A program made the position numbers and the translations under genes. A stretch of DNA of 61,027 nucleotides from the NCBI RefSeq assembly GCF_000383235.1, contig NZ_KB910947.1, forward strand, positions 1 through 61,027. Direction: 5' to 3'. Positions 1 to 61,027 of the stretch are shown piece after piece (positions within the stretch are counted from its first letter, which is position 1; every line of letters begins with the position of its first letter). The notes beneath the pieces were generated by a model. The model made no database searches and had not been told where the DNA came from. It saw only the letters and a program-made list of their open reading frames with translations. The stretch comes from Bacillus sp. 123MFChir2 (GTDB lineage: Bacteria; Bacillota; Bacilli; Bacillales; Bacillaceae_G).

Positions 1-26
1 AAGAGCTTTTAAAAGCAGTAATGTAA
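1..26 (+). CDS. 3' end of a tandem copy of the small amphipathic peptide gene (partial)
   Basis: The first 26 bases read in frame as the last eight sense codons (EELLKAVM, minus part of the first codon) and the TAA stop of the complete peptide gene at 119-199. The match continues beyond the stop codon without a change to base 78. The gene is cut by the window edge, so its 5' part and any further copies lie to the left. Seen directly: the repeat and the shared stop. Inferred: that this copy is intact upstream. Confidence 0.7.
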
Positions 27-118
27 GTTTATTATTCCGCAATTATTTATAAAAATTATCATACAAATGATCTGTATATGAAAGATAAATAGATGTACAG
101 AGCAGAGGAGGAAATCAT

Positions 119-199
119 ATGGAAATCGCAATGGCAGTTTTAAAATTTATAGGTGGAATACTTCCATTCGTAGAAGAGCTTTTAAAAGCAGTAATGTAA
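119..199 (+). CDS. Small 26-residue amphipathic peptide, toxin/bacteriocin-like
   Basis: An ATG is preceded by a near-perfect ribosome site (gaggagg, 105-111, 7-base spacer) and opens a 26-codon frame ending in TAA. The peptide has two acidic ends (E2, E19, E20), lysines at 9 and 23, a Gly-Gly at 12-13 and a single Pro at 16; the rest is almost all aliphatic or aromatic. It has no leader or export signal. The length is that of staphylococcal delta-lysin (26 aa) and bee melittin (26 aa), and the stretch AVLK-x5-LP also occurs in melittin; this may be convergent. A membrane-active peptide of the leaderless or phenol-soluble-modulin kind is inferred. A signalling peptide or a type I toxin is also possible. 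I do not recognise a named family. Confidence 0.65.
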   Translation: MEIAMAVLKFIGGILPFVEELLKAVM

Positions 200-235
200 G
201 TTTATTATTCCGCAATTATTTATAAAAATTATCAT

Positions 236-282
236 ACAAATGATCTGTATACCAAATATAAATTGATGTACAGATCATTTGT
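236..282. other. 14-bp inverted repeat after the peptide gene
   Basis: acaaatgatctgta (236-249) is the exact reverse complement of tacagatcatttgt (269-282), leaving a 19-base loop. The right arm is degraded after the first tandem copy (around 92-102), so only the last copy can form the full stem. It may protect the 3' end of the peptide mRNA. Confidence 0.6.
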
Positions 283-288
283 GTGAGC

Positions 289-322
289 AAAGTCCCTTTA
301 GTATAATGAAGGGACTTTTTTT
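289..322 (+). terminator. Rho-independent terminator of the peptide gene array
   Basis: aaagtccctt (289-298) pairs with aagggacttt (309-318) and is followed directly by a T run to 322. This closes the peptide transcription unit. Confidence 0.85.
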
Positions 323-554
323 AGGTTTCTATATACTTTTCTTGCTAATAAGTTTGATTATGGTAGTAAGATAAAATTATATTCTCAAAACAAAAAAATT
401 ATCTTTCCATATTTTTTCGTTTTGGGGGATTTAATTTCGTTAGGTTAATGGCAAGATGGTGGTCTTACTGCCCGTTAATACGGGATAAAAAACGGAAAAT
501 CAAAAAGAGCCTCGATTGTATCAAGATTCTTTTTGTAGAGAGTAGGATAAATAC
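323..554. repeat. Gene-free stretch with a solo end of a second repeat family (455-488)
   Basis: No convincing gene is seen here. The segment gtcttactgcccgttaata and the following cgggataaaaa (462-488) recur near 7433-7457 and, inverted, near 53219-53250, where they form one end of longer composite repeats. The core cccgt-taat-acggg (471-484) can fold into a short hairpin. The rest is AT-rich and may carry the promoter of the downstream methyltransferase gene. Confidence 0.55.
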
Positions 555-1160
555 ATGAACGAACAATATTACGACGCGGTGTTACATATAAAAACAGTAG
601 GAGAGCAAAAAGAGTTCTACAAGTCTTTGCATTATCATCGTTATGAACCAACACCATATCATGCACTCGAAACATTATTTGCTCAATATGACTTAAAAAG
701 CAGTGACCGAGTTGTTGATTTTGGATGCGGGAAAGGACGATTAAATTTCTATATTCATCATTTCTATCATGCGTCGGTTGTGGGGATAGAAATGAATGAA
801 ACATTTTATAAAGAAGCGATGGAAAATCGAGATCGCTATATAAAGAAGGAGAAAAAAGGTAGAGATAAAATCCACTTTCAATGTTGCTTAGCGCAAGAGT
901 ACAAGATTGATCCGCTTGATAATAAATTTTACTTCTTTAATCCGTTTTCGGTGCAAGTATTTATGAATGTTATTAATAATATATTATTCTCAGTAGAACA
1001 AGTGGAACGGGAAGTAGAGCTGATTTTATATTATCCATCGGAAGATTATATTTATTTTTTAGATAATCAAACCTCGTTTGAATTGAAAGAGGAAGTGAGA
1101 TTGCCGGGATTGTATGAGCGGAATTCGAATGAGCGGTTTTTGGTGTATCAGTTGGGGTAG
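555..1160 (+). CDS. Class I SAM-dependent methyltransferase
   Basis: The 201-residue protein has a Rossmann-type SAM site: motif I VVDFGCGKG at residues 53-61, then VVGIEMNE near 75-82 with the acidic residue that normally binds the SAM ribose, and FFNPFS near 129-134 as a plausible motif IV. No DNA- or RNA-binding domain is attached, so the substrate cannot be named. The ATG at 555 has only a weak upstream site (gagagtagg). The gene stands alone and converges on the MFS gene across a shared terminator. Methyltransferase fold: confident. Substrate: unknown. Confidence 0.8.
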   Translation: MNEQYYDAVLHIKTVGEQKEFYKSLHYHRYEPTPYHALETLFAQYDLKSSDRVVDFGCGKGRLNFYIHHFYHASVVGIEMNETFYKEAMENRDRYIKKEKKGRDKIHFQCCLAQEYKIDPLDNKFYFFNPFSVQVFMNVINNILFSVEQVEREVELILYYPSEDYIYFLDNQTSFELKEEVRLPGLYERNSNERFLVYQLG

Positions 1161-1229
1161 TAGTTAGAATTAATTATGCAGAACCGGACCATAAATAAAT
1201 GAGTTTTTTCATACACAGCAAAGTTTTAC

Positions 1230-1278
1230 TACAAAATGACTAGGCTTATCCAAAACGGATAAGCCTAGTCATTTTGTA
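1230..1278. terminator. Bidirectional terminator, 22-bp perfect stem
   Basis: Bases 1230-1251 are the exact reverse complement of 1257-1278, with a 5-base loop. The A/T-rich outer ends allow function in both directions between the converging methyltransferase and MFS genes. Confidence 0.85.
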
Positions 1279-1372
1279 ATAGCTCTATGTTTCGGCGAGG
1301 ATATGTAAATATGCCTTAATTTTTGAGTGAAGATTTACTCAGCTTTTTTAGATAAAAGAAGTAAATAGAAAT

Positions 1373-2533
1373 TTAAATTTCTTTTCTAAGTTCCAGTTTT
1401 CTATATAAAAGTGCAAGTAGCATGGATGGAATGGTACAAACAATCATTCCGATAAAGGCATATCTTGGCTCAATTTCGTATAAATAGGCACCGAAAATTG
1501 TAAATACGGCAGTGCTCCAGCTTAGAGCCAACGCTGAATATATGCCTTGTGCTTTCGGAATCTGTGTATGTGAAATGTTTTTGACTAGGTATTTCATAAA
1601 GGCATAATGCCCCATAGCAAATGAGCATGCATGCAACGTTTGCGCGATACAGAAAACAATTACATTAGGAAAGGCAAATACTAATATCCAACGTACGGAA
1701 GAACCAAGTGCTGCCAGTGCGAGTAAGGATCCTACTGAAAAGTTATGAAACTTCCGGTCTGCGATTGAGAAAAAAATGATTTCCGCGATTACGGCAATGT
1801 TAATAATTACACCTATTAAATATTTGGGTGCATGGATTTCTTGTAAAAAGAGATAACCATAATTGTAATAAGAAGCGTGTGCCGCTTGCAGTAAAATTAC
1901 TATAATGAGTACCAAACTAAAGTGCTTGATATGAAATAATTTTAACATGCCTTCTTTTTGTACTTGGTCTGATTGAGGCTTTTTAGATAGAATGACAGGT
2001 GCACGCATAAAACCAAGACACACGAATATCACTGTGCCAAGTAACAGGGCCCATAAAATCATTTCATCTCCAAGCATCCCTGTAAAGATAGATAAAATCA
2101 TGCCGGCTAGGACGAATCCGATGGATCCCCATTGACGGCTTCTCCCGTAATCTTTTAATTGGTTACTTTGTACGAGTACGCCAGCAGCGCTATCTAAAGC
2201 AGGCATCAATGTTGGATAAAAAAAGTGGAATGCTAATGTGACTATAAGTAAGCTAGTAAAGGAACTTGCCGGAATATAACACAGAATAGCAATCAGCGTA
2301 CTGATTCCCGCCCCATTTAATAAGGTTTTACTACTAAATTTCCCTGATAAATAAGGAAATGCAAATAATGTGGAAAGGCCTCTTGCAACTAAACCTAAGC
2401 TCATAATCAAGCTAGCTTGAGGGACCGTAATTCCTTTTGTATGAATCATCCACCCTGTCCAATAGGGTAGAAAAATTCCCCATGTCATAAAAAAACTAAA
2501 AAACTGTATACTCATCCAGCGATGTGTGTTCAT
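1373..2533 (-). CDS. MFS transporter, HcaT/YwbF-like (LacY-type MFS_1)
   Basis: The start is the ATG at 2533 (MNTHRWMSIQ), which has ggagggg 8 bases upstream; the frame is open 22 codons further but without a ribosome site. The product of 386 residues has about 12 hydrophobic segments and resembles the sugar/phenylpropionate MFS group that includes E. coli HcaT and B. subtilis YwbF. It should act as a plasma-membrane symporter; the substrate is unknown. It diverges from a YeiL-type regulator and both reading frames face a 20-bp palindrome, so control by that regulator is likely. In E. coli, yeiL is near nucleoside and pseudouridine genes, but nothing in this sequence shows that the substrate is a nucleoside. 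Confidence 0.8.
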   Translation of the reverse strand: MNTHRWMSIQFFSFFMTWGIFLPYWTGWMIHTKGITVPQASLIMSLGLVARGLSTLFAFPYLSGKFSSKTLLNGAGISTLIAILCYIPASSFTSLLIVTLAFHFFYPTLMPALDSAAGVLVQSNQLKDYGRSRQWGSIGFVLAGMILSIFTGMLGDEMILWALLLGTVIFVCLGFMRAPVILSKKPQSDQVQKEGMLKLFHIKHFSLVLIIVILLQAAHASYYNYGYLFLQEIHAPKYLIGVIINIAVIAEIIFFSIADRKFHNFSVGSLLALAALGSSVRWILVFAFPNVIVFCIAQTLHACSFAMGHYAFMKYLVKNISHTQIPKAQGIYSALALSWSTAVFTIFGAYLYEIEPRYAFIGMIVCTIPSMLLALLYRKLELRKEI

Positions 2534-2582
2534 GCTGTATCCCCTCCATAGTTTGCATGTTATCATGTAAATACGTAAAAAT

Positions 2583-2602
2583 AATATGAGATATCTCATA
2601 TT
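2583..2602. promoter_or_regulatory. Perfect 20-bp palindrome, probable Crp/Fnr-type operator
   Basis: AATATGAGATATCTCATATT is a perfect palindrome in the gap between the divergent MFS gene (start 2533) and the YeiL-like regulator gene (start 2616). Read as TATGA-N6-TCATA, it has the geometry of Crp/Fnr family sites (TGTGA-N6-TCACA). It probably binds the adjacent regulator and controls both directions. This is inference from position and symmetry. Confidence 0.65.
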
Positions 2603-2615
2603 TTTGAGGTGGATT

Positions 2616-3287
2616 ATGGAAATCTACAAAGGTGAGAAAAAGCGAATGCAGTTGAAGAAGAGCTCTATTAGGCATTTATTTTCTTTTCCAGTTGAAGAGT
2701 TTATGGAAGTGCACGAGTATGAACGGGATGAGTGGATTATTCAAGAAGGCATGAGAACAGATTTTCTATTTTATGTTATTGAAGGGAAAGCAAAGATATA
2801 TGTAACACATCAAAATGGAAAAGTTTCCTTAATTAATTTTATCAACACAAATGAGTACATTGGTGAAATGGAATTATTTAATGAGGTGTACTATACAAAA
2901 GGAATTCAAGCATCAATGAAGACCATTTGTTTTGCTCTTCCTATTCATCGCTGCCGCACACAATTGATGGAAGATGCAAAATTTCTACGTGAATTAACTA
3001 AGTTTTTAAGTATAAAGGCAACACTTATGGCTGCAAAGTATTCACAAAGCCTTGCCTTTCCGCTTGAAAACCGGCTTGCAGATTTTATTTTGCAAACAGC
3101 TTATGAAGGGGTCTATAAGGAGAAACATGTAACGGTTTGTGATTATTTAGGTGTATCCTATCGTCACTTATTGCATGTACTAACACAATTTTGCGATAAA
3201 GGGTATTTGCAAAAGGAAGGGCGATACTATCAAATTGAACAGTACCATTCTTTATATGAACTTGCAGAGATGTTGAAGAATAAGTAA
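2616..3287 (+). CDS. yeiL: YeiL-like Crp/Fnr family transcription regulator
   Basis: The protein has a cyclic-nucleotide-binding-like beta barrel (about residues 20-120, with IIQEGMRTDFLFYVIEGKA and a GEMEL turn) and a C-terminal winged helix (about 145-223, DYLGVSYRHLLHVLTQF). The blocks QEG...LFY, NGKVSLINF, FPLENRLADFIL and EKH...YLGVSYRHLL match E. coli YeiL closely. The start at 2616 follows gaggtgg; a second ATG at 2646 is possible. The frame is also open to an ATG at 2586, but that codon is inside the palindrome and lacks a ribosome site. The signal it senses is unknown. Confidence 0.85.
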   Translation: MEIYKGEKKRMQLKKSSIRHLFSFPVEEFMEVHEYERDEWIIQEGMRTDFLFYVIEGKAKIYVTHQNGKVSLINFINTNEYIGEMELFNEVYYTKGIQASMKTICFALPIHRCRTQLMEDAKFLRELTKFLSIKATLMAAKYSQSLAFPLENRLADFILQTAYEGVYKEKHVTVCDYLGVSYRHLLHVLTQFCDKGYLQKEGRYYQIEQYHSLYELAEMLKNK

Positions 3288-3444
3288 CCATTTAGATAAA
3301 AGAATGACGATAGAAGATATCCCCTTTGCATAATATTTCAAAAATTGTTCGATATTTCATAATTGATGTTTCAAATTCCATGTTATGATTAATTGGTAAA
3401 GATTGACTTGTATGAATTTTGGAACATTAAAGGGGAGATCACAT

Positions 3445-4488
3445 ATGAAAGCAGTAGTGGTTAATAAAAACAGCAAAGCAAACATTGAAGTTATTGAAAA
3501 AGAATTACGTCCGTTACGCTCAGGTGAAGCACTAGTAGATGTAGAGTATTGTGGAGTTTGCCACACTGACTTACACGTTGCGAACCATGATTTTGGTAAC
3601 ACAGATGGCCGCATCCTTGGTCACGAGGGTGTAGGTATTGTTACTGAAATTGCAGATGATGTTACTTCACTTAAGGTTGGTGACCGTGTAAGTATCGCAT
3701 GGATGTTCCAATCTTGTGGCCGTTGTGAGTATTGTGTAACTGGTAGAGAAACATTCTGTCGTGAAGTTAAGAATGCTGGTTATTCAGTAGATGGTGGCAT
3801 GGCTGAACAATGTATCGTTACTGCTGATTATGCGGTAAAAGTACCAGAAGGATTAGACCCTGTTCAAGCATCATCAATTACATGTGCAGGCGTAACTACA
3901 TACAAAGCTATTAAAGTATCAGACATTAAACCAAGTCAACCTATCGTAATCTACGGTTGTGGTGGGTTAGGTAACCTAGCTATTCAATACGCTAAGAAGG
4001 TATTTTGTGCGAAGGTAATTGCGGTAGATATCAATGACGATAAATTAGCATTAGCTAAAGAAGTTGGCGCTGATATGACTATTAACCCAATTACGCAAGG
4101 TCCTGCTGAAAAGATTGTACAAGAGGTGTTTGGTGGCGCTTATGCTGCTGTAGTAACAGCGGTTTCTAAAGTAGCCTTCAACTCAGCAGTTGATGCAGTA
4201 CGTGCTTGCGGTAAAGTAGTTGCGGTAGGCTTACCAGTAGAAACGATGGACTTAAACATTCCACGACTTGTACTAGATGGAATTGAAGTAGTTGGTTCTC
4301 TAGTTGGTACTCGTAAGGATCTAGAGGAGGCATTTATGTTCGGTGCAGAAGGCAAAGTAGTGCCGGTTGTTCAAACTTGCTCACTAGATGAAGTGCAAGA
4401 TGTATTCGAAGAAATGGAACAAGGTAAGATTCAAGGTCGTATGGTAATTGATTTTAAACAACACAAGTGTAATTGCGGGTGTAAATAA
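3445..4488 (+). CDS. adhA: Zinc-dependent alcohol dehydrogenase, AdhA/AdhP type
   Basis: This 347-residue medium-chain dehydrogenase interconverts ethanol or other primary alcohols and aldehydes with NAD(H) in the cytosol. Catalytic zinc ligands are visible as C36 (CGVCHTD) and H60 (GHEG), and the structural zinc site as C91-x2-C94-x2-C97-x7-C105. The nucleotide-binding turn is GCGGLG. The start at 3445 has aggggag upstream; the in-frame ATG 14 codons earlier has no site. The last residues form an unusual Cys-rich tail (KCNCGCK) beyond the normal end of the fold, possibly a metal- or redox-sensitive extension. The gene is monocistronic; the role in fermentation is known from the family. Confidence 0.93.
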
Positions 4489-4640
4489 CTTGTAACTACT
4501 CCGTTACTTTCTATAGATAATAAGGAGCATATTTTCGCTGGTATGATTCTCTTAATAAATATTAAAAGGTAGCTTCTTGGGAATGAGTTCAGTATTGAAC
4601 TGAACTCATTCATTAAGAAGATTGGCGAAAATAACAATCG
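4489..4640. repeat. Interspersed tgtaactactc repeat fragment with hairpin
   Basis: cttgtaactactccgttact at 4489-4508 recurs at 33362-33381 and 53071-53090, and inverted near 53440. A nearby piece, tattttcgctgg (4531-4542), recurs at 53389-53400. The segment also holds a 12-bp stem with 5-base loop (4582-4593 with 4599-4610) that lacks a T run. It looks like decayed repeat DNA in the adhA 3' region. Confidence 0.55.
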
Positions 4641-4681
4641 AGTTTGGGCTAGTCGTGATAGCCTATAACTTTCTCAAAAAT

Positions 4682-4725
4682 AATAAAACCCACGTAGAAA
4701 TTAAATTTTCTCTGTGGGTTTTATT
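4682..4725. terminator. Hairpin aataaaacccac / gtgggttttatt
   Basis: The 12-bp perfect stem (4682-4693 with 4714-4725) has A-rich and T-rich flanks and probably ends transcription downstream of adhA. Between it and the sigma gene no ORF with a ribosome site is seen. Confidence 0.7.
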
Positions 4726-4972
4726 CATTTAAAGGGGCTTTTGTGATAACCTCTTTTTCATCTCAGAAATATTAGGAATTCTATTTTTGGGTATTTAAAA
4801 TGAATATCATGTAAATACATTTGGAAATTTATATAATAAATAATGAAGTTTATATTGTATAATGCGGAAAATATGGAAATTTTTATTTTAGCTAATTTCA
4901 TGCAAGGAGAAACACAAAATTTTTGAAGATATATTGCCTTTAATGTGATCTTGAAATAAAGACAGGTTTAAC

Positions 4973-5008
4973 AAAAACGGTATGGACATTTCCAACCGTT
5001 TTTCTTTT
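4973..5008 (+). terminator. Terminator-like hairpin upstream of the ECF sigma operon
   Basis: aaaaacggt (4973-4981) pairs with accgttttt (4995-5003) and is followed by cttttt. No gene precedes it closely, so it either ends a short leader/small RNA that starts in 4800-4950 or insulates the sigma promoter. Confidence 0.6.
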
Positions 5009-5017
5009 AAGGAATTT

Positions 5018-5045
5018 AAAAAACTTTTCAATGGAGTACGTCGTC
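5018..5045 (+). promoter_or_regulatory. Candidate ECF-type autoregulatory promoter
   Basis: taaaaaac (AAAC at 5021-5024), a 17-base spacer and cgtc at 5042-5045 follow the AAC...CGTC pattern of Bacillus ECF sigma promoters. It lies directly before the ribosome site of the sigma gene, as expected for self-activation. The match is short and was judged by eye. Confidence 0.4.
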
Positions 5046-5070
5046 TAATCAATTGAAAGGAGGAACTGAT

Positions 5071-5604
5071 GTGGATGAATTAACAGCAGAGGTGTTTGAA
5101 GTAGAAGATAAAGAGGTACTTATAGATGAGATAATGAACAAGTATGGACAGGAGATTTTACAACTTGTTTATTCATATGTAAATAACAAAGAGGTCGCTG
5201 AGGACTTGACGCAAGATATATTTGTTAAATGTTATAAATCTCTTCATACATACAAGGGGAAATCGAAGTTAAGAACATGGTTGTGGAGAATTGCTATTAA
5301 TCATTGTAAGGACTATATAAAAAGTTGGTATAACAAAAAGGTAATCGTTACAGAAAATGAATTTACTTATACTGGGGTTCAAAAAGAAAGCGTTGAACAG
5401 ACTGTTATTCAAAATGATGAGGATCATAGGCTGGCTTCTGCAGTAATGAACTTACCAATAAAATATCGAGAAGTGATTTATCTCTTTTATTTTGAAGAAT
5501 TGTCAATCAAAGATATTGCTATGGTAATAGAAGTGAAGGAAAACACTATTAAAACAAGACTTAAAAGAGCAAAGGAACTCTTGAAGATAGGATTGGAGGA
5601 ATAA
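5071..5604 (+). CDS. ECF-type RNA polymerase sigma factor
   Basis: This 177-residue protein has sigma region 2 (about residues 20-85, with VAEDLTQDIFVKCYKSL and LRTWLWRIAINHCKD) and region 4 (about 120-172, LPIKYREVIYLFYFEELS then KENTIKTRLKRAKELL). I place the start at GTG 5071, which has aaaggagg 7 bases upstream; a TTG at 5053 would put the ribosome site inside the gene. It is first in a tight operon with padR (4-base gap) and a SEDS-like membrane protein. No classical zinc-finger or RsgI-type anti-sigma gene follows; one of the two partners may take that role. The stimulus is unknown; a cell-wall link is suggested by the third gene. Confidence 0.88.
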   Translation: MDELTAEVFEVEDKEVLIDEIMNKYGQEILQLVYSYVNNKEVAEDLTQDIFVKCYKSLHTYKGKSKLRTWLWRIAINHCKDYIKSWYNKKVIVTENEFTYTGVQKESVEQTVIQNDEDHRLASAVMNLPIKYREVIYLFYFEELSIKDIAMVIEVKENTIKTRLKRAKELLKIGLEE

Positions 5605-5608
5605 TCAA

Positions 5609-6016
5609 ATGGAAGATCGATTAAAAGGGCTACGAAAATCAATGGAGAAAACAACCTTTAAACATTTGAGTTTTTCTGATCAGCATCGAAAGCAGGTACA
5701 CGAAGAAATCAATAAATCATACGAAAATGAAGAAGATATCTTTTTAGCAGTTTTACAGCTTCTCATTTATGAAAAAACAGGATACGAATTGGCACAGCTA
5801 TTACGGGGGAGAGGGATTCAAAAATTCGAAGGAAATGAAGGGTTTTTATACACCTTATTACATCGCCTGGAACAGAATCATTTTATCCAATCAAGTTGGG
5901 ATCATTCAGGAGCTAAATATTATCAATTAAATGACAAGGGAAGAAAGATGCTACGAAAGGTAGAAAAATCTTCTACAAAGAAACAATTTATACTAAAAGA
6001 ATTGATACAGGAGTGA
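5609..6016 (+). CDS. PadR-family winged-helix regulator with N-terminal extension
   Basis: The PadR core (about residues 42-130) is visible as FLAVLQLLIYEKTGYELAQLL, then EGFLYTLLHRLEQNHFIQSSW and AKYYQLNDKGRKMLRKVEK, the wing and C-terminal helix. About 40 charged residues precede it, making the protein (135 aa) longer than the typical 105-110 aa. A good ribosome site (tggagga) overlaps the end of the sigma gene and the spacing of 4 bases shows cotranscription. PadR proteins are known as repressors paired with membrane HAAS-domain proteins, which fits the next gene. Confidence 0.85.
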   Translation: MEDRLKGLRKSMEKTTFKHLSFSDQHRKQVHEEINKSYENEEDIFLAVLQLLIYEKTGYELAQLLRGRGIQKFEGNEGFLYTLLHRLEQNHFIQSSWDHSGAKYYQLNDKGRKMLRKVEKSSTKKQFILKELIQE

Positions 6017-6023
6017 GGCGAAA

Positions 6024-7289
6024 TTGAACAAAAGAGGGGATCGCTTTTTAAAAGAAGTTACCAATCATATTAAATCAAAAGAAGCAAAGAGCTTTGTGGC
6101 AACTGAACTAGATTTTCACTTGAAGCAGGCGAAGAATATGTGGATAGAGAAAGGGTTAAGTGAGGAAGTTGCTGAAGACAAAGCTGTTGAACAAATGGGA
6201 AGTCCAATCAAACTTGGACAAGAACTTAACAAACTTCATAAGCCAAAGGTTGATTGGTTCATTATTATTTTATTAGTGGCTGCTATGGGGCTAGGTTTTT
6301 TGCCGGTTGTAGCTTTTGGACATACGAATGATTTACTAATAAATAAGGTGATATTTGTTATTCTTGGTGTTGTAACAGCTTTTGGGATGATGCTGATTGA
6401 TTATCGGAAATTAGAGAGACTGGGATGGCTGTTTTACATAATTGGAGTACTCATCTTGTTAATGATAAGCTATTTTCCAAACGCTATGCGCAGTGGAGAA
6501 CCTTTGATACGAATTGGCCCCCTTACAATTGGAAGTTTAATGGCTGTACCATTCTTTTTTCTAGCTTGGGCTTCTTTTTTCAATAATAGTAGGTTAAAGG
6601 TTTGGTATCTTGGGATTTTGTGCTTATTTTCTTTATATCTATTCTTAACTATACCAAATCTCTCAGAAACCTTTATCTATACCATGATGGTATTCGTTAT
6701 GCTTTGGTGGAGTAAGTTAGGTAAGAAAAAGGCACTGATCATTACAGTTGTATCAATTTGTTTATCTATCATCGGTGGATTATTTTTCTGGTCCTCAGTC
6801 AACGCATACCGGATGGATAGAATTTTAGGGTTTTTAAACCCAGAAAATTACGCAGGTGGTCCGGGTTATATGTATGTACGTTTAAAAGAGTTAATGTCGT
6901 CAGCAGGGTGGTTTGGTACATCTGGAAATATGGAGTTCACTCCTGCTGCACGTACCGATTTTGTGTTTGCAAGTCTGACTTACTATTATGGGTACTTACT
7001 TGCGTTGATCCTTGTCTTAATTCTTTCCCTTTTTGTAGTAAGGATAATGGTCACATCTCATAAAATAAATGATCGTTACGGTAAATTGCTTCTTGTTGGT
7101 GGAGTGACGCTTTTTGTAGTCCAGTTCATTTATAACGTTGGAATGATCCTAGGTTTATTACCGATCGCTTCTATATCTTTGCCTTTTATTAGCTACGGAC
7201 TGATGCCAACTCTGTTTAATGCATTTTTAATGGGTATCGTGTTAAGTGTGTATCGACGTAAAAATTTGATATTAAGTAGTTGCATTTAA
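6024..7289 (+). CDS. RodA/FtsW/SpoVE (SEDS) family membrane protein with N-terminal HAAS-like domain
   Basis: The start is TTG 6024 after ggagtgagg. Residues 1-75 are soluble and helical (KEVTNHIKSKEAKSFVATEL, then GLSEEVAEDKAVEQMGSP), which resembles the HAAS signalling domain found in PadR-linked systems. After that come about ten membrane segments of the SEDS fold. The extracytoplasmic loop carries ARTDFVFA with Asp312, matching the essential Asp of RodA/FtsW glycosyltransferases (usually HTDFIFA), and the C-terminal LPFISYGLMPTLFN matches the conserved PFxSYG motif. It may therefore still polymerise lipid II, or have become a lipid II sensor. At 421 residues it is longer than a usual SEDS protein by the size of the added domain. 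Confidence 0.85.
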   Translation: MNKRGDRFLKEVTNHIKSKEAKSFVATELDFHLKQAKNMWIEKGLSEEVAEDKAVEQMGSPIKLGQELNKLHKPKVDWFIIILLVAAMGLGFLPVVAFGHTNDLLINKVIFVILGVVTAFGMMLIDYRKLERLGWLFYIIGVLILLMISYFPNAMRSGEPLIRIGPLTIGSLMAVPFFFLAWASFFNNSRLKVWYLGILCLFSLYLFLTIPNLSETFIYTMMVFVMLWWSKLGKKKALIITVVSICLSIIGGLFFWSSVNAYRMDRILGFLNPENYAGGPGYMYVRLKELMSSAGWFGTSGNMEFTPAARTDFVFASLTYYYGYLLALILVLILSLFVVRIMVTSHKINDRYGKLLLVGGVTLFVVQFIYNVGMILGLLPIASISLPFISYGLMPTLFNAFLMGIVLSVYRRKNLILSSCI

Positions 7290-7360
7290 AGGTTGAATGA
7301 ACGGTTTTTTGTGTATCGGCTTTGGGATTCATTGCGCAGAATTGTATCATGAGTAAATGT

Positions 7361-7401
7361 AAAAAGAAGGAGCACATGTTCATCATGCACTCCTTCTTTT
7401 T
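7361..7401 (+). terminator. Terminator of the sigma-padR-SEDS operon
   Basis: aaaaagaaggag (7361-7372) pairs with ctccttcttttt (7390-7401), which ends in a T run. Confidence 0.85.
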
Positions 7402-7426
7402 CGTACTGTTTGCTTCACTACTCAGG

Positions 7427-7575
7427 CATTAATGGGCAGTGTTAATACGGGATAAAAATGGACCTAGATCTCTTTGTTTTAAAACTTTGCGCGTGACAGA
7501 AAAGGGCCCTGACCGCCTATGCATGGCTAGATACCCTTGTCCACCGAAAAAGAATGGTTTTATGACGGTTTCGTA
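7427..7575 (-). repeat. bcr1-like repeat, composite form with the cgggataaaaa end
   Basis: This is one of at least 18 related copies in the window. The conserved core, on the plus strand of this copy, runs tttgttttaaaactttgcg, ccctgaccg, tgcatggc, then cccaccgaaaaag-type sequence and a run reading gttttatg. The family fits bcr1, described as a B. cereus group repeat of about 155 bp with mobile-element features. Here the distal end is the second type (gttaatacgggataaaaatg at 7440-7459), shared with the copy at 53063-53270. Confidence 0.7.
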
Positions 7576-7615
7576 TTAATAATAGTAGTATAATAGTGAC
7601 TGAGGTGTTGAAAAT

Positions 7616-8260
7616 ATGGAAGATATAACCTTAGGATTACTACTGGATGTCGTTGGTGAATTATTTTCAGATGAAATCTCAATTGCCGTTTCGAATATAG
7701 AAGAATATATCTACTATCGGCCAAGTAAACGAATTGATTTAAAAATTAGCACCGGGGACCCAATAAAGGAAGGGACGATTGCCCATAAGGCGATTGTGAC
7801 GAAGCAAAAGGTTTCTGAGTTTATTGACCGGGATGTTTTTGGTATTCCTTATCATGGAATGGCCGTACCATTTTTTAATAACGGGAAGCTTGAAGGCTGC
7901 GTGACGGCAATTTATCCGGCTTTAACGGATGGAAAGTCGGTCGTTACCTTAAAAACAACGGACGGCTGGGTCCCGATTCCTTTTTCAAAGGTCATTTATT
8001 TAGAGGCCAAAGATAAAAAGACGTATGTGAATTCAGAAGAGTTATCAGGAACACATAAATATTCGCTACAAGAATTTGAATATTTGCTTCCGAAGGATTC
8101 GTTTATTAGGTGTCACCGCTCATTTATTGTAAATGTCAATCATATTAAAGCGATTTATCCTGATACTCATTCTACTTTTTTGCTTTCGATGGATAATGGT
8201 GAGAGGGTACCAGTTAGTCAATCATACGCCAGTTATTTTCGTAAACTTCTAGGATTCTAG
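7616..8260 (+). CDS. LytTR-domain transcription regulator
   Basis: The C-terminal half (about residues 113-214) is a LytTR DNA-binding domain: IPFSKVIYLEAKDKKTYV, the central RCHRSFIVNVNHIKAIYP and the final VPVSQSYASYFRKLLGF. The first 100 residues lack a response-regulator Asp pocket and hold a small sensor-like fold (GTIAHKAIVTKQKVSEFID, PYHGMAVPFFNNGKLEGCV), reminiscent of a GAF-type ligand domain. The ATG at 7616 has gaggtg 9 bases upstream. It lies 127 bases before the CoA transferase gene on the same strand and probably regulates it. The ligand is unknown. Confidence 0.85.
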   Translation: MEDITLGLLLDVVGELFSDEISIAVSNIEEYIYYRPSKRIDLKISTGDPIKEGTIAHKAIVTKQKVSEFIDRDVFGIPYHGMAVPFFNNGKLEGCVTAIYPALTDGKSVVTLKTTDGWVPIPFSKVIYLEAKDKKTYVNSEELSGTHKYSLQEFEYLLPKDSFIRCHRSFIVNVNHIKAIYPDTHSTFLLSMDNGERVPVSQSYASYFRKLLGF

Positions 8261-8387
8261 ATTTTTCTGCTTCAGAGCCTAGATTCGCTCCTTTATCTGA
8301 ATTTTCGGTATCGTATACCAAAATCCCTATTTTAATAGTGTTAATGTGTAAAATAATTATGAATATTCATTAAGAGAGGGATTACAT

Positions 8388-9902
8388 ATGGAGAACAATT
8401 TGGATAGAATCAGGGACCATCGTCTGAAGGACCGAGTAGTTACACCTGAAGAAGCGGCTTCCTGGATTGAGAGTGGAATGACTTTAGGTTTAAGTGGGTT
8501 TACACGTGCAGGTGATGTGAAAGCAGTCCCATTTGCGCTTGTGAATCGCGTTAAGGATGATAAATCATTTAAAGTAAATGTTTATACTGGAGCTTCGTTA
8601 GGTTCGGATGTGGATAAATTATTTGCTGAAGCAGGAATTTTAGGGAAAAGATTGCCTTTCCAAGCCGATCCAACTATGCGAAAGGGAATTAATGATGGAG
8701 ACCTTTTATTTGTAGATCAGCATTTATCTCATACAGCGGAGCTACTCCGTGCTGATGTTATGGATATAGATGTTGCTATTTTGGAAGCGGTTGCAATTTC
8801 TGAGGACGGAATGCTTATTCCAACCACTTCAATTGGAAATTCCTTAGCATTTGCTCTAAATGCCAAGTCCATTATTATTGAAATGAATATGGCTCAATCG
8901 TCGCAACTAGAGGGGTTGCATGATTTATATGAACCTGGAAAGCAAGGGGAAAGATCTCCAATTCCGCTCGTGAAATCAGATGATCGGATTGGAACGATCG
9001 GTATTCCGATTGATGTTGAAAAAGTGAAGGGTATTGTGTTTACGAACCAACTTGATTCGCCATCGACGATTGTTCCTCCAGATGAAGAAACTGTTATTAT
9101 GGCACAGCATTTAATAGAGTTCCTTCGAAAAGAAGTAAAAGTAGGCCGATTAACGAATAGTTTAGCGCCATTACAATCGGGAATTGGTTCAGTGGCCAAT
9201 GCAGTGCTGCATGGAATGTTAGATTCGGAGTTTGAGGATCTAGAAGTTTATTCCGAGGTATTACAGGATGCGGTCTTTGATCTTATGGATGCTGGGAAAG
9301 TCCATTTTGCTTCTTGTTGCTCCATCACGCTTTCTGAAGAGAAAATGCAACAGGTATTTGCCAATTTTGAAAAATATCGCGACAAATTAATGATGCGCCC
9401 ACAAGAGATTTCCAATCATCCTGAAATCATTCGCCGTCTTGGATTAATTTCAATTAATACTGCTTTAGAATTAGATATATACGGAAATGTCAATTCTACT
9501 CACGTATTAGGTACAAAAATGATGAACGGTATTGGTGGTTCTGGTGATTTTGCAAGAAATGCACGCTTAGCTATTTTTGTTACGAAATCAATTGCGAAAG
9601 GCGGTAATATTTCAAGTATCGTTCCTTTCGTCTCTCACGTAGACCATACGGAACACGATGTCGATGTAATCGTAACAGAACAGGGGTATGCTGACTTAAG
9701 AGGGCTGGCGCCAAGAGAAAGAGTGGAACTAATTATTGAGAATTGCGCGCATCCAATGTATCGTGACCAGCTACGAGCTTATTACGAAGAAGCACAAACA
9801 AGGGGTGGACAAACTCCTCATGTTTTAGAAAAAGCTTTCTCTTGGCATACGAATTATGCTAAAAATGGAACAATGATTGAAAAGGTACTGGAAACTGTAT
9901 AA
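8388..9902 (+). CDS. Acetyl-CoA hydrolase/transferase, succinyl-CoA:acetate CoA-transferase type
   Basis: The 504-residue protein belongs to the class I CoA-transferase family of AarC, ScpC and Cat1, which exchange CoA between succinate or propionate and acetate. The motif SEVLQD near residue 288 has the catalytic Glu that forms the glutamyl-CoA thioester, and the glycine-rich GIGGSGDFARNA near 383 and VSHVDHTEHDVDVIVTEQGYAD follow as in the family. The start has a good site (agagaggg). Monocistronic, with a terminator at 9998. In the cell it would recycle acetate or support an overflow/TCA bypass. Family secure; exact acceptor acid inferred. Confidence 0.9.
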   Translation: MENNLDRIRDHRLKDRVVTPEEAASWIESGMTLGLSGFTRAGDVKAVPFALVNRVKDDKSFKVNVYTGASLGSDVDKLFAEAGILGKRLPFQADPTMRKGINDGDLLFVDQHLSHTAELLRADVMDIDVAILEAVAISEDGMLIPTTSIGNSLAFALNAKSIIIEMNMAQSSQLEGLHDLYEPGKQGERSPIPLVKSDDRIGTIGIPIDVEKVKGIVFTNQLDSPSTIVPPDEETVIMAQHLIEFLRKEVKVGRLTNSLAPLQSGIGSVANAVLHGMLDSEFEDLEVYSEVLQDAVFDLMDAGKVHFASCCSITLSEEKMQQVFANFEKYRDKLMMRPQEISNHPEIIRRLGLISINTALELDIYGNVNSTHVLGTKMMNGIGGSGDFARNARLAIFVTKSIAKGGNISSIVPFVSHVDHTEHDVDVIVTEQGYADLRGLAPRERVELIIENCAHPMYRDQLRAYYEEAQTRGGQTPHVLEKAFSWHTNYAKNGTMIEKVLETV

Positions 9903-9997
9903 GCAAGTAATAATAAACCACAAACAGGGGATTCCATTTCATATTAAAGAATTGAAGTTAAGAGTTATAAACCATACATCTTCTATTCATATACAAG

Positions 9998-10029
9998 GAC
10001 AGGCTTACTTAAGTGAGCTTGTCTTTTTT
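9998..10029 (+). terminator. Terminator of the CoA transferase gene
   Basis: gacaggcttac and gtgagcttgtc pair with G-U tolerance around a short loop, followed by tttttta. Confidence 0.75.
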
Positions 10030-10045
10030 ATTTACTTTTCATCCC

Positions 10046-10166
10046 TATATAGATGCAAACTGAAAAACTAACATAAAAACCCTTTTCTTTTTCAGTGGGC
10101 GAGAGCAACTGACCATGCATAGCAGCGACTTATATGTTAAAAAATCAACTTGTATTTATCTATATC
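10046..10166 (+). repeat. bcr1-like repeat with internal deletion
   Basis: The copy starts tatatagatgcaaactg and reads normally to ccatgcatag (10112-10121), then jumps straight to cagcgacttatatg, which in full copies follows a second gcatag about 90 bases later. Deletion between the two short gcatag direct repeats explains it. Confidence 0.75.
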
Positions 10167-10235
10167 AATGCCGATTCAAGGGTTATACAAATATTTGGTA
10201 AAACAAAGTATACTTAATGTCATGAATACATTTAA

Positions 10236-11723
10236 TTGGGAGTGATTTCTATATTTAGGGAAAATGCAAAAAGGATATTTATATCATTATTAACAAATCC
10301 AATATTAATAATTGGATACGGGATTTTTTGTTATGAGTTAGCTTTATACTGTAAGTATGGAAGAATGAATTATAATATTTATATTTTGTTATTATGTATA
10401 GTGCTTTTTATATCCATAGCTACATTTACTACAATGCGAGTGATAAAAGATAGAGAATATGAATCTGAAAAATTAACTAATTCAACTGCATGGAAATACA
10501 TTTCTATTATCATTATTGTTGTAATTACATCATTTTATGGATTACAGATTTATAAAAGTGCAATAAATTTAGATGGCAAACTGGCATGGTTTATAGAAAG
10601 ATTAAAACACGAAAGGTCAGTTAAACTTAAACATAATAATATATATGAATCTGGAGTAGAAGGTATTTTTGGAGATATAAATAAAAAGTATCCTTTGCCA
10701 AAGAAATTATATATGGCAACTGATTTTGATCTTACATTTCATTCAGATGGAACAATTACAGCGTTTGGTACATTTGTTTATGGGAAAAATGCTGATGGGA
10801 AAGTGGAAACTTATTTAATATCTTATAATAAGAAGAAATCAGAAGATATTACTATAATACGAGATGGGTATGCAAATCCTGATTATGATGATGATAAATT
10901 AGTAGAGCCTCTAATTAAAACGGTTAAGGCTATTCCAGTTAAGCGAACGGTTAGTAAGTGGGATGAGAGTGAGTATGGATTGATTTATTATGGGAAAAGG
11001 GATTGGGGATACAATACAGAGGGAATTATTAATATTACTGAGGATGGTAAGGAGCATAGCCCTAAAGAAGCAGCTTCTGAAATCATTGGATATACTGTAT
11101 CTATATTTGTCCCTGGAAAAGAGAAAGAGTTAGTACCTGCTAGATATAACTTAATATGTGACGCAAATTGGAGTAAATCAAAGACTCCTCCAAATAAAGA
11201 TAGGTTTAAAGAGAAGAAACAAGATTTAACAAATGAAAAGGAACAGTTTTTCCTATCAAAAGAAGTTGGTTATAAACTAAATATGACAGATAAAGCATTA
11301 GGTAGTGCTTTTTATTCACTAAGCAAGACGATTGATGGAGGGAAAACATGGGAGGTTATCAATCCAGACCCATTCAACAGAGGAATTGGTAGTGTATCAG
11401 GAATAACCTTTATAAGTGATAAACTTGGATTTTTAGCAGCAGTTAGACCTTCTGGTAATGAGGGAGAGCTATATCGTACAGATGATGGGGGCCTGTCTTT
11501 CAAAAAGGTAGATTATCCGCCTCACGAAGTGAAGTTAGATCATACACAGTCTATAATAAGACCTTTTGATTCTCCAGGTATGCCATATGAGAAAGATGGA
11601 GTTTTCAATATGTTAGTTGGACAAGGAGCAGATGGAGACTACAATGGCGATAGTAGTGCACTTTATCAATCAAAGGATAAAGGAGAGACATGGGAATTTG
11701 TAGAGGAAGTTAAAAAGAAATAA
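10236..11723 (+). CDS. Membrane-anchored BNR-repeat protein of unknown function
   Basis: The frame begins at TTG 10236 at the earliest. The only ribosome-like site (ttgggagtg) overlaps this codon, so the true start is uncertain and may be a few codons downstream. Three hydrophobic segments (about residues 12-35, 46-67 and 86-105) are followed by about 390 mostly soluble residues. The C-terminal part has BNR/sialidase-type Asp-box motifs: TIDGGKTWE, RTDDGGLSFK and SKDKGETWE, which build beta-propeller blades. The protein is probably surface-exposed. No sialidase active-site residues are evident. It is more AT-rich than its neighbours, which suggests an accessory gene. I cannot assign a function. 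Confidence 0.7.
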   Translation: MGVISIFRENAKRIFISLLTNPILIIGYGIFCYELALYCKYGRMNYNIYILLLCIVLFISIATFTTMRVIKDREYESEKLTNSTAWKYISIIIIVVITSFYGLQIYKSAINLDGKLAWFIERLKHERSVKLKHNNIYESGVEGIFGDINKKYPLPKKLYMATDFDLTFHSDGTITAFGTFVYGKNADGKVETYLISYNKKKSEDITIIRDGYANPDYDDDKLVEPLIKTVKAIPVKRTVSKWDESEYGLIYYGKRDWGYNTEGIINITEDGKEHSPKEAASEIIGYTVSIFVPGKEKELVPARYNLICDANWSKSKTPPNKDRFKEKKQDLTNEKEQFFLSKEVGYKLNMTDKALGSAFYSLSKTIDGGKTWEVINPDPFNRGIGSVSGITFISDKLGFLAAVRPSGNEGELYRTDDGGLSFKKVDYPPHEVKLDHTQSIIRPFDSPGMPYEKDGVFNMLVGQGADGDYNGDSSALYQSKDKGETWEFVEEVKKK

Positions 11724-11745
11724 CGAGAATGGAATTGTTTTTTTC

Positions 11746-11795
11746 AAAAAAAGAAAGCCGCTACACTACCAATTAGGTAGCGGCTTTCTTTTTTT
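11746..11795. terminator. Bidirectional terminator, 19-bp stem
   Basis: 11746-11764 pairs with 11777-11795 (core gaaagccgctac / gtagcggctttc), with A and T runs outside. It serves both the BNR-repeat gene and the converging ahpF. Confidence 0.9.
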
Positions 11796-11796
11796 A

Positions 11797-13323
11797 TTAA
11801 TTGCGGATTAGATAATCAAATGCACCTAAAGCTGCATTAGCTCCTGATCCCATAGAAATAATGATTTGTTTATATGGGTTATTTGTACAGTCACCTGCAG
11901 CAAATACGCCCGGTACGTTTGTAGCGCCGTGCTTGTCTGTTACGATCTCACCGCGATTACGTTCAACTGTATCGCCTAACCAGTCTGTGTTTGGTACAAG
12001 ACCGATTTGAACGAATACACCTTGAAGTTCAATGTGATGAACTTCTTCTGTTTCACGATCGATGTAAGAAATACCGTCTACTTTGTCAGTACCAGTGATT
12101 TCTTTCGTTTGTACGTTCTTTAGAACCGTTACATTCGGTAAGCTGTAAAGACGTTCTTGTAATACAGCATCCGCTTTTAGTTCTGGCATGAATTCAAGAA
12201 CAGTTACGTGTTTTACGATACCTGCTAAGTCAATTGCTGCTTCAATACCAGAGTTACCGCCGCCGATAACTGCTACGTGTTTTCCTGTGAATAATGGACC
12301 GTCACAGTGAGGGCAGTATGCTACCCCTTTGTTTTTGAACTCAGCTTCACCTGGTACGCCAACATTGCGCCAACGAGCACCTGTTGAAATGATTACGCTC
12401 TTACTTTTTAGAACAGCGCCGTTTTCCAGTTCCACTTCAATAAGTTCTTTCTTTTCTAAACGTTTTGCACGTTGTAAGTTCATAACATCAATGTCGTATT
12501 CTTTTACGTGTTCTTCAAGGCTTGCTACGAGTTTAGGGCCTTCAGTGTGTTTTACGCTAATAAAGTTCTCGATACCCATCGTATCCATTACTTGACCGCC
12601 GAAGCGTTCTGCAACGATACCTGTGCGAATGCCTTTACGCGCTGCATAAATTGCTGCACTTGCACCAGCTGGGCCGCCGCCAACAACAAGAACATCGTAT
12701 GGATCTTTATTAGAAAGCTCTGATGCATCAGGACCGTTACCCATCTTAGCAAGAATTTCTTCAAGTGTCATACGACCGCTGCTTAAGAATTCACCGTTTA
12801 AGTAAACAGATGGTACTGCCATGATGTCTTTGCTTTCTACCTCTTCTTTAAATGCAGCGCCGTCAATCATAGTATGTGTAATACCAGGATTTAGAACGCT
12901 CATTACGTTCAAGGCTTGCACAACATCAGGACAGTTATGACAGCTTAAGCTGATGTAAGATTCAAAATGATATGCACCTTGAATGTTTTTTACTTGATCA
13001 ATTACTTTTTGTTCAACTTTTGGAGCTCTTCCGCTAACTTGTAGTAAAGCTAACACTAATGAAGTAAATTCATGTCCTAGAGGGATACCAGCAAACGTTA
13101 CGCCAGTGTTCTCACCGATACGATTTACACTGAAGCTTGGTGTTCTCTCCAATTGTGTTTTTTCTACTGTAATTTTAGAAGACATAGTTGCTAGCTCGTC
13201 AACTAGAGCTAGCATGTCTTTTGATACGTTATCGGATCCTGCACTTACTTTAAGGAGTACATCGTTCTCCATTAGTTGAAGATATTGGGCTAATTGTGCT
13301 TTTATATCTGCATCTAGTATCAT
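11797..13323 (-). CDS. ahpF: Alkyl hydroperoxide reductase subunit F (NADH-dependent AhpC reductase)
   Basis: AhpF passes electrons from NADH via FAD and two disulfides to AhpC. The 508-residue protein has the tandem thioredoxin-like N-terminal domain with C128-x2-C131 (SCHNCPDV), an FAD motif [10 protein letters not shown] near 215, the redox CPHCDG of the thioredoxin-reductase fold near 338, and an NADH motif [10 protein letters not shown]. The ATG at 13323 has aaggag upstream and lies 14 bases after ahpC, so both are in one operon. The PerR-type box before ahpC implies peroxide induction. Confidence 0.97.
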
Positions 13324-13337
13324 TTTGAGTATGCTCC

Positions 13338-13901
13338 TTAAATTTTGCCTACAAGGTCAAGGCTTGGTTTAAGTGTTGCAGCACCTTCTTGCCATTTAGC
13401 TGGGCAAACTTCACCTGGATTGTTGCGAACGTATTGTGCAGCTTTGATTTTGTTAACAAGGATGCTTGCATCACGGCCGATACCGTCTGCATTAATTTCC
13501 ATAGATTGGATAACGCCATCTGGATCGATGATGAATGTACCACGAGCAGCAAGACCTTCTGATTCAACTAATACGTTGAAGTTAGTAGAGATTGTGCGTG
13601 TTGGGTCACCAATCATAATATACTCGATTTTACCGATTGTTTCTGAGCTATCGTGCCATGCTTTATGTGTAAAGTGAGTGTCTGTTGAAACAGAATACAC
13701 TTCAACTCCTAATTCTTTTAAAGCAGCGTATTGGTTTTGTAAGTCTTCAAGTTCAGTTGGGCACACGAATGTGAAGTCAGCTGGGTAGAAGCAAACTACG
13801 CTCCATTTGCCTTTGAAGTTCTCTTCAGTAACCTGAATAAATTCACCGTTGTGGTAAGCTGACGCATTGAATGGTAATACTTCTGTTCCAATTAATAACA
13901 T
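13338..13901 (-). CDS. ahpC: Alkyl hydroperoxide reductase subunit C (2-Cys peroxiredoxin)
   Basis: AhpC reduces H2O2, organic peroxides and peroxynitrite. The peroxidatic Cys is C47 in DFTFVCPTE and the resolving Cys is C166 in EVCPAKW; both positions are those of typical 187-residue AhpC proteins. The start has aggagg 8 bases upstream. It is the first gene of the ahpCF operon and probably strongly expressed, judging from its codon use and its ribosome site. Confidence 0.98.
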
Positions 13902-13965
13902 AATAAATTCCTCCTAAGTATATGTTCTGAGAATCATAGATTACTCAGTATGTTGTTTGGTTAAA

Positions 13966-13980
13966 ATATAATAATTCTAA
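13966..13980 (-). promoter_or_regulatory. PerR box upstream of ahpC
   Basis: On the minus strand the 15 bases read TTAGAATTATTATAT, matching the PerR consensus TTATAATNATTATAA at 13 of 15 positions. It lies about 65 bases before the ahpC start, where PerR control of ahpCF is well known in Bacillus. Confidence 0.65.
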
Positions 13981-14103
13981 TTCAATATTCATTATCATAT
14001 AAAAGTTTTTATTTTGTCAAGAGAAATGTTTGATGCATGACTAGCTCCTCAGTATACAAAGTATGTGGTAAAGTTGATATAGATGGAAATTGAATCGATT
14101 CGT

Positions 14104-14131
14104 AAAAGGAGTAATTTCATTTACTCCTTTT
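14104..14131 (+). terminator. Hairpin aaaaggagtaa / ttactcctttt before the small HTH gene
   Basis: An 11-bp perfect stem with a 6-base loop runs into a T-rich stretch (14121-14135). It lies 25 bases before the HTH gene. It contains an aaaggag sequence that looks like a ribosome site but is sequestered. It may be an attenuator or the end of a short leader RNA. Confidence 0.5.
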
Positions 14132-14155
14132 ATTATTAAGAAAGGACTGAACACA

Positions 14156-14386
14156 TTGTATTTAACGATAAAAGAAGCAGCTGAATTTCTAAGTATGCCA
14201 GAAGCGTATATCGAAAGCTTAATTCAACAAAAACGCATACGTGCCGTTCATGACGGGAAGCAGTATTTATTGAATAAAGAGCAGTTTAATACACATTTAG
14301 AACAAATGGAGAAATATAAAAGGTTAGTAGAAGAAATATTAAATGAACCAATTCCAGAAGATATGGATGTGAAAGATGAAGACTAG
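14156..14386 (+). CDS. Small excisionase/MerR-type helix-turn-helix protein
   Basis: The start is taken as TTG 14156, with aaagga 9 bases upstream; the longer frame would run through the preceding hairpin. The 76-residue product starts LYLTIKEAAEFLSMPEAYIE, a DNA-binding HTH of the excisionase (HTH_17) type, then a wing (QQKRIRAVHDGKQYLLNKEQ) and an acidic tail. No integrase or phage genes are nearby, so it is more likely a small regulator than a recombination directionality factor. A terminator overlaps its stop codon. Confidence 0.75.
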   Translation: MYLTIKEAAEFLSMPEAYIESLIQQKRIRAVHDGKQYLLNKEQFNTHLEQMEKYKRLVEEILNEPIPEDMDVKDED

Positions 14387-14406
14387 GAAGTATTTCCTAG
14401 TCTTTA
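14379..14406 (+). terminator. Terminator overlapping the small HTH gene end
   Basis: aagactaggaa (14379-14389) pairs with ttcctagtctt (14394-14404), followed by tattta. Confidence 0.75.
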
Positions 14407-14419
14407 TTTATATGTATAA

Positions 14420-14585
14420 CTAAAAAAACATAAAACCCCTTTCTTTTAGAGGAGGACGAGAGCAACTGGCCGTGCATAGGAGCGGTCAGGGCCTTTTCCT
14501 GCCACATGCAAAGTTTAAAACAAAGATAGACAGCAAGTAGCGGCCATGTTTTGTTCTGCATAGCAGCGACTTAGATGTTAAAAAA
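14420..14585 (+). repeat. bcr1-like repeat, full copy (first of a tandem pair)
   Basis: This is one of the best full copies: cataaaaccccttt, gaggacgagagcaactggcc, gagcggtcagggcc, tttaaaacaaag and ctgcatagcagcgactt in order, ending atgttaaaaa. The ctggcc...ggtcag arms can pair. Nothing in it codes. Confidence 0.8.
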
Positions 14586-14760
14586 CGACATAAAACCTCT
14601 TTCTTTTAGAGGAGGACGAGAGCAACTGGCCGTGCATAGGAGCGGTCAGAGCTTTTTCCTGCCACATGCAAGGTTTAAAATAAAATGACAAAGCGAGTGC
14701 AAGTCATGTTTCGTTCTGCATAACGGCGACTTATATGACGGAAAATTAAAATGGATATAT
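14586..14760 (+). repeat. bcr1-like repeat, second of a direct tandem pair
   Basis: It follows the preceding copy head to tail with the same landmarks but a diverged 3' half (aaaatgacaaagcgagtgc). The two copies fill the gap between the small HTH gene and the kinase gene. Confidence 0.75.
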
Positions 14761-14860
14761 AGGTAAACTGTTTATTATTTTTTAATATAGGATTGTAGGT
14801 TACAGGTATATCGCTATAATGAAAATGATGGAAATTTTTTATAATCAAAGGAGTTTTAAA

Positions 14861-16093
14861 ATGAACAAAGCTCATACACTTATACAAGAAGAAGTGAAAG
14901 CATTAAAGCTTTTTTTAAGTTTATTTTATATAATCTTCTTCTTAAGTGACATCCTGTATTATTATTTTGATCCAAAAGTACGAATGGGAGATAGCTGTAT
15001 AGGTTTTCCGGAAGGTAGTTTAGGATTATGGATGTATGCTTTTATGTTTTTATTGTTATTAATCTCTATCTATTTTACAAAAAAGAAACATGTATATTTA
15101 GTAAAGTATATTATTTTTATAGGATATGTTTTTATTGATTTGATTAATAATATACTAATTTATTATGGAAATACAAAACCATTTGCTGATGGTAATACAG
15201 TAGAATCGTTTTTACTATTATTTTCTCCTATTTTTGTGAATAAACGATATTTTTGGATAGTGTCCCTTGGGCTTGTTGGAAAGTATGCCTTTTTAGGAGT
15301 TATATTACATACACTAATTGTCCTTGTCCCTATTGTGCTATGTGTAAGTTTTGCAACAATCGCATTTATTTTGTTAACACGTTTTCAATCGTATGTACGC
15401 ACAATTAAAAGTATGCTTGAAGAGGCACAACAAGCTGAAAAATTAGCGGTTATCGGAAAAATGGCGGCTACGATTGCCCATGAGATACGCAATCCATTAA
15501 CATCATTAAAAGGCTTTACGCAGTTGCAGCGGGAAAAACATCCTGAAGATGCAGCATACTATAACATCATGGTGCAGGAGATTGAACGTCTGAATGCGAT
15601 TGTTAGTGAATTAATGGTTCTTGGAAAACCGAAACAGAGACAATACGCACTACATAATATAAAAGATATTTTATATTACGTGATTTCGATTGTAGAACAG
15701 CCAGCTTCTCAATATGGTATTACCATCACAACAGCGTTTGCGAAAAAGATACCTTCTATACAGTGTGATGAGAAACAGATGAAACAAATATTTCTTAACA
15801 TTATTAAGAACGCAATTGAATCTATGCCTGGCGGCGGTAATATTATTGTGGAAGCGAATGTAGTTCATAAGCAGATTGTAGTGAGAGTGACTGACGAAGG
15901 ATGCGGGATCAGTAAAGAGAAAATAGATAAAATAGGTGCGGCTTTTTATACGACAAAGGAAGATGGAACAGGTTTAGGGTTAATGGTTACATACAAAATT
16001 CTTGAAGAACATCAAGGGGAAATGGAATTTGAAAGCGAACCTGGTATTGGAACAAAGGTACATATCAAGTTGCCGGTAGAAAAAGAGAATTAA
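14861..16093 (+). CDS. Membrane sensor histidine kinase, KinB-like (sporulation kinase type)
   Basis: The start at ATG 14861 has aaaggag 7 bases upstream. The first 190 residues contain about six hydrophobic segments with very short loops, as in KinB, and no extracellular sensor domain. A HisKA domain follows (AATIAHEIRNPLTSLKGFTQ, with the phosphorylated His), then HATPase_c with the N box NIIKNAIESMPGGG, G1 VTDEGCGIS and G2 GTGLGLMVTYKI. No response regulator gene is adjacent, so it is an orphan kinase. Orphan KinB-like kinases in Bacillus feed the Spo0F-Spo0B-Spo0A phosphorelay; that target is inferred here. Confidence 0.88.
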   Translation: MNKAHTLIQEEVKALKLFLSLFYIIFFLSDILYYYFDPKVRMGDSCIGFPEGSLGLWMYAFMFLLLLISIYFTKKKHVYLVKYIIFIGYVFIDLINNILIYYGNTKPFADGNTVESFLLLFSPIFVNKRYFWIVSLGLVGKYAFLGVILHTLIVLVPIVLCVSFATIAFILLTRFQSYVRTIKSMLEEAQQAEKLAVIGKMAATIAHEIRNPLTSLKGFTQLQREKHPEDAAYYNIMVQEIERLNAIVSELMVLGKPKQRQYALHNIKDILYYVISIVEQPASQYGITITTAFAKKIPSIQCDEKQMKQIFLNIIKNAIESMPGGGNIIVEANVVHKQIVVRVTDEGCGISKEKIDKIGAAFYTTKEDGTGLGLMVTYKILEEHQGEMEFESEPGIGTKVHIKLPVEKEN

Positions 16094-16229
16094 ATATAAG
16101 TGAAAAAACGCTTCTTTCAGAAAGCTAGTTGTTTTTTAATTTATATTCATAGGTAGGTATTCACCTGTTTTTTCTTACTTGCATATCGTAGCTTATGTAG
16201 TGAAACTGCTTACAAGGGAGTGAAAGGCA

Positions 16230-17342
16230 GTGACAGGAAACATAAAAAATTATTATGCGGGCGGTAATACAGCAAGGGGATTTTACAGTTTGTATGAAGA
16301 GAACCTAACGGAATTAGACCGATTATTTATTCTAAAGGGCGGGCCTGGAACGGGAAAATCTTCACTGATGAAGGCGATTGGTCGTGAGTGGGTGAAGAAA
16401 GGATACGATATTGAGCTGTTACATTGTTCATCTGACAATCATTCAATTGATGGTGTGATCATTCCCGCGTTAAAAGTAGGGATTGTTGATGGAACGGCAC
16501 CGCATGTGATTGAACCGAAAATGCCAGGTGTTGTAGAAGAGTATGTAAACTTAGGGATCGCTTGGGATTCTGCTGAGCTTAGGAAACAGAAAGGTGAGAT
16601 TGTCCATTATACATCAGAAGCGACGAGTGCGTTTCAGTCAGCTTATGCGTGCTTTAAGACGGCGCTAGAGATTCATGATGAATGGGAGAAGTTTTATATT
16701 GACCACATTGATTTTGAAAAGGCAAATGAATTAACAAAGCAGCTTGTGCAGCAATTTTTTACTGATAAAACGTGTGCGAAAGAAGCGAATGTGAAGCATC
16801 GTTTTTTAGGCGCAGCAACGCCAAAAGGAGCAGTTGATTTTGTTCCGAATTTAACGGAAGATGTACCAAAGCGTTATTTTATAAAAGGGCGGCCTGGTTC
16901 CGGAAAATCGACGATGTTAAAGAAATTAGCAGCGACAGCTGAAGAGAAAGGATTCGATGTTGAGATCTATCATTGCGGCTTTGATCCAAATAGTCTTGAT
17001 ATGGTCATTGTTAGAGAACTTGGCTTTGCTATTTTTGATAGTACAGCACCGCATGAATATTTTCCAACTCGTGATAGTGATGAAATCATTGATATGTATG
17101 AGCTTATTATTGAACCGGGAACAGATGAGAAGTATGCAGTAGAAATTCAAGATGTATCAAGACGCTATAGAGAGAAAATGAATGAAGCGATGTCCTATTT
17201 AGCAAAGGCAAAATCTGTGCGTGATAAACTAGAGAAAATTTATATTGCAGCGATGGACTTTGAAAAAGTGGATGCATGTAAAGATGAAATTCAAGCGGAG
17301 TTTGAGCGGATTGCAGAACGTGTTGCCGAGAAGCAAAAGTGA
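16230..17342 (+). CDS. Tandem P-loop ATPase, internally duplicated, function unknown
   Basis: The GTG start at 16230 follows aagggagtgaaagg. The 370-residue protein is two copies of one NTPase domain: P-loops GGPGTGKSS (37-45) and GRPGSGKST (220-228), followed by matching segments (IELLHCSSDNHSIDGVII and VEIYHCGFDPNSLDMVIV) and matching TAPH motifs. I recognise it as a conserved Bacillus/Clostridium ATPase family without a known role. The Cys/His-containing HC pair after each P-loop is conserved between the halves and could bind a metal or nucleotide base. Monocistronic, with its own terminator. Confidence 0.75.
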   Translation: MTGNIKNYYAGGNTARGFYSLYEENLTELDRLFILKGGPGTGKSSLMKAIGREWVKKGYDIELLHCSSDNHSIDGVIIPALKVGIVDGTAPHVIEPKMPGVVEEYVNLGIAWDSAELRKQKGEIVHYTSEATSAFQSAYACFKTALEIHDEWEKFYIDHIDFEKANELTKQLVQQFFTDKTCAKEANVKHRFLGAATPKGAVDFVPNLTEDVPKRYFIKGRPGSGKSTMLKKLAATAEEKGFDVEIYHCGFDPNSLDMVIVRELGFAIFDSTAPHEYFPTRDSDEIIDMYELIIEPGTDEKYAVEIQDVSRRYREKMNEAMSYLAKAKSVRDKLEKIYIAAMDFEKVDACKDEIQAEFERIAERVAEKQK

Positions 17343-17344
17343 AG

Positions 17345-17380
17345 AAAAGATGAGATACTTTGTTGTATCTCATCTTTTTA
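17345..17380. terminator. Terminator between the P-loop ATPase and FAD oxidoreductase genes
   Basis: aaaagatgagatac (17345-17358) is the perfect complement of gtatctcatctttt (17365-17378). It overlaps the 3' end of the converging oxidoreductase gene. Confidence 0.85.
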
Positions 17381-18587
17381 AAATCGGTCGTGTTTGTCTG
17401 TATAAATCAAGATTTGGACTTGATCCATTTATAATAACATCATGAATAATTCTCGCGAACACCATGCTGTACACTATGCCATTATCCCCATAAGGATAGA
17501 TAAAATAGCAGTTAGGCATTTCATCATATATCCCAATCATCGGTAATCCATCATGCGTGCCGCCGTAAAAAGCACCGAAATAAAATTCAGGTTTTACATC
17601 GATATTGGGAAACAACTTTTGAAATTCTTTTAATAATGTATCTCGTTTATGGATGAGCCTCGCATCTCGTTCTTCGGCGATACCTGTATCTTCATCAAGT
17701 CCGCCGATAATAACGCGGTTGTCAGCAGTGGTTCGTATATAACTATATGGACGAGCTGTTTCCCAAATAAGTGTCTGTTTGTACCAGGAAGAAAAATCAG
17801 ATACAGGGGTTGTGACAATTGCATAAGAACTGCTTAGTGTTGCATTTTTGTCTTTTTTAAACTCTAATCCTTCATAACCAGCAGCAATAATTACTTTTTT
17901 GGCAGTGATAGTATGACCGTTTTTTGTAAAAAAAGTAGTTGTATCTGTTTCTAATTTCTGCCCTGTTATTTCAGTATCTTCGTATATTTGAACTCCTTTA
18001 TCTGCCGCTTGTTTAATTAGGCCGTGCGTATATTTATATGGATTAATTTCACCGTCATTATATGTATAAAGAGCAGCGTGTTTTTGGAAGGGATACTTTT
18101 GGCCAATTTGTTTTTCTGTTAACAAAACTGCTTTGAAACCATGCTTTTGTAAGTAATAAAGTTCTTTTTCTAGTTTCTTAACATCACTTTCATAGCTGGC
18201 ATAGTACAAGCTATCACGTCGAATAAAATCAGCTGAAATGGGTAGATTTTGAGAAGCAGCTTCAATATCGCCAATGGCTTGTTCGCATAATTTAAAATGA
18301 CGAACGGCATGTTCTTCTCCAAACGTATTTACAAGCTCAAAAAACATTTTTTCACCTAAATATTGAATGAGTCCCGTGTTTGGCAAATTGCTTCCATGTC
18401 CAACTTTTCTTTTATCAACAACAACGACGCGTAAATTTGTTTCACTTAAGAAATGTGAAAATTGTGCTCCAGAACTTCCTGCACCTATAATTAACACATC
18501 ACATGTTATATCCTCTTGCAAAGAAGGGTAAGTGGGTGGGCTTGGGAGAGTTGTTGTCCAAAATATTTTACCTGTGTGTAAATCCAT
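17370..18587 (-). CDS. FAD-dependent oxidoreductase, DAO (glycine/D-amino-acid oxidase) family
   Basis: The 405-residue protein has an N-terminal dinucleotide fold (CDVLIIGAGSSGAQFSHFL, about 29-47), a DAO-type substrate domain, and the C-terminal FAD-closing segment (GLPMIGIYDEMPNCYFIYPY then GDNGIVYSMVFARII). It lacks a signal peptide and acts in the cytosol, oxidising an amine or amino acid by family analogy. About 90 bases at its 3' end are T-rich in the mRNA and share the terminator with the convergent ATPase gene. Its neighbour YhfW-like protein is of the same fold, but they are not one operon. Substrate unknown. Confidence 0.82.
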   Translation of the reverse strand: MDLHTGKIFWTTTLPSPPTYPSLQEDITCDVLIIGAGSSGAQFSHFLSETNLRVVVVDKRKVGHGSNLPNTGLIQYLGEKMFFELVNTFGEEHAVRHFKLCEQAIGDIEAASQNLPISADFIRRDSLYYASYESDVKKLEKELYYLQKHGFKAVLLTEKQIGQKYPFQKHAALYTYNDGEINPYKYTHGLIKQAADKGVQIYEDTEITGQKLETDTTTFFTKNGHTITAKKVIIAAGYEGLEFKKDKNATLSSSYAIVTTPVSDFSSWYKQTLIWETARPYSYIRTTADNRVIIGGLDEDTGIAEERDARLIHKRDTLLKEFQKLFPNIDVKPEFYFGAFYGGTHDGLPMIGIYDEMPNCYFIYPYGDNGIVYSMVFARIIHDVIINGSSPNLDLYRQTRPILKR

Positions 18588-18732
18588 TTCTATACACCTG
18601 CCTAAATGAAAATCATATCTTCTCCTAAAGTTACCGAATTATTGAAGTTGTATACGTTTTGGAATAAAAAGAAGGAATCTTATTATATTTGTCGAATTTC
18701 CGGGGAAATGATCAGAAAATGAGAGTGATTTT

Positions 18733-19506
18733 ATGAAAGAGAAAATCCAATTCGAATTAGAAAGAATCGAGAAAGAGAATGATGTGAAAATCTTGTTTGC
18801 GGTTGAATCAGGGAGCCGGGCCTGGGGATTTCCATCAAAAGATAGCGACTATGATGTGCGTTTTGTATACGTAAACCGAGTGGAATGGTATTTATCAATT
18901 GAACAACAGCGAGATGTTATTGAGTATCCAATTAACGATGCCCTTGATATAAGCGGCTGGGAACTCCGCAAGGCACTGCAGCTATTTTCTAAATCGAATC
19001 CAGCTTTGTTAGAATGGATCAGTTCACCAATTGTATACACTAAGGCATCTAATCTTTCCGAGCGTTTGCAGGAAATGAGTAGTCAGTTTGATCCAAAAGC
19101 AACGGTATATCATTATTTACATATGGCGTCTAAAAACTATCGCGCCTTTTTGCAAGGTGAAGAAGTGAAGCTGAAGAAATACTTTTATGTATTACGTCCA
19201 ATCTTAGCTTGCAAATGGTTAGAAGAAAAAAGAAAATTGCCGCCTGTTGAGTTTGAAAAATTAGTGAATGGACTAGCACTGAATGCGGCACTTTTACAAG
19301 AGATAGCAAAGCTGCTTGAAAAGAAAAAAGCAGGAATTGAGCTGGATGTAGGTCCGAAAATTACGTTATTAAATGAATTTCTAGAAGAGCAGATTATCTA
19401 TTATGAAGAGTACGTGAAGAGTGTAGAAAAGAGATCCGTTATCGATATTGAAAAGCTAAATGTACTGTTTCGAGATATGTTGCAAAAAAGCTGGAAAGAG
19501 CACTAA
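18733..19506 (+). CDS. RlaP/YcgL-type nucleotidyltransferase
   Basis: The motif ESGSRAWGFPSKDSDYDVRF (residues 25-44) is the GS-x-D-x-D signature of polymerase-beta-like nucleotidyltransferases; the two Asp bind Mg2+. The rest of the 257 residues fits the RlaP family (DNA polymerase beta-like, linked in some bacteria to RNA repair) and B. subtilis YcgL-type proteins. The ATG at 18733 has gagagtga upstream. No RNA ligase or Hen1 gene is adjacent, so an RNA repair role is not supported by context. Confidence 0.82.
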   Translation: MKEKIQFELERIEKENDVKILFAVESGSRAWGFPSKDSDYDVRFVYVNRVEWYLSIEQQRDVIEYPINDALDISGWELRKALQLFSKSNPALLEWISSPIVYTKASNLSERLQEMSSQFDPKATVYHYLHMASKNYRAFLQGEEVKLKKYFYVLRPILACKWLEEKRKLPPVEFEKLVNGLALNAALLQEIAKLLEKKKAGIELDVGPKITLLNEFLEEQIIYYEEYVKSVEKRSVIDIEKLNVLFRDMLQKSWKEH

Positions 19507-19527
19507 TTATAAAAGTGCTCTTTCTTA
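19494..19527 (+). terminator. Terminator overlapping the nucleotidyltransferase stop codon
   Basis: gaaagagcac (19494-19503) pairs with gtgctctttc (19515-19524), then tta. Confidence 0.75.
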
Positions 19528-19544
19528 TATGAGAGAGGAAAGAT

Positions 19545-19718
19545 AACAATCCATTTTAGGTTTTCGACATCCAATTCGCGGCTATACAAAATACAACATA
19601 ACCGCTACTCGCATACTCCTTTTGTTTAAAACCTCGCAAGTGGCAGAAAAGGGCCCTGACCGTTACTCTGCACGGTCAGACGCTCTCGTCCTTCCTAAAA
19701 AGAAAGAGGTTTTAAATC
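19545..19718 (-). repeat. bcr1-like repeat, full length, reverse orientation
   Basis: Landmarks in reverse are gcggctatacaaaatacaac, tttgtttaaaacctcgcaag, ccctgaccgttac and aaagaaagaggttt. It fills the gap between two convergent genes, nucleotidyltransferase and YhfW, and could act as their shared 3' hairpin. Confidence 0.75.
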
Positions 19719-19723
19719 TTTAC

Positions 19724-21250
19724 TTACATATCCTCAATTCTTTTTAACGCCTCATCCGCCGGCCCTTCAATTACCTCTCCTTTAATTGAAAAACGTGAAC
19801 CGTGACAAGGACAATCCCATGTACATTCACCGCTATTCCACTCTACTTCGCAACCTAAATGTGTACAAGTGGTATCGACAATGTGAAGCTTACCATTATC
19901 ATCTTTATACGCACCGGCACGTTTTCCGTTTACATTTACAACAGCACCTTCTCCGTTTTCGAGATCTTCTGGTTTTCGAAGAGCAAACTCCAGTTTTCCT
20001 TCAATTAAATGTTTTGCTACGTCGAGGTTTTGTGTAACAAACGTTTTTAAATCTGGATGCGCATGGAATCGTGATGGTGCATAGAGTTCTTTATATGGAC
20101 TATCAATTTTCATAATGGATGCTTTTAGCAGTAAAGCTGCTGCAGTCCCATTTGTCATGCCCCATTTGCGGTAACCTGTTGCTACAAAAATGTTAGGATT
20201 ATTTTCATTAATGTGCCCGACATAAGGAACTTTATCGAGTGTGATTAAGTCTTGTGTTGCCCATCTGTATGGGATTTCTTCTATGCCAAAGGTTTCTTCG
20301 CCAAATGTTTGCAGTGCTTCGTAATGGTTCATCATATTGATGCCTTGTCCCGTTTTATGACTTTCACCACCAATTAACACAAGTTTTTCGCCATCCATTG
20401 TAGTGTAGCGGAGGGATCGTTTTGGGTTATCGACGCTTATATACATTCCTCCTGGATACTCTTGCTTTGTTTTCACGCCAAGGACATAAGAGCGTTCTGC
20501 GTACATTCTTGCGAAGAAGAAGCTAGTTGCATCATAAAAAGGAAAGTGTGAACAAGAAATAACGTGACTACAGGTGATTCGATGCCCATCTTTTGTAATC
20601 ACTTGTTGATAAGCTCCTTTTTCTACATCAATGGCAGTTGTATTTTCATATAGAACGCCGCCATATTCAATGAACTGTTCGACAAGTGCTGTTAGGTAGC
20701 GAAGCGGATGGAATTGCGCTTGATTTCTTATAACAAGTGCAGCTTTTACAGGAATAGGAAGCGGGATCTTTTCTACATATTCACCGGGGATATTAAGCTG
20801 TTTGTATGCTTCTAATTCTTCTGTTAATTTGTGTAGATTATCGATTGAGTTTGTATATAGATAAGCATCTTCTTCTATGAAATCACATTGAATATTGTGC
20901 TGCTGTACCGTATCTTTTATAAATCGCAGTGCTTCATTGTTTGCCTCGTAATATAATTTCGCTTTTTCTTCTCCAAAGTGATTGATGAGTTCATTGTAAA
21001 TCAGATCATGCTGCGTTGTAATTTTTGCCGTTGTATGTCCAGTTGTTCCGTTTAAAATATTTCCTGCATCAATTAAAGCTACTTTGACTCCTTCCTTAGC
21101 GAGCAAGTAGGCAGTTGTGATGCCAGTGATACCTGCTCCGACAATGGCAACTTCCGTTCTGATATTTTCTGTTAGCTTTGGGAAGGTAGGTAATTGAATA
21201 GAATCACGCCAATATGGTTCAGGAAATTTTGGGAGCTGATTGTATTCCAA
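19724..21250 (-). CDS. FAD oxidoreductase with C-terminal Rieske [2Fe-2S] domain, YhfW-like
   Basis: Residues 31-400 form a DAO-type FAD domain (TEVAIVGAGITGITTAYLLA near 31). The last 85 residues are a Rieske cluster domain with CTHLGCEVEW and CPCHGSRFS supplying the two Cys and two His ligands. The order and the 508-residue length match B. subtilis YhfW. It probably transfers electrons between the FAD and the iron-sulfur centre; the substrate is unknown. The start codon at 21250 follows aggtgcattcact on the minus strand. It is divergent from the desaturase gene. Confidence 0.88.
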   Translation of the reverse strand: MEYNQLPKFPEPYWRDSIQLPTFPKLTENIRTEVAIVGAGITGITTAYLLAKEGVKVALIDAGNILNGTTGHTTAKITTQHDLIYNELINHFGEEKAKLYYEANNEALRFIKDTVQQHNIQCDFIEEDAYLYTNSIDNLHKLTEELEAYKQLNIPGEYVEKIPLPIPVKAALVIRNQAQFHPLRYLTALVEQFIEYGGVLYENTTAIDVEKGAYQQVITKDGHRITCSHVISCSHFPFYDATSFFFARMYAERSYVLGVKTKQEYPGGMYISVDNPKRSLRYTTMDGEKLVLIGGESHKTGQGINMMNHYEALQTFGEETFGIEEIPYRWATQDLITLDKVPYVGHINENNPNIFVATGYRKWGMTNGTAAALLLKASIMKIDSPYKELYAPSRFHAHPDLKTFVTQNLDVAKHLIEGKLEFALRKPEDLENGEGAVVNVNGKRAGAYKDDNGKLHIVDTTCTHLGCEVEWNSGECTWDCPCHGSRFSIKGEVIEGPADEALKRIEDM

Positions 21251-21580
21251 GTGAATGCACCTCTTATTCTAATAATTTCTTGTTAGTTATTTTTTCCAAC
21301 TTGGGGGAATTTCATGTATTTAAATTGAATTACTAAAAATTATTTTTAAATAATTTTTTTAGAGGGAGTTCTATATACAATTTTGCATTTTAAGAGACTT
21401 GGCAGAACGTAGAATAAATAAGATAAGTATAGTGTTTATCATGAAATGAAGTGATTAGCGAAGAGGAGATAAAAAGATAATAGGAAGTGTAAATGTTGGT
21501 AAATAAACGTTTTTTCTTTAGTAACATAGAAAGTAATTATAAAAATATAACCAACTTTTATTACTAGGTCATAAAAGTTG
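21251..21580. other. AT-rich intergenic region, no gene seen
   Basis: About 330 bases without a supported ORF, repeat or RNA gene separate the YhfW-like gene from the desaturase promoter. The minus-strand promoter of yhfW should lie near its right-to-left start at 21250-21340. Several T/A runs (for example 21335-21362) are present, but no paired structure stands out. Confidence 0.5.
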
Positions 21581-21610
21581 TTGACAATACAGAAAGCGCA
21601 CTGATATGAT
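21581..21610 (+). promoter_or_regulatory. Strong SigA-type promoter of the desaturase gene
   Basis: TTGACA (21581-21586), an 18-base spacer and TATGAT (21605-21610) give a near-consensus promoter. Transcription would begin near 21617, leaving a leader of about 175 bases before the desaturase start. Confidence 0.75.
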
Positions 21611-21616
21611 TCATCT

Positions 21617-21792
21617 TGTGGAAAGGTTGATAAAGAGTAAAAAGAGAAATGTTTTTCAATGAATAATAATTGTAAGAGTGAGTGAGCATAATTTTCTTTG
21701 AGAAAGAAAATTTATAATACTAGTTATTATCAATCTGGAAGCGATAATCGATGCAAAGTGCGTAAGCGCGGCATGAGAAAGGGGCACAAGTA
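21617..21792 (+). other. Long structured 5' leader of the desaturase mRNA
   Basis: The leader contains a perfect 9-bp hairpin attttcttt-gag-aaagaaaat (about 21691-21711) and a GC-rich 3' part (gcgataatcgatgcaaagtg, cgtaagcgcggc) just before the ribosome site gaaagggg. Leaders of this length are common in cold-induced genes, where structure controls translation. A thermosensor-like role is inferred, not shown. Confidence 0.45.
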
Positions 21793-22872
21793 ATGAAGGA
21801 TCTTCATACGTTTGGCTGGTATGCAGCACGTGTATCACCACATTTGCCAAAAAAGGCATTTAAGCCAGTCCCAGCTCGTTTGTTTGGCGGACTAGCCTAC
21901 TTATTAATTACGATAGCAGGTTTTTTGGCAATTGGCTTATTCAATTTGAATGTGTGGGCCAATCTTGGAATTGCAATCGTCTTAGGACTGTGTTTTGCAT
22001 CTATGGGATTTCTTGGACATGAAATTTTACATGGTACAGTAGTAAGAAAAGCTTGGTTAAGAGATTTTCTTGGAGCAATTGCGTTTATGCCATTATCAAC
22101 TGGACCAAAATTGTGGAGAAAGTGGCATAATTTAACGCACCATGTGCACACACAACATGAGGAGCATGATCCAGATGCGTGGCCAACAATAGATAAGTTT
22201 AAGAAAAGCAAATTTTTACGCTGGGTATATCGCCTTCCGTTACACGTTCGCTCTTTCTTTAGCTTTTTGTCGTTAACACTTCAATTTACAGCGCATTCGT
22301 CTCGTATGTTTTTCCTTTTTATTAAGAAATTTAAACCACAGAATCAAAAATCTGTGTGGTTCCAGCTTCTTTTGCCGTGGACAGTATGGATTAGTTTATT
22401 GTTTATTATGGGTCCTGCAAAATGGTTTTTTGCTTATGTCATTCCATTGTTAATTGCGAATTTCATTGTAATGGGGTATATTGCAACAAACCATCGGTTG
22501 AATCCAATCGTTCCTGTAAACGATCCACTTGCAAACTGTTTATCGGTAACGGTGCCGCGTTGGGTAGACGTATTACATTTTAACTTCTCATATCATACAG
22601 AACATCACTTATTCCCAGGTATGAGCTCGAAATACTATCCGTTAGTAAAAGAGAAAATTAAAGAAATGTGGCCAGAGCGCTATCATGAAATGCCGATGGA
22701 GAAAGCATTAGCTGCTCTTTGGAATACACCGCGTGTGTATTATCAAGGCAGTGAGTTAGTTGATCCACATAAATCACATGTATACGGCTCTTTAGGAAAT
22801 GGATTAAATCCTGAGAATATTAAATATCGTCAGGAAAATATTGAAGAATCAAAAGCTGTGAAGAACGGCTAA
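21793..22872 (+). CDS. Membrane acyl-lipid fatty-acid desaturase, probably DesB-type delta-5
   Basis: The 359-residue enzyme introduces a cis double bond into membrane fatty acyl chains using O2 and a di-iron centre. All three His boxes are present: H76-x3-H80 (GHEILHG), H112-x3-HH-x-H (HNLTHHVH) and H268-x2-HH (HTEHH). Four membrane spans lie in two hairpins between the boxes. B. cereus is known to have two desaturases, DesA (delta-10) and DesB (delta-5). I recall the delta-5 gene lying near the arginine deiminase cluster as here, so DesB is my best guess, but regioselectivity cannot be read from the sequence. Cold induction is likely from family knowledge. Confidence 0.9.
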   Translation: MKDLHTFGWYAARVSPHLPKKAFKPVPARLFGGLAYLLITIAGFLAIGLFNLNVWANLGIAIVLGLCFASMGFLGHEILHGTVVRKAWLRDFLGAIAFMPLSTGPKLWRKWHNLTHHVHTQHEEHDPDAWPTIDKFKKSKFLRWVYRLPLHVRSFFSFLSLTLQFTAHSSRMFFLFIKKFKPQNQKSVWFQLLLPWTVWISLLFIMGPAKWFFAYVIPLLIANFIVMGYIATNHRLNPIVPVNDPLANCLSVTVPRWVDVLHFNFSYHTEHHLFPGMSSKYYPLVKEKIKEMWPERYHEMPMEKALAALWNTPRVYYQGSELVDPHKSHVYGSLGNGLNPENIKYRQENIEESKAVKNG

Positions 22873-22875
22873 AAT

Positions 22876-23012
22876 ATGGTATAAAAGCCTCTTTTTTTAG
22901 GAGGGCGAGAGCACCTGGCCGTGTGTAGAAGCGGTCGGGGCTTTTTTTACCTTAAAAACAAAGGGTGCAGGTCACGTTTTGTTCTGCATAGCAACGATAT
23001 ATAGAACCTTCA
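22876..23012 (+). repeat. bcr1-like repeat, diverged and shortened
   Basis: It reads aggagggcgagagcacctgg, cggtcggggctttttt, then lacks most of the middle (only ttaaaaacaaag) before tgttctgcatagcaacgat. It directly follows the desaturase gene. Confidence 0.7.
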
Positions 23013-23023
23013 TATTTAATAAT

Positions 23024-23056
23024 AAAAGCACGAGCTCGTAAAGAGTTCGTGCTTTT
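23024..23056. terminator. Terminator between desaturase and ABC permease genes
   Basis: aaaagcacgagctc (23024-23037) pairs with gagttcgtgctttt (23043-23056) with one G-U pair. It is bidirectional and overlaps the permease stop. Confidence 0.85.
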
Positions 23057-23742
23057 TACATAGGGATTTCTGTTTGTTTCGCAGGTTGTGCATGATTCGT
23101 AGTTTTGCGCGCCAATCTTTTTTCAAGAAGATGTACAAAGTACGTAAATAGAAGGACAAGCGCGAGATAATAGACACTGACAATCATGTATGTTTCGAGC
23201 TGCTGAAAGTTTGCAGCAGCTTCAGAAAGTCCAGTGCCCCACAGCTCTGACATTCCTACATAGGCAACGAGAGAAGAGTCTTTAAGGCCGATAATGAACT
23301 GATTGCCAAGCGGCGGAATAGACAAACGAAACGCTTGAGGCAAAATAATACGCCGCATTGCTAAAGGGTATGGCATTCCTAAAGAACGAGCTGCCTCAAG
23401 TTGGCCGCGGTCCACGGATTGAATAGAGCCTCTAAAAATTTCTGTAATGTAAGCACCGTTATGAATAGCGAGAGCAATTGCACCTGCCCAAAACGGTGAT
23501 AAGACAATAATAGATGTAATTCCAAAATAGAGGATCATAATTTGTACAACTAGCGGTATCCCGCGAATAATCGCAATGTATACATGGGCAATTCCATTTA
23601 AAAGCTTGCTGTTGGAGATACGAAAAAAAGCAAATAGTAATCCAATTAAGGATCCAAGTAATAAGGATGTTATTGTTAATTGTAATGTAATGACAACTGC
23701 TTTGAGGAACGCTGGATATGTAGATATGAAAATATCAATCAT
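23056..23742 (-). CDS. Polar amino-acid ABC transporter permease (HisM/GlnP type)
   Basis: The start is the ATG at 23742 with gaggtg 6 bases upstream; the GTG three codons earlier is part of that site. Five membrane spans and the EAA loop (EAARSLGMPYPLAMRRIILP) identify a permease of the HisMQ family. One permease gene suggests a homodimer. It is the last gene of an operon read ATPase, binding protein, permease. The substrate is probably a polar or basic amino acid; the neighbouring arginine genes make arginine attractive but do not prove it. Confidence 0.9.
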   Translation of the reverse strand: MIDIFISTYPAFLKAVVITLQLTITSLLLGSLIGLLFAFFRISNSKLLNGIAHVYIAIIRGIPLVVQIMILYFGITSIIVLSPFWAGAIALAIHNGAYITEIFRGSIQSVDRGQLEAARSLGMPYPLAMRRIILPQAFRLSIPPLGNQFIIGLKDSSLVAYVGMSELWGTGLSEAAANFQQLETYMIVSVYYLALVLLFTYFVHLLEKRLARKTTNHAQPAKQTEIPM

Positions 23743-23786
23743 GGTTATCACCTCTGTATTGGTTTATTTTCATTACTATGATAGCG

Positions 23787-23811
23787 ATACCCCGCAAAGG
23801 ATGCGGGGTAT
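23787..23811. other. Intercistronic hairpin ataccccgca / tgcggggtat
   Basis: A 10-bp perfect stem with a 5-base loop lies between the binding-protein and permease genes. It has no T run on the minus strand, so it probably stabilises the upstream mRNA and lowers permease expression relative to the binding protein. Confidence 0.7.
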
Positions 23812-23829
23812 TATTTATGTGTGGAAAAT

Positions 23830-24615
23830 CTATTTTTCTTTTTCACCTAGAATGTTACGACCGAACCACTTTTTACTAATCTTTTCATAGGTGCCATCTT
23901 GAATGATTGCATCTAGTGCTTTATTTAATTTTTGCATCAATTCTTTGTCATCTTTGCGAACAGCGATGGCCATTTCATCAAGAGACAATGGTTTTCCAGC
24001 ATCTTTTATATTTGCTTTTCCTTCTTTCATCATGCGTAGGCCTACCATTTGGTCTGTGACAACAGCATCAACTCGCCCTGGTTCTAGGTCCATAAGCGCA
24101 GTAATATCACTATCGTACTCTGTAATTTGATCTGTTTGCTTAGCAATAAGTGTTTTGAATGTACTTGCTTTTACAACACCTACTTTTTTTCCTTTTAAAT
24201 CTTCAGCAGAGGAGATGGAGGTGTTCGTTTTTGTCACGAAAATTTGGGCGCCGGAACGATAGTATGGATTCGTAAAGTTAACTGCTTTTAGACGATCTTC
24301 TGTGATGGCCATACTTCCTAAAATCACATCATATTTTTTTGCTTGCAGACCTTGGATTAACGTTTCCCAAGGATTTGTGACAGGAACAGCCTTCATATTC
24401 ATTTTCTTAGCAAGAGCTTCACCAATTTCGACGTCAAAACCGGTAAGCTTACTATTTTCTTTATAGTTAAACGGTTTATATAAACCACTCATCGCATAGC
24501 GAAATTCTTTCTTTCCATCGGTTGATGAAGTGCTGCTTTCTTTACTACAGGCACCTAATACTAAAGAAGCACATAATGTAATCGCTGCTATCGCTTTAAA
24601 CATCTTTCGTTTCAT
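23830..24615 (-). CDS. Amino-acid ABC transporter substrate-binding lipoprotein (SBP_bac_3)
   Basis: The N-terminus is a lipoprotein signal with lipobox LGAC (Cys about residue 23). The mature part is a two-lobed family 3 binding protein: YKPFNYKENSKLTGFDVEIG, VILGSMAITEDRLKAVNFTN and DLKGKKVGVVKASTF are typical. It presents a polar amino acid to the permease outside the membrane. The ATG at 24615 has ggaggtg 6 bases upstream and lies 17 bases after the ATPase gene. Confidence 0.93.
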   Translation of the reverse strand: MKRKMFKAIAAITLCASLVLGACSKESSTSSTDGKKEFRYAMSGLYKPFNYKENSKLTGFDVEIGEALAKKMNMKAVPVTNPWETLIQGLQAKKYDVILGSMAITEDRLKAVNFTNPYYRSGAQIFVTKTNTSISSAEDLKGKKVGVVKASTFKTLIAKQTDQITEYDSDITALMDLEPGRVDAVVTDQMVGLRMMKEGKANIKDAGKPLSLDEMAIAVRKDDKELMQKLNKALDAIIQDGTYEKISKKWFGRNILGEKEK

Positions 24616-24632
24616 AAAAGCACCTCCAATTG

Positions 24633-25355
24633 TTATAAAACATTTCGTAAGAATTGCTTTGCACGTGGGTTTGACGGAGCAGTGAAGAATTGTTCTGGGG
24701 GTGCATCTTCTACGATTTGTCCGTCATCCATAAAAATAATGCGGTCAGCTACCTCTCGGGCAAATCCCATTTCATGCGTGACGATAATCATCGTCATCCC
24801 TTCTTTGGCGAGATCTTTCATAACTTGTAGTACTTCTCCAACGAGTTCAGGATCGAGAGCTGAGGTAGGTTCGTCAAATAACATAATTTTTGGATTCATT
24901 GCGAGTGCTCTCGCAATAGCAATTCGCTGTTTTTGACCACCTGATAAAAGATCGGGTGTTACGTTTGCTTTATCTTGCAATCCGACTTTTTCTAGTAATT
25001 CGTAGGCACTGTTTGTTGCTTTTGTTTTATCTAACTTTTTGACGTGAATAGGAGCTTCTATGATGTTTTCTAGTGAGGTCATATGAGGAAATAAATTGAA
25101 ATGTTGAAAAACCATACCGACATTTTCGCGGACTTTGTTTAAATTTGTATGTTTCGGCTGAATTTGTTCTCCCTGTATCGAAATTTCTCCATTATCATAC
25201 ACTTCTAGGAAGTTTAAACAACGCAGTAATGTACTTTTTCCTGAACCGCTTGCACCGATTAAGACAACAACTTCTTTTTCTTGTACGTTTAGATTGACGT
25301 TTTTTAACACGTTTAACGACCCGAAGGATTTTGTAAGATTTTGAACTTGTATCAT
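24633..25355 (-). CDS. Amino-acid ABC transporter ATPase (GlnQ/ArtP type)
   Basis: The 240-residue protein has Walker [10 protein letters not shown], the signature LLSGGQKQR, Walker [13 protein letters not shown] and the switch His in VTHEMGF. It belongs to the polar amino-acid uptake group. First gene of the operon, with ggaggggg before the ATG. On the minus strand a TTGACA lies at 25420-25425, but the matching -10 is weak. Confidence 0.95.
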
Positions 25356-25496
25356 GCATCCCCCTCCAAAGAAATGTAGATGTATAAAAATAACTTATTT
25401 TTGTTAATTAGTCATAAATTGTCAAAATCCTTTATTTTTTGTTAAAAATTTAAAGGGAGTCGTATATTAGTAGAAAACAGGAAGAATTATATATAA

Positions 25497-25680
25497 ATAC
25501 AAATTGAAAAAATGACATAAAAACCACTTTTTTAGGGGAGGAGACTAGAGAAACTGGCCATGAATAGAGGCGCGGTCAGTGCCTTTTCCTGCCACGTGCA
25601 AAGTTTAAAACAAAGGTAGAAAGCAAGTAGCGGCCATGTTTTGTTCTGCATAGCAGCGACTTAGATATTAAAGAATATTA
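25497..25680 (+). repeat. bcr1-like repeat, full copy
   Basis: Landmarks: acataaaaaccac, gagaaactggccatgaatag, cggtcagtgccttttcctgc, tttaaaacaaag and tgttctgcatagcagcgact. It lies upstream of the amino-acid ABC operon, beyond its likely promoter. Confidence 0.78.
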
Positions 25681-25690
25681 ATCTAGATTA

Positions 25691-26030
25691 TTATGGTCTT
25701 AATTAATGTATTTATGTATCTTACAAAGTTCAAATCGTAGATATGTAATATTACATAAAATAACAATAGTTTATACTGCTATAATATAAGAGCAAAATGA
25801 CTCCATATTATGGAGCGCATATATAACAAAATACCCTAAGATTTTATTACAAAAAGGCGAAGAGTGTTTATCATTCTTCGCCTTTTTGTATCCTTTACAC
25901 ATATTGTCATGTAAAGGAAGATCTTAAAAGTTGAATTATTTATTTTAAAAATCATTATATCTATTTATAATGAAAATGGGGATAACAATATATAGAGTGT
26001 ATTTATATCATTTAGATGGGGGAGCTTGGG
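25691..26030 (+). ncRNA. Candidate small RNA or orphan leader ending in a strong terminator
   Basis: A tataat (25780-25785) precedes about 100 bases without an ORF. These hold a small hairpin (ctccatattatggag, 25801-25815) and end in an 18-bp terminator stem (25849-25866 with 25872-25889, core aaaaaggcgaagag). No -35 box is obvious. The terminator has no gene before it on the plus strand, so a short transcript is the simplest explanation. The terminator is symmetric enough that it could also serve the opposite direction. Bases 25890-26030 carry the chemoreceptor promoter area. Confidence 0.4.
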
Positions 26031-27323
26031 ATGGAAACAGAAAAAAGGCCTTTTTCTTTTGGGTTACGTATACAGCTAATGTTGTTTATAACGGTATTAG
26101 CGCTTATTACGTATTCAACAAGTGTAATTTTTATTTATGTTGTATATGATTATGTTCATGAATATGTAAATCAAATTATATACAATATTGTTGTGGTGAT
26201 ATTAGGGGTTATTTGGTCAGGGGTTTTGGCGTATTTTGCAGCGGATTTTCTTATTAAGCCGCTTCGAAAGCTTGAGGAAGCTGCTCATAAAGCAGCAAAT
26301 GGGGATATTCGTGAAGATGTTTCGCTTCCAAAAGCGGATGATGAAATCCGGTCTTTAAGCGTTGCGTTTAATGCGATGCTTGGAAATTTGCGGACAATGG
26401 TGAAAAATATTGATACGACATTTACATATACAAACCACCAAGTGCAGCAAATTCGTGAGCAAACAGAAGAGGCGACGAAACAAGCACAAGGTGTTTCAGA
26501 AACACTTACTGAAATTTCTGTAGGGGCAGAGCACTCAGCTGCTTCGATTCAAACAATTGTTTCTACAGTTGATGCGACAATTTCAATTGCAAGTGAAGTA
26601 GAAGAAAAAGCAAAGCAATCTAATGAATTATCTTCGCAAATGGTGCAGGCGCTTGGACAAAGTACACGTGTTTTTGTATCGCTTATTGAGGGAATTCAAA
26701 TGCTTGCGAAAGAAAATGAACAATCGATGAAAAGTGTACAAAAGCTAGAAGGACATACAAAACAAGTAGGGCATATCGTTTCATTAGTGAGTGAGATTGC
26801 TAGTCAGACCAATTTATTAGCATTAAATGCATCAATTGAGGCAGCTCGAGCTGGAGAGCATGGGAGAGGATTTGCAATTGTTGCTGAAGAAGTACGCAGA
26901 TTGGCAGACGAAAGCGCAAGTTCAGCCCAAAATATTTCAAGTTTATTGCATGATATGCAAAACGAAGTGAAGCGGGTTTCTATGCAAATGACGGATCAAG
27001 TGAAAACCGCAAGAGAAGAAGCAAAACGCGGGGAAGCAACGGAGCTCATTTTGAAAGACATGACAGCAAGTATTATGGAAGTAGCAGACGCGATTCAAAA
27101 AATTAGTGGTTATATGAAAGAACAAATGAATTATATTCACGAAACAGGTGTACAAACGAAGGAAGTAGCAGCAATTGCTGAAGAAACCTCAGCGGGGGCG
27201 CAGGAAGTTGTCCGTGTAACGATGAAGCAATCTGAAAATATGATATTCATTGATCAGTTATCGAAAGATTTAGAGAAGCGCGCAGTAGAATTAAAAAGGA
27301 CAATTGCACAGTTTTTACTGTAG
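26031..27323 (+). CDS. Methyl-accepting chemotaxis protein without an extracellular sensor domain
   Basis: The ATG at 26031 has ggggga 7 bases upstream; the ATG at 26016 lies before that site. Two membrane segments (about residues 12-36 and 42-66) are separated by a very short loop, then HAMP and a long coiled-coil signalling domain with the hairpin tip [20 protein letters not shown] near 265-284. With no room for a ligand domain outside the cell, the 430-residue receptor probably senses membrane state or partners, or a cytoplasmic cue. Monocistronic with its own terminator. Confidence 0.9.
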
Positions 27324-27352
27324 GGAAGAACGATGAATGTTCTTCCTTTTTC
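27324..27352 (+). terminator. Terminator of the chemoreceptor gene
   Basis: ggaagaac (27324-27331) pairs with gttcttcc (27339-27346), followed by ttttt. Confidence 0.8.
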
Positions 27353-27475
27353 ATTTGATACATTATATAAAAAAAGTAAAAGTATGAACGTTTCCGTAAC
27401 ATTTATCTATATCTCTTTCGGATGGAAATTATAGCAAGATATAATAAAGCTATAATATTAGAGGGAGTGTCTTTC

Positions 27476-27925
27476 ATGAAAAAAGAGAAAAGACAACAAC
27501 TAATTAAACAATTGGTGAGAGAGAATGAAATAGAGACACAAGAAAAATTGGTAGAATTGTTAGAGGAACGCGATGTATCTGTTACACAAGCAACGATTTC
27601 TCGAGATATTCATGAATTAAATTTAGTAAAGGGAGCTTCTTCAAAAGGGCCTGTAATATATAAGGTTTTTACAGAAGAAAACCAGCGCACAGATATACAG
27701 CTAAAGAAAAAAATAAGGGAAGTTGTTGTACAAATCGATTATGTAGAACAACTGACTGTTATTAAAACTTTACCTGGGAATGCTCATGTTATTGGAGCTT
27801 TATTAGACTCTTTAGACTGGAAAGAAAAAATAGGATGTATATGCGGGAATGATACATGCCTTATCATTTCTCCATCAAAAGTAGATAGGGAGATTTTAAA
27901 AGGTCGATTGAATTTCATTATGTAA
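27476..27925 (+). CDS. argR: ArgR/AhrC-family arginine-responsive regulator
   Basis: The ATG at 27476 has gagggag upstream. The 149-residue protein has the N-terminal winged helix (TQEKLVELLEERDVSVTQAT then ISRDIHELNLVK) and the C-terminal arginine-binding hexamer domain (GNAHVIGALLDS, then the GNDTCLII loop). Its place before arcA suggests that it activates or represses the arginine deiminase genes in response to arginine, as in other Firmicutes clusters with their own ArgR copy. A biosynthetic ArgR/AhrC is expected elsewhere in the chromosome. Confidence 0.9.
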   Translation: MKKEKRQQLIKQLVRENEIETQEKLVELLEERDVSVTQATISRDIHELNLVKGASSKGPVIYKVFTEENQRTDIQLKKKIREVVVQIDYVEQLTVIKTLPGNAHVIGALLDSLDWKEKIGCICGNDTCLIISPSKVDREILKGRLNFIM

Positions 27926-27927
27926 AT

Positions 27928-28085
27928 ACGAATTAAAAAAACGACATAGAAACCCGACATAAAAACCCCTTTTTTAGAGGGGGATGAGAGCATCTGGCCA
28001 TGCATAGAAGCGGTCAGTGCCTTTTCCTGCCACGCGCAAAGTTTTAAAACAAATAAAGGTAGCAAGCTATATGTCGGTCAAAATG
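27928..28085 (+). repeat. bcr1-like repeat after argR
   Basis: It starts directly at the argR stop codon, and the block acgacatagaaacccgacat looks like a small internal duplication of the repeat start. The 3' part is shortened (caagctatatgtcgg). Confidence 0.72.
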
Positions 28086-28099
28086 AATACATAATTGAG

Positions 28100-28136
28100 A
28101 AGGCTGTTTCTAATAAATGTTAGAACAGTCTTTTTT
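28100..28136 (+). terminator. Terminator after argR
   Basis: aaggctgtttctaa (28100-28113) pairs with ttagaacagtcttt (28120-28133) and T residues follow. It separates argR from arcA transcription. Confidence 0.8.
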
Positions 28137-28140
28137 ATTT

Positions 28141-28292
28141 ATATATAGATGCAAATTGAAAAGCTAACATAAAAACCCTTTTCTTTTTCGGTGGGGGAGA
28201 GCAACTGGCCATGCATAGAAACGGTCAGTACTTTTGCCGAATTTTGAGGTGGAGTACTACTGCCTACGAATAGTGGGATGAAATTTAACGAC
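28141..28292 (+). repeat. Composite bcr1-like repeat with the second-type end
   Basis: The 5' half is the normal element (atatatagatgcaaattg to cggtcagta). After 28230 it switches to gaggtggagtactactgcct...tagtgggatgaaat, a diverged form of the gaggtgg-gtcttactgc-cgggataaaa end seen at 455-488 and 53219-53265. Confidence 0.6.
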
Positions 28293-28400
28293 CCATTAAG
28301 AAGAAGTGCCTTTATTTTTGTGAGTACGAGAAAAATTTTAAATTTAAAATAGAGGCTATTATACAGCTAATATACGTTATATTTCACCTGGTTAGTTAAG

Positions 28401-28421
28401 TATAAGATGAAATATCTTATA
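28401..28421. promoter_or_regulatory. Inverted repeat tataagat-N5-atcttata upstream of arcA
   Basis: 8-bp arms with a 5-base spacer lie about 145 bases before arcA. This could be an operator for ArgR or ArcR; the sequence alone does not say which. Confidence 0.4.
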
Positions 28422-28478
28422 AAAATACGATTACATATATGTTTTAAAAAATAATTTGTGAAATATTCCACTCACTAT

Positions 28479-28492
28479 TGTTAGCGTTTTCA
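28479..28492 (-). promoter_or_regulatory. cre site (CcpA operator) upstream of arcA
   Basis: The minus strand reads TGAAAACGCTAACA, which fits the cre consensus TGWAANCGNTNWCA at every position. It lies 72-85 bases before the arcA start, so carbon-catabolite control of arginine deiminase is likely. A TGTGA half-site (28457-28461) upstream could serve ArcR. Confidence 0.7.
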
Positions 28493-28563
28493 CAAAGCGG
28501 TAGGTGCATTCTGTTTATTATGTACTTGTAGACATCAAACAAATTTAAAAGGAGGTACAACAA

Positions 28564-29796
28564 ATGAAACATCCGATCCATGTTACTTCAGAAATTGGAG
28601 AATTAGAAACGGTTTTACTAAAACGTCCTGGTAAGGAAGTGGAAAACTTAACACCAGATTATTTGCAACAATTATTATTTGACGATATTCCATATTTACC
28701 AATTATCCAACAGGAGCATGATTATTTTGCGCAAACATTACGCAATCGGGGTGTTGAAGTTCTTTATTTAGAAAAACTAGCCGCTGAGGCGTTAGTTGAT
28801 AAAAAACTTCGTGAAGAATTTGTTGATCGTATTTTAAAAGAAGGACAGGCAGACGTAAATGGTGCATACCAGAATTTAAAAGAATATTTACTTTCCTTTT
28901 CAAATGAAGAAATGATTCAAAAGATTATGGGGGGCGTACGTAAAAACGAAATTGAAGCTAGTAAAAAGACCCACCTGTATGAATTAATGGAAGATCATTA
29001 TCCATTTTATTTAGATCCGATGCCAAATCTTTATTTTACTCGTGACCCAGCAGCTAGTATAGGTGGCGGTTTAACAATTAACAGAATGAGAGAACCAGCA
29101 CGGAGACGTGAATCATTGTTTATGGAATATATCATTAAACATCATCCACGATTTGCGAGTCACAATGTACCAGTTTGGTTAGACCGTGACTATGAGTTTC
29201 CAATTGAAGGCGGCGATGAGCTTATCTTAAATGAGGAAACAATTGCGATTGGCGTATCGGCTAGATCATCAGCTAAAGCAATTGAACGCTTAGCGAAAAA
29301 TTTGTTTAGTCGTCAAAATAAAATTAAGAGAGTACTAGCAATAGAGATTCCAAAATGTCGTGCATTTATGCATTTAGATACAGTATTTACAATGGTTGAT
29401 TACGATAAATTTACAATTCATCCAGCGATTCAAGGTCCAGAAGGAAATATGAATGTTTATATTTTGGAAAAAGGAGAGGATAAAGAAACTCTTAAAATTA
29501 CACATCGTACCTCTTTAACTGAGGCTTTAAAAGAAGCGCTAGGTTTGAGTGAATTGGTTCTTATTCCTTGCGGAGGAGGAGATGCGATTGCTTCTGCTCG
29601 TGAACAATGGAACGATGGATCCAATACATTAGCAATTGCGCCGGGTGTAGTTGTTACATATGATCGCAACTATGTATCAAATGCTTTATTACGAGAGCAT
29701 GGTATAGAGGTTGTGGAAGTATTAAGTTCAGAATTGTCTCGCGGCCGTGGGGGTCCACGTTGCATGAGTATGCCGATTGTTCGAAAAGATATCTAA
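28564..29796 (+). CDS. arcA: Arginine deiminase
   Basis: ArcA hydrolyses L-arginine to citrulline and ammonia in the cytosol. The 410-residue protein shows the family blocks: the start [39 protein letters not shown], the [10 protein letters not shown] active-site segment and the catalytic Cys400 in GPRCMSMP near the C-terminus. aaaggagg 7 bases before the ATG gives a strong start. It is first in arcA-arcB, with arcD and arcC following. Confidence 0.98.
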
Positions 29797-29823
29797 GCTA
29801 AATACAAGAGAAAGTAGGGACGA

Positions 29824-30825
29824 ATGATGATGATGACAAAACCAAACTTAAAAGGAAGAAGTTTTCTTGCTGAAAAAGATTTTACAGAGGAAGAATTTTT
29901 ATATCTTATTGATTTAGCGGCAGAATTAAAAGAGAAAAAGAAAAACGGTATAGCGCATCATTATTTAGAAGGGAAAAATGTTGCTCTATTATTTGAAAAA
30001 ACTTCAACTCGTACTCGTTGTGCATTTACGGTGGCTTGTACGGATTTAGGGGCAAGTCCTGAATACCTAGGTAAAAATGATATTCAGCTCGGGAAGAAAG
30101 AATCTGTTGAAGATACAGCAAAAGTGTTAGGACGTATGTTTGACGGTATTGAATTCCGCGGATTTTCACATGCAACAGTAGAATCTCTAGCGAACAACTC
30201 AGGTGTGCCAGTATGGAACGGCTTAACAGACATGTGGCATCCGACACAAACGCTTGCAGATTTGTTAACAGTAAAAGAGCACCTTGGAAAATTAGAGGAT
30301 ATTAAGCTCGTCTATGTTGGAGATGGACGTAATAATGTGGCGAATAGCTTGTTAGTTGGCGGTTCGATGGTAGGAATGGAAGTACGCATTTGTACCCCAG
30401 AATCATTATTCCCAGCACAGGAAATCATTGATACTGCTAAGAAATATAGTGACCGGGTCATGGTAACAAGTAACGTGGAAGAAGCTGTTGCCGGTGCGGA
30501 TGTTATCTATACAGATGTATGGGTATCTATGGGCGAAGAAGATAAATTTGCTGAACGTATTGAACTTCTTACTCCATATCAAGTGAACATGGAAATGATT
30601 AAAAAGACTGGAAATGAAAATATGATTTTCTTACATTGTTTACCTGCATTTCATGATGTAGAAACATTGTACGGAGAGGAAATATATGAAAAATATGGCA
30701 TAAAAGAAATGGAGGTAAGTGACGAAGTATTCCGCAGTAAGCATTCAAAAGTATTTGATCAAGCGGAAAATAGAATGCATACAATTAAAGCGGTTATGGC
30801 AGCTACTTTAGGAAATATGGAATAA
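29824..30825 (+). CDS. arcB: Catabolic ornithine carbamoyltransferase
   Basis: ArcB converts citrulline plus phosphate to ornithine and carbamoyl phosphate. The carbamoyl-phosphate loop is STRTRC (about residue 60), followed by [15 protein letters not shown], and the ornithine-binding HCLPAFHD near 276. Length (333 aa) is normal. The start is a run of three to four ATG codons at 29824-29835 after gtaggga; the first or second is most likely. The 27-base gap after arcA indicates cotranscription. Confidence 0.96.
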
Positions 30826-30852
30826 AGAAGGAGGAGATTCCTCCTTCTTTAT
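30822..30852 (+). other. Intercistronic hairpin after arcB
   Basis: ataaagaaggagga (30822-30835) and tcctccttctttat (30839-30852) form a perfect 14-bp stem with a 3-base loop and no T run. It overlaps the arcB stop and probably sets lower expression for arcD-arcC or protects the arcAB message. Confidence 0.75.
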
Positions 30853-30930
30853 CCCTCTATTAATAAAAGTTTCGCTACAATCATTCACTACTGTTGTTTA
30901 TTCCTATCTGATAAAAGAGAGGTGAGTGTA

Positions 30931-32346
30931 ATGGGGGAAGAGAAAAAATTGGGACTGTTTACTTTGACAGCGCTTGTTGTAGGCTCCATGATCGGCGGCG
31001 GAGCATTTAACTTAGCAAGTGATATGGCAAAGGGTGCAGGTGCAGGTGCAATTATTATTGGTTGGATTATAACGGGTATTGGAATGGTTTCACTTGGATT
31101 AGCGTTTCAAAATTTAACAGTGAAAAGACCGGATTTAGATGGTGGGATTTTTAGTTATGCAAAAGCTGGATTTGGTAATTTCATGGGGTTTAATAGTGCT
31201 TGGGGATATTGGTTATCCGCTTGGCTCGGAAATGTAGCTTACGGTACGTTATTATTTGCTTCACTAGGTTATTTTTTTCCGATTTTTGAAGGTGGACAAA
31301 ATGTAGCATCGATTATTGGAGCAAGTATATTACTATGGTGTGTTCATATGATGATTTTACGCGGTGTACATTCAGCGGCACTTGTGAATTTAGTAACAAC
31401 AATTGCAAAGTTAGTACCAGTCTTTGTATTTATTATTGTCGGGATATTTGCTTTTCATATTGATATTTTCGTAGATGGATTTTGGGGACAAGGTGCTGCT
31501 TTTTCATGGGCGGATGTAGGAAGCCAAGTTAAAAGTACAATGCTTGTCACACTTTGGGTATTTATTGGGGTAGAAGGAGCTGTCGTCTTATCAAGTCGTG
31601 CAAAAAGTCGAAGTGATGTTGGAAAAGCAACGGTTATTGGATTAATAGGAACTCTCATTATATACATTCTTCTGACACTATTATCATTAGGGATTATGAA
31701 GCAGGCTGATGTTGCAAATTTGAAAAGTCCAGCAATGGCATATTTATTTGAAAGTGTTGTCGGAAAATGGGGAGCTATCTTTATTAACTTAGGTTTAATT
31801 ATTTCTGTATTAGGTGCTTGGTTAGGGTGGACGTTATTAGCATCTGAAATTCCTTACTTGGCTGCGAAAGACGGTGTATTTCCAAAATGGTTTGCGAAGG
31901 AAAATAAAAATAAGGCTCCTGCCAATGCATTATGGTTAACAAATGGCCTGATTCAAGTTTTCTTATTGACATTTGTTGTTTCAGATCAAGCTTATCATTT
32001 TGCATTTTCGCTCGCTTCTTCGGCGATTTTAATTCCTTATGCTTTTTCAGCATTCTATCAATTTAAGTATAGTTTGCAGTCCGGGGAGAAAGATCGGACA
32101 AGAAATATTGTCATTGGTTTAGTTGCAAGTATGTATGGGATTTGGTTAATTTATGCAGCAGGTTTAAATTATTTATTGCTGACTATGACATTATATGCAC
32201 CAGGAATTTTTATCTTTTACAAAGTTCAAAAACAAACAAATTCAAAACAAATCTTTACTCGTGTCGAGCTTATTTCCTCGATAGTTATTGGGATTTTAGC
32301 ACTGTTTGCGATTTATCAATTGGCTACAGGCGGTATTACTCTTTAA
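30931..32346 (+). CDS. arcD: Arginine/ornithine antiporter
   Basis: The ATG at 30931 has gaggtgag upstream. The 471-residue protein belongs to the APC superfamily with about 12-13 membrane helices; VVGSMIGGGAFNLASDMA near residue 17 is the substrate-binding helix 1. It imports arginine in exchange for ornithine, so no energy is spent on uptake. The place between arcB and arcC is the usual one in Bacillus. Confidence 0.93.
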   Translation: MGEEKKLGLFTLTALVVGSMIGGGAFNLASDMAKGAGAGAIIIGWIITGIGMVSLGLAFQNLTVKRPDLDGGIFSYAKAGFGNFMGFNSAWGYWLSAWLGNVAYGTLLFASLGYFFPIFEGGQNVASIIGASILLWCVHMMILRGVHSAALVNLVTTIAKLVPVFVFIIVGIFAFHIDIFVDGFWGQGAAFSWADVGSQVKSTMLVTLWVFIGVEGAVVLSSRAKSRSDVGKATVIGLIGTLIIYILLTLLSLGIMKQADVANLKSPAMAYLFESVVGKWGAIFINLGLIISVLGAWLGWTLLASEIPYLAAKDGVFPKWFAKENKNKAPANALWLTNGLIQVFLLTFVVSDQAYHFAFSLASSAILIPYAFSAFYQFKYSLQSGEKDRTRNIVIGLVASMYGIWLIYAAGLNYLLLTMTLYAPGIFIFYKVQKQTNSKQIFTRVELISSIVIGILALFAIYQLATGGITL

Positions 32347-32381
32347 AAAACTCTTTTGAAAAGAAATAGGAGGGTTACAAA

Positions 32382-33323
32382 ATGACAAGAAAAAAAATCG
32401 TCGTTGCACTAGGAGGAAATGCGATCCAATCTGGAGATGCTACTGCACAGGCACAACAAGAAGCATTAGAAAGAACGGCCGAACAATTGGTTAAAATCAT
32501 GGAAAATAATGTAGACGTTGTCATTGCACATGGGAATGGTCCGCAAGTAGGTAACATCTTATTGCAGCAAAAAGCAGCAGAAACAGAAAAAACACCTGCC
32601 ATGCCATTAGATACTTGCGGTGCAATGACCCAAGGAATGATCGGGTATTGGATGGAAAATGCAATTGAAAAGGCTTTGAAAAAGCGGGGGATCGAAAAAG
32701 ATGTAGTAACGGTGATCACCCGGGTTGAGGTGGATGAAAAGGACGAGGCATTCGAAAATCCAACAAAACCAATCGGTCCTTTTTATACAGAAGAAGAAGC
32801 ACGGAAGTTAATGGAGACAACAAAAGCTGCATTTAAAGAAGATGCAGGACGTGGCTGGCGACGTGTTGTACCATCCCCGAAACCGATAAGCATTCACGAA
32901 CATAAAGTAATTAATGCATTAGTGGAGGACGGTGATATTGTCATTGCTGTTGGAGGCGGAGGCATCCCTGTTATTAATTCGAAAGATGGCTTAGTAGGAA
33001 CAGAGGCTGTTATTGATAAAGATTTTGCTGCTCAAAAATTAGCTGAATTAGTGGATGCTGATATTCTCGTTATTTTAACTGCAGTTGATTATGTGTATGT
33101 AAACTTCAATACACCAGATCAGAAGAAACTAGAGAAAGTTACCGTTGCTGAGCTAGAGAAATATATACAAGAAAGTCAATTTGCACCTGGAAGTATGCTT
33201 CCGAAAATTGAAGCAGCCATTAATTTTGTGAATACAGATTCAAAACGAAAAACGATTATTACTTCATTGGAAAAGGTATATGAAGCGTTAGAAGAGAATG
33301 CGGGTACTATTATTGCAAAGTAA
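32382..33323 (+). CDS. arcC: Carbamate kinase
   Basis: ArcC transfers the phosphate of carbamoyl phosphate to ADP, giving ATP, CO2 and ammonia. The 313-residue protein has [10 protein letters not shown] at the N-terminus, [11 protein letters not shown] near 49 and VGGGGIPVI near 190, all hallmarks of amino-acid kinase-fold carbamate kinases. aggagggtt lies before the ATG; the gene follows arcD by 35 bases. Confidence 0.96.
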
Positions 33324-33327
33324 GGTA

Positions 33328-33565
33328 TATATAGATGCAAATTGAAAAACTAATATAAAAACCTTGTAACTACTCAGTTACTGTATGAAAAAAAGGCAGA
33401 AAAGCATTTATTTAAATGGGCAAGAGGGACTGGCCATGCATAGAGGCGGTCAGTTCCTTTTCCTGCCACGTGCAAAGTTTAAAACAAAGATAGACAGCAA
33501 GTAGCGGCTTCTGCATAACAGCGACTTAGATGTTAAAAAATCAACCTGTATTTATATATATCGGA
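33328..33565 (+). repeat. Composite bcr1-like repeat interrupted by a tgtaactactc block
   Basis: It begins tatagatgcaaattg as other copies, then at 33362 a segment cttgtaactactcagttact...agaaaagcatttatttaaat intervenes before gagggactggccatgcatag and the normal remainder. The same insertion-like 5' block opens the copy at 53063. The 3' part lacks the ggccatgttttgt stretch. Confidence 0.65.
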
Positions 33566-33580
33566 AATTTAAAATCAATT

Positions 33581-33624
33581 TATAGAAAAAGAATGAAGTG
33601 ACTAGGCTTCATTCTTTTTCTATA
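33581..33624. terminator. 18-bp terminator hairpin after arcC
   Basis: 33581-33598 pairs perfectly with 33607-33624 (core gaaaaagaatgaag / cttcattctttttc). It closes the arc operon before arcR. Confidence 0.85.
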
Positions 33625-33692
33625 TAAGTAAGTTCATAAAGTATTCATTCATAAAGGAGAAAATCATTGTTTTATTATGATAAAATAATTTA

Positions 33693-33706
33693 TGAAGGCG
33701 CTTTCT
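33693..33706 (+). promoter_or_regulatory. cre-like site upstream of arcR
   Basis: TGAAGGCGCTTTCT matches the cre consensus at 12 of 14 positions and lies about 135 bases before arcR. Confidence 0.4.
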
Positions 33707-33734
33707 TTACGTTACATGATTCCTGCTATTTACG

Positions 33735-33827
33735 GGAACCCTCACCTCAAGATTCAAAGAGAAGCGAAAAAAATAGGCGGAGGATGAAGAATCCTGAGCT
33801 GACGGAAGTTTCACTTTACAGAAAGAG
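33735..33827. repeat. Fragment of the second repeat family before arcR
   Basis: cctcacctcaagattcaaag, agaagcgaaaaaaataggcg and gacggaagtttcactttac recur near 53256-53365 (cccacctcagagaagcgaag, gatggaagtttcactttatc). A 63-codon open frame across it (33667-33858) is a by-product of this repeat and is not accepted as a gene. Confidence 0.6.
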
Positions 33828-33839
33828 AGAGGACATTTC

Positions 33840-34529
33840 ATGCAAAGACGAAATATAGTGGAAGACTTAAAGCAATTTGAACTATTTGCTAATTTATCAA
33901 ATAAGAAATTGGAAAGTCTGGCACAATTTGTTTATTGGCGAACCTATAAAAAGGGGCAATTTTTATTTTTAGAAGGTGATTCAAGAGACAGAATCTATTT
34001 TATGCTAGATGGATTTGTGAAATTAGAGCGAGTGAATCAAAGCGGAAATTTGTTATATGAAGATTACATAAAGCGTTTTTCTATTTTTCCTTATTGCGGT
34101 ATGTTTACAGATGCGTCATATAATTATACGGCCGTTGCAATGACGGACGTCGATGTGTACTATATTCCCACTGCTATTTTTGAGGATATGGTGAAGTCAA
34201 ATCAAAAGCAGCTCATGTATATTGTTCAAGAGCTTTCTTCTATATTGAAAATAAATGAAAAGCGTGTCCAAAACATTACCATTCCAAATGCCCAAGATCG
34301 GGTCATACAAACATTAGGTTACTTGATGAACGATTTAGGAGAAGAAGCAGGAAAAGAAATTTTAATTTCATGTCCTCTCACAACAATTGAAATTTCTAAA
34401 ATATCCGGGACGTCTCGGGAGACAGTTAGTGGCGTATTAAAGCAATTAAAAAATGATTGTATCGTCACAATTTTAGATAAAAAAATTACAATACATGATC
34501 CAACTTATTTTGAAGAAAGTTCGATGTAA
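33840..34529 (+). CDS. arcR: Crp/Fnr-family regulator of the arginine deiminase pathway
   Basis: The 229-residue protein has a cNMP-binding-like barrel (about residues 12-125, KGQFLFLEGDSRDRIYFMLD) and a C-terminal HTH (TTIEISKISGTSRETVSGVL). It lacks the Cys cluster of Fnr, as is known for ArcR, which activates arc genes under anaerobiosis or arginine. Start at 33840 after agagagg. It follows arcC on the same strand but behind a terminator, so it has its own promoter. Confidence 0.92.
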   Translation: MQRRNIVEDLKQFELFANLSNKKLESLAQFVYWRTYKKGQFLFLEGDSRDRIYFMLDGFVKLERVNQSGNLLYEDYIKRFSIFPYCGMFTDASYNYTAVAMTDVDVYYIPTAIFEDMVKSNQKQLMYIVQELSSILKINEKRVQNITIPNAQDRVIQTLGYLMNDLGEEAGKEILISCPLTTIEISKISGTSRETVSGVLKQLKNDCIVTILDKKITIHDPTYFEESSM

Positions 34530-34558
34530 AAAAGAATAAATCATAAAGAAATGGGAGA

Positions 34559-34592
34559 TAAGATTAATAAGGTAAATTATTAATCTTATTTA
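34559..34592 (+). terminator. Terminator after arcR
   Basis: taagattaataa (34559-34570) pairs with ttattaatctta (34577-34588), followed by tttata. Confidence 0.75.
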
Positions 34593-34745
34593 TATATAAA
34601 CCCACTTTGATTTTTTAACACACAAATCGCTACTATACAGAATACAATATGCCCGCTACCTGCCTCTTGATCCATTTGTTTCAAATGGCAGGAAAAGGCC
34701 TTGACCGTCCCCCTAAAAAAGAAAAGGGGGTTTTTTATGTCTGTT
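34588..34745 (-). repeat. bcr1-like repeat, reverse, lacking the ctggcc core
   Basis: The copy runs gctactatacagaatacaat, tttgtttcaaatggcagg and ccttgaccg, then jumps directly to tccccctaaaaaagaaaagg, missing the cggcca-gttgctctcg part that is the most conserved piece elsewhere. Confidence 0.7.
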
Positions 34746-34905
34746 TTTATACATGTGCATAAACAACTTTTTTGCGCTAGTAAATATGAAGAATTTAGCG
34801 GGATAAAAGCTTCACTTTGTTTCAGACTAATCATACATATATATATTTAGTGATAATGTAAAATTTATCGTTACAAACTCTTTATATTTTGTTATGATAG
34901 TGTTA

Positions 34906-34919
34906 CGAAAACGTTTGCA
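34906..34919 (+). promoter_or_regulatory. cre-like site and promoter of malL
   Basis: CGAAAACGTTTGCA matches cre at 12 of 14 positions. It lies just downstream of a promoter TTACAA (34871-34876), 16-base spacer, TATGAT (34893-34898), where CcpA would block transcription. Confidence 0.6.
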
Positions 34920-34949
34920 TAAACTTGTGCAAAAAGGAGAGAAGGAGTT

Positions 34950-36614
34950 ATGAACAAAACATGGTGGAAAGAAGCCGTAGCTTATCAAATTTATCCGCGC
35001 AGTTTTATGGATTCAAATGGTGATGGTATCGGAGATTTGCAAGGAATGATCTCAAAGTTAGACTATTTAAAAGATCTGGGCATTGATGTAATTTGGATTT
35101 GTCCAATGTATAAATCGCCAAACGATGATAACGGCTATGATATTAGTGATTATCAAGATATTATGGACGAATTTGGTACGATGGCTGATTTTGATGAATT
35201 ATTAGCAGAAGTACACAAACGTGATATGAAGCTAATTATTGATCTTGTTATTAATCATTCAAGTGATGAGCATCCATGGTTTATTGAATCGCGTTCTTCT
35301 AAGGATAACCCAAAGCGTGATTGGTATATATGGCACGACGGGAAAAATGGAAAAGAACCAAATAACTGGGAAAGTATTTTTAACGGATCTGCTTGGGAGT
35401 ATGATGAAACAACAGACCAATATTACTTACATCTGTTCTCACGTAAGCAACCAGATTTAAACTGGGAAAACGAAGAAGTACGCCAAGTTTTATATGACAC
35501 AGTGAATTGGTGGCTTGATAAAGGAATTGACGGCTTCCGTGTTGATGCGATTAGTCACATTAAGAAGGAAGACGGATTCAAGGATATGCCGAATCCGAAA
35601 GGGCTAAAGTATGTGCCTTCTTTCGATAAACATATGAATGTGAAAGGCATTCAGCCGCTGTTAGAAGAGTTAAAAGCAAACACGTTTGCTAAATACGATA
35701 TTATGACTGTCGGCGAAGCAAATGGTGTGAAAATTGAAGATGCTGAGCTTTGGGTTGGAGAAGAGCAAGGGAAATTCAATATGGTATTCCAATTCGAGCA
35801 TTTAAGCTTATGGGATGCAGAAAAGAAAAAAGAACTCGATATTGTAGGGCTTAAAAAAGTGTTAACGAAGTGGCAAAAAGGTTTGGAGAATAAAGGATGG
35901 AATGCGCTGTATATTGAAAACCATGATAAACCGCGTATTGTCTCTACTTGGGGCGATGATAAACAATACTGGCGCGAAAGTGCAACAGCTTTAGGGGCGA
36001 TGTATTTCTTTATGCAGGGCACACCGTTCATTTATCAAGGTCAAGAAATCGGGATGACGAATGTTCAGTTCCCGCGTATCGAAGATTATGACGATGTGGC
36101 GATTAAGAACTTATATCGTCAAAAGGTTGAAGAGGGAGTACCTCATCAAGACATTATGGAGATTATTTGGGCATCTTGCCGCGACAACTCACGTACACCA
36201 ATGCAGTGGAATAGTGAAGAAAATGCTGGCTTTACAACAGGTACGCCTTGGTTTGGAATGAATCCAAATTATCGAGAAATTAATGTAGACGTGCAGCAAA
36301 CAGACGCAGATTCTATTTTAAATTTCTATAAAAAGATGGTTGTACTAAAAAAAGAACATGAAGTGTTTACGTATGGAACGTACGATTTACTTTTAGAAGA
36401 TCACCCGCAAATTTATGCGTATACACGTACGTTACATGATGAAAAAGTTGTTGTAATTAGCAATATATCGAAGAGCGAAGCTGTATATGAAGAGACTTCA
36501 TTCGAGTTAAAATGCAATCGTTTGCTTCTGAATAACTACGAAGTAGAAGCTCATAATGCAGTGACAACAATCACTTTACAACCATTTGAAACAAGGATTT
36601 ATCGTGTTAAATAA
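34950..36614 (+). CDS. malL: Oligo-1,6-glucosidase / alpha-glucosidase (GH13)
   Basis: The 554-residue enzyme has the GH13 barrel from the first residue (KEAVAYQIYPRSFMDSNGDG) with the catalytic nucleophile in DGFRVDAISH, the acid in VGEANGV and the third Asp in ENHDKPR. It hydrolyses isomaltose, maltose-type oligosaccharides or sucrose-like sugars in the cytosol (no signal peptide). The start has gagaaggag upstream. The PTS gene after it and the cre sites make a catabolic maltose/isomaltose role likely. A trehalose-6-phosphate hydrolase is the closest alternative in the same family. Confidence 0.88.
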   Translation: MNKTWWKEAVAYQIYPRSFMDSNGDGIGDLQGMISKLDYLKDLGIDVIWICPMYKSPNDDNGYDISDYQDIMDEFGTMADFDELLAEVHKRDMKLIIDLVINHSSDEHPWFIESRSSKDNPKRDWYIWHDGKNGKEPNNWESIFNGSAWEYDETTDQYYLHLFSRKQPDLNWENEEVRQVLYDTVNWWLDKGIDGFRVDAISHIKKEDGFKDMPNPKGLKYVPSFDKHMNVKGIQPLLEELKANTFAKYDIMTVGEANGVKIEDAELWVGEEQGKFNMVFQFEHLSLWDAEKKKELDIVGLKKVLTKWQKGLENKGWNALYIENHDKPRIVSTWGDDKQYWRESATALGAMYFFMQGTPFIYQGQEIGMTNVQFPRIEDYDDVAIKNLYRQKVEEGVPHQDIMEIIWASCRDNSRTPMQWNSEENAGFTTGTPWFGMNPNYREINVDVQQTDADSILNFYKKMVVLKKEHEVFTYGTYDLLLEDHPQIYAYTRTLHDEKVVVISNISKSEAVYEETSFELKCNRLLLNNYEVEAHNAVTTITLQPFETRIYRVK

Positions 36615-36615
36615 T

Positions 36616-36648
36616 AAGGGAAGATGCTTATATAGCATCTTTCCTTAT
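36616..36648 (+). terminator. Terminator after malL
   Basis: aagggaagatgc (36616-36627) pairs with gcatctttcctt (36635-36646). Confidence 0.75.
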
Positions 36649-36687
36649 ATAAAAGTTAGCATTTTTTATAAAATTATTATTGCAATA

Positions 36688-36745
36688 TGAAAACGCTTTT
36701 ATTAAAATGGATTTATGAAAACGATTGCGTAAAAAAACGTTTTCA
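36688..36745 (+). promoter_or_regulatory. Cluster of cre-like sites before the PTS gene
   Basis: TGAAAACGCTTTTA (36688-36701) matches cre at 13 of 14 positions. A second, TGAAAACGATTGCG (36716-36729), is followed by an inverted TGAAAACG half (36738-36745). Two or three sites in 60 bases suggest strong CcpA control, or a LacI-family regulator using the same core. Confidence 0.6.
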
Positions 36746-36809
36746 CAAGGGGATAAGCAATTATTATTTATACATGAGGGACTAAGTTAGAAAAAGGAGG
36801 AACAAAAAA

Positions 36810-38453
36810 ATGAAGAAGCTTGCATCTTTTGATTTTTGGCAAAAGTTTGGAAAAGCTTTACTAGTAGTAGTTGCGGTTATGCCGGCTGCTGGTTTAATGA
36901 TTTCTATTGGTAAACTAATCGGTATGTCTGCTGGGGATGTAAATGCAGTACAAACGATTGCTAGAGTTATGGAAGATATCGGTTGGGCAATTATTGTAAA
37001 CTTACATATTTTATTCGCTGTAGCAATTGGGGGATCTTGGGCGAAGGATCGTGCAGGCGGTGCGTTTGCGGCATTGTTAGCATTCATATTAACAAACCGT
37101 ATTACCGGAGCAATTTTTGGTGTGAACGCTGCAATGTTAGTAGATTCAAAAGCGAAAGTATCTTCTTTATTAGCAGGAGATTTACTTGTAAAAGATTATT
37201 TTACTTCTGTTCTTGGTGCACCAGCACTTAATATGGGAGTTTTCGTAGGTATTATTTCAGGTTTCTTAGGAGCTACACTATACAATAAATATTATAACTA
37301 TAATAAATTACCACAAGCATTAGCTTTCTTTAACGGAAAACGTTTCGTGCCATTTGTAGTAATCGTTGGTTCTACAATCACTGCTATTATTCTATCATTC
37401 GTATGGCCATTCATTCAAAGTGGATTAAACGAATTTGGACGCTGGATTGCAGCTTCAAAAGATAGCGCACCAGTTGTTGCGCCATTTGTATACGGAACAT
37501 TAGAACGCTTATTATTACCATTTGGATTGCATCATATGTTAACGATTCCAATGAACTATACAGCGCTTGGCGGATCGTACACAATCTTAACAGGTGCTAA
37601 GGCAGGACAAGTTGTAGCGGGACAAGATCCATTATGGCTTGCATGGATTACAGACTTAAATAACTTAATTACTAAAGGTGATATGAATGCATATCATGAC
37701 TTATTAAATAGCGTTGTTCCTGCACGTTTCAAAGTAGGACAAGTTATCGGTTCAACTGCATCATTAATTGGTATCGCATTTGCGATGTACCGCAACGTAG
37801 ATGTAGAAAAACGTCATAAATATAAACCAATGTTCTTCTCAGCAGCATTAGCAGTATTTTTAACTGGGGTTACAGAGCCAATTGAATTTATGTTTATGTT
37901 TATTGCTCCAGTATTATATGTTGTGTATGCAATTATCACTGGTGTAGCATTCGCGTTAGCAGATATTATTAATCTACGTGTTCATGCATTTGGTTTTATT
38001 GAGTTATTAACTCGTACACCAATGATTGTAAAGGCTGGATTAACAAGAGATCTTATTAACTTCTTTGTTGTATCAGCGATCTTCTTTGGATTAAACTTTA
38101 CGATCTTCAACTTCTTAATTAAAAAGTTCAACTTACCAACACCAGGACGTGCTGGTAACTACATTGAGAATGAAGATGGTACTGAAGAAGTAGCAGCAGC
38201 AAGTGTAAAAGAAGGCTCATTAGCAACAGCGGTTATCGCATTGTTAGGCGGGAAAGAAAACATTGCCGATGTAGATGCTTGTATGACGCGTTTACGTGTG
38301 ACAGTAAAAGATTTAGATATTGTTGCAAAAGAAGCAGAGTGGAAGAAGAACGGAGCACTTGGATTAATTGTAAAAGATAAAGGTGTACAAGCTGTATATG
38401 GTCCAAAAGCTGACGTATTGAAATCAGATATTCAAGATATTTTAGGTATATAA
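36810..38453 (+). CDS. PTS EIICB, maltose/glucose family
   Basis: The 547-residue protein has an EIIC domain (residues 1 to about 425, around ten membrane segments, with GTLERLLLPFGLHHMLTIPM and GVTEPIEFMFMF) and a C-terminal EIIB domain (about 460-547) with the phosphorylated Cys in DVDACMTRLRVTV. No EIIA is attached, so it must borrow one, often the glucose EIIA. With malL it probably imports and phosphorylates maltose or isomaltose, as MalP does in B. subtilis. No 6-phospho-alpha-glucosidase is adjacent, so handling of the phosphorylated sugar is unresolved. Confidence 0.88.
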   Translation: MKKLASFDFWQKFGKALLVVVAVMPAAGLMISIGKLIGMSAGDVNAVQTIARVMEDIGWAIIVNLHILFAVAIGGSWAKDRAGGAFAALLAFILTNRITGAIFGVNAAMLVDSKAKVSSLLAGDLLVKDYFTSVLGAPALNMGVFVGIISGFLGATLYNKYYNYNKLPQALAFFNGKRFVPFVVIVGSTITAIILSFVWPFIQSGLNEFGRWIAASKDSAPVVAPFVYGTLERLLLPFGLHHMLTIPMNYTALGGSYTILTGAKAGQVVAGQDPLWLAWITDLNNLITKGDMNAYHDLLNSVVPARFKVGQVIGSTASLIGIAFAMYRNVDVEKRHKYKPMFFSAALAVFLTGVTEPIEFMFMFIAPVLYVVYAIITGVAFALADIINLRVHAFGFIELLTRTPMIVKAGLTRDLINFFVVSAIFFGLNFTIFNFLIKKFNLPTPGRAGNYIENEDGTEEVAAASVKEGSLATAVIALLGGKENIADVDACMTRLRVTVKDLDIVAKEAEWKKNGALGLIVKDKGVQAVYGPKADVLKSDIQDILGI

Positions 38454-38456
38454 CAA

Positions 38457-39248
38457 ATGAAATTATTAACATTAAATTGTCATTCGTGGCAAGAAGATGA
38501 GCAAATTGCAAAGATTCATTACTTGGCAAAAACGATTCAAGAAAATGATTATGATGTTATCGCATTGCAAGAAGTAAGTCAGTCAATTGCAGCCAGAGAT
38601 GTATCTGGAAACATGAAAGAAGATAATTTTGGACGCTTATTACAAGCGGAGTTAGAGAAGCTTGGCGCGGCAAAATATGACGTTGTATGGGACTTTGCTC
38701 ATATTGGATACGATGTGTATGAAGAAGGTTTAACCATTTTAACAAAGCATTCTATTAGAACGAGCGATTCATTTTTCGTATCAGATAGTACCGACACAAC
38801 GTACTGGAAAACACGGAAAATTGTAAGCGTTATGGTTTCTTATTACAACCAGCCGGTGACATTTTATTCTTGTCACCTCGGCTGGTGGAACGATGAAGAA
38901 GAACCATTTCAGAAGCAAGTCGATCGTTTATTGCAGCGCGCGGAGAATAACGAATTGTCGTTCTTAATGGGTGACTTCAATAACAATGCACGTTTGCAAA
39001 ATGAGGGCTATGACTATCTTATGCAAAAAGGCTTATATGACACATATCAATTAGCAGAACGAAAAGACGAAGGAACAACTGTGCAAGGAAAGATTGCTGG
39101 CTGGGATGAGAATGAGCAGAATTTACGTATCGATCTTATTTTAAGCAATCAGCCTGTACAAGTTACTTCTTCCAAAGTGATTTTTAATGGGATAAACCGT
39201 GAAGTAATATCTGATCATTTTGGTGTTGAAGTTCAAATTAACATGTAA
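38457..39248 (+). CDS. Endonuclease/exonuclease/phosphatase-family enzyme in the PTS operon
   Basis: The 263-residue protein shows the metal-dependent phosphoesterase motifs: LTLNCHSW at the start, IALQEVSQ with the catalytic Glu near 40, HLGWWNDEE, GDFNN near 163 and the terminal SDHFGVE. It starts 3 bases after the EIICB stop codon, so both are translated from one message. Its function with a sugar transporter is not obvious; a phosphatase acting on a sugar phosphate or phosphodiester is an inference. It lacks a signal peptide, so it is not a secreted sphingomyelinase. Confidence 0.82.
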   Translation: MKLLTLNCHSWQEDEQIAKIHYLAKTIQENDYDVIALQEVSQSIAARDVSGNMKEDNFGRLLQAELEKLGAAKYDVVWDFAHIGYDVYEEGLTILTKHSIRTSDSFFVSDSTDTTYWKTRKIVSVMVSYYNQPVTFYSCHLGWWNDEEEPFQKQVDRLLQRAENNELSFLMGDFNNNARLQNEGYDYLMQKGLYDTYQLAERKDEGTTVQGKIAGWDENEQNLRIDLILSNQPVQVTSSKVIFNGINREVISDHFGVEVQINM

Positions 39249-39250
39249 TG

Positions 39251-39294
39251 AAAAAGGCAACCACCGTGCAAAATACGGATTGGTTGTCTTTTTT
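39251..39294 (+). terminator. Terminator of the PTS operon
   Basis: aaaaaggcaacca (39251-39263) pairs with tggttgtcttttt (39281-39293) with one G-U. A small inner stem ccgt/acgg sits in the loop. Confidence 0.85.
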
Positions 39295-39643
39295 ATTACA
39301 TTCGATATATAATCTTAAGAACTGAACGTAAAACCAAAACGGTCATTTTGTTTGTATGTTTCATTAAAGTTATCATATAATGATGTGTACAGTTTTTTAG
39401 GAACGTATACGGTTCATCAACGTAACATAGGATTGATTTTTTGAAAATGTATCATTTTTAGTACACGGAACGGAAAGCGTCCACTCAGAGTGGAGTGCAC
39501 ATCTATATATCTTTCCTGTCTTTTGGTGATGAACTAACATATACACCGTTTCAGTTAAAGTTTTCTAAAAATAATGTTATAATGGCGAAATGTATGTATG
39601 AATTTGGGAAAAAGAAAAAACATATGATTAGGTGATTAATAAT
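39295..39643. other. Intergenic region with a tccact-cag-agtgga hairpin
   Basis: No gene is supported. A short perfect hairpin (about 39479-39493) in a gcgtccactcagagtggagt context stands out from AT-rich DNA. A tataat (39578-39583) lies 60 bases before the next gene and probably belongs to its promoter. Confidence 0.45.
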
Positions 39644-42286
39644 ATGAAACAAATATGGCGTATATATACGACAGACATAAGGAATGTAGCAAGGCACTGG
39701 GCTGCAATTGTAATCATCATAGGGCTTACGATTTTACCATCGCTCTATGCGTGGTTTAATATTGAAGCCTCGTGGGACCCTTATGGGAGTACGAAAGATG
39801 TTCCCATTGCAATAACTAATGAAGACAAAGGTGCAAATCTACGAGGGAAAGACATTAATATAGGGAAAGAAGTTGTGGATTCCCTAAAAAAAGATAAAAA
39901 CCTCGGTTGGAAATTCGTTAATGAGAAGGAAGCGATACATGGCGTGAAGCATGGTGATTATTACGCAAGTATTACCATTCCTAAAGACTTCTCAGAAAAA
40001 ATTGCAACGGTATTGGATGAGAATCCGCAAAAACCAGAAATTCAATATTATGTGAACGAAAAGGTAAATGCCATTGCACCAAAAATCACTTCAAAAGGTG
40101 CGTCTGGTATTGTTGAAGAAATAGGCAAAAGCTTTGTTAAAACAGCAAATGGTGAGATTTTTCAAATCTTTAATGAGCTTGGAATTGACTTAGAAACAAA
40201 CTTACCAAGTATTGAAAAGATAAAGGATCTTGTTTTCAAATTAGAAGCACAAATTCCAGAAATCAATAAAGTGGTGGATACAGCATTAACAGATGCTGAT
40301 AAAGCACAAGGTCTTGTAACGACAGCACAAGATACGTTACCAAAGGTTGAAAGTATTATTCAAGATGGTCAGCAGATGTCGAAAGGTTTAGATTCGTTCT
40401 TTGCAGCAAATGATCAAGCGTTGGATGAGGCACCAGCGGCGATTAAGAGAGATTTAACGTATGCGAAAAAGGCTGCCGATGATGCGGCGCAGATTACGGA
40501 TTTTATAAAAGATCCATTGAAAAATGTAGATAAGGAAATGATTAAAGGGCAGATAAAATCCTTGCAAAGTACAGCAAATGGAGTAAAAGACGCTTCGCAA
40601 AAGATTTCTGGTTATACAGATAAGGCGAAAGAGTATTTAAATACAGCTGATGCAAAAGCTGAAAAATTCAAACCACTTGTTGAATACATTGAGCAAAAGT
40701 CTGCAATGGGAATTGAAGATACTAATTTACTCAAGAAACTTGTTCAAGATTCTAACATATCTGAAAAAGATACTCTTGTAAGTGAAATAGAAGTTCTTAA
40801 TAAAAAGCTTAATGAAATCAACAAAAATGCAAAATTGGCAATAGAAGCAGCAAACGATTTGAATAAGAATAAGCCGGCTATTGAAGGTTTATTAAATCAA
40901 ATCGATAGTTTAGCAAAAGATGTTGAAAAAGGCTCAAATAATTTTATTAATGGTACAAATGATTTAATAAATAAAGTTGATAATGGTATAGGTGGTAATG
41001 TAAATCTAGAACCGGCAAAACAAGGATTATACGACGTTCAATCTCAGCTTCAAAAGGGAATTAATATAATAGACGGAATTATTCCTGTATTAAATAGCGC
41101 AGATAAGCTTGCTGGTGATGCAGGTAAAACAACAAACATTCCTGAGACTGTAGCGAAATTAAATGATGCAAAAGGAGACATGCAAAAGATAATTAATAAA
41201 ATAAATAAGGCTCTTGATGTCATTAATAGCGGGAAGATACCATCAAAAGATGATATAGATGGTATAAATGCAGCTGCTAAAGATGCATCCAACACATTAG
41301 GTGATATCTTAGCACGCTACGATTCTGAAATTGTCCCAAGTTTCAACGATGCAATTGCGAAAACGAAAAGAATGAACAAAAACGCAGCGGATGTTTTAAA
41401 TACAGCCAATCAAAGTCTACCTGATGTAAAAAAATTGCTAGAGGATGCATCAAAAGGATTAGCGCTTGGCAAAGAGGACGTAGCTAAAGTAAAAGCAGAA
41501 CTTCCAGAAGCTGAGAAGAAAATTAAAGAAATTGCGAATAAAATTCGCGAGTTTGAATCACAAGAAGATTTAAAGGACATCATTCGTTTGCTAAAGCATG
41601 ATGTCGAAAAACAAAGTGATTATTTTGCAAATCCAGTAAATCTAAAAGAGAATAAATTGTTCCCAATTCCAAACTACGGTTCAGCAATGTCGCCGTTCTA
41701 CACAGTGTTAGCATTATGGGTAGGGGCACTACTCATGGTGTCATTATTAACAGTAGAAGTACATGAGGAAGACGCGGAATATAAAAGTTATCAAATTTAC
41801 TTCGGACGTTTCTTAACATTCTTAACGGTCGGTCTTGCTCAGGCATTTATCGTAGCAGTGGGAGATATATTCTTACTGGGCACTTATGTAGTTGATAAAT
41901 TTTGGTTTGTCCTATTTAGCATGTTCATTGCTGGAGTGTTCGTTTGTATTGTATACTCACTTGTTTCTGTATTTGGAAACATCGGTAAATCCATGGCAAT
42001 CGTGTTACTTGTATTACAAGTTGCCGGTTCAGGTGGAACATTCCCAATTCAAATGACGCCGAAGTTCTTCCAAGCAATTTATCCATTCCTGCCGTTCACG
42101 TATGCAATTCGTATTATTCGTGAGACAGTGGGCGGTATGATGTGGGGGATTGTGTGGAAAGATCTTCTCGTACTTTGCGTATGGGTTGGTGTGATGCTTG
42201 TTATTGCGTTAGCTCTGAAAAAGCCAATTAATAAGTCGAGTGAAAAGTTTGTAGAAAACGCAAAAGGAAGTAAGTTGATTCATTAA
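39644..42286 (+). CDS. YhgE/Pip (phage infection protein) family membrane protein
   Basis: The ATG at 39644 has aggtga upstream; the GTG that opens the longer frame is part of that site. The 880-residue protein has one N-terminal membrane segment (about 20-42, HWAAIVIIIGLTILPSLYAW), a very long extracellular part of helical coiled-coil character (about 90-670), and five to six C-terminal membrane segments of the ABC-2 permease type. This is the layout of YhgE, lactococcal Pip and the type VII secretion protein EsaA. No ESX/WXG100 genes are in the window. A role as phage receptor or in cell-wall export is known only for relatives. Confidence 0.87.
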   Translation: MKQIWRIYTTDIRNVARHWAAIVIIIGLTILPSLYAWFNIEASWDPYGSTKDVPIAITNEDKGANLRGKDINIGKEVVDSLKKDKNLGWKFVNEKEAIHGVKHGDYYASITIPKDFSEKIATVLDENPQKPEIQYYVNEKVNAIAPKITSKGASGIVEEIGKSFVKTANGEIFQIFNELGIDLETNLPSIEKIKDLVFKLEAQIPEINKVVDTALTDADKAQGLVTTAQDTLPKVESIIQDGQQMSKGLDSFFAANDQALDEAPAAIKRDLTYAKKAADDAAQITDFIKDPLKNVDKEMIKGQIKSLQSTANGVKDASQKISGYTDKAKEYLNTADAKAEKFKPLVEYIEQKSAMGIEDTNLLKKLVQDSNISEKDTLVSEIEVLNKKLNEINKNAKLAIEAANDLNKNKPAIEGLLNQIDSLAKDVEKGSNNFINGTNDLINKVDNGIGGNVNLEPAKQGLYDVQSQLQKGINIIDGIIPVLNSADKLAGDAGKTTNIPETVAKLNDAKGDMQKIINKINKALDVINSGKIPSKDDIDGINAAAKDASNTLGDILARYDSEIVPSFNDAIAKTKRMNKNAADVLNTANQSLPDVKKLLEDASKGLALGKEDVAKVKAELPEAEKKIKEIANKIREFESQEDLKDIIRLLKHDVEKQSDYFANPVNLKENKLFPIPNYGSAMSPFYTVLALWVGALLMVSLLTVEVHEEDAEYKSYQIYFGRFLTFLTVGLAQAFIVAVGDIFLLGTYVVDKFWFVLFSMFIAGVFVCIVYSLVSVFGNIGKSMAIVLLVLQVAGSGGTFPIQMTPKFFQAIYPFLPFTYAIRIIRETVGGMMWGIVWKDLLVLCVWVGVMLVIALALKKPINKSSEKFVENAKGSKLIH

Positions 42287-42311
42287 TAAACAAAGGTTCC
42301 TGCCGATTGGT

Positions 42312-42862
42312 GGGGCACTGAAAAAGTCCTCATAGTTTAAAAAACTTTCGCTTTTTTCATATATAATGGTTGTACTAATTCTAGGTGGTGTCTCGGATGA
42401 TTTCAAAACAACAATCTCTTAACCTTAGCCCATTCATGGCGATTTACGATATCGTCATACCAAAAGATAATATGCTCCGTCAATTTAATGAAATGGTTGA
42501 TTTTTCTTTTGTTTTAGAAGAATTGAAGGATAAATATTGTCTCGATAACGGTCGTAATGCAGTGCCGCCCGTTCGTATGTTCAAATATTTATTGCTAAAA
42601 TCCATTTTTGATTTATCAGATATAGATGTTGTTGAACGCTCAAAATATGACATGTCTTTTAAATATTTCTTAGATATGGCACCAGAAGATATGGTGATCG
42701 ATCCTAGTTCATTAACGAAGTTTTATAAGCTTCGTTTAAAGGATGTAGAGTTACTTGACATGCTCATCCAAAAAACAGTGGAAATTGCACTAGAAAAGAA
42801 CTTGATGCAAAGTAAATCTATTATTGTTGACGCTACGCATACAAAAGCACGTTTCAATCAAA
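42312..42862 (+). mobile_element. Left-end remnant of an IS1182-family insertion sequence
   Basis: The remnant seems to begin near ggggcactgaaaaagtcctc (42312-42331), a sequence of the kind found at insertion-sequence ends, about 25 bases after the YhgE gene. It carries the first third of a transposase and stops at 42862, where an unrelated terminator hairpin starts. The right end is missing. Confidence 0.65.
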
Positions 42863-42912
42863 AAGCGCGAGAAGCATACCATTGCTTCTTGCGCTTTTCT
42901 TGTGTGTGTTAA
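42397..42912 (+). pseudogene. Truncated IS1182-family transposase
   Basis: The start at 42397 follows aggtggtg. The first 155 residues (MISKQQSLNLSPFMAIYDIV, then NMLRQFNEMVDFSF, SDIDVVERSKYDMSFKYFLD and SIIVDATHTKARFNQK) are typical of the N-terminal half of IS1182/DDE transposases with the first catalytic Asp in VDATH. After FNQK the frame enters the terminator of the neighbouring gene and ends in about 13 unrelated residues. An intact protein would be about 450-480 residues, so this copy is dead. Confidence 0.85.
42861..42898. terminator. Terminator of the ydcF-like gene at the IS truncation point
   Basis: aaaagcgcgagaagca (42861-42876) pairs with tgcttcttgcgctttt (42883-42898) with one G-U. 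It belongs to the minus-strand gene and forms the right edge of the IS remnant. Confidence 0.8.
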
Positions 42913-43943
42913 AAAAACAGATAATAAATCGCTGTAAGGAGTAGGGGGAATCCTAAGGTAGCTGCTACGACCTTAGTATGCAGTTTACGCCCCATGACAA
43001 CAATTGCAATATACTCTCGAATCATCGCGTTTGGCCAATAATAAAAAGCTGTTTCTGAACCGATTCCATGGCTGTTAAGTCCAGCTTTTTTTGCATATAA
43101 TCCAGCGCGGAAAAGATGGAAATTATTCGTTGTAAAGATACTTTCGTATTTGCCTTCTTTTCGTGAATCCATAATTTGTTTTGAAAATAACATATTTTGA
43201 TACGTGTTAACAGAACGATCTTCTTTTATCGTATGTTCGATAGGAATCCCTTTTTCAACGGCGTATGTTTGCATAGCCTCAGCCTCGGAAATGTTTTCGT
43301 CAGGTCCTTGTCCACCAGAGAAAATGATTATAGGCGGAAAAGAAACAGCCGCTTGTTTCCAATAGAAATCAATTGCCTTATTAATTCTGCTTGCTAAAAG
43401 TGGTGGCACTTTATCGTTAATTAATCCGCTACCAAGGACGATAATGAAATCTTGATTAGGTTTTGGTCTGTTGAATTGATACAGAAAATAAGCTGTTAAG
43501 AAGTTCGACAAATGGAAAAGGAAATATACTATAATGAAAAACACTCCGAACGGAATTATTCCGAAATCACGGGTTAAAAGTTGAGTTGGCTCAAATAATA
43601 AGAATACTATTATACTGAATAAAATACTTAGTCCAGCTAGTAGCACTAAACAATTTGAAAAACGTAGCCTTTCTCTTCTCATTAAAATTCTTGCATTCAG
43701 AAATAGCCCAATCATTAAAGCAAATATACCAAAGGTTAACATAAAGCCAATAATGAGAAGAGGGATAACGGCAATGTATTGAAATTTTATATTACTAGAG
43801 CTAAAACCCAAATAAACAAACAGGATAAGGAATGAGCAAAAGAACAGATTAAATAAAAATCCGATTAGTAAACTTCTTGGATCTCTTAAATAAAAGAATA
43901 AAAAAATAATAAGTAAAATAAAGGTGATGATTTCTAAAAACAT
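42909..43943 (-). CDS. YdcF/SanA/ElyC-family (DUF218) membrane protein
   Basis: The 344-residue protein has four to five N-terminal membrane segments (residues 1-165), then a DUF218 domain: FIIVLGSGLINDKVPPLLAS near 180, IIFSGGQGPDENISEAEAM near 220, ENIS/DRSVNTYQNM and a final hydrophobic segment. Relatives act in envelope or peptidoglycan-precursor homeostasis; the reaction is unknown. The ATG at 43943 is preceded by gaggt with a long spacer, so translation may be modest. Confidence 0.85.
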   Translation of the reverse strand: MFLEIITFILLIIFLFFYLRDPRSLLIGFLFNLFFCSFLILFVYLGFSSSNIKFQYIAVIPLLIIGFMLTFGIFALMIGLFLNARILMRRERLRFSNCLVLLAGLSILFSIIVFLLFEPTQLLTRDFGIIPFGVFFIIVYFLFHLSNFLTAYFLYQFNRPKPNQDFIIVLGSGLINDKVPPLLASRINKAIDFYWKQAAVSFPPIIIFSGGQGPDENISEAEAMQTYAVEKGIPIEHTIKEDRSVNTYQNMLFSKQIMDSRKEGKYESIFTTNNFHLFRAGLYAKKAGLNSHGIGSETAFYYWPNAMIREYIAIVVMGRKLHTKVVAATLGFPLLLTAIYYLFF

Positions 43944-44197
43944 AACTTTTATGAATACCTCAACTTTCTAATAAATTCTTTCAAATTATATGTAACTACT
44001 TGAGAAGGTTGTTCTTTCCTACCCAAACCTTCCCAACGTTGTTTAGTTGCGTTTGTTTTTGTCTTGATATTTGGCGAACTCCCTCGCTTCTTTAAGGTCT
44101 CACCATATTATTTTGGGAATTTCGTACATTATCAAGACCTAAATTAAAAAAATCCCAATAGATAAAGGTCAATATATAATTTTATAGGGTCCCGCCA
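43944..44197 (-). pseudogene. Residual C-terminal reading frame, unidentified
   Basis: On the minus strand a frame is open from about 44106 to the TAA at 43949 and reads KTNATKQRWEGLGRKEQPSQ then LKEFIRKLRYS, without a start codon or ribosome site. The upstream continuation is broken by stops in all frames. It looks like the end of a lost gene. The remainder to 44197 shows nothing recognisable. Confidence 0.3.
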
Positions 44198-44317
44198 CAT
44201 GTCCATCAACTTAAGAAAAGCAAATTCCCAAAAGCGAGAAAATTGATATCCCCAGGTAAAAATGTACAAACTTTTTTGTTTTGAGGACGTTATAAAATTA
44301 TTAAATTGATGGATATA
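44198..44317. mobile_element. IS231-like terminal sequences, about 120 bp apart
   Basis: CATGTCCATCAACTTAAGAA (44198-44217) differs by one base from the IS231 terminal inverted repeat as I recall it (CATGCCCATCAACTTAAGAA). A degenerate inverse (about 15 of 20 matches) lies at 44298-44317. No transposase fits between them. This could be a deletion remnant or a small IS231-ended cassette. Confidence 0.45.
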
Positions 44318-44361
44318 GGTTGTTAACTTAAAACATCATAATTTCAATAGTCTAAAGACAC

Positions 44362-44394
44362 CAGCCTTCCATTCATATAATAAATGGAAGGCTG
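44362..44394. terminator. Hairpin cagccttccatt / aatggaaggctg
   Basis: A 12-bp perfect stem with 9-base loop lies right after the end of the minus-strand remnant at 44401 and probably was its terminator. Confidence 0.65.
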
Positions 44395-44400
44395 TTAAAG

Positions 44401-44541
44401 TTATTTAATTTTAATCTTTTTTACATCTGAAAAAACATAATCTAAATAGATTGTTTCTTTAATGAAATTTACATCTATTTTCCTTAATGTTAAAAAAAAC
44501 GATATTACCCTACTGTAAGTCCCAATAAAAATAAGGGGGAT
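44401..44541 (-). pseudogene. 3' remnant of an unidentified minus-strand gene
   Basis: A frame of about 46 codons ends in TAA and reads PLIFIGTYSRVISFFLTLRK then KETIYLDYVFSDVKKIKIK. It has no start codon and is followed by its own hairpin terminator, so it is the tail of a deleted gene. The family is not recognised. Confidence 0.4.
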
Positions 44542-44685
44542 TTAATAAAGTTTTCTCACCTAAGTAACTTTCGTACATTATTCCTAATAGTGCTAATATC
44601 AAATCTTACGTTAAGTATTAGCGGACATAAACTACTGATTTTTAGAGATTATCATATATCTTTCAATTGAGAGATGCATTTTCCC

Positions 44686-44811
44686 TACATTAACATTACA
44701 ATTTTGTTAGAGAGTAAAAAAATCGTATGTACAATCATTCAAATATAACTATTTCTTCACTTTATAAACAGTCATTCTGTCACCAATCAAAATACGTACA
44801 GATTCTAAATT
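44686..44811. repeat. Inverted copy of 56993-57117 (block A)
   Basis: This block is nearly identical to the reverse complement of 56993-57117: ttttgttag, gtaaaaaaatcgtatgtac, aatcattcaaatat and caatcaaaatacgtacagat all match. In the other copy the block lies in the yxeA promoter region. With block B it shows a duplicated and inverted piece of that locus. Confidence 0.85.
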
Positions 44812-44915
44812 CGGATGGTTTGCTACTGTTTCGCTGCATTTCTTCATAAGTTCTGTATAGCATTTTCATCAGCTACACTACTATCCCTAATGATTAAAGT
44901 ACCTTGAAGTGGAAT
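44749..44915 (-). pseudogene. Frameshifted C-terminal gene remnant
   Basis: The minus strand reads GTLIIRDSSVADENAI in one frame and then ELMKKCSETVANHPNLESVR and ILIGDRMTVYKVKK in another, ending in TAG at 44749. The other copy keeps only LESVRILIGDGMTVSKAKK (56980-57054, plus strand). The family is not recognised. Both are tails of one lost gene. Confidence 0.45.
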
Positions 44916-45163
44916 ATACCGATACATTAGATGTAGATCCAAGTGCGAATGTTGGGAAAGTTACACGTCTTTCATATCGTCTTTTGAGATACTTTAAAAT
45001 AACAAACGGCTCAATATATTTCACTTAGATTACAAAAATGTTAGGTAAATGTTAGGTAAACCAATGGCAGCTACTCCAGAAAAGGCGTAAATTAGGAACA
45101 ATCAAACAAGTGTAGGAGGACAACGATGAGCAAGCCAGTTGTAGACGTAAAAAACGTTCAAAA
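44906..45163. repeat. Inverted copy of 56235-56493 (block B), promoter and 5' end of the second Bce ATPase gene
   Basis: The segment matches the reverse complement of 56235-56493, including the ribosome site gtaggaggacaacg and the first 12-13 codons of the ATPase gene. It also carries a short frame (44909-45028) reading LDVDPSANVGKVTRLSYRLL, whose counterpart in the other copy is at 56371-56530. Confidence 0.88.
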
Positions 45164-45431
45164 TATGGATGGGGAGCTTTCTTATGATACAAGAAAAGAA
45201 TTCACAAAACATGTAGATACATGTAAAGTATGTCAAGATTTATTACTAGAAATTAGTAAATTAAATCAATGGGAAAACGTTATGTTAGAGGAAGAAACAG
45301 CACATTCACTCAAAGAAATCAAAATTGATGTAGATCAAGCGTGGAAAACATTTGAAAGTCGCACAAAACTAGAAAATGTTTATTATATAAATCAAAAACT
45401 GAACAGAAGAAGGAATTGTTTACAAATATGA
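45126..45431 (+). CDS. Chimeric ORF: start of a Bce-type ATPase fused to an anti-sigma zinc-finger fragment
   Basis: The first 12 residues (MSKPVVDVKNVQ) and the ribosome site gtaggagg come from the duplicated ATPase start at 56272. From residue 17 on (ELSYDTRKEFTKHVDTCKVC) the frame is a zf-HC2/ZAS anti-sigma domain with H29-x3-C33-x2-C36. The usual initial part, the membrane helix and the C-terminal domain are missing; the frame ends in NRRRNCLQI. It is probably a rearrangement scar, but it has a promoter-containing upstream region and could be expressed as a soluble zinc-finger peptide. Confidence 0.6.
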   Translation: MSKPVVDVKNVQNMDGELSYDTRKEFTKHVDTCKVCQDLLLEISKLNQWENVMLEEETAHSLKEIKIDVDQAWKTFESRTKLENVYYINQKLNRRRNCLQI

Positions 45432-45455
45432 GTAAACAATTAAAATGAATTTATA

Positions 45456-45532
45456 TGAAGTGAAACTTCTGTCAGTGGAGGTTTTTCTTTTTCCACACTG
45501 ATGGAAGTTTCGTTTTATCTTGTGTCGAATCG
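45456..45532. repeat. Second-family repeat, gtgaaact ... agtttc hairpin
   Basis: gtgaaacttctgtcagtgga (45460-45479) and cactgatggaagtttcg form a long imperfect hairpin with a central T run. Related pieces occur at 53330-53365, 33801-33820 and 60921-60965. It follows the chimeric ORF and could act as its terminator. Confidence 0.55.
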
Positions 45533-45573
45533 CCGATATATTTTAAAAAACGGTTGATATAGGAGTGGACATG

Positions 45574-45602
45574 AAAAAAGGAGTTGGTAAGCCAACTCCT
45601 TT
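45574..45602 (-). terminator. Terminator of a lost minus-strand topB copy
   Basis: aaaggagttgg and ccaactccttt form an 11-bp perfect stem; on the minus strand it is followed by a T run. It directly follows the relic of a topB 3' end at 45604-45660. Confidence 0.75.
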
Positions 45603-45603
45603 A

Positions 45604-45660
45604 ATCAAACTTCACCCCTTTTAATGCTTCCGCGAACGCATTATTTGGAGGTTCTTCTTG
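45604..45660 (-). pseudogene. 3'-terminal relic of a second topB gene, inverted
   Basis: The minus strand reads QEEPPNNAFAEALKGVKFD and stops. This is a diverged copy of the last residues of the intact TopB nearby (EEEPLNNALAEALKKLKFD). Only the last 19 or so codons remain, with their terminator. It lies about 50 bases from the start of the intact topB, facing away. Confidence 0.75.
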
Positions 45661-45710
45661 AAAACTATGGTATATTAAACGGTATATAGTTAGTAAAGGA
45701 GTTCGAATAA

Positions 45711-47900
45711 ATGGCAAAAAGTGTAGTAATTGCTGAGAAACCATCAGTTGCACGTGATATAGCAAAAGTATTAAAGTGTACAAAAAAAGGTAATGGATTT
45801 TTAGAAGGTGACAAATACATCGTGACTTGGGCTCTTGGGCATTTAGTGACGCTCGCAGATCCTGAGGCTTATGATAATAAGTATAAAACATGGAATCTTG
45901 AAGATCTTCCAATGCTTCCAGAACGTATGAAATTAGTTGTTATAAAACAAACGGGAAAACAGTTTAATGCTGTGAAACATCAACTTACCCGAAATGATGT
46001 TAATGAGGTGATTGTGGCTACAGATGCTGGAAGAGAGGGAGAATTAGTTGCACGTTGGATAATTGAAAAAGCAAAGGTGAATAAACCAATTAAGCGTTTA
46101 TGGATTTCCTCTGTAACAGACAAAGCAATTAAAGATGGTTTTAATAATTTAAAGCCAGGTAAAGCTTATGACAATTTGTATGCTTCAGCAGTTGCGCGTT
46201 CAGAAGCTGATTGGTATATCGGTCTTAACGCAACTCGAGCTTTAACAACTCGCTTTAATGCACAGCTCAATTGCGGCCGTGTACAAACACCAACTGTAGC
46301 TATTATCGCTGGTCGTGAAGATGAAATAAAGAATTTTAAAGCTCAAACTTACTACGGTATCGAAGCTCAAACAACGAATCAGTTAAAACTAACTTGGCAA
46401 GATGCAAACGGTAATAGCCGTAGTTTTAATAAAGAGAAAATTGATGGAATTGTAAAGAATCTAGATAAACAAAATGCTACTGTTGTCGAAATTGATAAAA
46501 AACAGAAGAAGTCATTCTCTCCTGGTCTTTACGATTTAACTGAATTACAGCGTGATGCAAATAAAAAATTTGGTTACTCTGCGAAAGAAACATTAAACAT
46601 TATGCAGAAGTTATATGAACAACATAAAGTGTTAACATATCCTCGTACAGATTCGCGTTACATTTCATCTGATATTGTTGGAACACTTCAGGAGCGTCTG
46701 AAAGCATGCGGCGTGGGAGAATATCGCTCTTTAGCACATAAAGTTTTAAATAAACCGATAAAGTCTAATAAATCATTTGTGGATGATAGCAAAGTAAGTG
46801 ATCATCACGCGATTATTCCAACAGAAGGCTATGTTAACTTCTCAGCTTTCACCGATAAAGAACGTAAAATTTATGACTTAGTTGTAAAACGTTTCTTAGC
46901 CGTTTTATTCCCAGCATTTGAATATGAACAGCTAACATTACGTACAAAAGTTGATAATGAAACGTTCATTGCACGCGGGAAAACAATTTTACATGCTGGT
47001 TGGAAAGAAGTGTACGAAAACCGCTTTGAAGACGATGATGTAACTGATGACGTAAAAGAGCAAATTTTACCTCGCATTGAAAAAGGCGATACATTGAATA
47101 TAAAACTAATCATGCAAACATCAGGTCAAACAAAGCCACCTGCACGATTTAATGAAGCGACTTTACTTTCAGCAATGGAAAATCCTACAAAATATATGGA
47201 GACACAAAATAAACAACTTGCTGATACGTTAAAATCGACTGGTGGATTAGGTACTGTAGCGACACGTGCAGATATTATCGATAAACTCTTCAATTCATTC
47301 TTAATTGAAAAGCGTGGAAAAGATATTCACATTACGTCAAAAGGTCGTCAATTACTCGATCTAGTACCAGAAGAATTAAAATCTCCTACACTAACTGGTG
47401 AATGGGAGCAAAAACTTGAAGCGATCGCAAAGGGGAAATTAAAAAAAGAAGTATTCATTGCAGAAATGAAAAGCTATACGAAAGAAATTGTTGCTGAAAT
47501 TAAATCGAGCGATAAAAAGTATAAACACGACAACATTTCAACAAAAACTTGTCCAGATTGCGGCAAACCGATGCTAGAAGTAAACGGGAAAAAAGGAAAA
47601 ATGCTCGTATGCCAAGACCGCGAATGCGGACATCGTAAAAATGTGTCTCGTACAACAAATGCCCGTTGCCCGCAATGTAAGAAAAAACTAGAACTACGCG
47701 GTGAAGGTGCAGGGCAAATCTTCGCATGTAAATGTGGTTATCGCGAGAAACTTTCTACATTCCAAGAACGTCGTAAGAAAGAATCCGGAAATAAAGCTGA
47801 TAAGCGCGATGTTCAAAAATATATGCGTCAACAGAAAAAAGAAGAAGAACCATTGAATAACGCATTAGCAGAAGCATTAAAGAAATTAAAATTTGATTAA
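45711..47900 (+). CDS. topB: DNA topoisomerase III (type IA)
   Basis: TopB relaxes and decatenates DNA. The 729-residue protein has a Toprim domain (SVVIAEKPSVARDIAKVLK; ATDAGREGELVARW with the Mg2+-binding acids), the active-site Tyr in TYPRTDSRYIS near residue 310, and a C-terminal zinc-ribbon region with CPDCGKPM, CQDRECGH and CPQCKKK near 613-665. Start at 45711 after aaaggag. It stands alone in a rearranged region. Its 3' end is the counterpart of the inverted relic upstream. Confidence 0.96.
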   Translation: MAKSVVIAEKPSVARDIAKVLKCTKKGNGFLEGDKYIVTWALGHLVTLADPEAYDNKYKTWNLEDLPMLPERMKLVVIKQTGKQFNAVKHQLTRNDVNEVIVATDAGREGELVARWIIEKAKVNKPIKRLWISSVTDKAIKDGFNNLKPGKAYDNLYASAVARSEADWYIGLNATRALTTRFNAQLNCGRVQTPTVAIIAGREDEIKNFKAQTYYGIEAQTTNQLKLTWQDANGNSRSFNKEKIDGIVKNLDKQNATVVEIDKKQKKSFSPGLYDLTELQRDANKKFGYSAKETLNIMQKLYEQHKVLTYPRTDSRYISSDIVGTLQERLKACGVGEYRSLAHKVLNKPIKSNKSFVDDSKVSDHHAIIPTEGYVNFSAFTDKERKIYDLVVKRFLAVLFPAFEYEQLTLRTKVDNETFIARGKTILHAGWKEVYENRFEDDDVTDDVKEQILPRIEKGDTLNIKLIMQTSGQTKPPARFNEATLLSAMENPTKYMETQNKQLADTLKSTGGLGTVATRADIIDKLFNSFLIEKRGKDIHITSKGRQLLDLVPEELKSPTLTGEWEQKLEAIAKGKLKKEVFIAEMKSYTKEIVAEIKSSDKKYKHDNISTKTCPDCGKPMLEVNGKKGKMLVCQDRECGHRKNVSRTTNARCPQCKKKLELRGEGAGQIFACKCGYREKLSTFQERRKKESGNKADKRDVQKYMRQQKKEEEPLNNALAEALKKLKFD

Positions 47901-48071
47901 ATTAATAAAAAAGAATTGCTATCTAAAGTTGTGGTCTGTGTAGCAATGGGGCTAAATCACGCAATAAGCATTAGCGGACATGAAAAATAGTAATGACGAA
48001 CCTAGATTAGCATCCATCTGATTTGTATTTTAATATACCAATATATTAAGTGGTTAAGTAATATAAAAGGT
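47901..48071. other. Spacer after topB with one copy of a 20-bp direct repeat
   Basis: taagcattagcggacatgaa (47965-47984) matches taagtattagcggacataaa (44612-44631) at 17-18 of 20 positions, same orientation. The two flank the pseudogene-chimera-topB block. No gene is seen in the rest of the spacer. Confidence 0.5.
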
Positions 48072-48108
48072 ATGAAGAGAGTTTCTATTCTTTTCATACC
48101 TTTTTTAT
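48064..48108 (+). terminator. Terminator downstream of topB
   Basis: aaaaggtatgaa (about 48066-48077) pairs with ttcatacctttt (about 48094-48105), with a T run to 48106. Confidence 0.75.
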
Positions 48109-48252
48109 ATAAATCCACTTTAATTTTTCGACATATAGATTGCTGCTATGCAGAGAAAAAGGCCCTGACTGATTCTATGCATGGCCAGTTGCTCTCGCCC
48201 ACCGAAAAAGAAAAGGGTTTTTATGTTAGTTTTTCAATTTGCATCTATATAA
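48108..48252 (-). repeat. bcr1-like repeat, reverse, with a middle deletion
   Basis: It runs ttgctgctatgcag straight into agaaaaaggccctgactgat, so the aaaactttgc part is missing. The end caatttgcatctatata is intact. It is inserted in front of the first Bce-type transporter operon. Confidence 0.75.
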
Positions 48253-48371
48253 CAAAAATGTAATGTTAATGACATGTAATTAAACCGATACTATGAATGT
48301 AATTATATACAATAAATTACAGAAATGAACGGGAGTTAAAGCATTTTTATAATGAAAAGGGAGAAGTATAA

Positions 48372-49139
48372 ATGCGAAATATATTAAGTGTAGAAAAAAT
48401 TGAAAAATATTATGGTAATAAAGGTAATGTAACAAAGGCTATAGATAATATTAGTTTTAAGGTAGATGAGGGAGAATTTGTTGGGATAATGGGGCCTTCA
48501 GGAAGTGGCAAAACCACATTGCTTAACTGTATATCAACTATTGATAATGTTACTACGGGAAAAATAATAATAAATAATAGTGACATTACTAGGTTGAAAT
48601 CAAAGTCACTAGATAAGTTTAGACAAAATGAATTAGGGTTTATATTTCAGGACTTTAATTTATTAGATACTCTTACCACCTATGAAAATATTGCTTTAGC
48701 GTTAACGATAAAAGGTGAGGAAAGTTCAAAAATTGATGGCAAAATAAAATCAGTGGCGAAATATTTAGATATTGAACAAGTATTAAGCAAATACCCTTAT
48801 CAAATGTCAGGTGGACAAAAACAAAGGGTTGCTTCGGCAAGAGCTATCGTAACAGATCCATCTTTAGTACTTGCAGATGAACCAACAGGAGCGTTAGATT
48901 CTAAATCAGCTAGATTATTACTTGAAAGATTTGAAAGTCTAAATAAGGATTTAAAAGCTACAATACTTATGGTTACTCATGATGCATTTACAGCAAGCTA
49001 TGCTCGTAGAATTCTTTTTATTAAAGATGGGAAAATATTTAGCGAGTTGGTAAGAGGGAATGATTCCAGAAAAGAATTCTTTACTAAAATTATCGAAGTT
49101 ATAACCCTTCTCGGAGGTGACGATAATAATGTATTCTAA
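48372..49139 (+). CDS. Bce-type ABC transporter ATPase (first module)
   Basis: The 255-residue ATPase has Walker A GPSGSGKTT, a Q-loop IFQDFNLLD, signature MSGGQKQR, Walker B LVLADEPTGALD and switch H in VTHDAF. The strong similarity to BceA/YtsC-type proteins and the next gene show a peptide-antibiotic detoxification transporter. Start at 48372 after gggagaag. Its codon use is markedly AT-rich (many ATA, AGA, TTA), more than the second module, which suggests acquisition from another low-GC organism. Confidence 0.92.
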   Translation: MRNILSVEKIEKYYGNKGNVTKAIDNISFKVDEGEFVGIMGPSGSGKTTLLNCISTIDNVTTGKIIINNSDITRLKSKSLDKFRQNELGFIFQDFNLLDTLTTYENIALALTIKGEESSKIDGKIKSVAKYLDIEQVLSKYPYQMSGGQKQRVASARAIVTDPSLVLADEPTGALDSKSARLLLERFESLNKDLKATILMVTHDAFTASYARRILFIKDGKIFSELVRGNDSRKEFFTKIIEVITLLGGDDNNVF

Positions 49140-51114
49140 GGTTGCTGCCCATAATGTAAAGAAAAGTTTTAAGGATTATGCGATATATTTCTTAACACTA
49201 ACAATGGCTGTTTGTATATTTTATAGCTTTAATTCATTAGAATCACAAAAGGCACTTATGGAAGTTGAGGCTTCAGGTAGATCGTTTGTGCCTACTTTAA
49301 TGAGAGCTATCTCAATTGTGTCCGTATTTGTATCCGTAATATTAGGCAGTTTAATCTTGTATGCAAATAATTTTTTAATCAAAAAACGTAAAAAAGAATT
49401 AGGACTATACATGACTTTAGGTATGGGGAAAAGTACCATATCCAGAATGTTGGTAACAGAGACATTTCTAGTTGGCGTTATATCTTTAGTGAGTGGACTT
49501 ATACTAGGTATTGGAGTATCACAGGGGTTGTCTACATTTGCATTAAAGCTATTTGATTTGCCTATGAATAAATATAAATTTGCAATTTCAACAGGTGCTA
49601 TAGGTAAAACAGTATTATACTTTGGAATCATGTTTGTACTTGTTATGTTATTCAATGTATATGTTGTTTCTAAATACAAAATAATTGATTTGTTGACAGC
49701 GGGTAGAAAAAACGAAGAGATAAAATTAAAAAATCCTGTTATATATTTAATAACATTTATTTTATGCGTAGTATCACTTGGATTTGCATATGGTACTGTA
49801 CTAAAGATTGGATTAGATTTTGGAAATCCTATGCTCATTGTAGCAATCATTCTTGGAATATTAGGTACATTGTTGTTTTTCTTCAGCTTATCTGGATTTA
49901 TTTTATTTGTTGTAAAGAAAAATAAACAAGTTTATTTTAAAGGGTTAAATATATTTATATTAAAGCAAATGAGTAGTAAAGTGAATACAAACTTTATATC
50001 AATGGCTGTAATCTGTTTGATGTTATTCATTACAATGGTGGTTTTATCTACAGGAATAAGCTTTAAAAGAAATATGGAGGCAAGAACTATAGAATCAACA
50101 CCATTTGATGCTAGTATAATGTTGGTAAATAAAGATGAAAATTACAACATAGAAGACATGTTAAAGACATTAAATTTTAAAATAAGTAATAATGAAAAAT
50201 ATGTATCTTATAATCAATATCAAACAGGGATGAAAGTGGATGACTTTGTACCAGAAGTACCTAAAGAGTATAAGAATAGCGATGTGGATTTCATTAAAGT
50301 ATCTGATTATAATGAAATTTTAGCATTTAAAGGTGAAAAAGAAATTCATTTAAAAGATAATGAAGTTTTACTTTTATCTAACAGGTTGGATAATCCGATA
50401 AATGAAAAGTTAAAAAATAGTAATAAAATAAATATAAAAGGAAAAGAGTATGTAGTAAAAAATTCTAAAGCTATACAAGAAAACCTTCAAACTATGGGGA
50501 ATTTAACTTCTACATTCATAATCGTTATCAATGATGAGTTTTTATCAGGATATAAAATTTTTACATCCGTAATTAATGTAAATTATTTAGATGGAAATAG
50601 AGAAGAATATAATAAAAAATATGATCAAGTTGAAGCGGACTTTAATCAATATAATAAAGATAAACATATAAATATTGGATTTGTATATGGCGTATCAAAG
50701 GATAGTGTTTTTGAAAAAAGCAATGGAATTTCTACCATCATACTATTTATTGGGATGTATGTAGGTATTGTATTTTTAATAACGAGTATGGCTGTATTAG
50801 CTCTTCAACAATTATCAGAAGCCAGTGATAGTATAGAGAGATATAAATCTTTAAAGAGAATTGGGTCAAGCAGAAAAATGATTGACAAAACAATTTTCAT
50901 TCAGACTTTAGTCTACTTTAGCCTTCCAGTTATTCTTGCTTTAATTCATTCAGTAACTGGAATTTATGTAGTCAATAATTTTATAAATTTGTATCAAAAT
51001 GCAGATATTAGTTTTTCAGCGTTCATGACTGCGTTAATCTTTATTGTAATTTATGCAGGATATTTCTACACAACATATATCGGGTATAAAAATATTGTAA
51101 AAGGTAATACTTGA
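49129..51114 (+). CDS. Bce-type ABC transporter permease, FtsX-like (first module)
   Basis: The ATG at 49129 has ggaggtgac 8 bases upstream and overlaps the ATPase gene by 11 bases. The 661-residue protein has the BceB layout: ten membrane helices with two FtsX domains (RKKELGLYMTLGMGKSTISR near 88, and QLSEASDSIERYKSLKRIG near 562) and a large extracellular loop of about 200 residues between helices 7 and 8, which recognises the peptide. It probably gives resistance to bacitracin-like or lantibiotic compounds and also activates the linked kinase. Confidence 0.9.
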   Translation: MYSKVAAHNVKKSFKDYAIYFLTLTMAVCIFYSFNSLESQKALMEVEASGRSFVPTLMRAISIVSVFVSVILGSLILYANNFLIKKRKKELGLYMTLGMGKSTISRMLVTETFLVGVISLVSGLILGIGVSQGLSTFALKLFDLPMNKYKFAISTGAIGKTVLYFGIMFVLVMLFNVYVVSKYKIIDLLTAGRKNEEIKLKNPVIYLITFILCVVSLGFAYGTVLKIGLDFGNPMLIVAIILGILGTLLFFFSLSGFILFVVKKNKQVYFKGLNIFILKQMSSKVNTNFISMAVICLMLFITMVVLSTGISFKRNMEARTIESTPFDASIMLVNKDENYNIEDMLKTLNFKISNNEKYVSYNQYQTGMKVDDFVPEVPKEYKNSDVDFIKVSDYNEILAFKGEKEIHLKDNEVLLLSNRLDNPINEKLKNSNKINIKGKEYVVKNSKAIQENLQTMGNLTSTFIIVINDEFLSGYKIFTSVINVNYLDGNREEYNKKYDQVEADFNQYNKDKHINIGFVYGVSKDSVFEKSNGISTIILFIGMYVGIVFLITSMAVLALQQLSEASDSIERYKSLKRIGSSRKMIDKTIFIQTLVYFSLPVILALIHSVTGIYVVNNFINLYQNADISFSAFMTALIFIVIYAGYFYTTYIGYKNIVKGNT

Positions 51115-51129
51115 TTTTATAATGATGAT

Positions 51130-51170
51130 TAAGGCTATTAAATCTTGTTACTCAAGATTTAATAGCCTTA
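51130..51170 (+). terminator. Terminator after the first Bce permease gene
   Basis: 51130-51147 pairs perfectly with 51153-51170 (core aaggctattaaatctt). It separates the transporter operon from the regulator genes. Confidence 0.85.
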
Positions 51171-51175
51171 TATTC

Positions 51176-51355
51176 TATATAAATCCAAATTTTAAAAACG
51201 ACATAAAACCATTTTTTTTAGGTGGGCGAGAGCATCTGGCCATGCATAGAAACGGCCTGCCACATATAAGATAAAACAAAGGGAGAAAGTAAGTGCAGGC
51301 TCTTCCGTATAGCCGCAATCTATATGTCGAAAGATTAAAATGGATTCATATATAG
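51176..51355 (+). repeat. bcr1-like repeat between transporter and regulator genes
   Basis: Landmarks: atataaatccaaattttaaa, acgacataaaacc, gcgagagcatctggcc, ataaaacaaagg and ctatatgtcgaaag. The central ggtcagggcctttt part is shortened (gaaacggcctgcc). Its end (ggattcatatatagg) reaches the ribosome site of the response regulator gene. Confidence 0.75.
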
Positions 51356-51368
51356 GGAGGGCAAAGTC

Positions 51369-52040
51369 ATGAAAAAAATTATTCTTATTGAAGATGAGGA
51401 AATTATAAGAGAAGAATTACAAAATTTTTTTGAAAAATATGGATATGAAGTAAAGGCTCCCATAGATTTTAATCATATTATCGAATATGTAGAAAACGAG
51501 AATGCAGACCTTATATTATTAGATGTAAATCTTCCTGTGTTCGATGGCTATTATATATGCAGAGAAATACGTAAAACTTCAGATGTTCCAATCATAATGG
51601 TTACAAGCAGAGATAGTGATGTAGATGAACTAATAAGTATGAATTTAGGAGCAGATGATTTTATAACAAAGCCTTATAATACAGAAATATTATTAGCGAG
51701 AGTAACAAACATTTTAAGAAGAGCATCTGGAGGTTCAAAGACAAATAATATCTTAATTTATAGAGATTTTAATTTAAATCTTTCAAATGCAACGGTTACT
51801 TATCAAGACAAATCATTAGAGTTAACTAAAAATGAGGTTAAAATACTCTCATGTTTAATAAATAACCGCGGTAATATTGTAAAAAGGGATGCCCTTATGG
51901 AATACTTGTGGAAGTCAGATTATTTTGTAGATGATAGCACCTTAACTGTTAATATAAATAGATTAAGAAAAAAGCTTGAAGAGATAGGAATAGAAAATCC
52001 AATAGAAACAAGGAGAGGATTAGGGTATATAATGCCATGA
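51369..52040 (+). CDS. BceR-like response regulator (OmpR family)
   Basis: The 223-residue protein has a receiver domain with the phosphorylated Asp in LILLDVNLPVFDG (about residue 52) and Lys in TKPYNTE near 101, then an OmpR winged helix (LTKNEVKILSCLINNRGNIV; DDSTLTVNINRLRKKLEEIG). Start at 51369 after agggaggg. The 4-base stop/start overlap with the kinase gene shows a translationally coupled pair. It probably induces the adjacent transporter when peptide antibiotic is present. Confidence 0.93.
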   Translation: MKKIILIEDEEIIREELQNFFEKYGYEVKAPIDFNHIIEYVENENADLILLDVNLPVFDGYYICREIRKTSDVPIIMVTSRDSDVDELISMNLGADDFITKPYNTEILLARVTNILRRASGGSKTNNILIYRDFNLNLSNATVTYQDKSLELTKNEVKILSCLINNRGNIVKRDALMEYLWKSDYFVDDSTLTVNINRLRKKLEEIGIENPIETRRGLGYIMP

Positions 52041-53059
52041 GCACAGGTGAATTTATTAAGGATAAAATGGTAGTAATACTATCTAATGTACTGGTATTTA
52101 TCATACTAGCAGGTATATTGATGACTGCAAATGTTGATTTCATTATCATATTCTTTGTCTTTTGCATTTGGTTTTTTCCATTAATTTCATATATGGCTAT
52201 AGAACTTATAAAATGTAAAAATTATTACAATCAAGCTAATGGTATATTAGAAAGCTTGGATAAAAAATACCTATTTCCAGAGGTAGTAGAGGAAACAAAC
52301 TTTATACATGGTGAAAAGCTGAATTCTATACTTAAAGAAATCAGTAGGGATATGCATGAAAATGTGAAAAATTATCGGGAAATGCAAACAGATTACAGAG
52401 AATATATAGAGACATGGGTGCATGAGATTAAGACACCAATAGCTTCTACAAAGCTAATAATTGAAAATAATCAAAATGAAGTAACTACTAAAATAGACTC
52501 TCAAATGGATCGAATCGAGGGGTTTGTAGAACAGGTGCTGTATTATTCTCGGAGTAGTGATGTTAGTAAAGACTATATTATAAAGCCAATCAACCTTGAT
52601 CATGTAGTAAGGAATGTAATTAAAAGAAACTATAGGGATTTTATTCATAAGAGAATAAAATTAGATATGAAAGATATTGATGAAACTGTATATAGTGATG
52701 GAAAATGGATTGAATTTATTATCAATCAAATAATAGGAAATTCTATAAAGTACTCAAATAATAAAGAACCAATGATACGTATATATTCAATTAAGAAAGC
52801 TAACTCAGTAATATTAACTATAGAGGATAATGGAGTAGGGATAATAGATAAAGATATAAGTAGAGTTTTTGAAAAAGGATTTACCGGAGAGAATGGAAGG
52901 AAATTCAGCAAAAGTACAGGAATGGGATTGTACTTATGTGAAAAACTTTGCACAAAATTGGGATTGAAAATTAGTATTGAATCCGAGGTAAATAAAGGAA
53001 CGAACGTTACATTAATATTTCCTTTGTCAAGTATGGTAACTCTTGAGTCTTCTTTATGA
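52037..53059 (+). CDS. BceS-like intramembrane-sensing histidine kinase
   Basis: The 340-residue kinase has two membrane helices (about residues 13-33 and 36-55) with almost no extracellular loop, the mark of BceS-type kinases that get their signal from the BceAB transporter. The phosphorylated His is in ETWVHEIKTPIASTKL (about 125-140); the ATPase domain shows QIIGNSIKYSNN, IEDNGVGI and GMGLYLCEKL. Its codon use matches the other genes of this module, so the four genes probably arrived together. Confidence 0.92.
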   Translation: MSTGEFIKDKMVVILSNVLVFIILAGILMTANVDFIIIFFVFCIWFFPLISYMAIELIKCKNYYNQANGILESLDKKYLFPEVVEETNFIHGEKLNSILKEISRDMHENVKNYREMQTDYREYIETWVHEIKTPIASTKLIIENNQNEVTTKIDSQMDRIEGFVEQVLYYSRSSDVSKDYIIKPINLDHVVRNVIKRNYRDFIHKRIKLDMKDIDETVYSDGKWIEFIINQIIGNSIKYSNNKEPMIRIYSIKKANSVILTIEDNGVGIIDKDISRVFEKGFTGENGRKFSKSTGMGLYLCEKLCTKLGLKISIESEVNKGTNVTLIFPLSSMVTLESSL

Positions 53060-53062
53060 CAG

Positions 53063-53270
53063 AGATGCTGTGTAACTACTCAATCACTCTATGAAGAACC
53101 GATAGAAAAGCATTTTTTTAAGTGGCCCTGAGGGACTGGCTATGTATAGTAGCGGTCAGGGCCTTTTCCTGCCACGCGCAAAGTTTTAAAACAAAGAAAG
53201 GAAGCAAGGTGTAGGTCCATTTTTATCCCGCATTAACGAGCAGTAAGACCCCACCTCAGAGAAGCGAAGA
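53063..53270 (+). repeat. Composite bcr1-like repeat with both alternative ends
   Basis: The 5' end is the tgtaactactcaatcactct block, the middle is the usual gcggtcagggccttttcctg and gcaaagttttaaaacaaag, and the 3' end is tccatttttatcccgcatta then acgagcagtaagacc. Both unusual ends occur in other copies, separately. Confidence 0.7.
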
Positions 53271-53370
53271 AGATAGGTGGGGGTCAACTGCCCGTAAAAG
53301 CCCGATTGGTTCAACTAACCATCAGTGAGAAAATCTTCACTGATGGAAGTTTCACTTTATCTTCATGGCA
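53271..53370. repeat. Second-family repeat, inverse of the window's last 100 bases
   Basis: cccgtaaaagcccgattggt (53287-53306) and gatggaagtttcactttatc are the reverse complement of parts of 60921-61003. It abuts the preceding composite repeat. Confidence 0.7.
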
Positions 53371-53429
53371 GCAATTATAGGTAAGCGTATTTTCGCTGGA
53401 ATTATACCCCTTACCAAACTTCTAAATGA

Positions 53430-53573
53430 AATGTATGGCTGAGTAGTTACAATGCTGCTATCTTTCCACATATTTCGGATGAAACCTATAAACAAAAGAA
53501 GAAATTGATAAAGTCTAGCCGTGGTCAACAGATTTACCGTCTAGATGCAGAGTTCCGAAAAAAAGTGAAATAA
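53430..53573 (+). pseudogene. 3' gene remnant, unidentified
   Basis: An open frame without a start codon reads NAAIFPHISDETYKQKKKL and SSRGQQIYRLDAEFRKKVK, then stops at 53573. It has the look of a basic C-terminal tail of a lost gene. Its 5' side merges with repeat sequence (tgagtagttacaat, an inverted tgtaactactc motif). Confidence 0.4.
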
Positions 53574-53581
53574 ACAAAAAA

Positions 53582-53620
53582 TAACTCCAAAATCAACTTT
53601 TATTGTATGTTTTGGAGTTA
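53582..53620. terminator. Terminator of the second Bce module
   Basis: taactccaaaa (53582-53592) pairs with ttttggagtta (53610-53620). On the minus strand a T run follows, so it ends the permease transcript. Confidence 0.75.
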
Positions 53621-53643
53621 CTTTACGTTTAATTTTCTAATTC

Positions 53644-55494
53644 TTAGTCCTCTTTCGGAAGAACAATACCTTTATACAATTGAACTGTAATGAAGTAGTA
53701 AATTGTGTAAATGACTACGAAAATTACAATTGGAAGCCAAATACGGAAGTACGGATCGACTAGGAAGAGCGAGAAGATTTTCATACCAACTAGTACATGT
53801 ACAATCCCGACAATCGCTGGGAATAAGAATACTAAGAATAATTCTTTATAAATTGATTTTGTTAATAATTCACGGCGTACACCGATTTTACGAAGCATTT
53901 GATAACGCGTAATATCGCTTGATGCACCAGATAGAATTTTAAACATTAAACAGCTTGCCATCATGGCTAAGAAAGCAATCCCTAAGAAGAAGCCCATAAA
54001 TACTGTCCCACTCGAAAAACCGTAAATTTCAGTATACATCGCGTATTTACTTATTTCAGAACTATGCACATTTTTATATTTAATTAACTGCAACTCGTCA
54101 AGTTTTTTCCATTCTTTTGTGTATGTTAAGAAATCATCTGTTTTTCCAATGAATACAGTGCCCTCTGTACCTTTCAAGCCATCATACATTTTTTGATCGA
54201 CAATTTTAATTGTTCGATCAGGATGAACATAATATGGCTCCAGCGTTTTGAAAGCATCCTCCCACTCTTTTGGAATTACATGATCAGACTTTTCTTGGCT
54301 GAAACTTGAAATAGCGCCTACTGGTAGTTCTTCAGAAGCTCTTTTCACCTTAGCAAGGTCCTTTATTCCCTTCGCATTTTTAATATCTTTTACGAAAGGA
54401 CGATTTTTTTCTAGATCTTCTTTTACATAATAAACGTATTTATCATCTGTCTTATAGCGGTATTCGCTTTTCTCTTTAAATGTAATACCATCTAAGATTT
54501 TCTTTTCTTCAGCTGTCGGGTTATGAATCGTAGCATCATAAATCGCAAAAAGATCTACACTTACCTTAGCGTTATTTTTAAACGCCATACCAGCTGAAAT
54601 TGCTCCCGCTCCAAGCGCAACTAACATTGCTACTGTCGCTAGTACTTTTGTTAAGCTGTTAATACGGAAGTTTAACTGCGCAAATGTAAAAGCATTCAGT
54701 CCTTTTTCAGTACGATTTTTATTACTTTTCAGCTTTTTAATACTAAGAGGTAGGAACGTTCCAAATATCATGTAAGTTCCGGACGTTACAGTAAATAACG
54801 CAATAAAAATCCCAGCTTCCTTTAACTTATCCATGTAAATCATGGAAGCATAGCCAATTGCTAATAAAATAATCCCCAATATTGCAAAGATAACAGTCTT
54901 AGCACCTTTTACAGAAACACGATCTGTGTTTGAGTCTGCATGTACAAGTTGCAGAACTGTAATACGTGATAATTTGATACTATTCATAATTGCTGAGAAT
55001 ACAAATAGTACAAAGAAGAAGATGCAAGTAACAGTCATTGACGGAACATAAAACGCTTGATAACCGCTTCCAGTAAACTCAAGCTGCTTCATAAGTAATT
55101 GCCCAACTCCTTGTGCAAGACCTACTCCTACTGCAATCCCGATTACTAGAGATGCTACTCCAATAATGATTGTTTCCATGAACATAAGCAACGTAATCTT
55201 CTGTTTTTTTGCTCCTAGCATCATATACATACCGAATTCTTTTTGACGAAGCGATAATAAGAATGAGTTTGCATATAGAATATAGAAGAATGTAATAATT
55301 GCTAATAAGATTGAACCAGCTTGGAATACTAATCCAATTGAACTAATAGTAGCGTTTGCCTTAAGAAAGGCTTTGTTTAACGCTAACGTTTGGAACATAT
55401 AAAAAATTGAAATGGACATAACAAGACCAACAAGTAAGACGATATAGTCCTTCAGCTTACTTTTTAGTCCTGACATAGAAAGCTTAACTAACAT
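53644..55494 (-). CDS. Bce-type ABC transporter permease, FtsX-like (second module)
   Basis: The 616-residue protein has ten predicted membrane helices and a large loop of about 190 residues between helices 7 and 8 (about 320-510). FtsX marks are RQKEFGMYMMLGAKKQKITL near 82 and SDITRYQMLRKIGVRRELL near 530. aggaggttc lies before the ATG. It follows the ATPase gene by 16 bases. No two-component system is adjacent, so another BceRS pair in the genome, perhaps the one next door, may control it. Confidence 0.9.
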   Translation of the reverse strand: MLVKLSMSGLKSKLKDYIVLLVGLVMSISIFYMFQTLALNKAFLKANATISSIGLVFQAGSILLAIITFFYILYANSFLLSLRQKEFGMYMMLGAKKQKITLLMFMETIIIGVASLVIGIAVGVGLAQGVGQLLMKQLEFTGSGYQAFYVPSMTVTCIFFFVLFVFSAIMNSIKLSRITVLQLVHADSNTDRVSVKGAKTVIFAILGIILLAIGYASMIYMDKLKEAGIFIALFTVTSGTYMIFGTFLPLSIKKLKSNKNRTEKGLNAFTFAQLNFRINSLTKVLATVAMLVALGAGAISAGMAFKNNAKVSVDLFAIYDATIHNPTAEEKKILDGITFKEKSEYRYKTDDKYVYYVKEDLEKNRPFVKDIKNAKGIKDLAKVKRASEELPVGAISSFSQEKSDHVIPKEWEDAFKTLEPYYVHPDRTIKIVDQKMYDGLKGTEGTVFIGKTDDFLTYTKEWKKLDELQLIKYKNVHSSEISKYAMYTEIYGFSSGTVFMGFFLGIAFLAMMASCLMFKILSGASSDITRYQMLRKIGVRRELLTKSIYKELFLVFLFPAIVGIVHVLVGMKIFSLFLVDPYFRIWLPIVIFVVIYTIYYFITVQLYKGIVLPKED

Positions 55495-55510
55495 GACTGA
55501 ACCTCCTTTC

Positions 55511-56272
55511 TTATGCTTTTTGTGTACCTAAGTCTGCGAGTACATCTAAAATCTCTTTATAGAACGCTTCACGCGTACCAGTGCGGTGAATTTCTTTATA
55601 TAACTCTCCGTCTTGAATAAATAGAATACGTCGGCAGTAACTTGCACTATATGGATCATGTGTAACCATCATAATAGATACGCCTTGTTCTTCATTTAAG
55701 TTTGTCATCGCATCTAAAAGACTTGCTGCGTTTTTAGAATCAAGCGCTCCTGTTGGCTCGTCCCCTAAAATGATAGCTGGTTCATGCACAAGTGCACGTG
55801 CTGCTGCTGAACGTTGTTTTTGTCCACCAGATACTTCAGATGGATACTTTTGAAGTATCTCTGAGATTCCTAACATTCCTGCTACTTTTTCTACTTTCGG
55901 GCCAATCTTTTTTGAAGAAACACCTTGTAGTGAAAGTGGCAAAGCAATATTTTCGTAAATTGATAGATTCTCAAGTAAATTAAAATCTTGGAAGATGAAA
56001 CCTAATTTTTGAGAACGGAAATCTGAAAGTTCCCCTTGTTTCATCTTTGTGATATCGATACCAGCGATTTCAACAACACCGCCTGTTGCTTTATCTAATG
56101 TTGAAATTACATTTAGTAACGTTGTTTTCCCTGAACCAGATGGTCCCATAATTCCAACGAATTCTCCCTCTTGAATCGAGAATGACACTCCTTTTAACGC
56201 ATGTGACTGGCTTTCGCCTTTTTTACCGTACACTTTTTGAACGTTTTTTACGTCTACAACTGGATTGTTCAT
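55511..56272 (-). CDS. Bce-type ABC transporter ATPase (second module)
   Basis: The 253-residue ATPase has Walker A GPSGSGKTT, Q-loop IFQDFNLLE, signature VSGGQKQR, Walker B IILGDEPTGALD and the switch His in VTHDPY. The start has taggaggac 8 bases upstream. It is the intact source of the first 12 codons found again in the chimeric ORF at 45126. Base composition is that of the core genome, unlike the first module. Confidence 0.93.
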   Translation of the reverse strand: MNNPVVDVKNVQKVYGKKGESQSHALKGVSFSIQEGEFVGIMGPSGSGKTTLLNVISTLDKATGGVVEIAGIDITKMKQGELSDFRSQKLGFIFQDFNLLENLSIYENIALPLSLQGVSSKKIGPKVEKVAGMLGISEILQKYPSEVSGGQKQRSAAARALVHEPAIILGDEPTGALDSKNAASLLDAMTNLNEEQGVSIMMVTHDPYSASYCRRILFIQDGELYKEIHRTGTREAFYKEILDVLADLGTQKA

Positions 56273-56682
56273 CGTTGTCCTCCTACGCTTTTTTTTACTG
56301 TTCCTAATTTACGCCTTTTCTGGAGTATCTGCCATTGGTTTGCCTAACATTTACCTAACATTTTTGTAATCTAAGTGAAACATATTGAGCCGTTTGTTAT
56401 TTTAAAGTATCTCAAAGGACGATATGAAAGACGTGTAACTTTTCCAACATTCACACTTGGATCTACATCTAATGTACCGGTATATTCCACTTCATCCACA
56501 TTACAACCTGTGCCAATTTTTATATGTTTTTTTAAAAAAAATCCCTGAAATGGGGAATTAGCTTAATCTATTAGAAATGAATACATCATATTAAAAAGTA
56601 GACTTTTTGACATGGCTATAAATCTAAAATTTTTTATTTCAAAAGTACGACTTATGATTATCTGAAATGCTTCAATTAAAAT
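56273..56682 (-). pseudogene. Promoter region of the second Bce module with a C-terminal gene remnant (56371-56530)
   Basis: On the minus strand 56530-56371 is open and reads KIGTGCNVDEVEYTGTLDVD then VTRLSYRPLRYFKITNGSIC, ending in TAG. It has no clear start. A homologous shorter piece is at 44909-45028. The rest holds a tttttttaaaaaaaa tract (56527-56541) and otherwise nothing recognised. Confidence 0.45.
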
Positions 56683-56880
56683 GTATATAAATCCAATTTA
56701 TTTGTTTTACATATAGATTGCTACTATGAAAAAAAGGAACCTGCACTTGTTTGCTCTTTTTGGTTTTCGCTGCGCATGTGGCAGAAATAGGACCTGACCG
56801 TTACTATGCGTGGCCAGTTGCTCTCGCTCACCGAAAAAGAAAAGGGTTTTTATGTTAGTTTTTCAATTTGCATCTATATA
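56683..56880 (-). repeat. bcr1-like repeat, full length, reverse
   Basis: It runs tgtatataaatccaattta, agattgctactatg, acctgcacttgtttgctctt, gtggcagaaataggacctg, ggccagttgctctcg and ttcaatttgcatctatatat. It lies between the two blocks that are duplicated at 44.7-45.2 kb and is absent from that copy. Confidence 0.78.
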
Positions 56881-57190
56881 TATGTTTTGACACGCTCATT
56901 GTTAAAAGAAGTTAAAACCCTTTATTTATAAGAAGTTTCTTAATAATTGGCTTCTTATTCCCAAATTTCGAGGGGGTGAGCAAAGATACTTTATTTAGAA
57001 TCTGTACGTATTTTGATTGGTGACGGAATGACGGTTTCTAAAGCGAAGAAATAATCATATTTGAATGATTGTACATACGATTTTTTTACTATCTAACAAA
57101 AATGTAATGCTCATGTAATGTTTTTAACTGTCTTCTTTGTGAGGAAAGACTTAAGATAACAACATAACAAAAACACATGAGGTGAAGGAA
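56881..57190 (+). other. yxeA upstream region with a duplicated block and gene tail
   Basis: It holds block A (56993-57117, inverted copy at 44686-44811) and a short tail frame (56980-57054) ending LESVRILIGDGMTVSKAKK. A ribosome-like gagggggtgag (56970-56980) precedes the tail out of frame. The yxeA promoter should lie in 57090-57165. Confidence 0.5.
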
Positions 57191-57535
57191 TTGAAAAAAT
57201 ATATCGCACTTTTGAGTATTTTAGTCGTATTTGCAATCGTATTAGTAAATTTTGATTTTAATCGTTTCGGTAAAGATGAATATTATGTTCAAATTACAAC
57301 GGATGGAATTGAAAAAACTTATGACGGCAACACATCAAAATACTTTGAGTATAAGTTAACTGGATTTGATAAAGACGGTAAAGAAAAAGAATTAAAATTT
57401 GATGCTCAAAAAAAACTTCGTAAAGAAGCATTCCTACGCGTCTACTACTCTGATAAAAAAGGTGTATCAGCTTGGGAAGAATTGAAGAAGAACGAGCTTC
57501 CTGCGAAAGTGAAAGAAAAACTAGCTGCGAAATAA
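57191..57535 (+). CDS. yxeA: YxeA-family (DUF1093) small secreted or anchored protein
   Basis: The start is taken as TTG 57191 (LKKYIALLSILVVFAIVLV) with aggtgaagg upstream; a GTG three codons before overlaps that site. A hydrophobic N-terminal segment (residues 4-20) acts as signal or anchor, and the rest (DEYYVQITTDG, YKLTGFDKDGKEKELKFDA, RVYYSDKKGVSAWEEL) is the YxeA domain. In B. subtilis yxeA is linked to a peptide-responsive ABC transporter (yxdLM), which fits the Bce module divergent to it here. The function is unknown. Confidence 0.85.
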   Translation: MKKYIALLSILVVFAIVLVNFDFNRFGKDEYYVQITTDGIEKTYDGNTSKYFEYKLTGFDKDGKEKELKFDAQKKLRKEAFLRVYYSDKKGVSAWEELKKNELPAKVKEKLAAK

Positions 57536-57543
57536 TAGAAATA

Positions 57544-57577
57544 AAAAGGATTTGGCCTTAAAGGTCAAATCCTTTTC
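57544..57577 (+). terminator. Terminator of yxeA
   Basis: aaaaggatttggcc and aggtcaaatcctttt pair around ttaa with one wobble, ending in T residues. Confidence 0.8.
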
Positions 57578-57716
57578 TGTTGTGTGCCCAGCATGCGCTT
57601 TCTCCCTTTGTTGTAAACATCGTCCGTGGCAGAAAAAGGCCCTGACCGGCTCCTATGCACGGCCAGTTGCTCTCGCCCACCCAAAAAGCATGGTTTTATG
57701 TCAGTACATTCAATAT
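57578..57716 (-). repeat. bcr1-like repeat, first of three tandem reverse copies
   Basis: cgtccgtggcagaaaaaggc, cctgaccggctcctatgcac and ggccagttgctctcgcccac are well conserved. The first part is shortened after yxeA's terminator. Confidence 0.78.
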
Positions 57717-57900
57717 ATTCATTTTAAATTTCCAGCATATAAGTCGCGGCTATGCCAAATACAACATGTCCTGCACTTATTTCCTCCTTTTGTTGTAAAC
57801 ATCGCCCGTGGCAGAAAAAGGCCCTGACCGCTATACAAGGCTAGTCGCTTTTGCCCACTTAAAAAGAATAGTTTTATGTCTGTTTTTAAAATTTGTAAAT
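57717..57900 (-). repeat. bcr1-like repeat, second of three tandem copies
   Basis: It is almost identical to the third copy through cggctatgccaaatacaaca and tttcctccttttgttgtaaa (57773-57792), then diverges in the ctatacaaggctagtcgctt part. The near identity implies recent local duplication. Confidence 0.8.
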
Positions 57901-58090
57901 ATATAAATCCATTTTAAATTTCTGGCCTCTAAGTCGCGGCTATGCCAAATACAACATGCCCTGCACTTATTTCCTCCTTTTGTTGTAAACATCGCCCGTG
58001 GCAGAAAAAGGCCTTGCCCGGCTCCTATGCACGGCCAGTTGCTCTCGCCCACCTGAAAAAGAGCTTTTTTTATTTTTTTCAGTTTGTATT
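57901..58090 (-). repeat. bcr1-like repeat, third of three tandem copies
   Basis: It ends in cccacctgaaaaagagcttt and a long T-rich run (58066-58103) just before the TPP riboswitch. A decoy open frame spans the three copies on both strands; none has a ribosome site. Confidence 0.8.
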
Positions 58091-58157
58091 TACCTCTTTT
58101 TTTTAACTTGTTATTTCCATAGAATCAGCGTAGACTCTGAAGTAGATGAATAAGAAA

Positions 58158-58250
58158 ACACATGGGAGTTTGTGGATGCAAACTGAGAGTACGGCTAATC
58201 CGTCGTTGACCATTTGAACCTGTTGGGTAATGCCAGCGTAGGGAGAGTGT
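58158..58250 (+). promoter_or_regulatory. TPP riboswitch (THI element)
   Basis: The conserved blocks are present in order: catgggag, aactgagagtacgg, then gaccatttgaacctgttggg, taatgccagcgtaggga. acac (58158-58161) and gtgt (58247-58250) can close helix P1. It binds thiamine pyrophosphate and, with the terminator that follows, would stop transcription of the thi genes when TPP is plentiful. Confidence 0.95.
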
Positions 58251-58266
58251 AAAAAGCACATTATGA

Positions 58267-58298
58267 AGACACTTTGCATGCGCAAAAGTGTCTTTTTT
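58267..58298 (+). terminator. Riboswitch expression-platform terminator
   Basis: agacacttt (58267-58275) pairs with aaagtgtct (58285-58293), followed by tttttt. It sits 17 bases after the TPP aptamer and 36 bases before the next start codon. Confidence 0.9.
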
Positions 58299-58333
58299 GC
58301 TATATCTCCCGTTATAAAAAAGGAGAGATACAT

Positions 58334-58471
58334 ATGAAAATGAAAGAAATTGCGGCAAGTAAAACGGCTGAACAAGGGCCGGGAAGTTTCCAAGTTGAAT
58401 TTCTGAATCAGTTATCGAATGTTACTGCAGAAGACGTTGAACAGTATGGGAATGTTGAAGAAGTTCGTTAA
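58334..58471 (+). pseudogene. thiM: thiM relic: hydroxyethylthiazole kinase with a large in-frame internal deletion
   Basis: The ATG at 58334 has aaggagag upstream and opens a 45-codon frame. Its first six residues (MKMKEI) look like the ThiM start and the remainder ([20 protein letters not shown], then [18 protein letters not shown]) like the ThiM C-terminus with its GPGSF motif. About 220 central residues with the active site are missing, without a frameshift. The ThiM start MKxKEI and the C-terminal AAEIAA both would contain gaaatt, so deletion between short direct repeats is likely. It cannot phosphorylate hydroxyethylthiazole. The assignment is from memory of ThiM sequences. Confidence 0.65.
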
Positions 58472-58486
58472 GAAGGGGTGAGAGAA

Positions 58487-59140
58487 ATGGCACGCATCGA
58501 TAAACAACACATGTCTGAATTACTAAAAGTATATTTTATTATGGGCAGCAACAATTGCCGTAAAGACCCATTACAAGTTATGAAAGAAGCACTGGATGGC
58601 GGAGTTACACTTTTTCAGTATCGTGAAAAAGGTGACGGAGCATTAACGGGAGAAGGCCGATATACATTTGCAAAACAGCTGCAATCTTTATGCAAAGAAT
58701 ATAATGTTCCATTTATCGTAAATGATGATGTGGAATTCGCACTAGCGTTAGATGCCGATGGTGTTCATGTTGGGCAAGATGATGAAAATATTGAGATCGT
58801 ACGTGAAAAGATGGGTGATAAAATCATTGGTGTATCCGCTCATACAATAGAAGAAGCTCGTTTTGCGATTGAAAAAGGTGCGGATTATTTAGGGGTAGGA
58901 CCAATTTTTCAAACAAACACGAAAAAAGATGCAAAAGCAGTACAAGGAACGGTAGGATTGCGTGTTTTCCGTGAAAGTGGTATTGAAATTCCGATTGTCG
59001 GTATTGGTGGTATTACAAACTACAATGCTGCTTCTGTTGTGGAAGCTGGGGCAGATGGTGTTTCAGTGATTTCAGCGATAAGTTTAGCGGATTCTCCTTA
59101 TGAGAGTACGAAAAAATTAGCGGAGTTAGTAAACAAATAA
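58487..59140 (+). CDS. thiE: Thiamine-phosphate synthase
   Basis: ThiE joins HMP-PP and HET-P to thiamine phosphate. The 218-residue barrel has FQYREKGDG near 44, [20 protein letters not shown] near 77 for the pyrophosphate/Mg2+ site, GVGPIFQT(N)TK near 140 and the C-terminal [20 protein letters not shown]. Start at ATG 58487 after aaggggtg; the GTG at 58478 overlaps that site. It follows the thiM relic by 15 bases under the TPP riboswitch. With thiM destroyed, HET-P has to come from de novo synthesis. Confidence 0.96.
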
Positions 59141-59155
59141 TGAGTTGATAGATGA

Positions 59156-59196
59156 AAAGACCGATTTCTCATATGCAGAAATCGGTCTTTTTTTGT
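59156..59196 (+). terminator. Terminator of thiE
   Basis: aaaagaccgatttct pairs with agaaatcggtctttt around catatgc, with a T run after. Confidence 0.9.
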
Positions 59197-59200
59197 ATAA

Positions 59201-59440
59201 AACAAATTGCGCCGTTTGAAACTAAAGTGTATGAATATACTGCTTCGGAGGCGACAACATGATTCGATTATCACCGATTTAGAAGCAAATGTTCTTCACA
59301 TTCATTTAGAGAGAATTGGAACGAAAGTATTTCCAGGTTACGCTCATTATCTTTCTCTTGAGACGAAAGATAATGAGCATATTGCCCAAGTGCTAACGGG
59401 AATGCGGGAGAAAGGATATAGTATTGAAATCATTGAATAA
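59201..59440 (+). pseudogene. C-terminal ACT-domain remnant of a threonine ammonia-lyase-like gene
   Basis: From about 59250 a frame reads HDSIITDLEANVLHIHLERI and YLSLETKDNEHIAQVLTGMR, EKGYSIEIIE, which resembles the regulatory C-terminal ACT domain of the medium-length threonine dehydratases (ANV.HIxHDR ... LETRxxEH ... GY.V). The catalytic PLP domain is absent. Just upstream another frame reads APFETKVYEYTASEATT, suggesting a frameshift. An eggaggcg-like site (cggaggcg, 59245-59252) precedes an ATG in a different frame. It is best seen as a decayed gene. Confidence 0.5.
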
Positions 59441-59467
59441 ATATTTAAACAAACGTTTGATTAAAAA

Positions 59468-59496
59468 AGCTAGCCCTTGTAAAGGCTAGCTCTTTC
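59468..59496. terminator. Terminator of the dcuB gene
   Basis: agctagcc (59468-59475) pairs with ggctagct (59484-59491). On the minus strand a T run follows. Confidence 0.8.
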
Positions 59497-59500
59497 TGAA

Positions 59501-60814
59501 TTAAAACATCAGTGAAACAAGAAGCATTCCAATTCCAATTGAGGTAATTGTTGCAACAAGACCCGGAATCATAAAGCTATGATTTAATACATATTTACCA
59601 ATACGCGTTGTACCTGTACGGTCAAAGTTAATTGCCGCAACGATTGTTCCGTAGTTTGGAATAAAGAAATATCCGTTTACAGCTGGGAACATTGCAATCA
59701 ATAGTGCCGGTGGAATGCCAAGTGTTAATCCAAGTGGTATTAACGCACGTACTGTTGCAGCTTGGCTATATAACAAGATTGATAGTACGAATAGTGCAAT
59801 TGCAAATAACCACGGTGCACTCGTTACGAGATCTTGAATAGAACCTTGAATGATTTGTAAGTTACCGTTAAAGAATGTATCTCCCATCCAGGCGATACCG
59901 AAAATCGCAACAACCGCTGTTGCTCCTGCTTTAAAGACGTTACCAGACACGATGCTTTCTACATTTGGTTTGCAAAAAATCACAATAAGTGCAGCGATTG
60001 TTAGCATTACCATTTCAATAGTGTTTGGCATCGAAAGACGTACAAGCTTTCCGTCTATCATCCAGCCAGGACGTAACGCTTCAAAAGATCCAAGAAGAAC
60101 AACGAGAACTGTCGCAAGTAAAAAGAGGATAACAGACAGTTTTGCACCTTTTGGGATAATGAATTCTTTCTTTTCTTCTAGTTTCGGAATCACACCTTCT
60201 TGTAAGCGCTTTAAATATTCTTCATCTTCGTTTAGCTCTTTTCCCATTTTGCTCGCGACGAAAGCAGCTAACATGCATGCGATAAAGGTAGATGGGATAC
60301 TAATTTTTAAAATATCTAATAGTGTAATATTATAGTTAGCAAGCATAGCGAGAAGTGCCACGGTTGCTGCTGAAATTGGACTTGCCGTAATCGCTTGCTG
60401 CGATGCAATAACAGCAATTGACAGTGGGCGCTCTGGTCGAATTCCTGATTCACGCGATACTTCAGCAATGACAGGAAGAACGGAATAGGCAACGTGTCCT
60501 GTTCCTGCGCAAAACGTAAATAAATAAGTAACGATTGGAGCAAAGAACGTAATCCACTTCGGATTTTTGCGGAGCGCTTTTTCTGCAATATGAACAAGAT
60601 AGTCCATTCCCCCAGCAGCTTGCAACGCTCCAGCGGCTGTAATCACTGCTAAAATCATAAGCATAACATCAATCGGGGGAGAGGTTGGTTGTAAGTGGAA
60701 GAAGAAGACAAATATCGCCATCCCAACGCCTCCCATGACGCCAAGGCCAACTCCTCCAAGGCGTGCACCGATGAAAATGCAGAGTAGTAAGATGATAAAC
60801 TGTAGCCAGAACAT
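59501..60814 (-). CDS. dcuB: Anaerobic C4-dicarboxylate transporter, DcuA/DcuB family
   Basis: The 437-residue membrane protein has 10-12 helices and follows E. coli DcuB closely: FHLQPTSPPIDVMLMI, AAGALQAAGGMDYLVHIAEK, CAGTGHVAYSVLPVIAEV, ITASPISAATVALLAM and INFDRTGTTRIGKYVLNHSF. It exchanges fumarate or aspartate for succinate during fumarate respiration or fermentation. The ATG at 60814 has ggaggtg 6 bases upstream. Monocistronic. In a Bacillus that may lack fumarate respiration, aspartate uptake is an alternative role. Confidence 0.93.
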   Translation of the reverse strand: MFWLQFIILLLCIFIGARLGGVGLGVMGGVGMAIFVFFFHLQPTSPPIDVMLMILAVITAAGALQAAGGMDYLVHIAEKALRKNPKWITFFAPIVTYLFTFCAGTGHVAYSVLPVIAEVSRESGIRPERPLSIAVIASQQAITASPISAATVALLAMLANYNITLLDILKISIPSTFIACMLAAFVASKMGKELNEDEEYLKRLQEGVIPKLEEKKEFIIPKGAKLSVILFLLATVLVVLLGSFEALRPGWMIDGKLVRLSMPNTIEMVMLTIAALIVIFCKPNVESIVSGNVFKAGATAVVAIFGIAWMGDTFFNGNLQIIQGSIQDLVTSAPWLFAIALFVLSILLYSQAATVRALIPLGLTLGIPPALLIAMFPAVNGYFFIPNYGTIVAAINFDRTGTTRIGKYVLNHSFMIPGLVATITSIGIGMLLVSLMF

Positions 60815-60920
60815 AGTATAGCACCTCCGAGATCATAATCGATTGTTATCGTCGAATAACTTTATTTGTTTCATGTTTCGAAAGTTGAATAATATATACA
60901 AGTTAAGAACCCGATATAAA

Positions 60921-61027
60921 GTGAAACTTTAATCAGTGGGGGTTTTCTTCATCCCCCACTGATTATTAGCCCTCACCAATCGGGCTTTTACGGACAGTTT
61001 ATCTCCCACCTAACTTCTTAAGAAAAG
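60921..61027. repeat. Second-family repeat at the right window edge
   Basis: gtgaaactttaatcagtggg (60921-60940) and cccccactgattattag form a long hairpin, then accaatcgggcttttacgg (60975-60993). These are the inverse of parts of 53287-53365. The final cttcttaagaaaag may begin another element cut by the edge. Confidence 0.65.

Follow-up and report, generated by a model that had tools for sequence, protein, structure and literature searches.

The left end of the window, by which is meant the whole 61,027-nucleotide stretch of Bacillus sp. 123MFChir2 DNA that was analysed, is occupied by a small, repeated peptide gene. The complete gene, at 119-199 (+), runs from ATG through 26 codons to TAA and encodes the 26-residue peptide MEIAMAVLKFIGGILPFVEELLKAVM; a ribosome-binding site, AGAGGAGG, can be read at 104-111 (+), 7 bases 5' of the ATG. 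Upstream lies the 3' end of a further copy (1-26, +), in which ELLKAVM is in frame and a stop codon occupies 24-26. Base-by-base comparison revealed that positions 1-78 recur exactly at 174-251 (+), comprising 26 bases of gene end and 52 beyond, with a repeat period of 173 bases, and because of this exact match the truncated sequence is regarded as a second, in-frame copy cut by the window edge. Across positions 1-600 no repeat is longer than this one of 78 bases; in 30 single-base shuffles of the same stretch the longest reached 12. In the spacer between the two copies (27-103, +), the 52 bases after the first stop equal those after the second, and the inter-copy spacer is identical at 77 of 92 bases overall. 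One complete copy is present in the window, and ‘array’ refers here to the cut copy together with the full arrays of relatives.

Behind the last copy, folding gave a long hairpin with 20 outer pairs (232-286, +), followed by an intrinsic terminator of 12 pairs and a T-run (289-318, +), for which the scan found 1 against 0.2 expected. The next gene after the terminator is methyltransferase-like and starts at 555, so that no cytolysin gene directly follows this copy. An earlier note, made from the letters alone, had described a 26-codon gene with a ribosome site and a terminator, as well as a second copy at the edge that is identical at its end and for 52 bases further, and both descriptions are borne out by reading of the sequence, the terminator scan and the exact repeat. 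The window is probably chromosomal, since the plasmid collection contains nothing close to its alcohol dehydrogenase gene.

Relatives of the gene on Bacillus plasmids

A tblastn search at E 10 of 72,556 plasmid records matched three, all of them plasmids of Bacillus arachidis YX15, which together carry ten copies of the gene. Plasmid unnamed1 has three tandem copies with a period of 146 bases (L001) and one single copy (L024), unnamed2 (NZ_CP127374.1; L002, L115) has five tandem copies with a period of 163, four of them full and one lying across the record start, and unnamed3 has one (L003). The eleventh relative is the one copy in the 79-kb IMG/VR contig 2531839366_000001 (L056), which is more plasmid-like because a ParA-type ATPase and a transposase are present by Pfam. 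Among the pattern scans of IMG/VR, the first returned none, one returned 88 stretches including this contig, and two returned this contig alone; 80 of the 88 were examined and one, the same contig, contained a relative. A phage origin was rejected, as the peptide had no match in 50,697 phage records and none in the first IMG/VR scan. A pattern scan of genome contigs gave 10 stretches, none titled Bacillus, which is not counted as absence, given that Spp1 as published matches the scanned pattern; four Flavobacterium-type stretches from it, with frames of 24-36 codons, scored 39-47 against at least 96 for true relatives and were taken as chance. Sets of 101 and 149 genomes from the phylum to which a Clostridia MAG belongs returned no relative, a result that is uninformative.

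Homologues in other records retain frame, length and ribosome site, and 16 of 26 residues are common to the seven distinct peptides in an ungapped alignment, which together indicate that the gene is not a chance open reading frame. Loss of the frame or the ribosome site among close relatives was among the things that the earlier note had named as counting against the locus, and both are retained in the homologues found; further copies occur in other records, with ten on the YX15 plasmids, tandem in two arrays, and one in the IMG/VR contig. GAGGAGG precedes the other full copies, and AAAGGAGG precedes the first unnamed2 copy. Since the array periods differ (173 in the window, 146 and 163 on the plasmids), separate amplifications are suggested. 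Repeat units compared inside the unnamed1 and unnamed2 arrays show 0-1 differences; between the first and third coding copies of unnamed1 there are 12 base differences, and the first unnamed2 copy has a different start. That such genes would be missed by gene finders, as had been anticipated, is seen in all ten YX15 copies, which lie outside any gene listed in the incomplete PLSDB gene table.

The structures behind the genes are also shared. Four relatives were folded (L001, L003, L024 and L056), and in each of them the RNA behind the last or only copy forms a long hairpin and then a second, terminator-like one ending in a T-run; the fold there reaches z -6.8 to -10.2, with 0 of 200 shuffles as good. 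Inter-copy spacers, in contrast, are no more stable than their shuffles in 3/3 cases, the window spacer having z -0.33. The strict terminator scan is positive for the window and L056 and negative for L001, L003 and L024.

The Spp family and its control

On sequence, the window peptide is firmly assigned to the Spp (small PlcR-regulated peptide) family. It is identical to the printed Spp1 of Bacillus cereus ATCC 14579 at 19 of 26 residues, with the same length and no gap (PMC1913518), and its relatives are identical to Spp1 at 19 to 22 of 26; the Gly-Gly at 12-13, invariant in all seven distinct peptides, is also in Spp1. The assignment is firm because this identity is joined by the PlcR boxes of relatives and by the order of array and cytolysin gene, the promoter of the window locus itself lying off the window edge. 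According to the available text of Brillard and Lereclus 2007 (PMC1913518), bacteria of the B. cereus group have the 26-residue peptide gene in several copies, three being the maximum for one genome; in ATCC 14579 the copies are dispersed and depend on the quorum-sensing regulator PlcR. In every published spp-bearing genome, one copy lies 5' of a cholesterol-dependent cytolysin gene and, in ATCC 14579, one is co-transcribed with cereolysin O; pep2 and pep3 are without an adjoining cytolysin gene (PMC1913518). Moreover, sppc1-3 fall within the 45-gene PlcR regulon, where they are listed as antibacterial-activity peptides (Gohar et al. 2008, PMC2464732). The earlier suggestion of an unrecognised locus must thus be given up, the peptide being Spp, named in 2007 (PMC1913518). 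Models of Pfam, NCBIfam (E 1) and PHROGs gave no match for the window or the unnamed2 peptide.

The loci described here share with published Spp/SppC the length of 26 residues, the identity to Spp1, Gly12-Gly13, a strong ribosome site, the PlcR boxes (in relatives) and, for one array, the position 5' of a cholesterol-dependent cytolysin gene. They differ in that copies in the window and on two YX15 plasmids stand head to tail in one apparent operon, with up to five in a row. The five-copy array of unnamed2 ends 48 bases 5' of a gene matching Thiol_cytolysin with 518 bits. On this YX15 plasmid, a PlcR box and five spp copies are thus combined with a gene for a cholesterol-dependent cytolysin; the corresponding set of B. 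cereus ATCC 14579 is described as lying on the chromosome.

An exact PlcR box, TATGNANNNNTNCATA, ends 79-92 bases 5' of the first ATG in all five visible promoters of relatives; in published spp genes the box is placed at ‘about 100 nucleotides’ upstream, and expression is PlcR-driven from a sigma-A promoter (PMC1913518). The sole exact PlcR box in the window, TATGTAATATTACATA, occupies 25742-25757, in the gap 5' of a methyl-accepting chemotaxis-like gene at 26016. In addition, four of the five spp promoters (L001, L003, L024 and L056) contain a cre-like element matching 15 of 16 positions of the B. cereus consensus, taken from the CcpA paper (PMC2358912). The site, at 4636-4651 in L001 and at the corresponding places in the other three, has the PlcR box on one side and the -10, which it touches, on the other; when one upstream region was shuffled 2000 times, a 15/16 match arose in 12 cases, and the fifth promoter, that of unnamed2, has a weaker cre-like element. 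These elements suggest that catabolite repression may be added to the PlcR control of spp; the main text of the CcpA paper, as far as it is available, makes no mention of cereolysin or BC5101 (PMC2358912).

Three of the five loci with visible promoters have a divergent ORF of 44 residues upstream (L001:4364-4498, -; L003:9698-9832, -; L114:10165-10299, +), which is transcribed away from the spp genes and has its own AGGAGG site and, by eye, a C-terminal membrane-like stretch. The two YX15 plasmids concerned have the same ORF sequence, to which the version in the IMG/VR contig is 73% identical; the ORF has no match in PHROGs or NCBIfam, and its one Pfam match is far below cut-off.

With regard to the peptide itself, no leader is recognisable, and the helical moment exceeds that of shuffles in each of the seven distinct peptides (P 0 to 0.005, 5000 shuffles each), with a net charge of -1 to +1 among related peptides. 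The monoisotopic mass calculated for the window peptide is 2861.59, or 2889.58 with a formyl group. The earlier description of a leaderless, amphipathic, tandem peptide gene finds its basis in these properties and in the repeat. Selection was assessed by change counts on nine distinct gene sequences, from which duplicates and the copy interrupted at the unnamed2 record start had been removed. Changes between polar and non-polar classes number 3, against 8.0 under neutral change including stops (P 0.02); synonymous changes, at 8 of 25 (P 0.13), are not in significant excess when counted as a test of purifying selection, and 10 of 36 gene pairs have a dN above their dS. The evidence of selection from substitutions is weak, and only class retention stands out.

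The phenol-soluble modulins and delta-lysin of staphylococci are short, leaderless, amphipathic, near-neutral peptides, linked to quorum sensing and sometimes encoded in tandem. Spp resembles them in being short, leaderless, roughly neutral and an amphipathic helix, as well as in its connection with quorum sensing and its tandem copies, which is likeness and not membership, and differs from them in its regulator, PlcR instead of Agr. The PDB, which contains peptides of the phenol-soluble modulin type, gave 0 sequence matches among its chains at E 10, a search of low power with a 26-residue query. Spp is not known to have an exporter. Melittin, a strongly cationic peptide, also has 26 residues and the AVLK-x5-LP motif. 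The earlier note was right that this motif is in the window peptide, but it is present in only one of eight distinct peptides compared, and a net charge of -1 to +1 sets Spp apart; kinship with melittin was therefore rejected.

Among bacteriocins, the aureocin A70 peptides are nearer to Spp in size than bacin and thucin. The latter two (PMC9602277 and PMC9484092, respectively) are likewise products of the B. cereus group; each has a mass of about 5.5 kDa, and their genes are accompanied by transport-related ones. Spp has in common with leaderless bacteriocins (bacin, thucin and aureocin A53/A70) the missing leader and several similar adjacent copies, but differs from bacin and thucin in its 2.9 kDa and in having no transport-related genes recognised alongside. 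Membership of the aureocin A70-type or phenol-soluble modulin groups, which had been raised from the gene arrangement, received no support, as there is no family or sequence match (with a query of low power) and no transporter or immunity gene was recognised alongside on the right side of the locus, the only one in view. The sole transporter gene in the first 4.5 kb of the window is an MFS gene on the opposite strand (1373-2599), nearest to a phenylpropionate transporter model and below its cut-off. Next to the YX15 copies, no bacteriocin transporter or immunity genes were recognised in gene tables that are incomplete; the single unnamed1 copy does have an HlyD-type gene at a distance of about 4 kb.

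A probable tandem operon and its alternatives

Judged from sequence, the locus is very probably the end of a tandem spp operon, with at least two copies encoding the leaderless 26-residue Spp and probably one PlcR-dependent transcript that ends at 289-318. Transcription would start to the left of the window, at a putative PlcR promoter like those carrying the boxes in relatives, and one mRNA would run through all spp copies and stop at the terminator. The peptide would exit the cell at full length, probably as an N-formylated amphipathic helix, and may act on membranes late in growth under PlcR. By this route, tandem copies would provide a higher dose of peptide from a single mRNA, and the position of the terminator, solely after the last copy, fits such a single-transcript, raised-output arrangement. 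Most likely, then, the gene was multiplied to increase the dose of a peptide that is leaderless, amphipathic and active on membranes, its secretion and role being putative. Activity on membranes, proposed in the earlier note, is plausible from the published record, in which the synthetic 26-mer had weak antibacterial activity, producing only a small zone on Bacillus at 2.45 mM, although its authors caution that hydrophobicity may lie behind the millimolar doses and that neither synthesis nor secretion had been demonstrated (PMC1913518).

Brillard and Lereclus hypothesized cleavage after Gly-Gly because the 13 C-terminal residues, as a synthetic peptide, had greater activity than the full 26-mer (PMC1913518). 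Spp would then be a double-glycine bacteriocin or signal, in which residues 1-13 serve as leader, an ABC transporter-protease cuts after Gly12-Gly13 and the last 13 residues are active. The pair is invariant not only in the seven distinct peptides but also in all orthologues of 2007, as reported (PMC1913518), which agrees with such processing. However, the hydrophobic face continues across Gly12-Gly13, with 6-25 degrees between the helix halves in 8/8 related peptides, a weak argument since the peptides are related and the in-phase halves amount to about one observation, with a chance of roughly 1 in 7. No peptidase-type transporter is listed around the YX15 copies in the incomplete gene tables, and conservation does not discriminate, 9 of 13 columns being invariant before the cut and 7 of 13 after it. 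We consider this processing unlikely. Less probable still is that the peptide is the toxin of a type I toxin-antitoxin repeat restrained by antisense RNA. Ldr and Ibs of Escherichia coli are tandem repeats of this type, and Spp is likewise small and hydrophobic, repeated in tandem and, in several relatives, on plasmids. Furthermore, in 5/5 loci scanned the opposite strand has a promoter-like site immediately behind the last or only copy (228-255, -, in the window and the matching places in L001, L003, L024 and L056), which agrees with the consensus at 9-10 of 12 positions. An antisense transcript from this site would run back over the gene, and the site is repeated behind the cut copy of the window. 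These five loci are not independent sightings, however, because the sites sit in conserved hairpin sequence, and the totals of such sites per region are near chance (7 in the window against 3.7 expected, sd 1.9; 3-4 elsewhere against 3.0-3.7). The locus has no Rfam match at gathering scores, and the published PlcR-driven expression from a sigma-A promoter (PMC1913518) also speaks against a toxin.

A similarly slim chance attaches to the proposal that translation of spp serves solely to couple or adjust the expression of a gene that follows, for example the cytolysin gene, the peptide itself being inert. It would account for the copy 5' of the cytolysin gene in each published spp genome (PMC1913518) and for the five on unnamed2, but the last or only copy in the window, L001, L003, L024 and L056 is followed by the long hairpin and the terminator-like hairpin with its T-run, and amino-acid classes are retained beyond neutral change (P 0.02).

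The tandem operon of Spp genes thus remains preferred, and with it the locus adds no new kind of molecule; it is a known family in an unusual tandem layout. The peptide, its PlcR regulation and its link to the cytolysin were already known. What looks new is the head-to-tail layout, with at least two copies in the window, three on unnamed1 and five before the cytolysin gene on unnamed2. The word ‘tandem’ is absent from the available text of Brillard and Lereclus 2007 (PMC1913518), and titles and abstract openings contained no report of head-to-tail spp operons, which is a weak absence, as the subscription literature lies mostly outside that coverage. The number and arrangement of spp on plasmids went unnoticed because no family model matches and the copies fall under no listed gene. 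The tandem arrays, including five copies 5' of a cytolysin gene, suggest that the cell needs much of the peptide, and so large a demand would make the unexplained role of Spp easier to test. A bolder and decidedly doubtful proposal is that the repeated head-to-tail expansion of Spp in Bacillus, both on plasmids and in the genome of the window, is a dosage device for a leaderless peptide that is under quorum control, active on membranes and a co-worker of the secreted cytolysin, with the divergent 44-residue membrane protein as its immunity or export partner; if true, this would constitute a system similar to phenol-soluble modulins outside staphylococci, with a regulator of its own. Elsewhere in the window, a TPP riboswitch scoring above the Rfam gathering score is located at 58152-58261, 5' of a thiamine monophosphate synthase gene at 58478.
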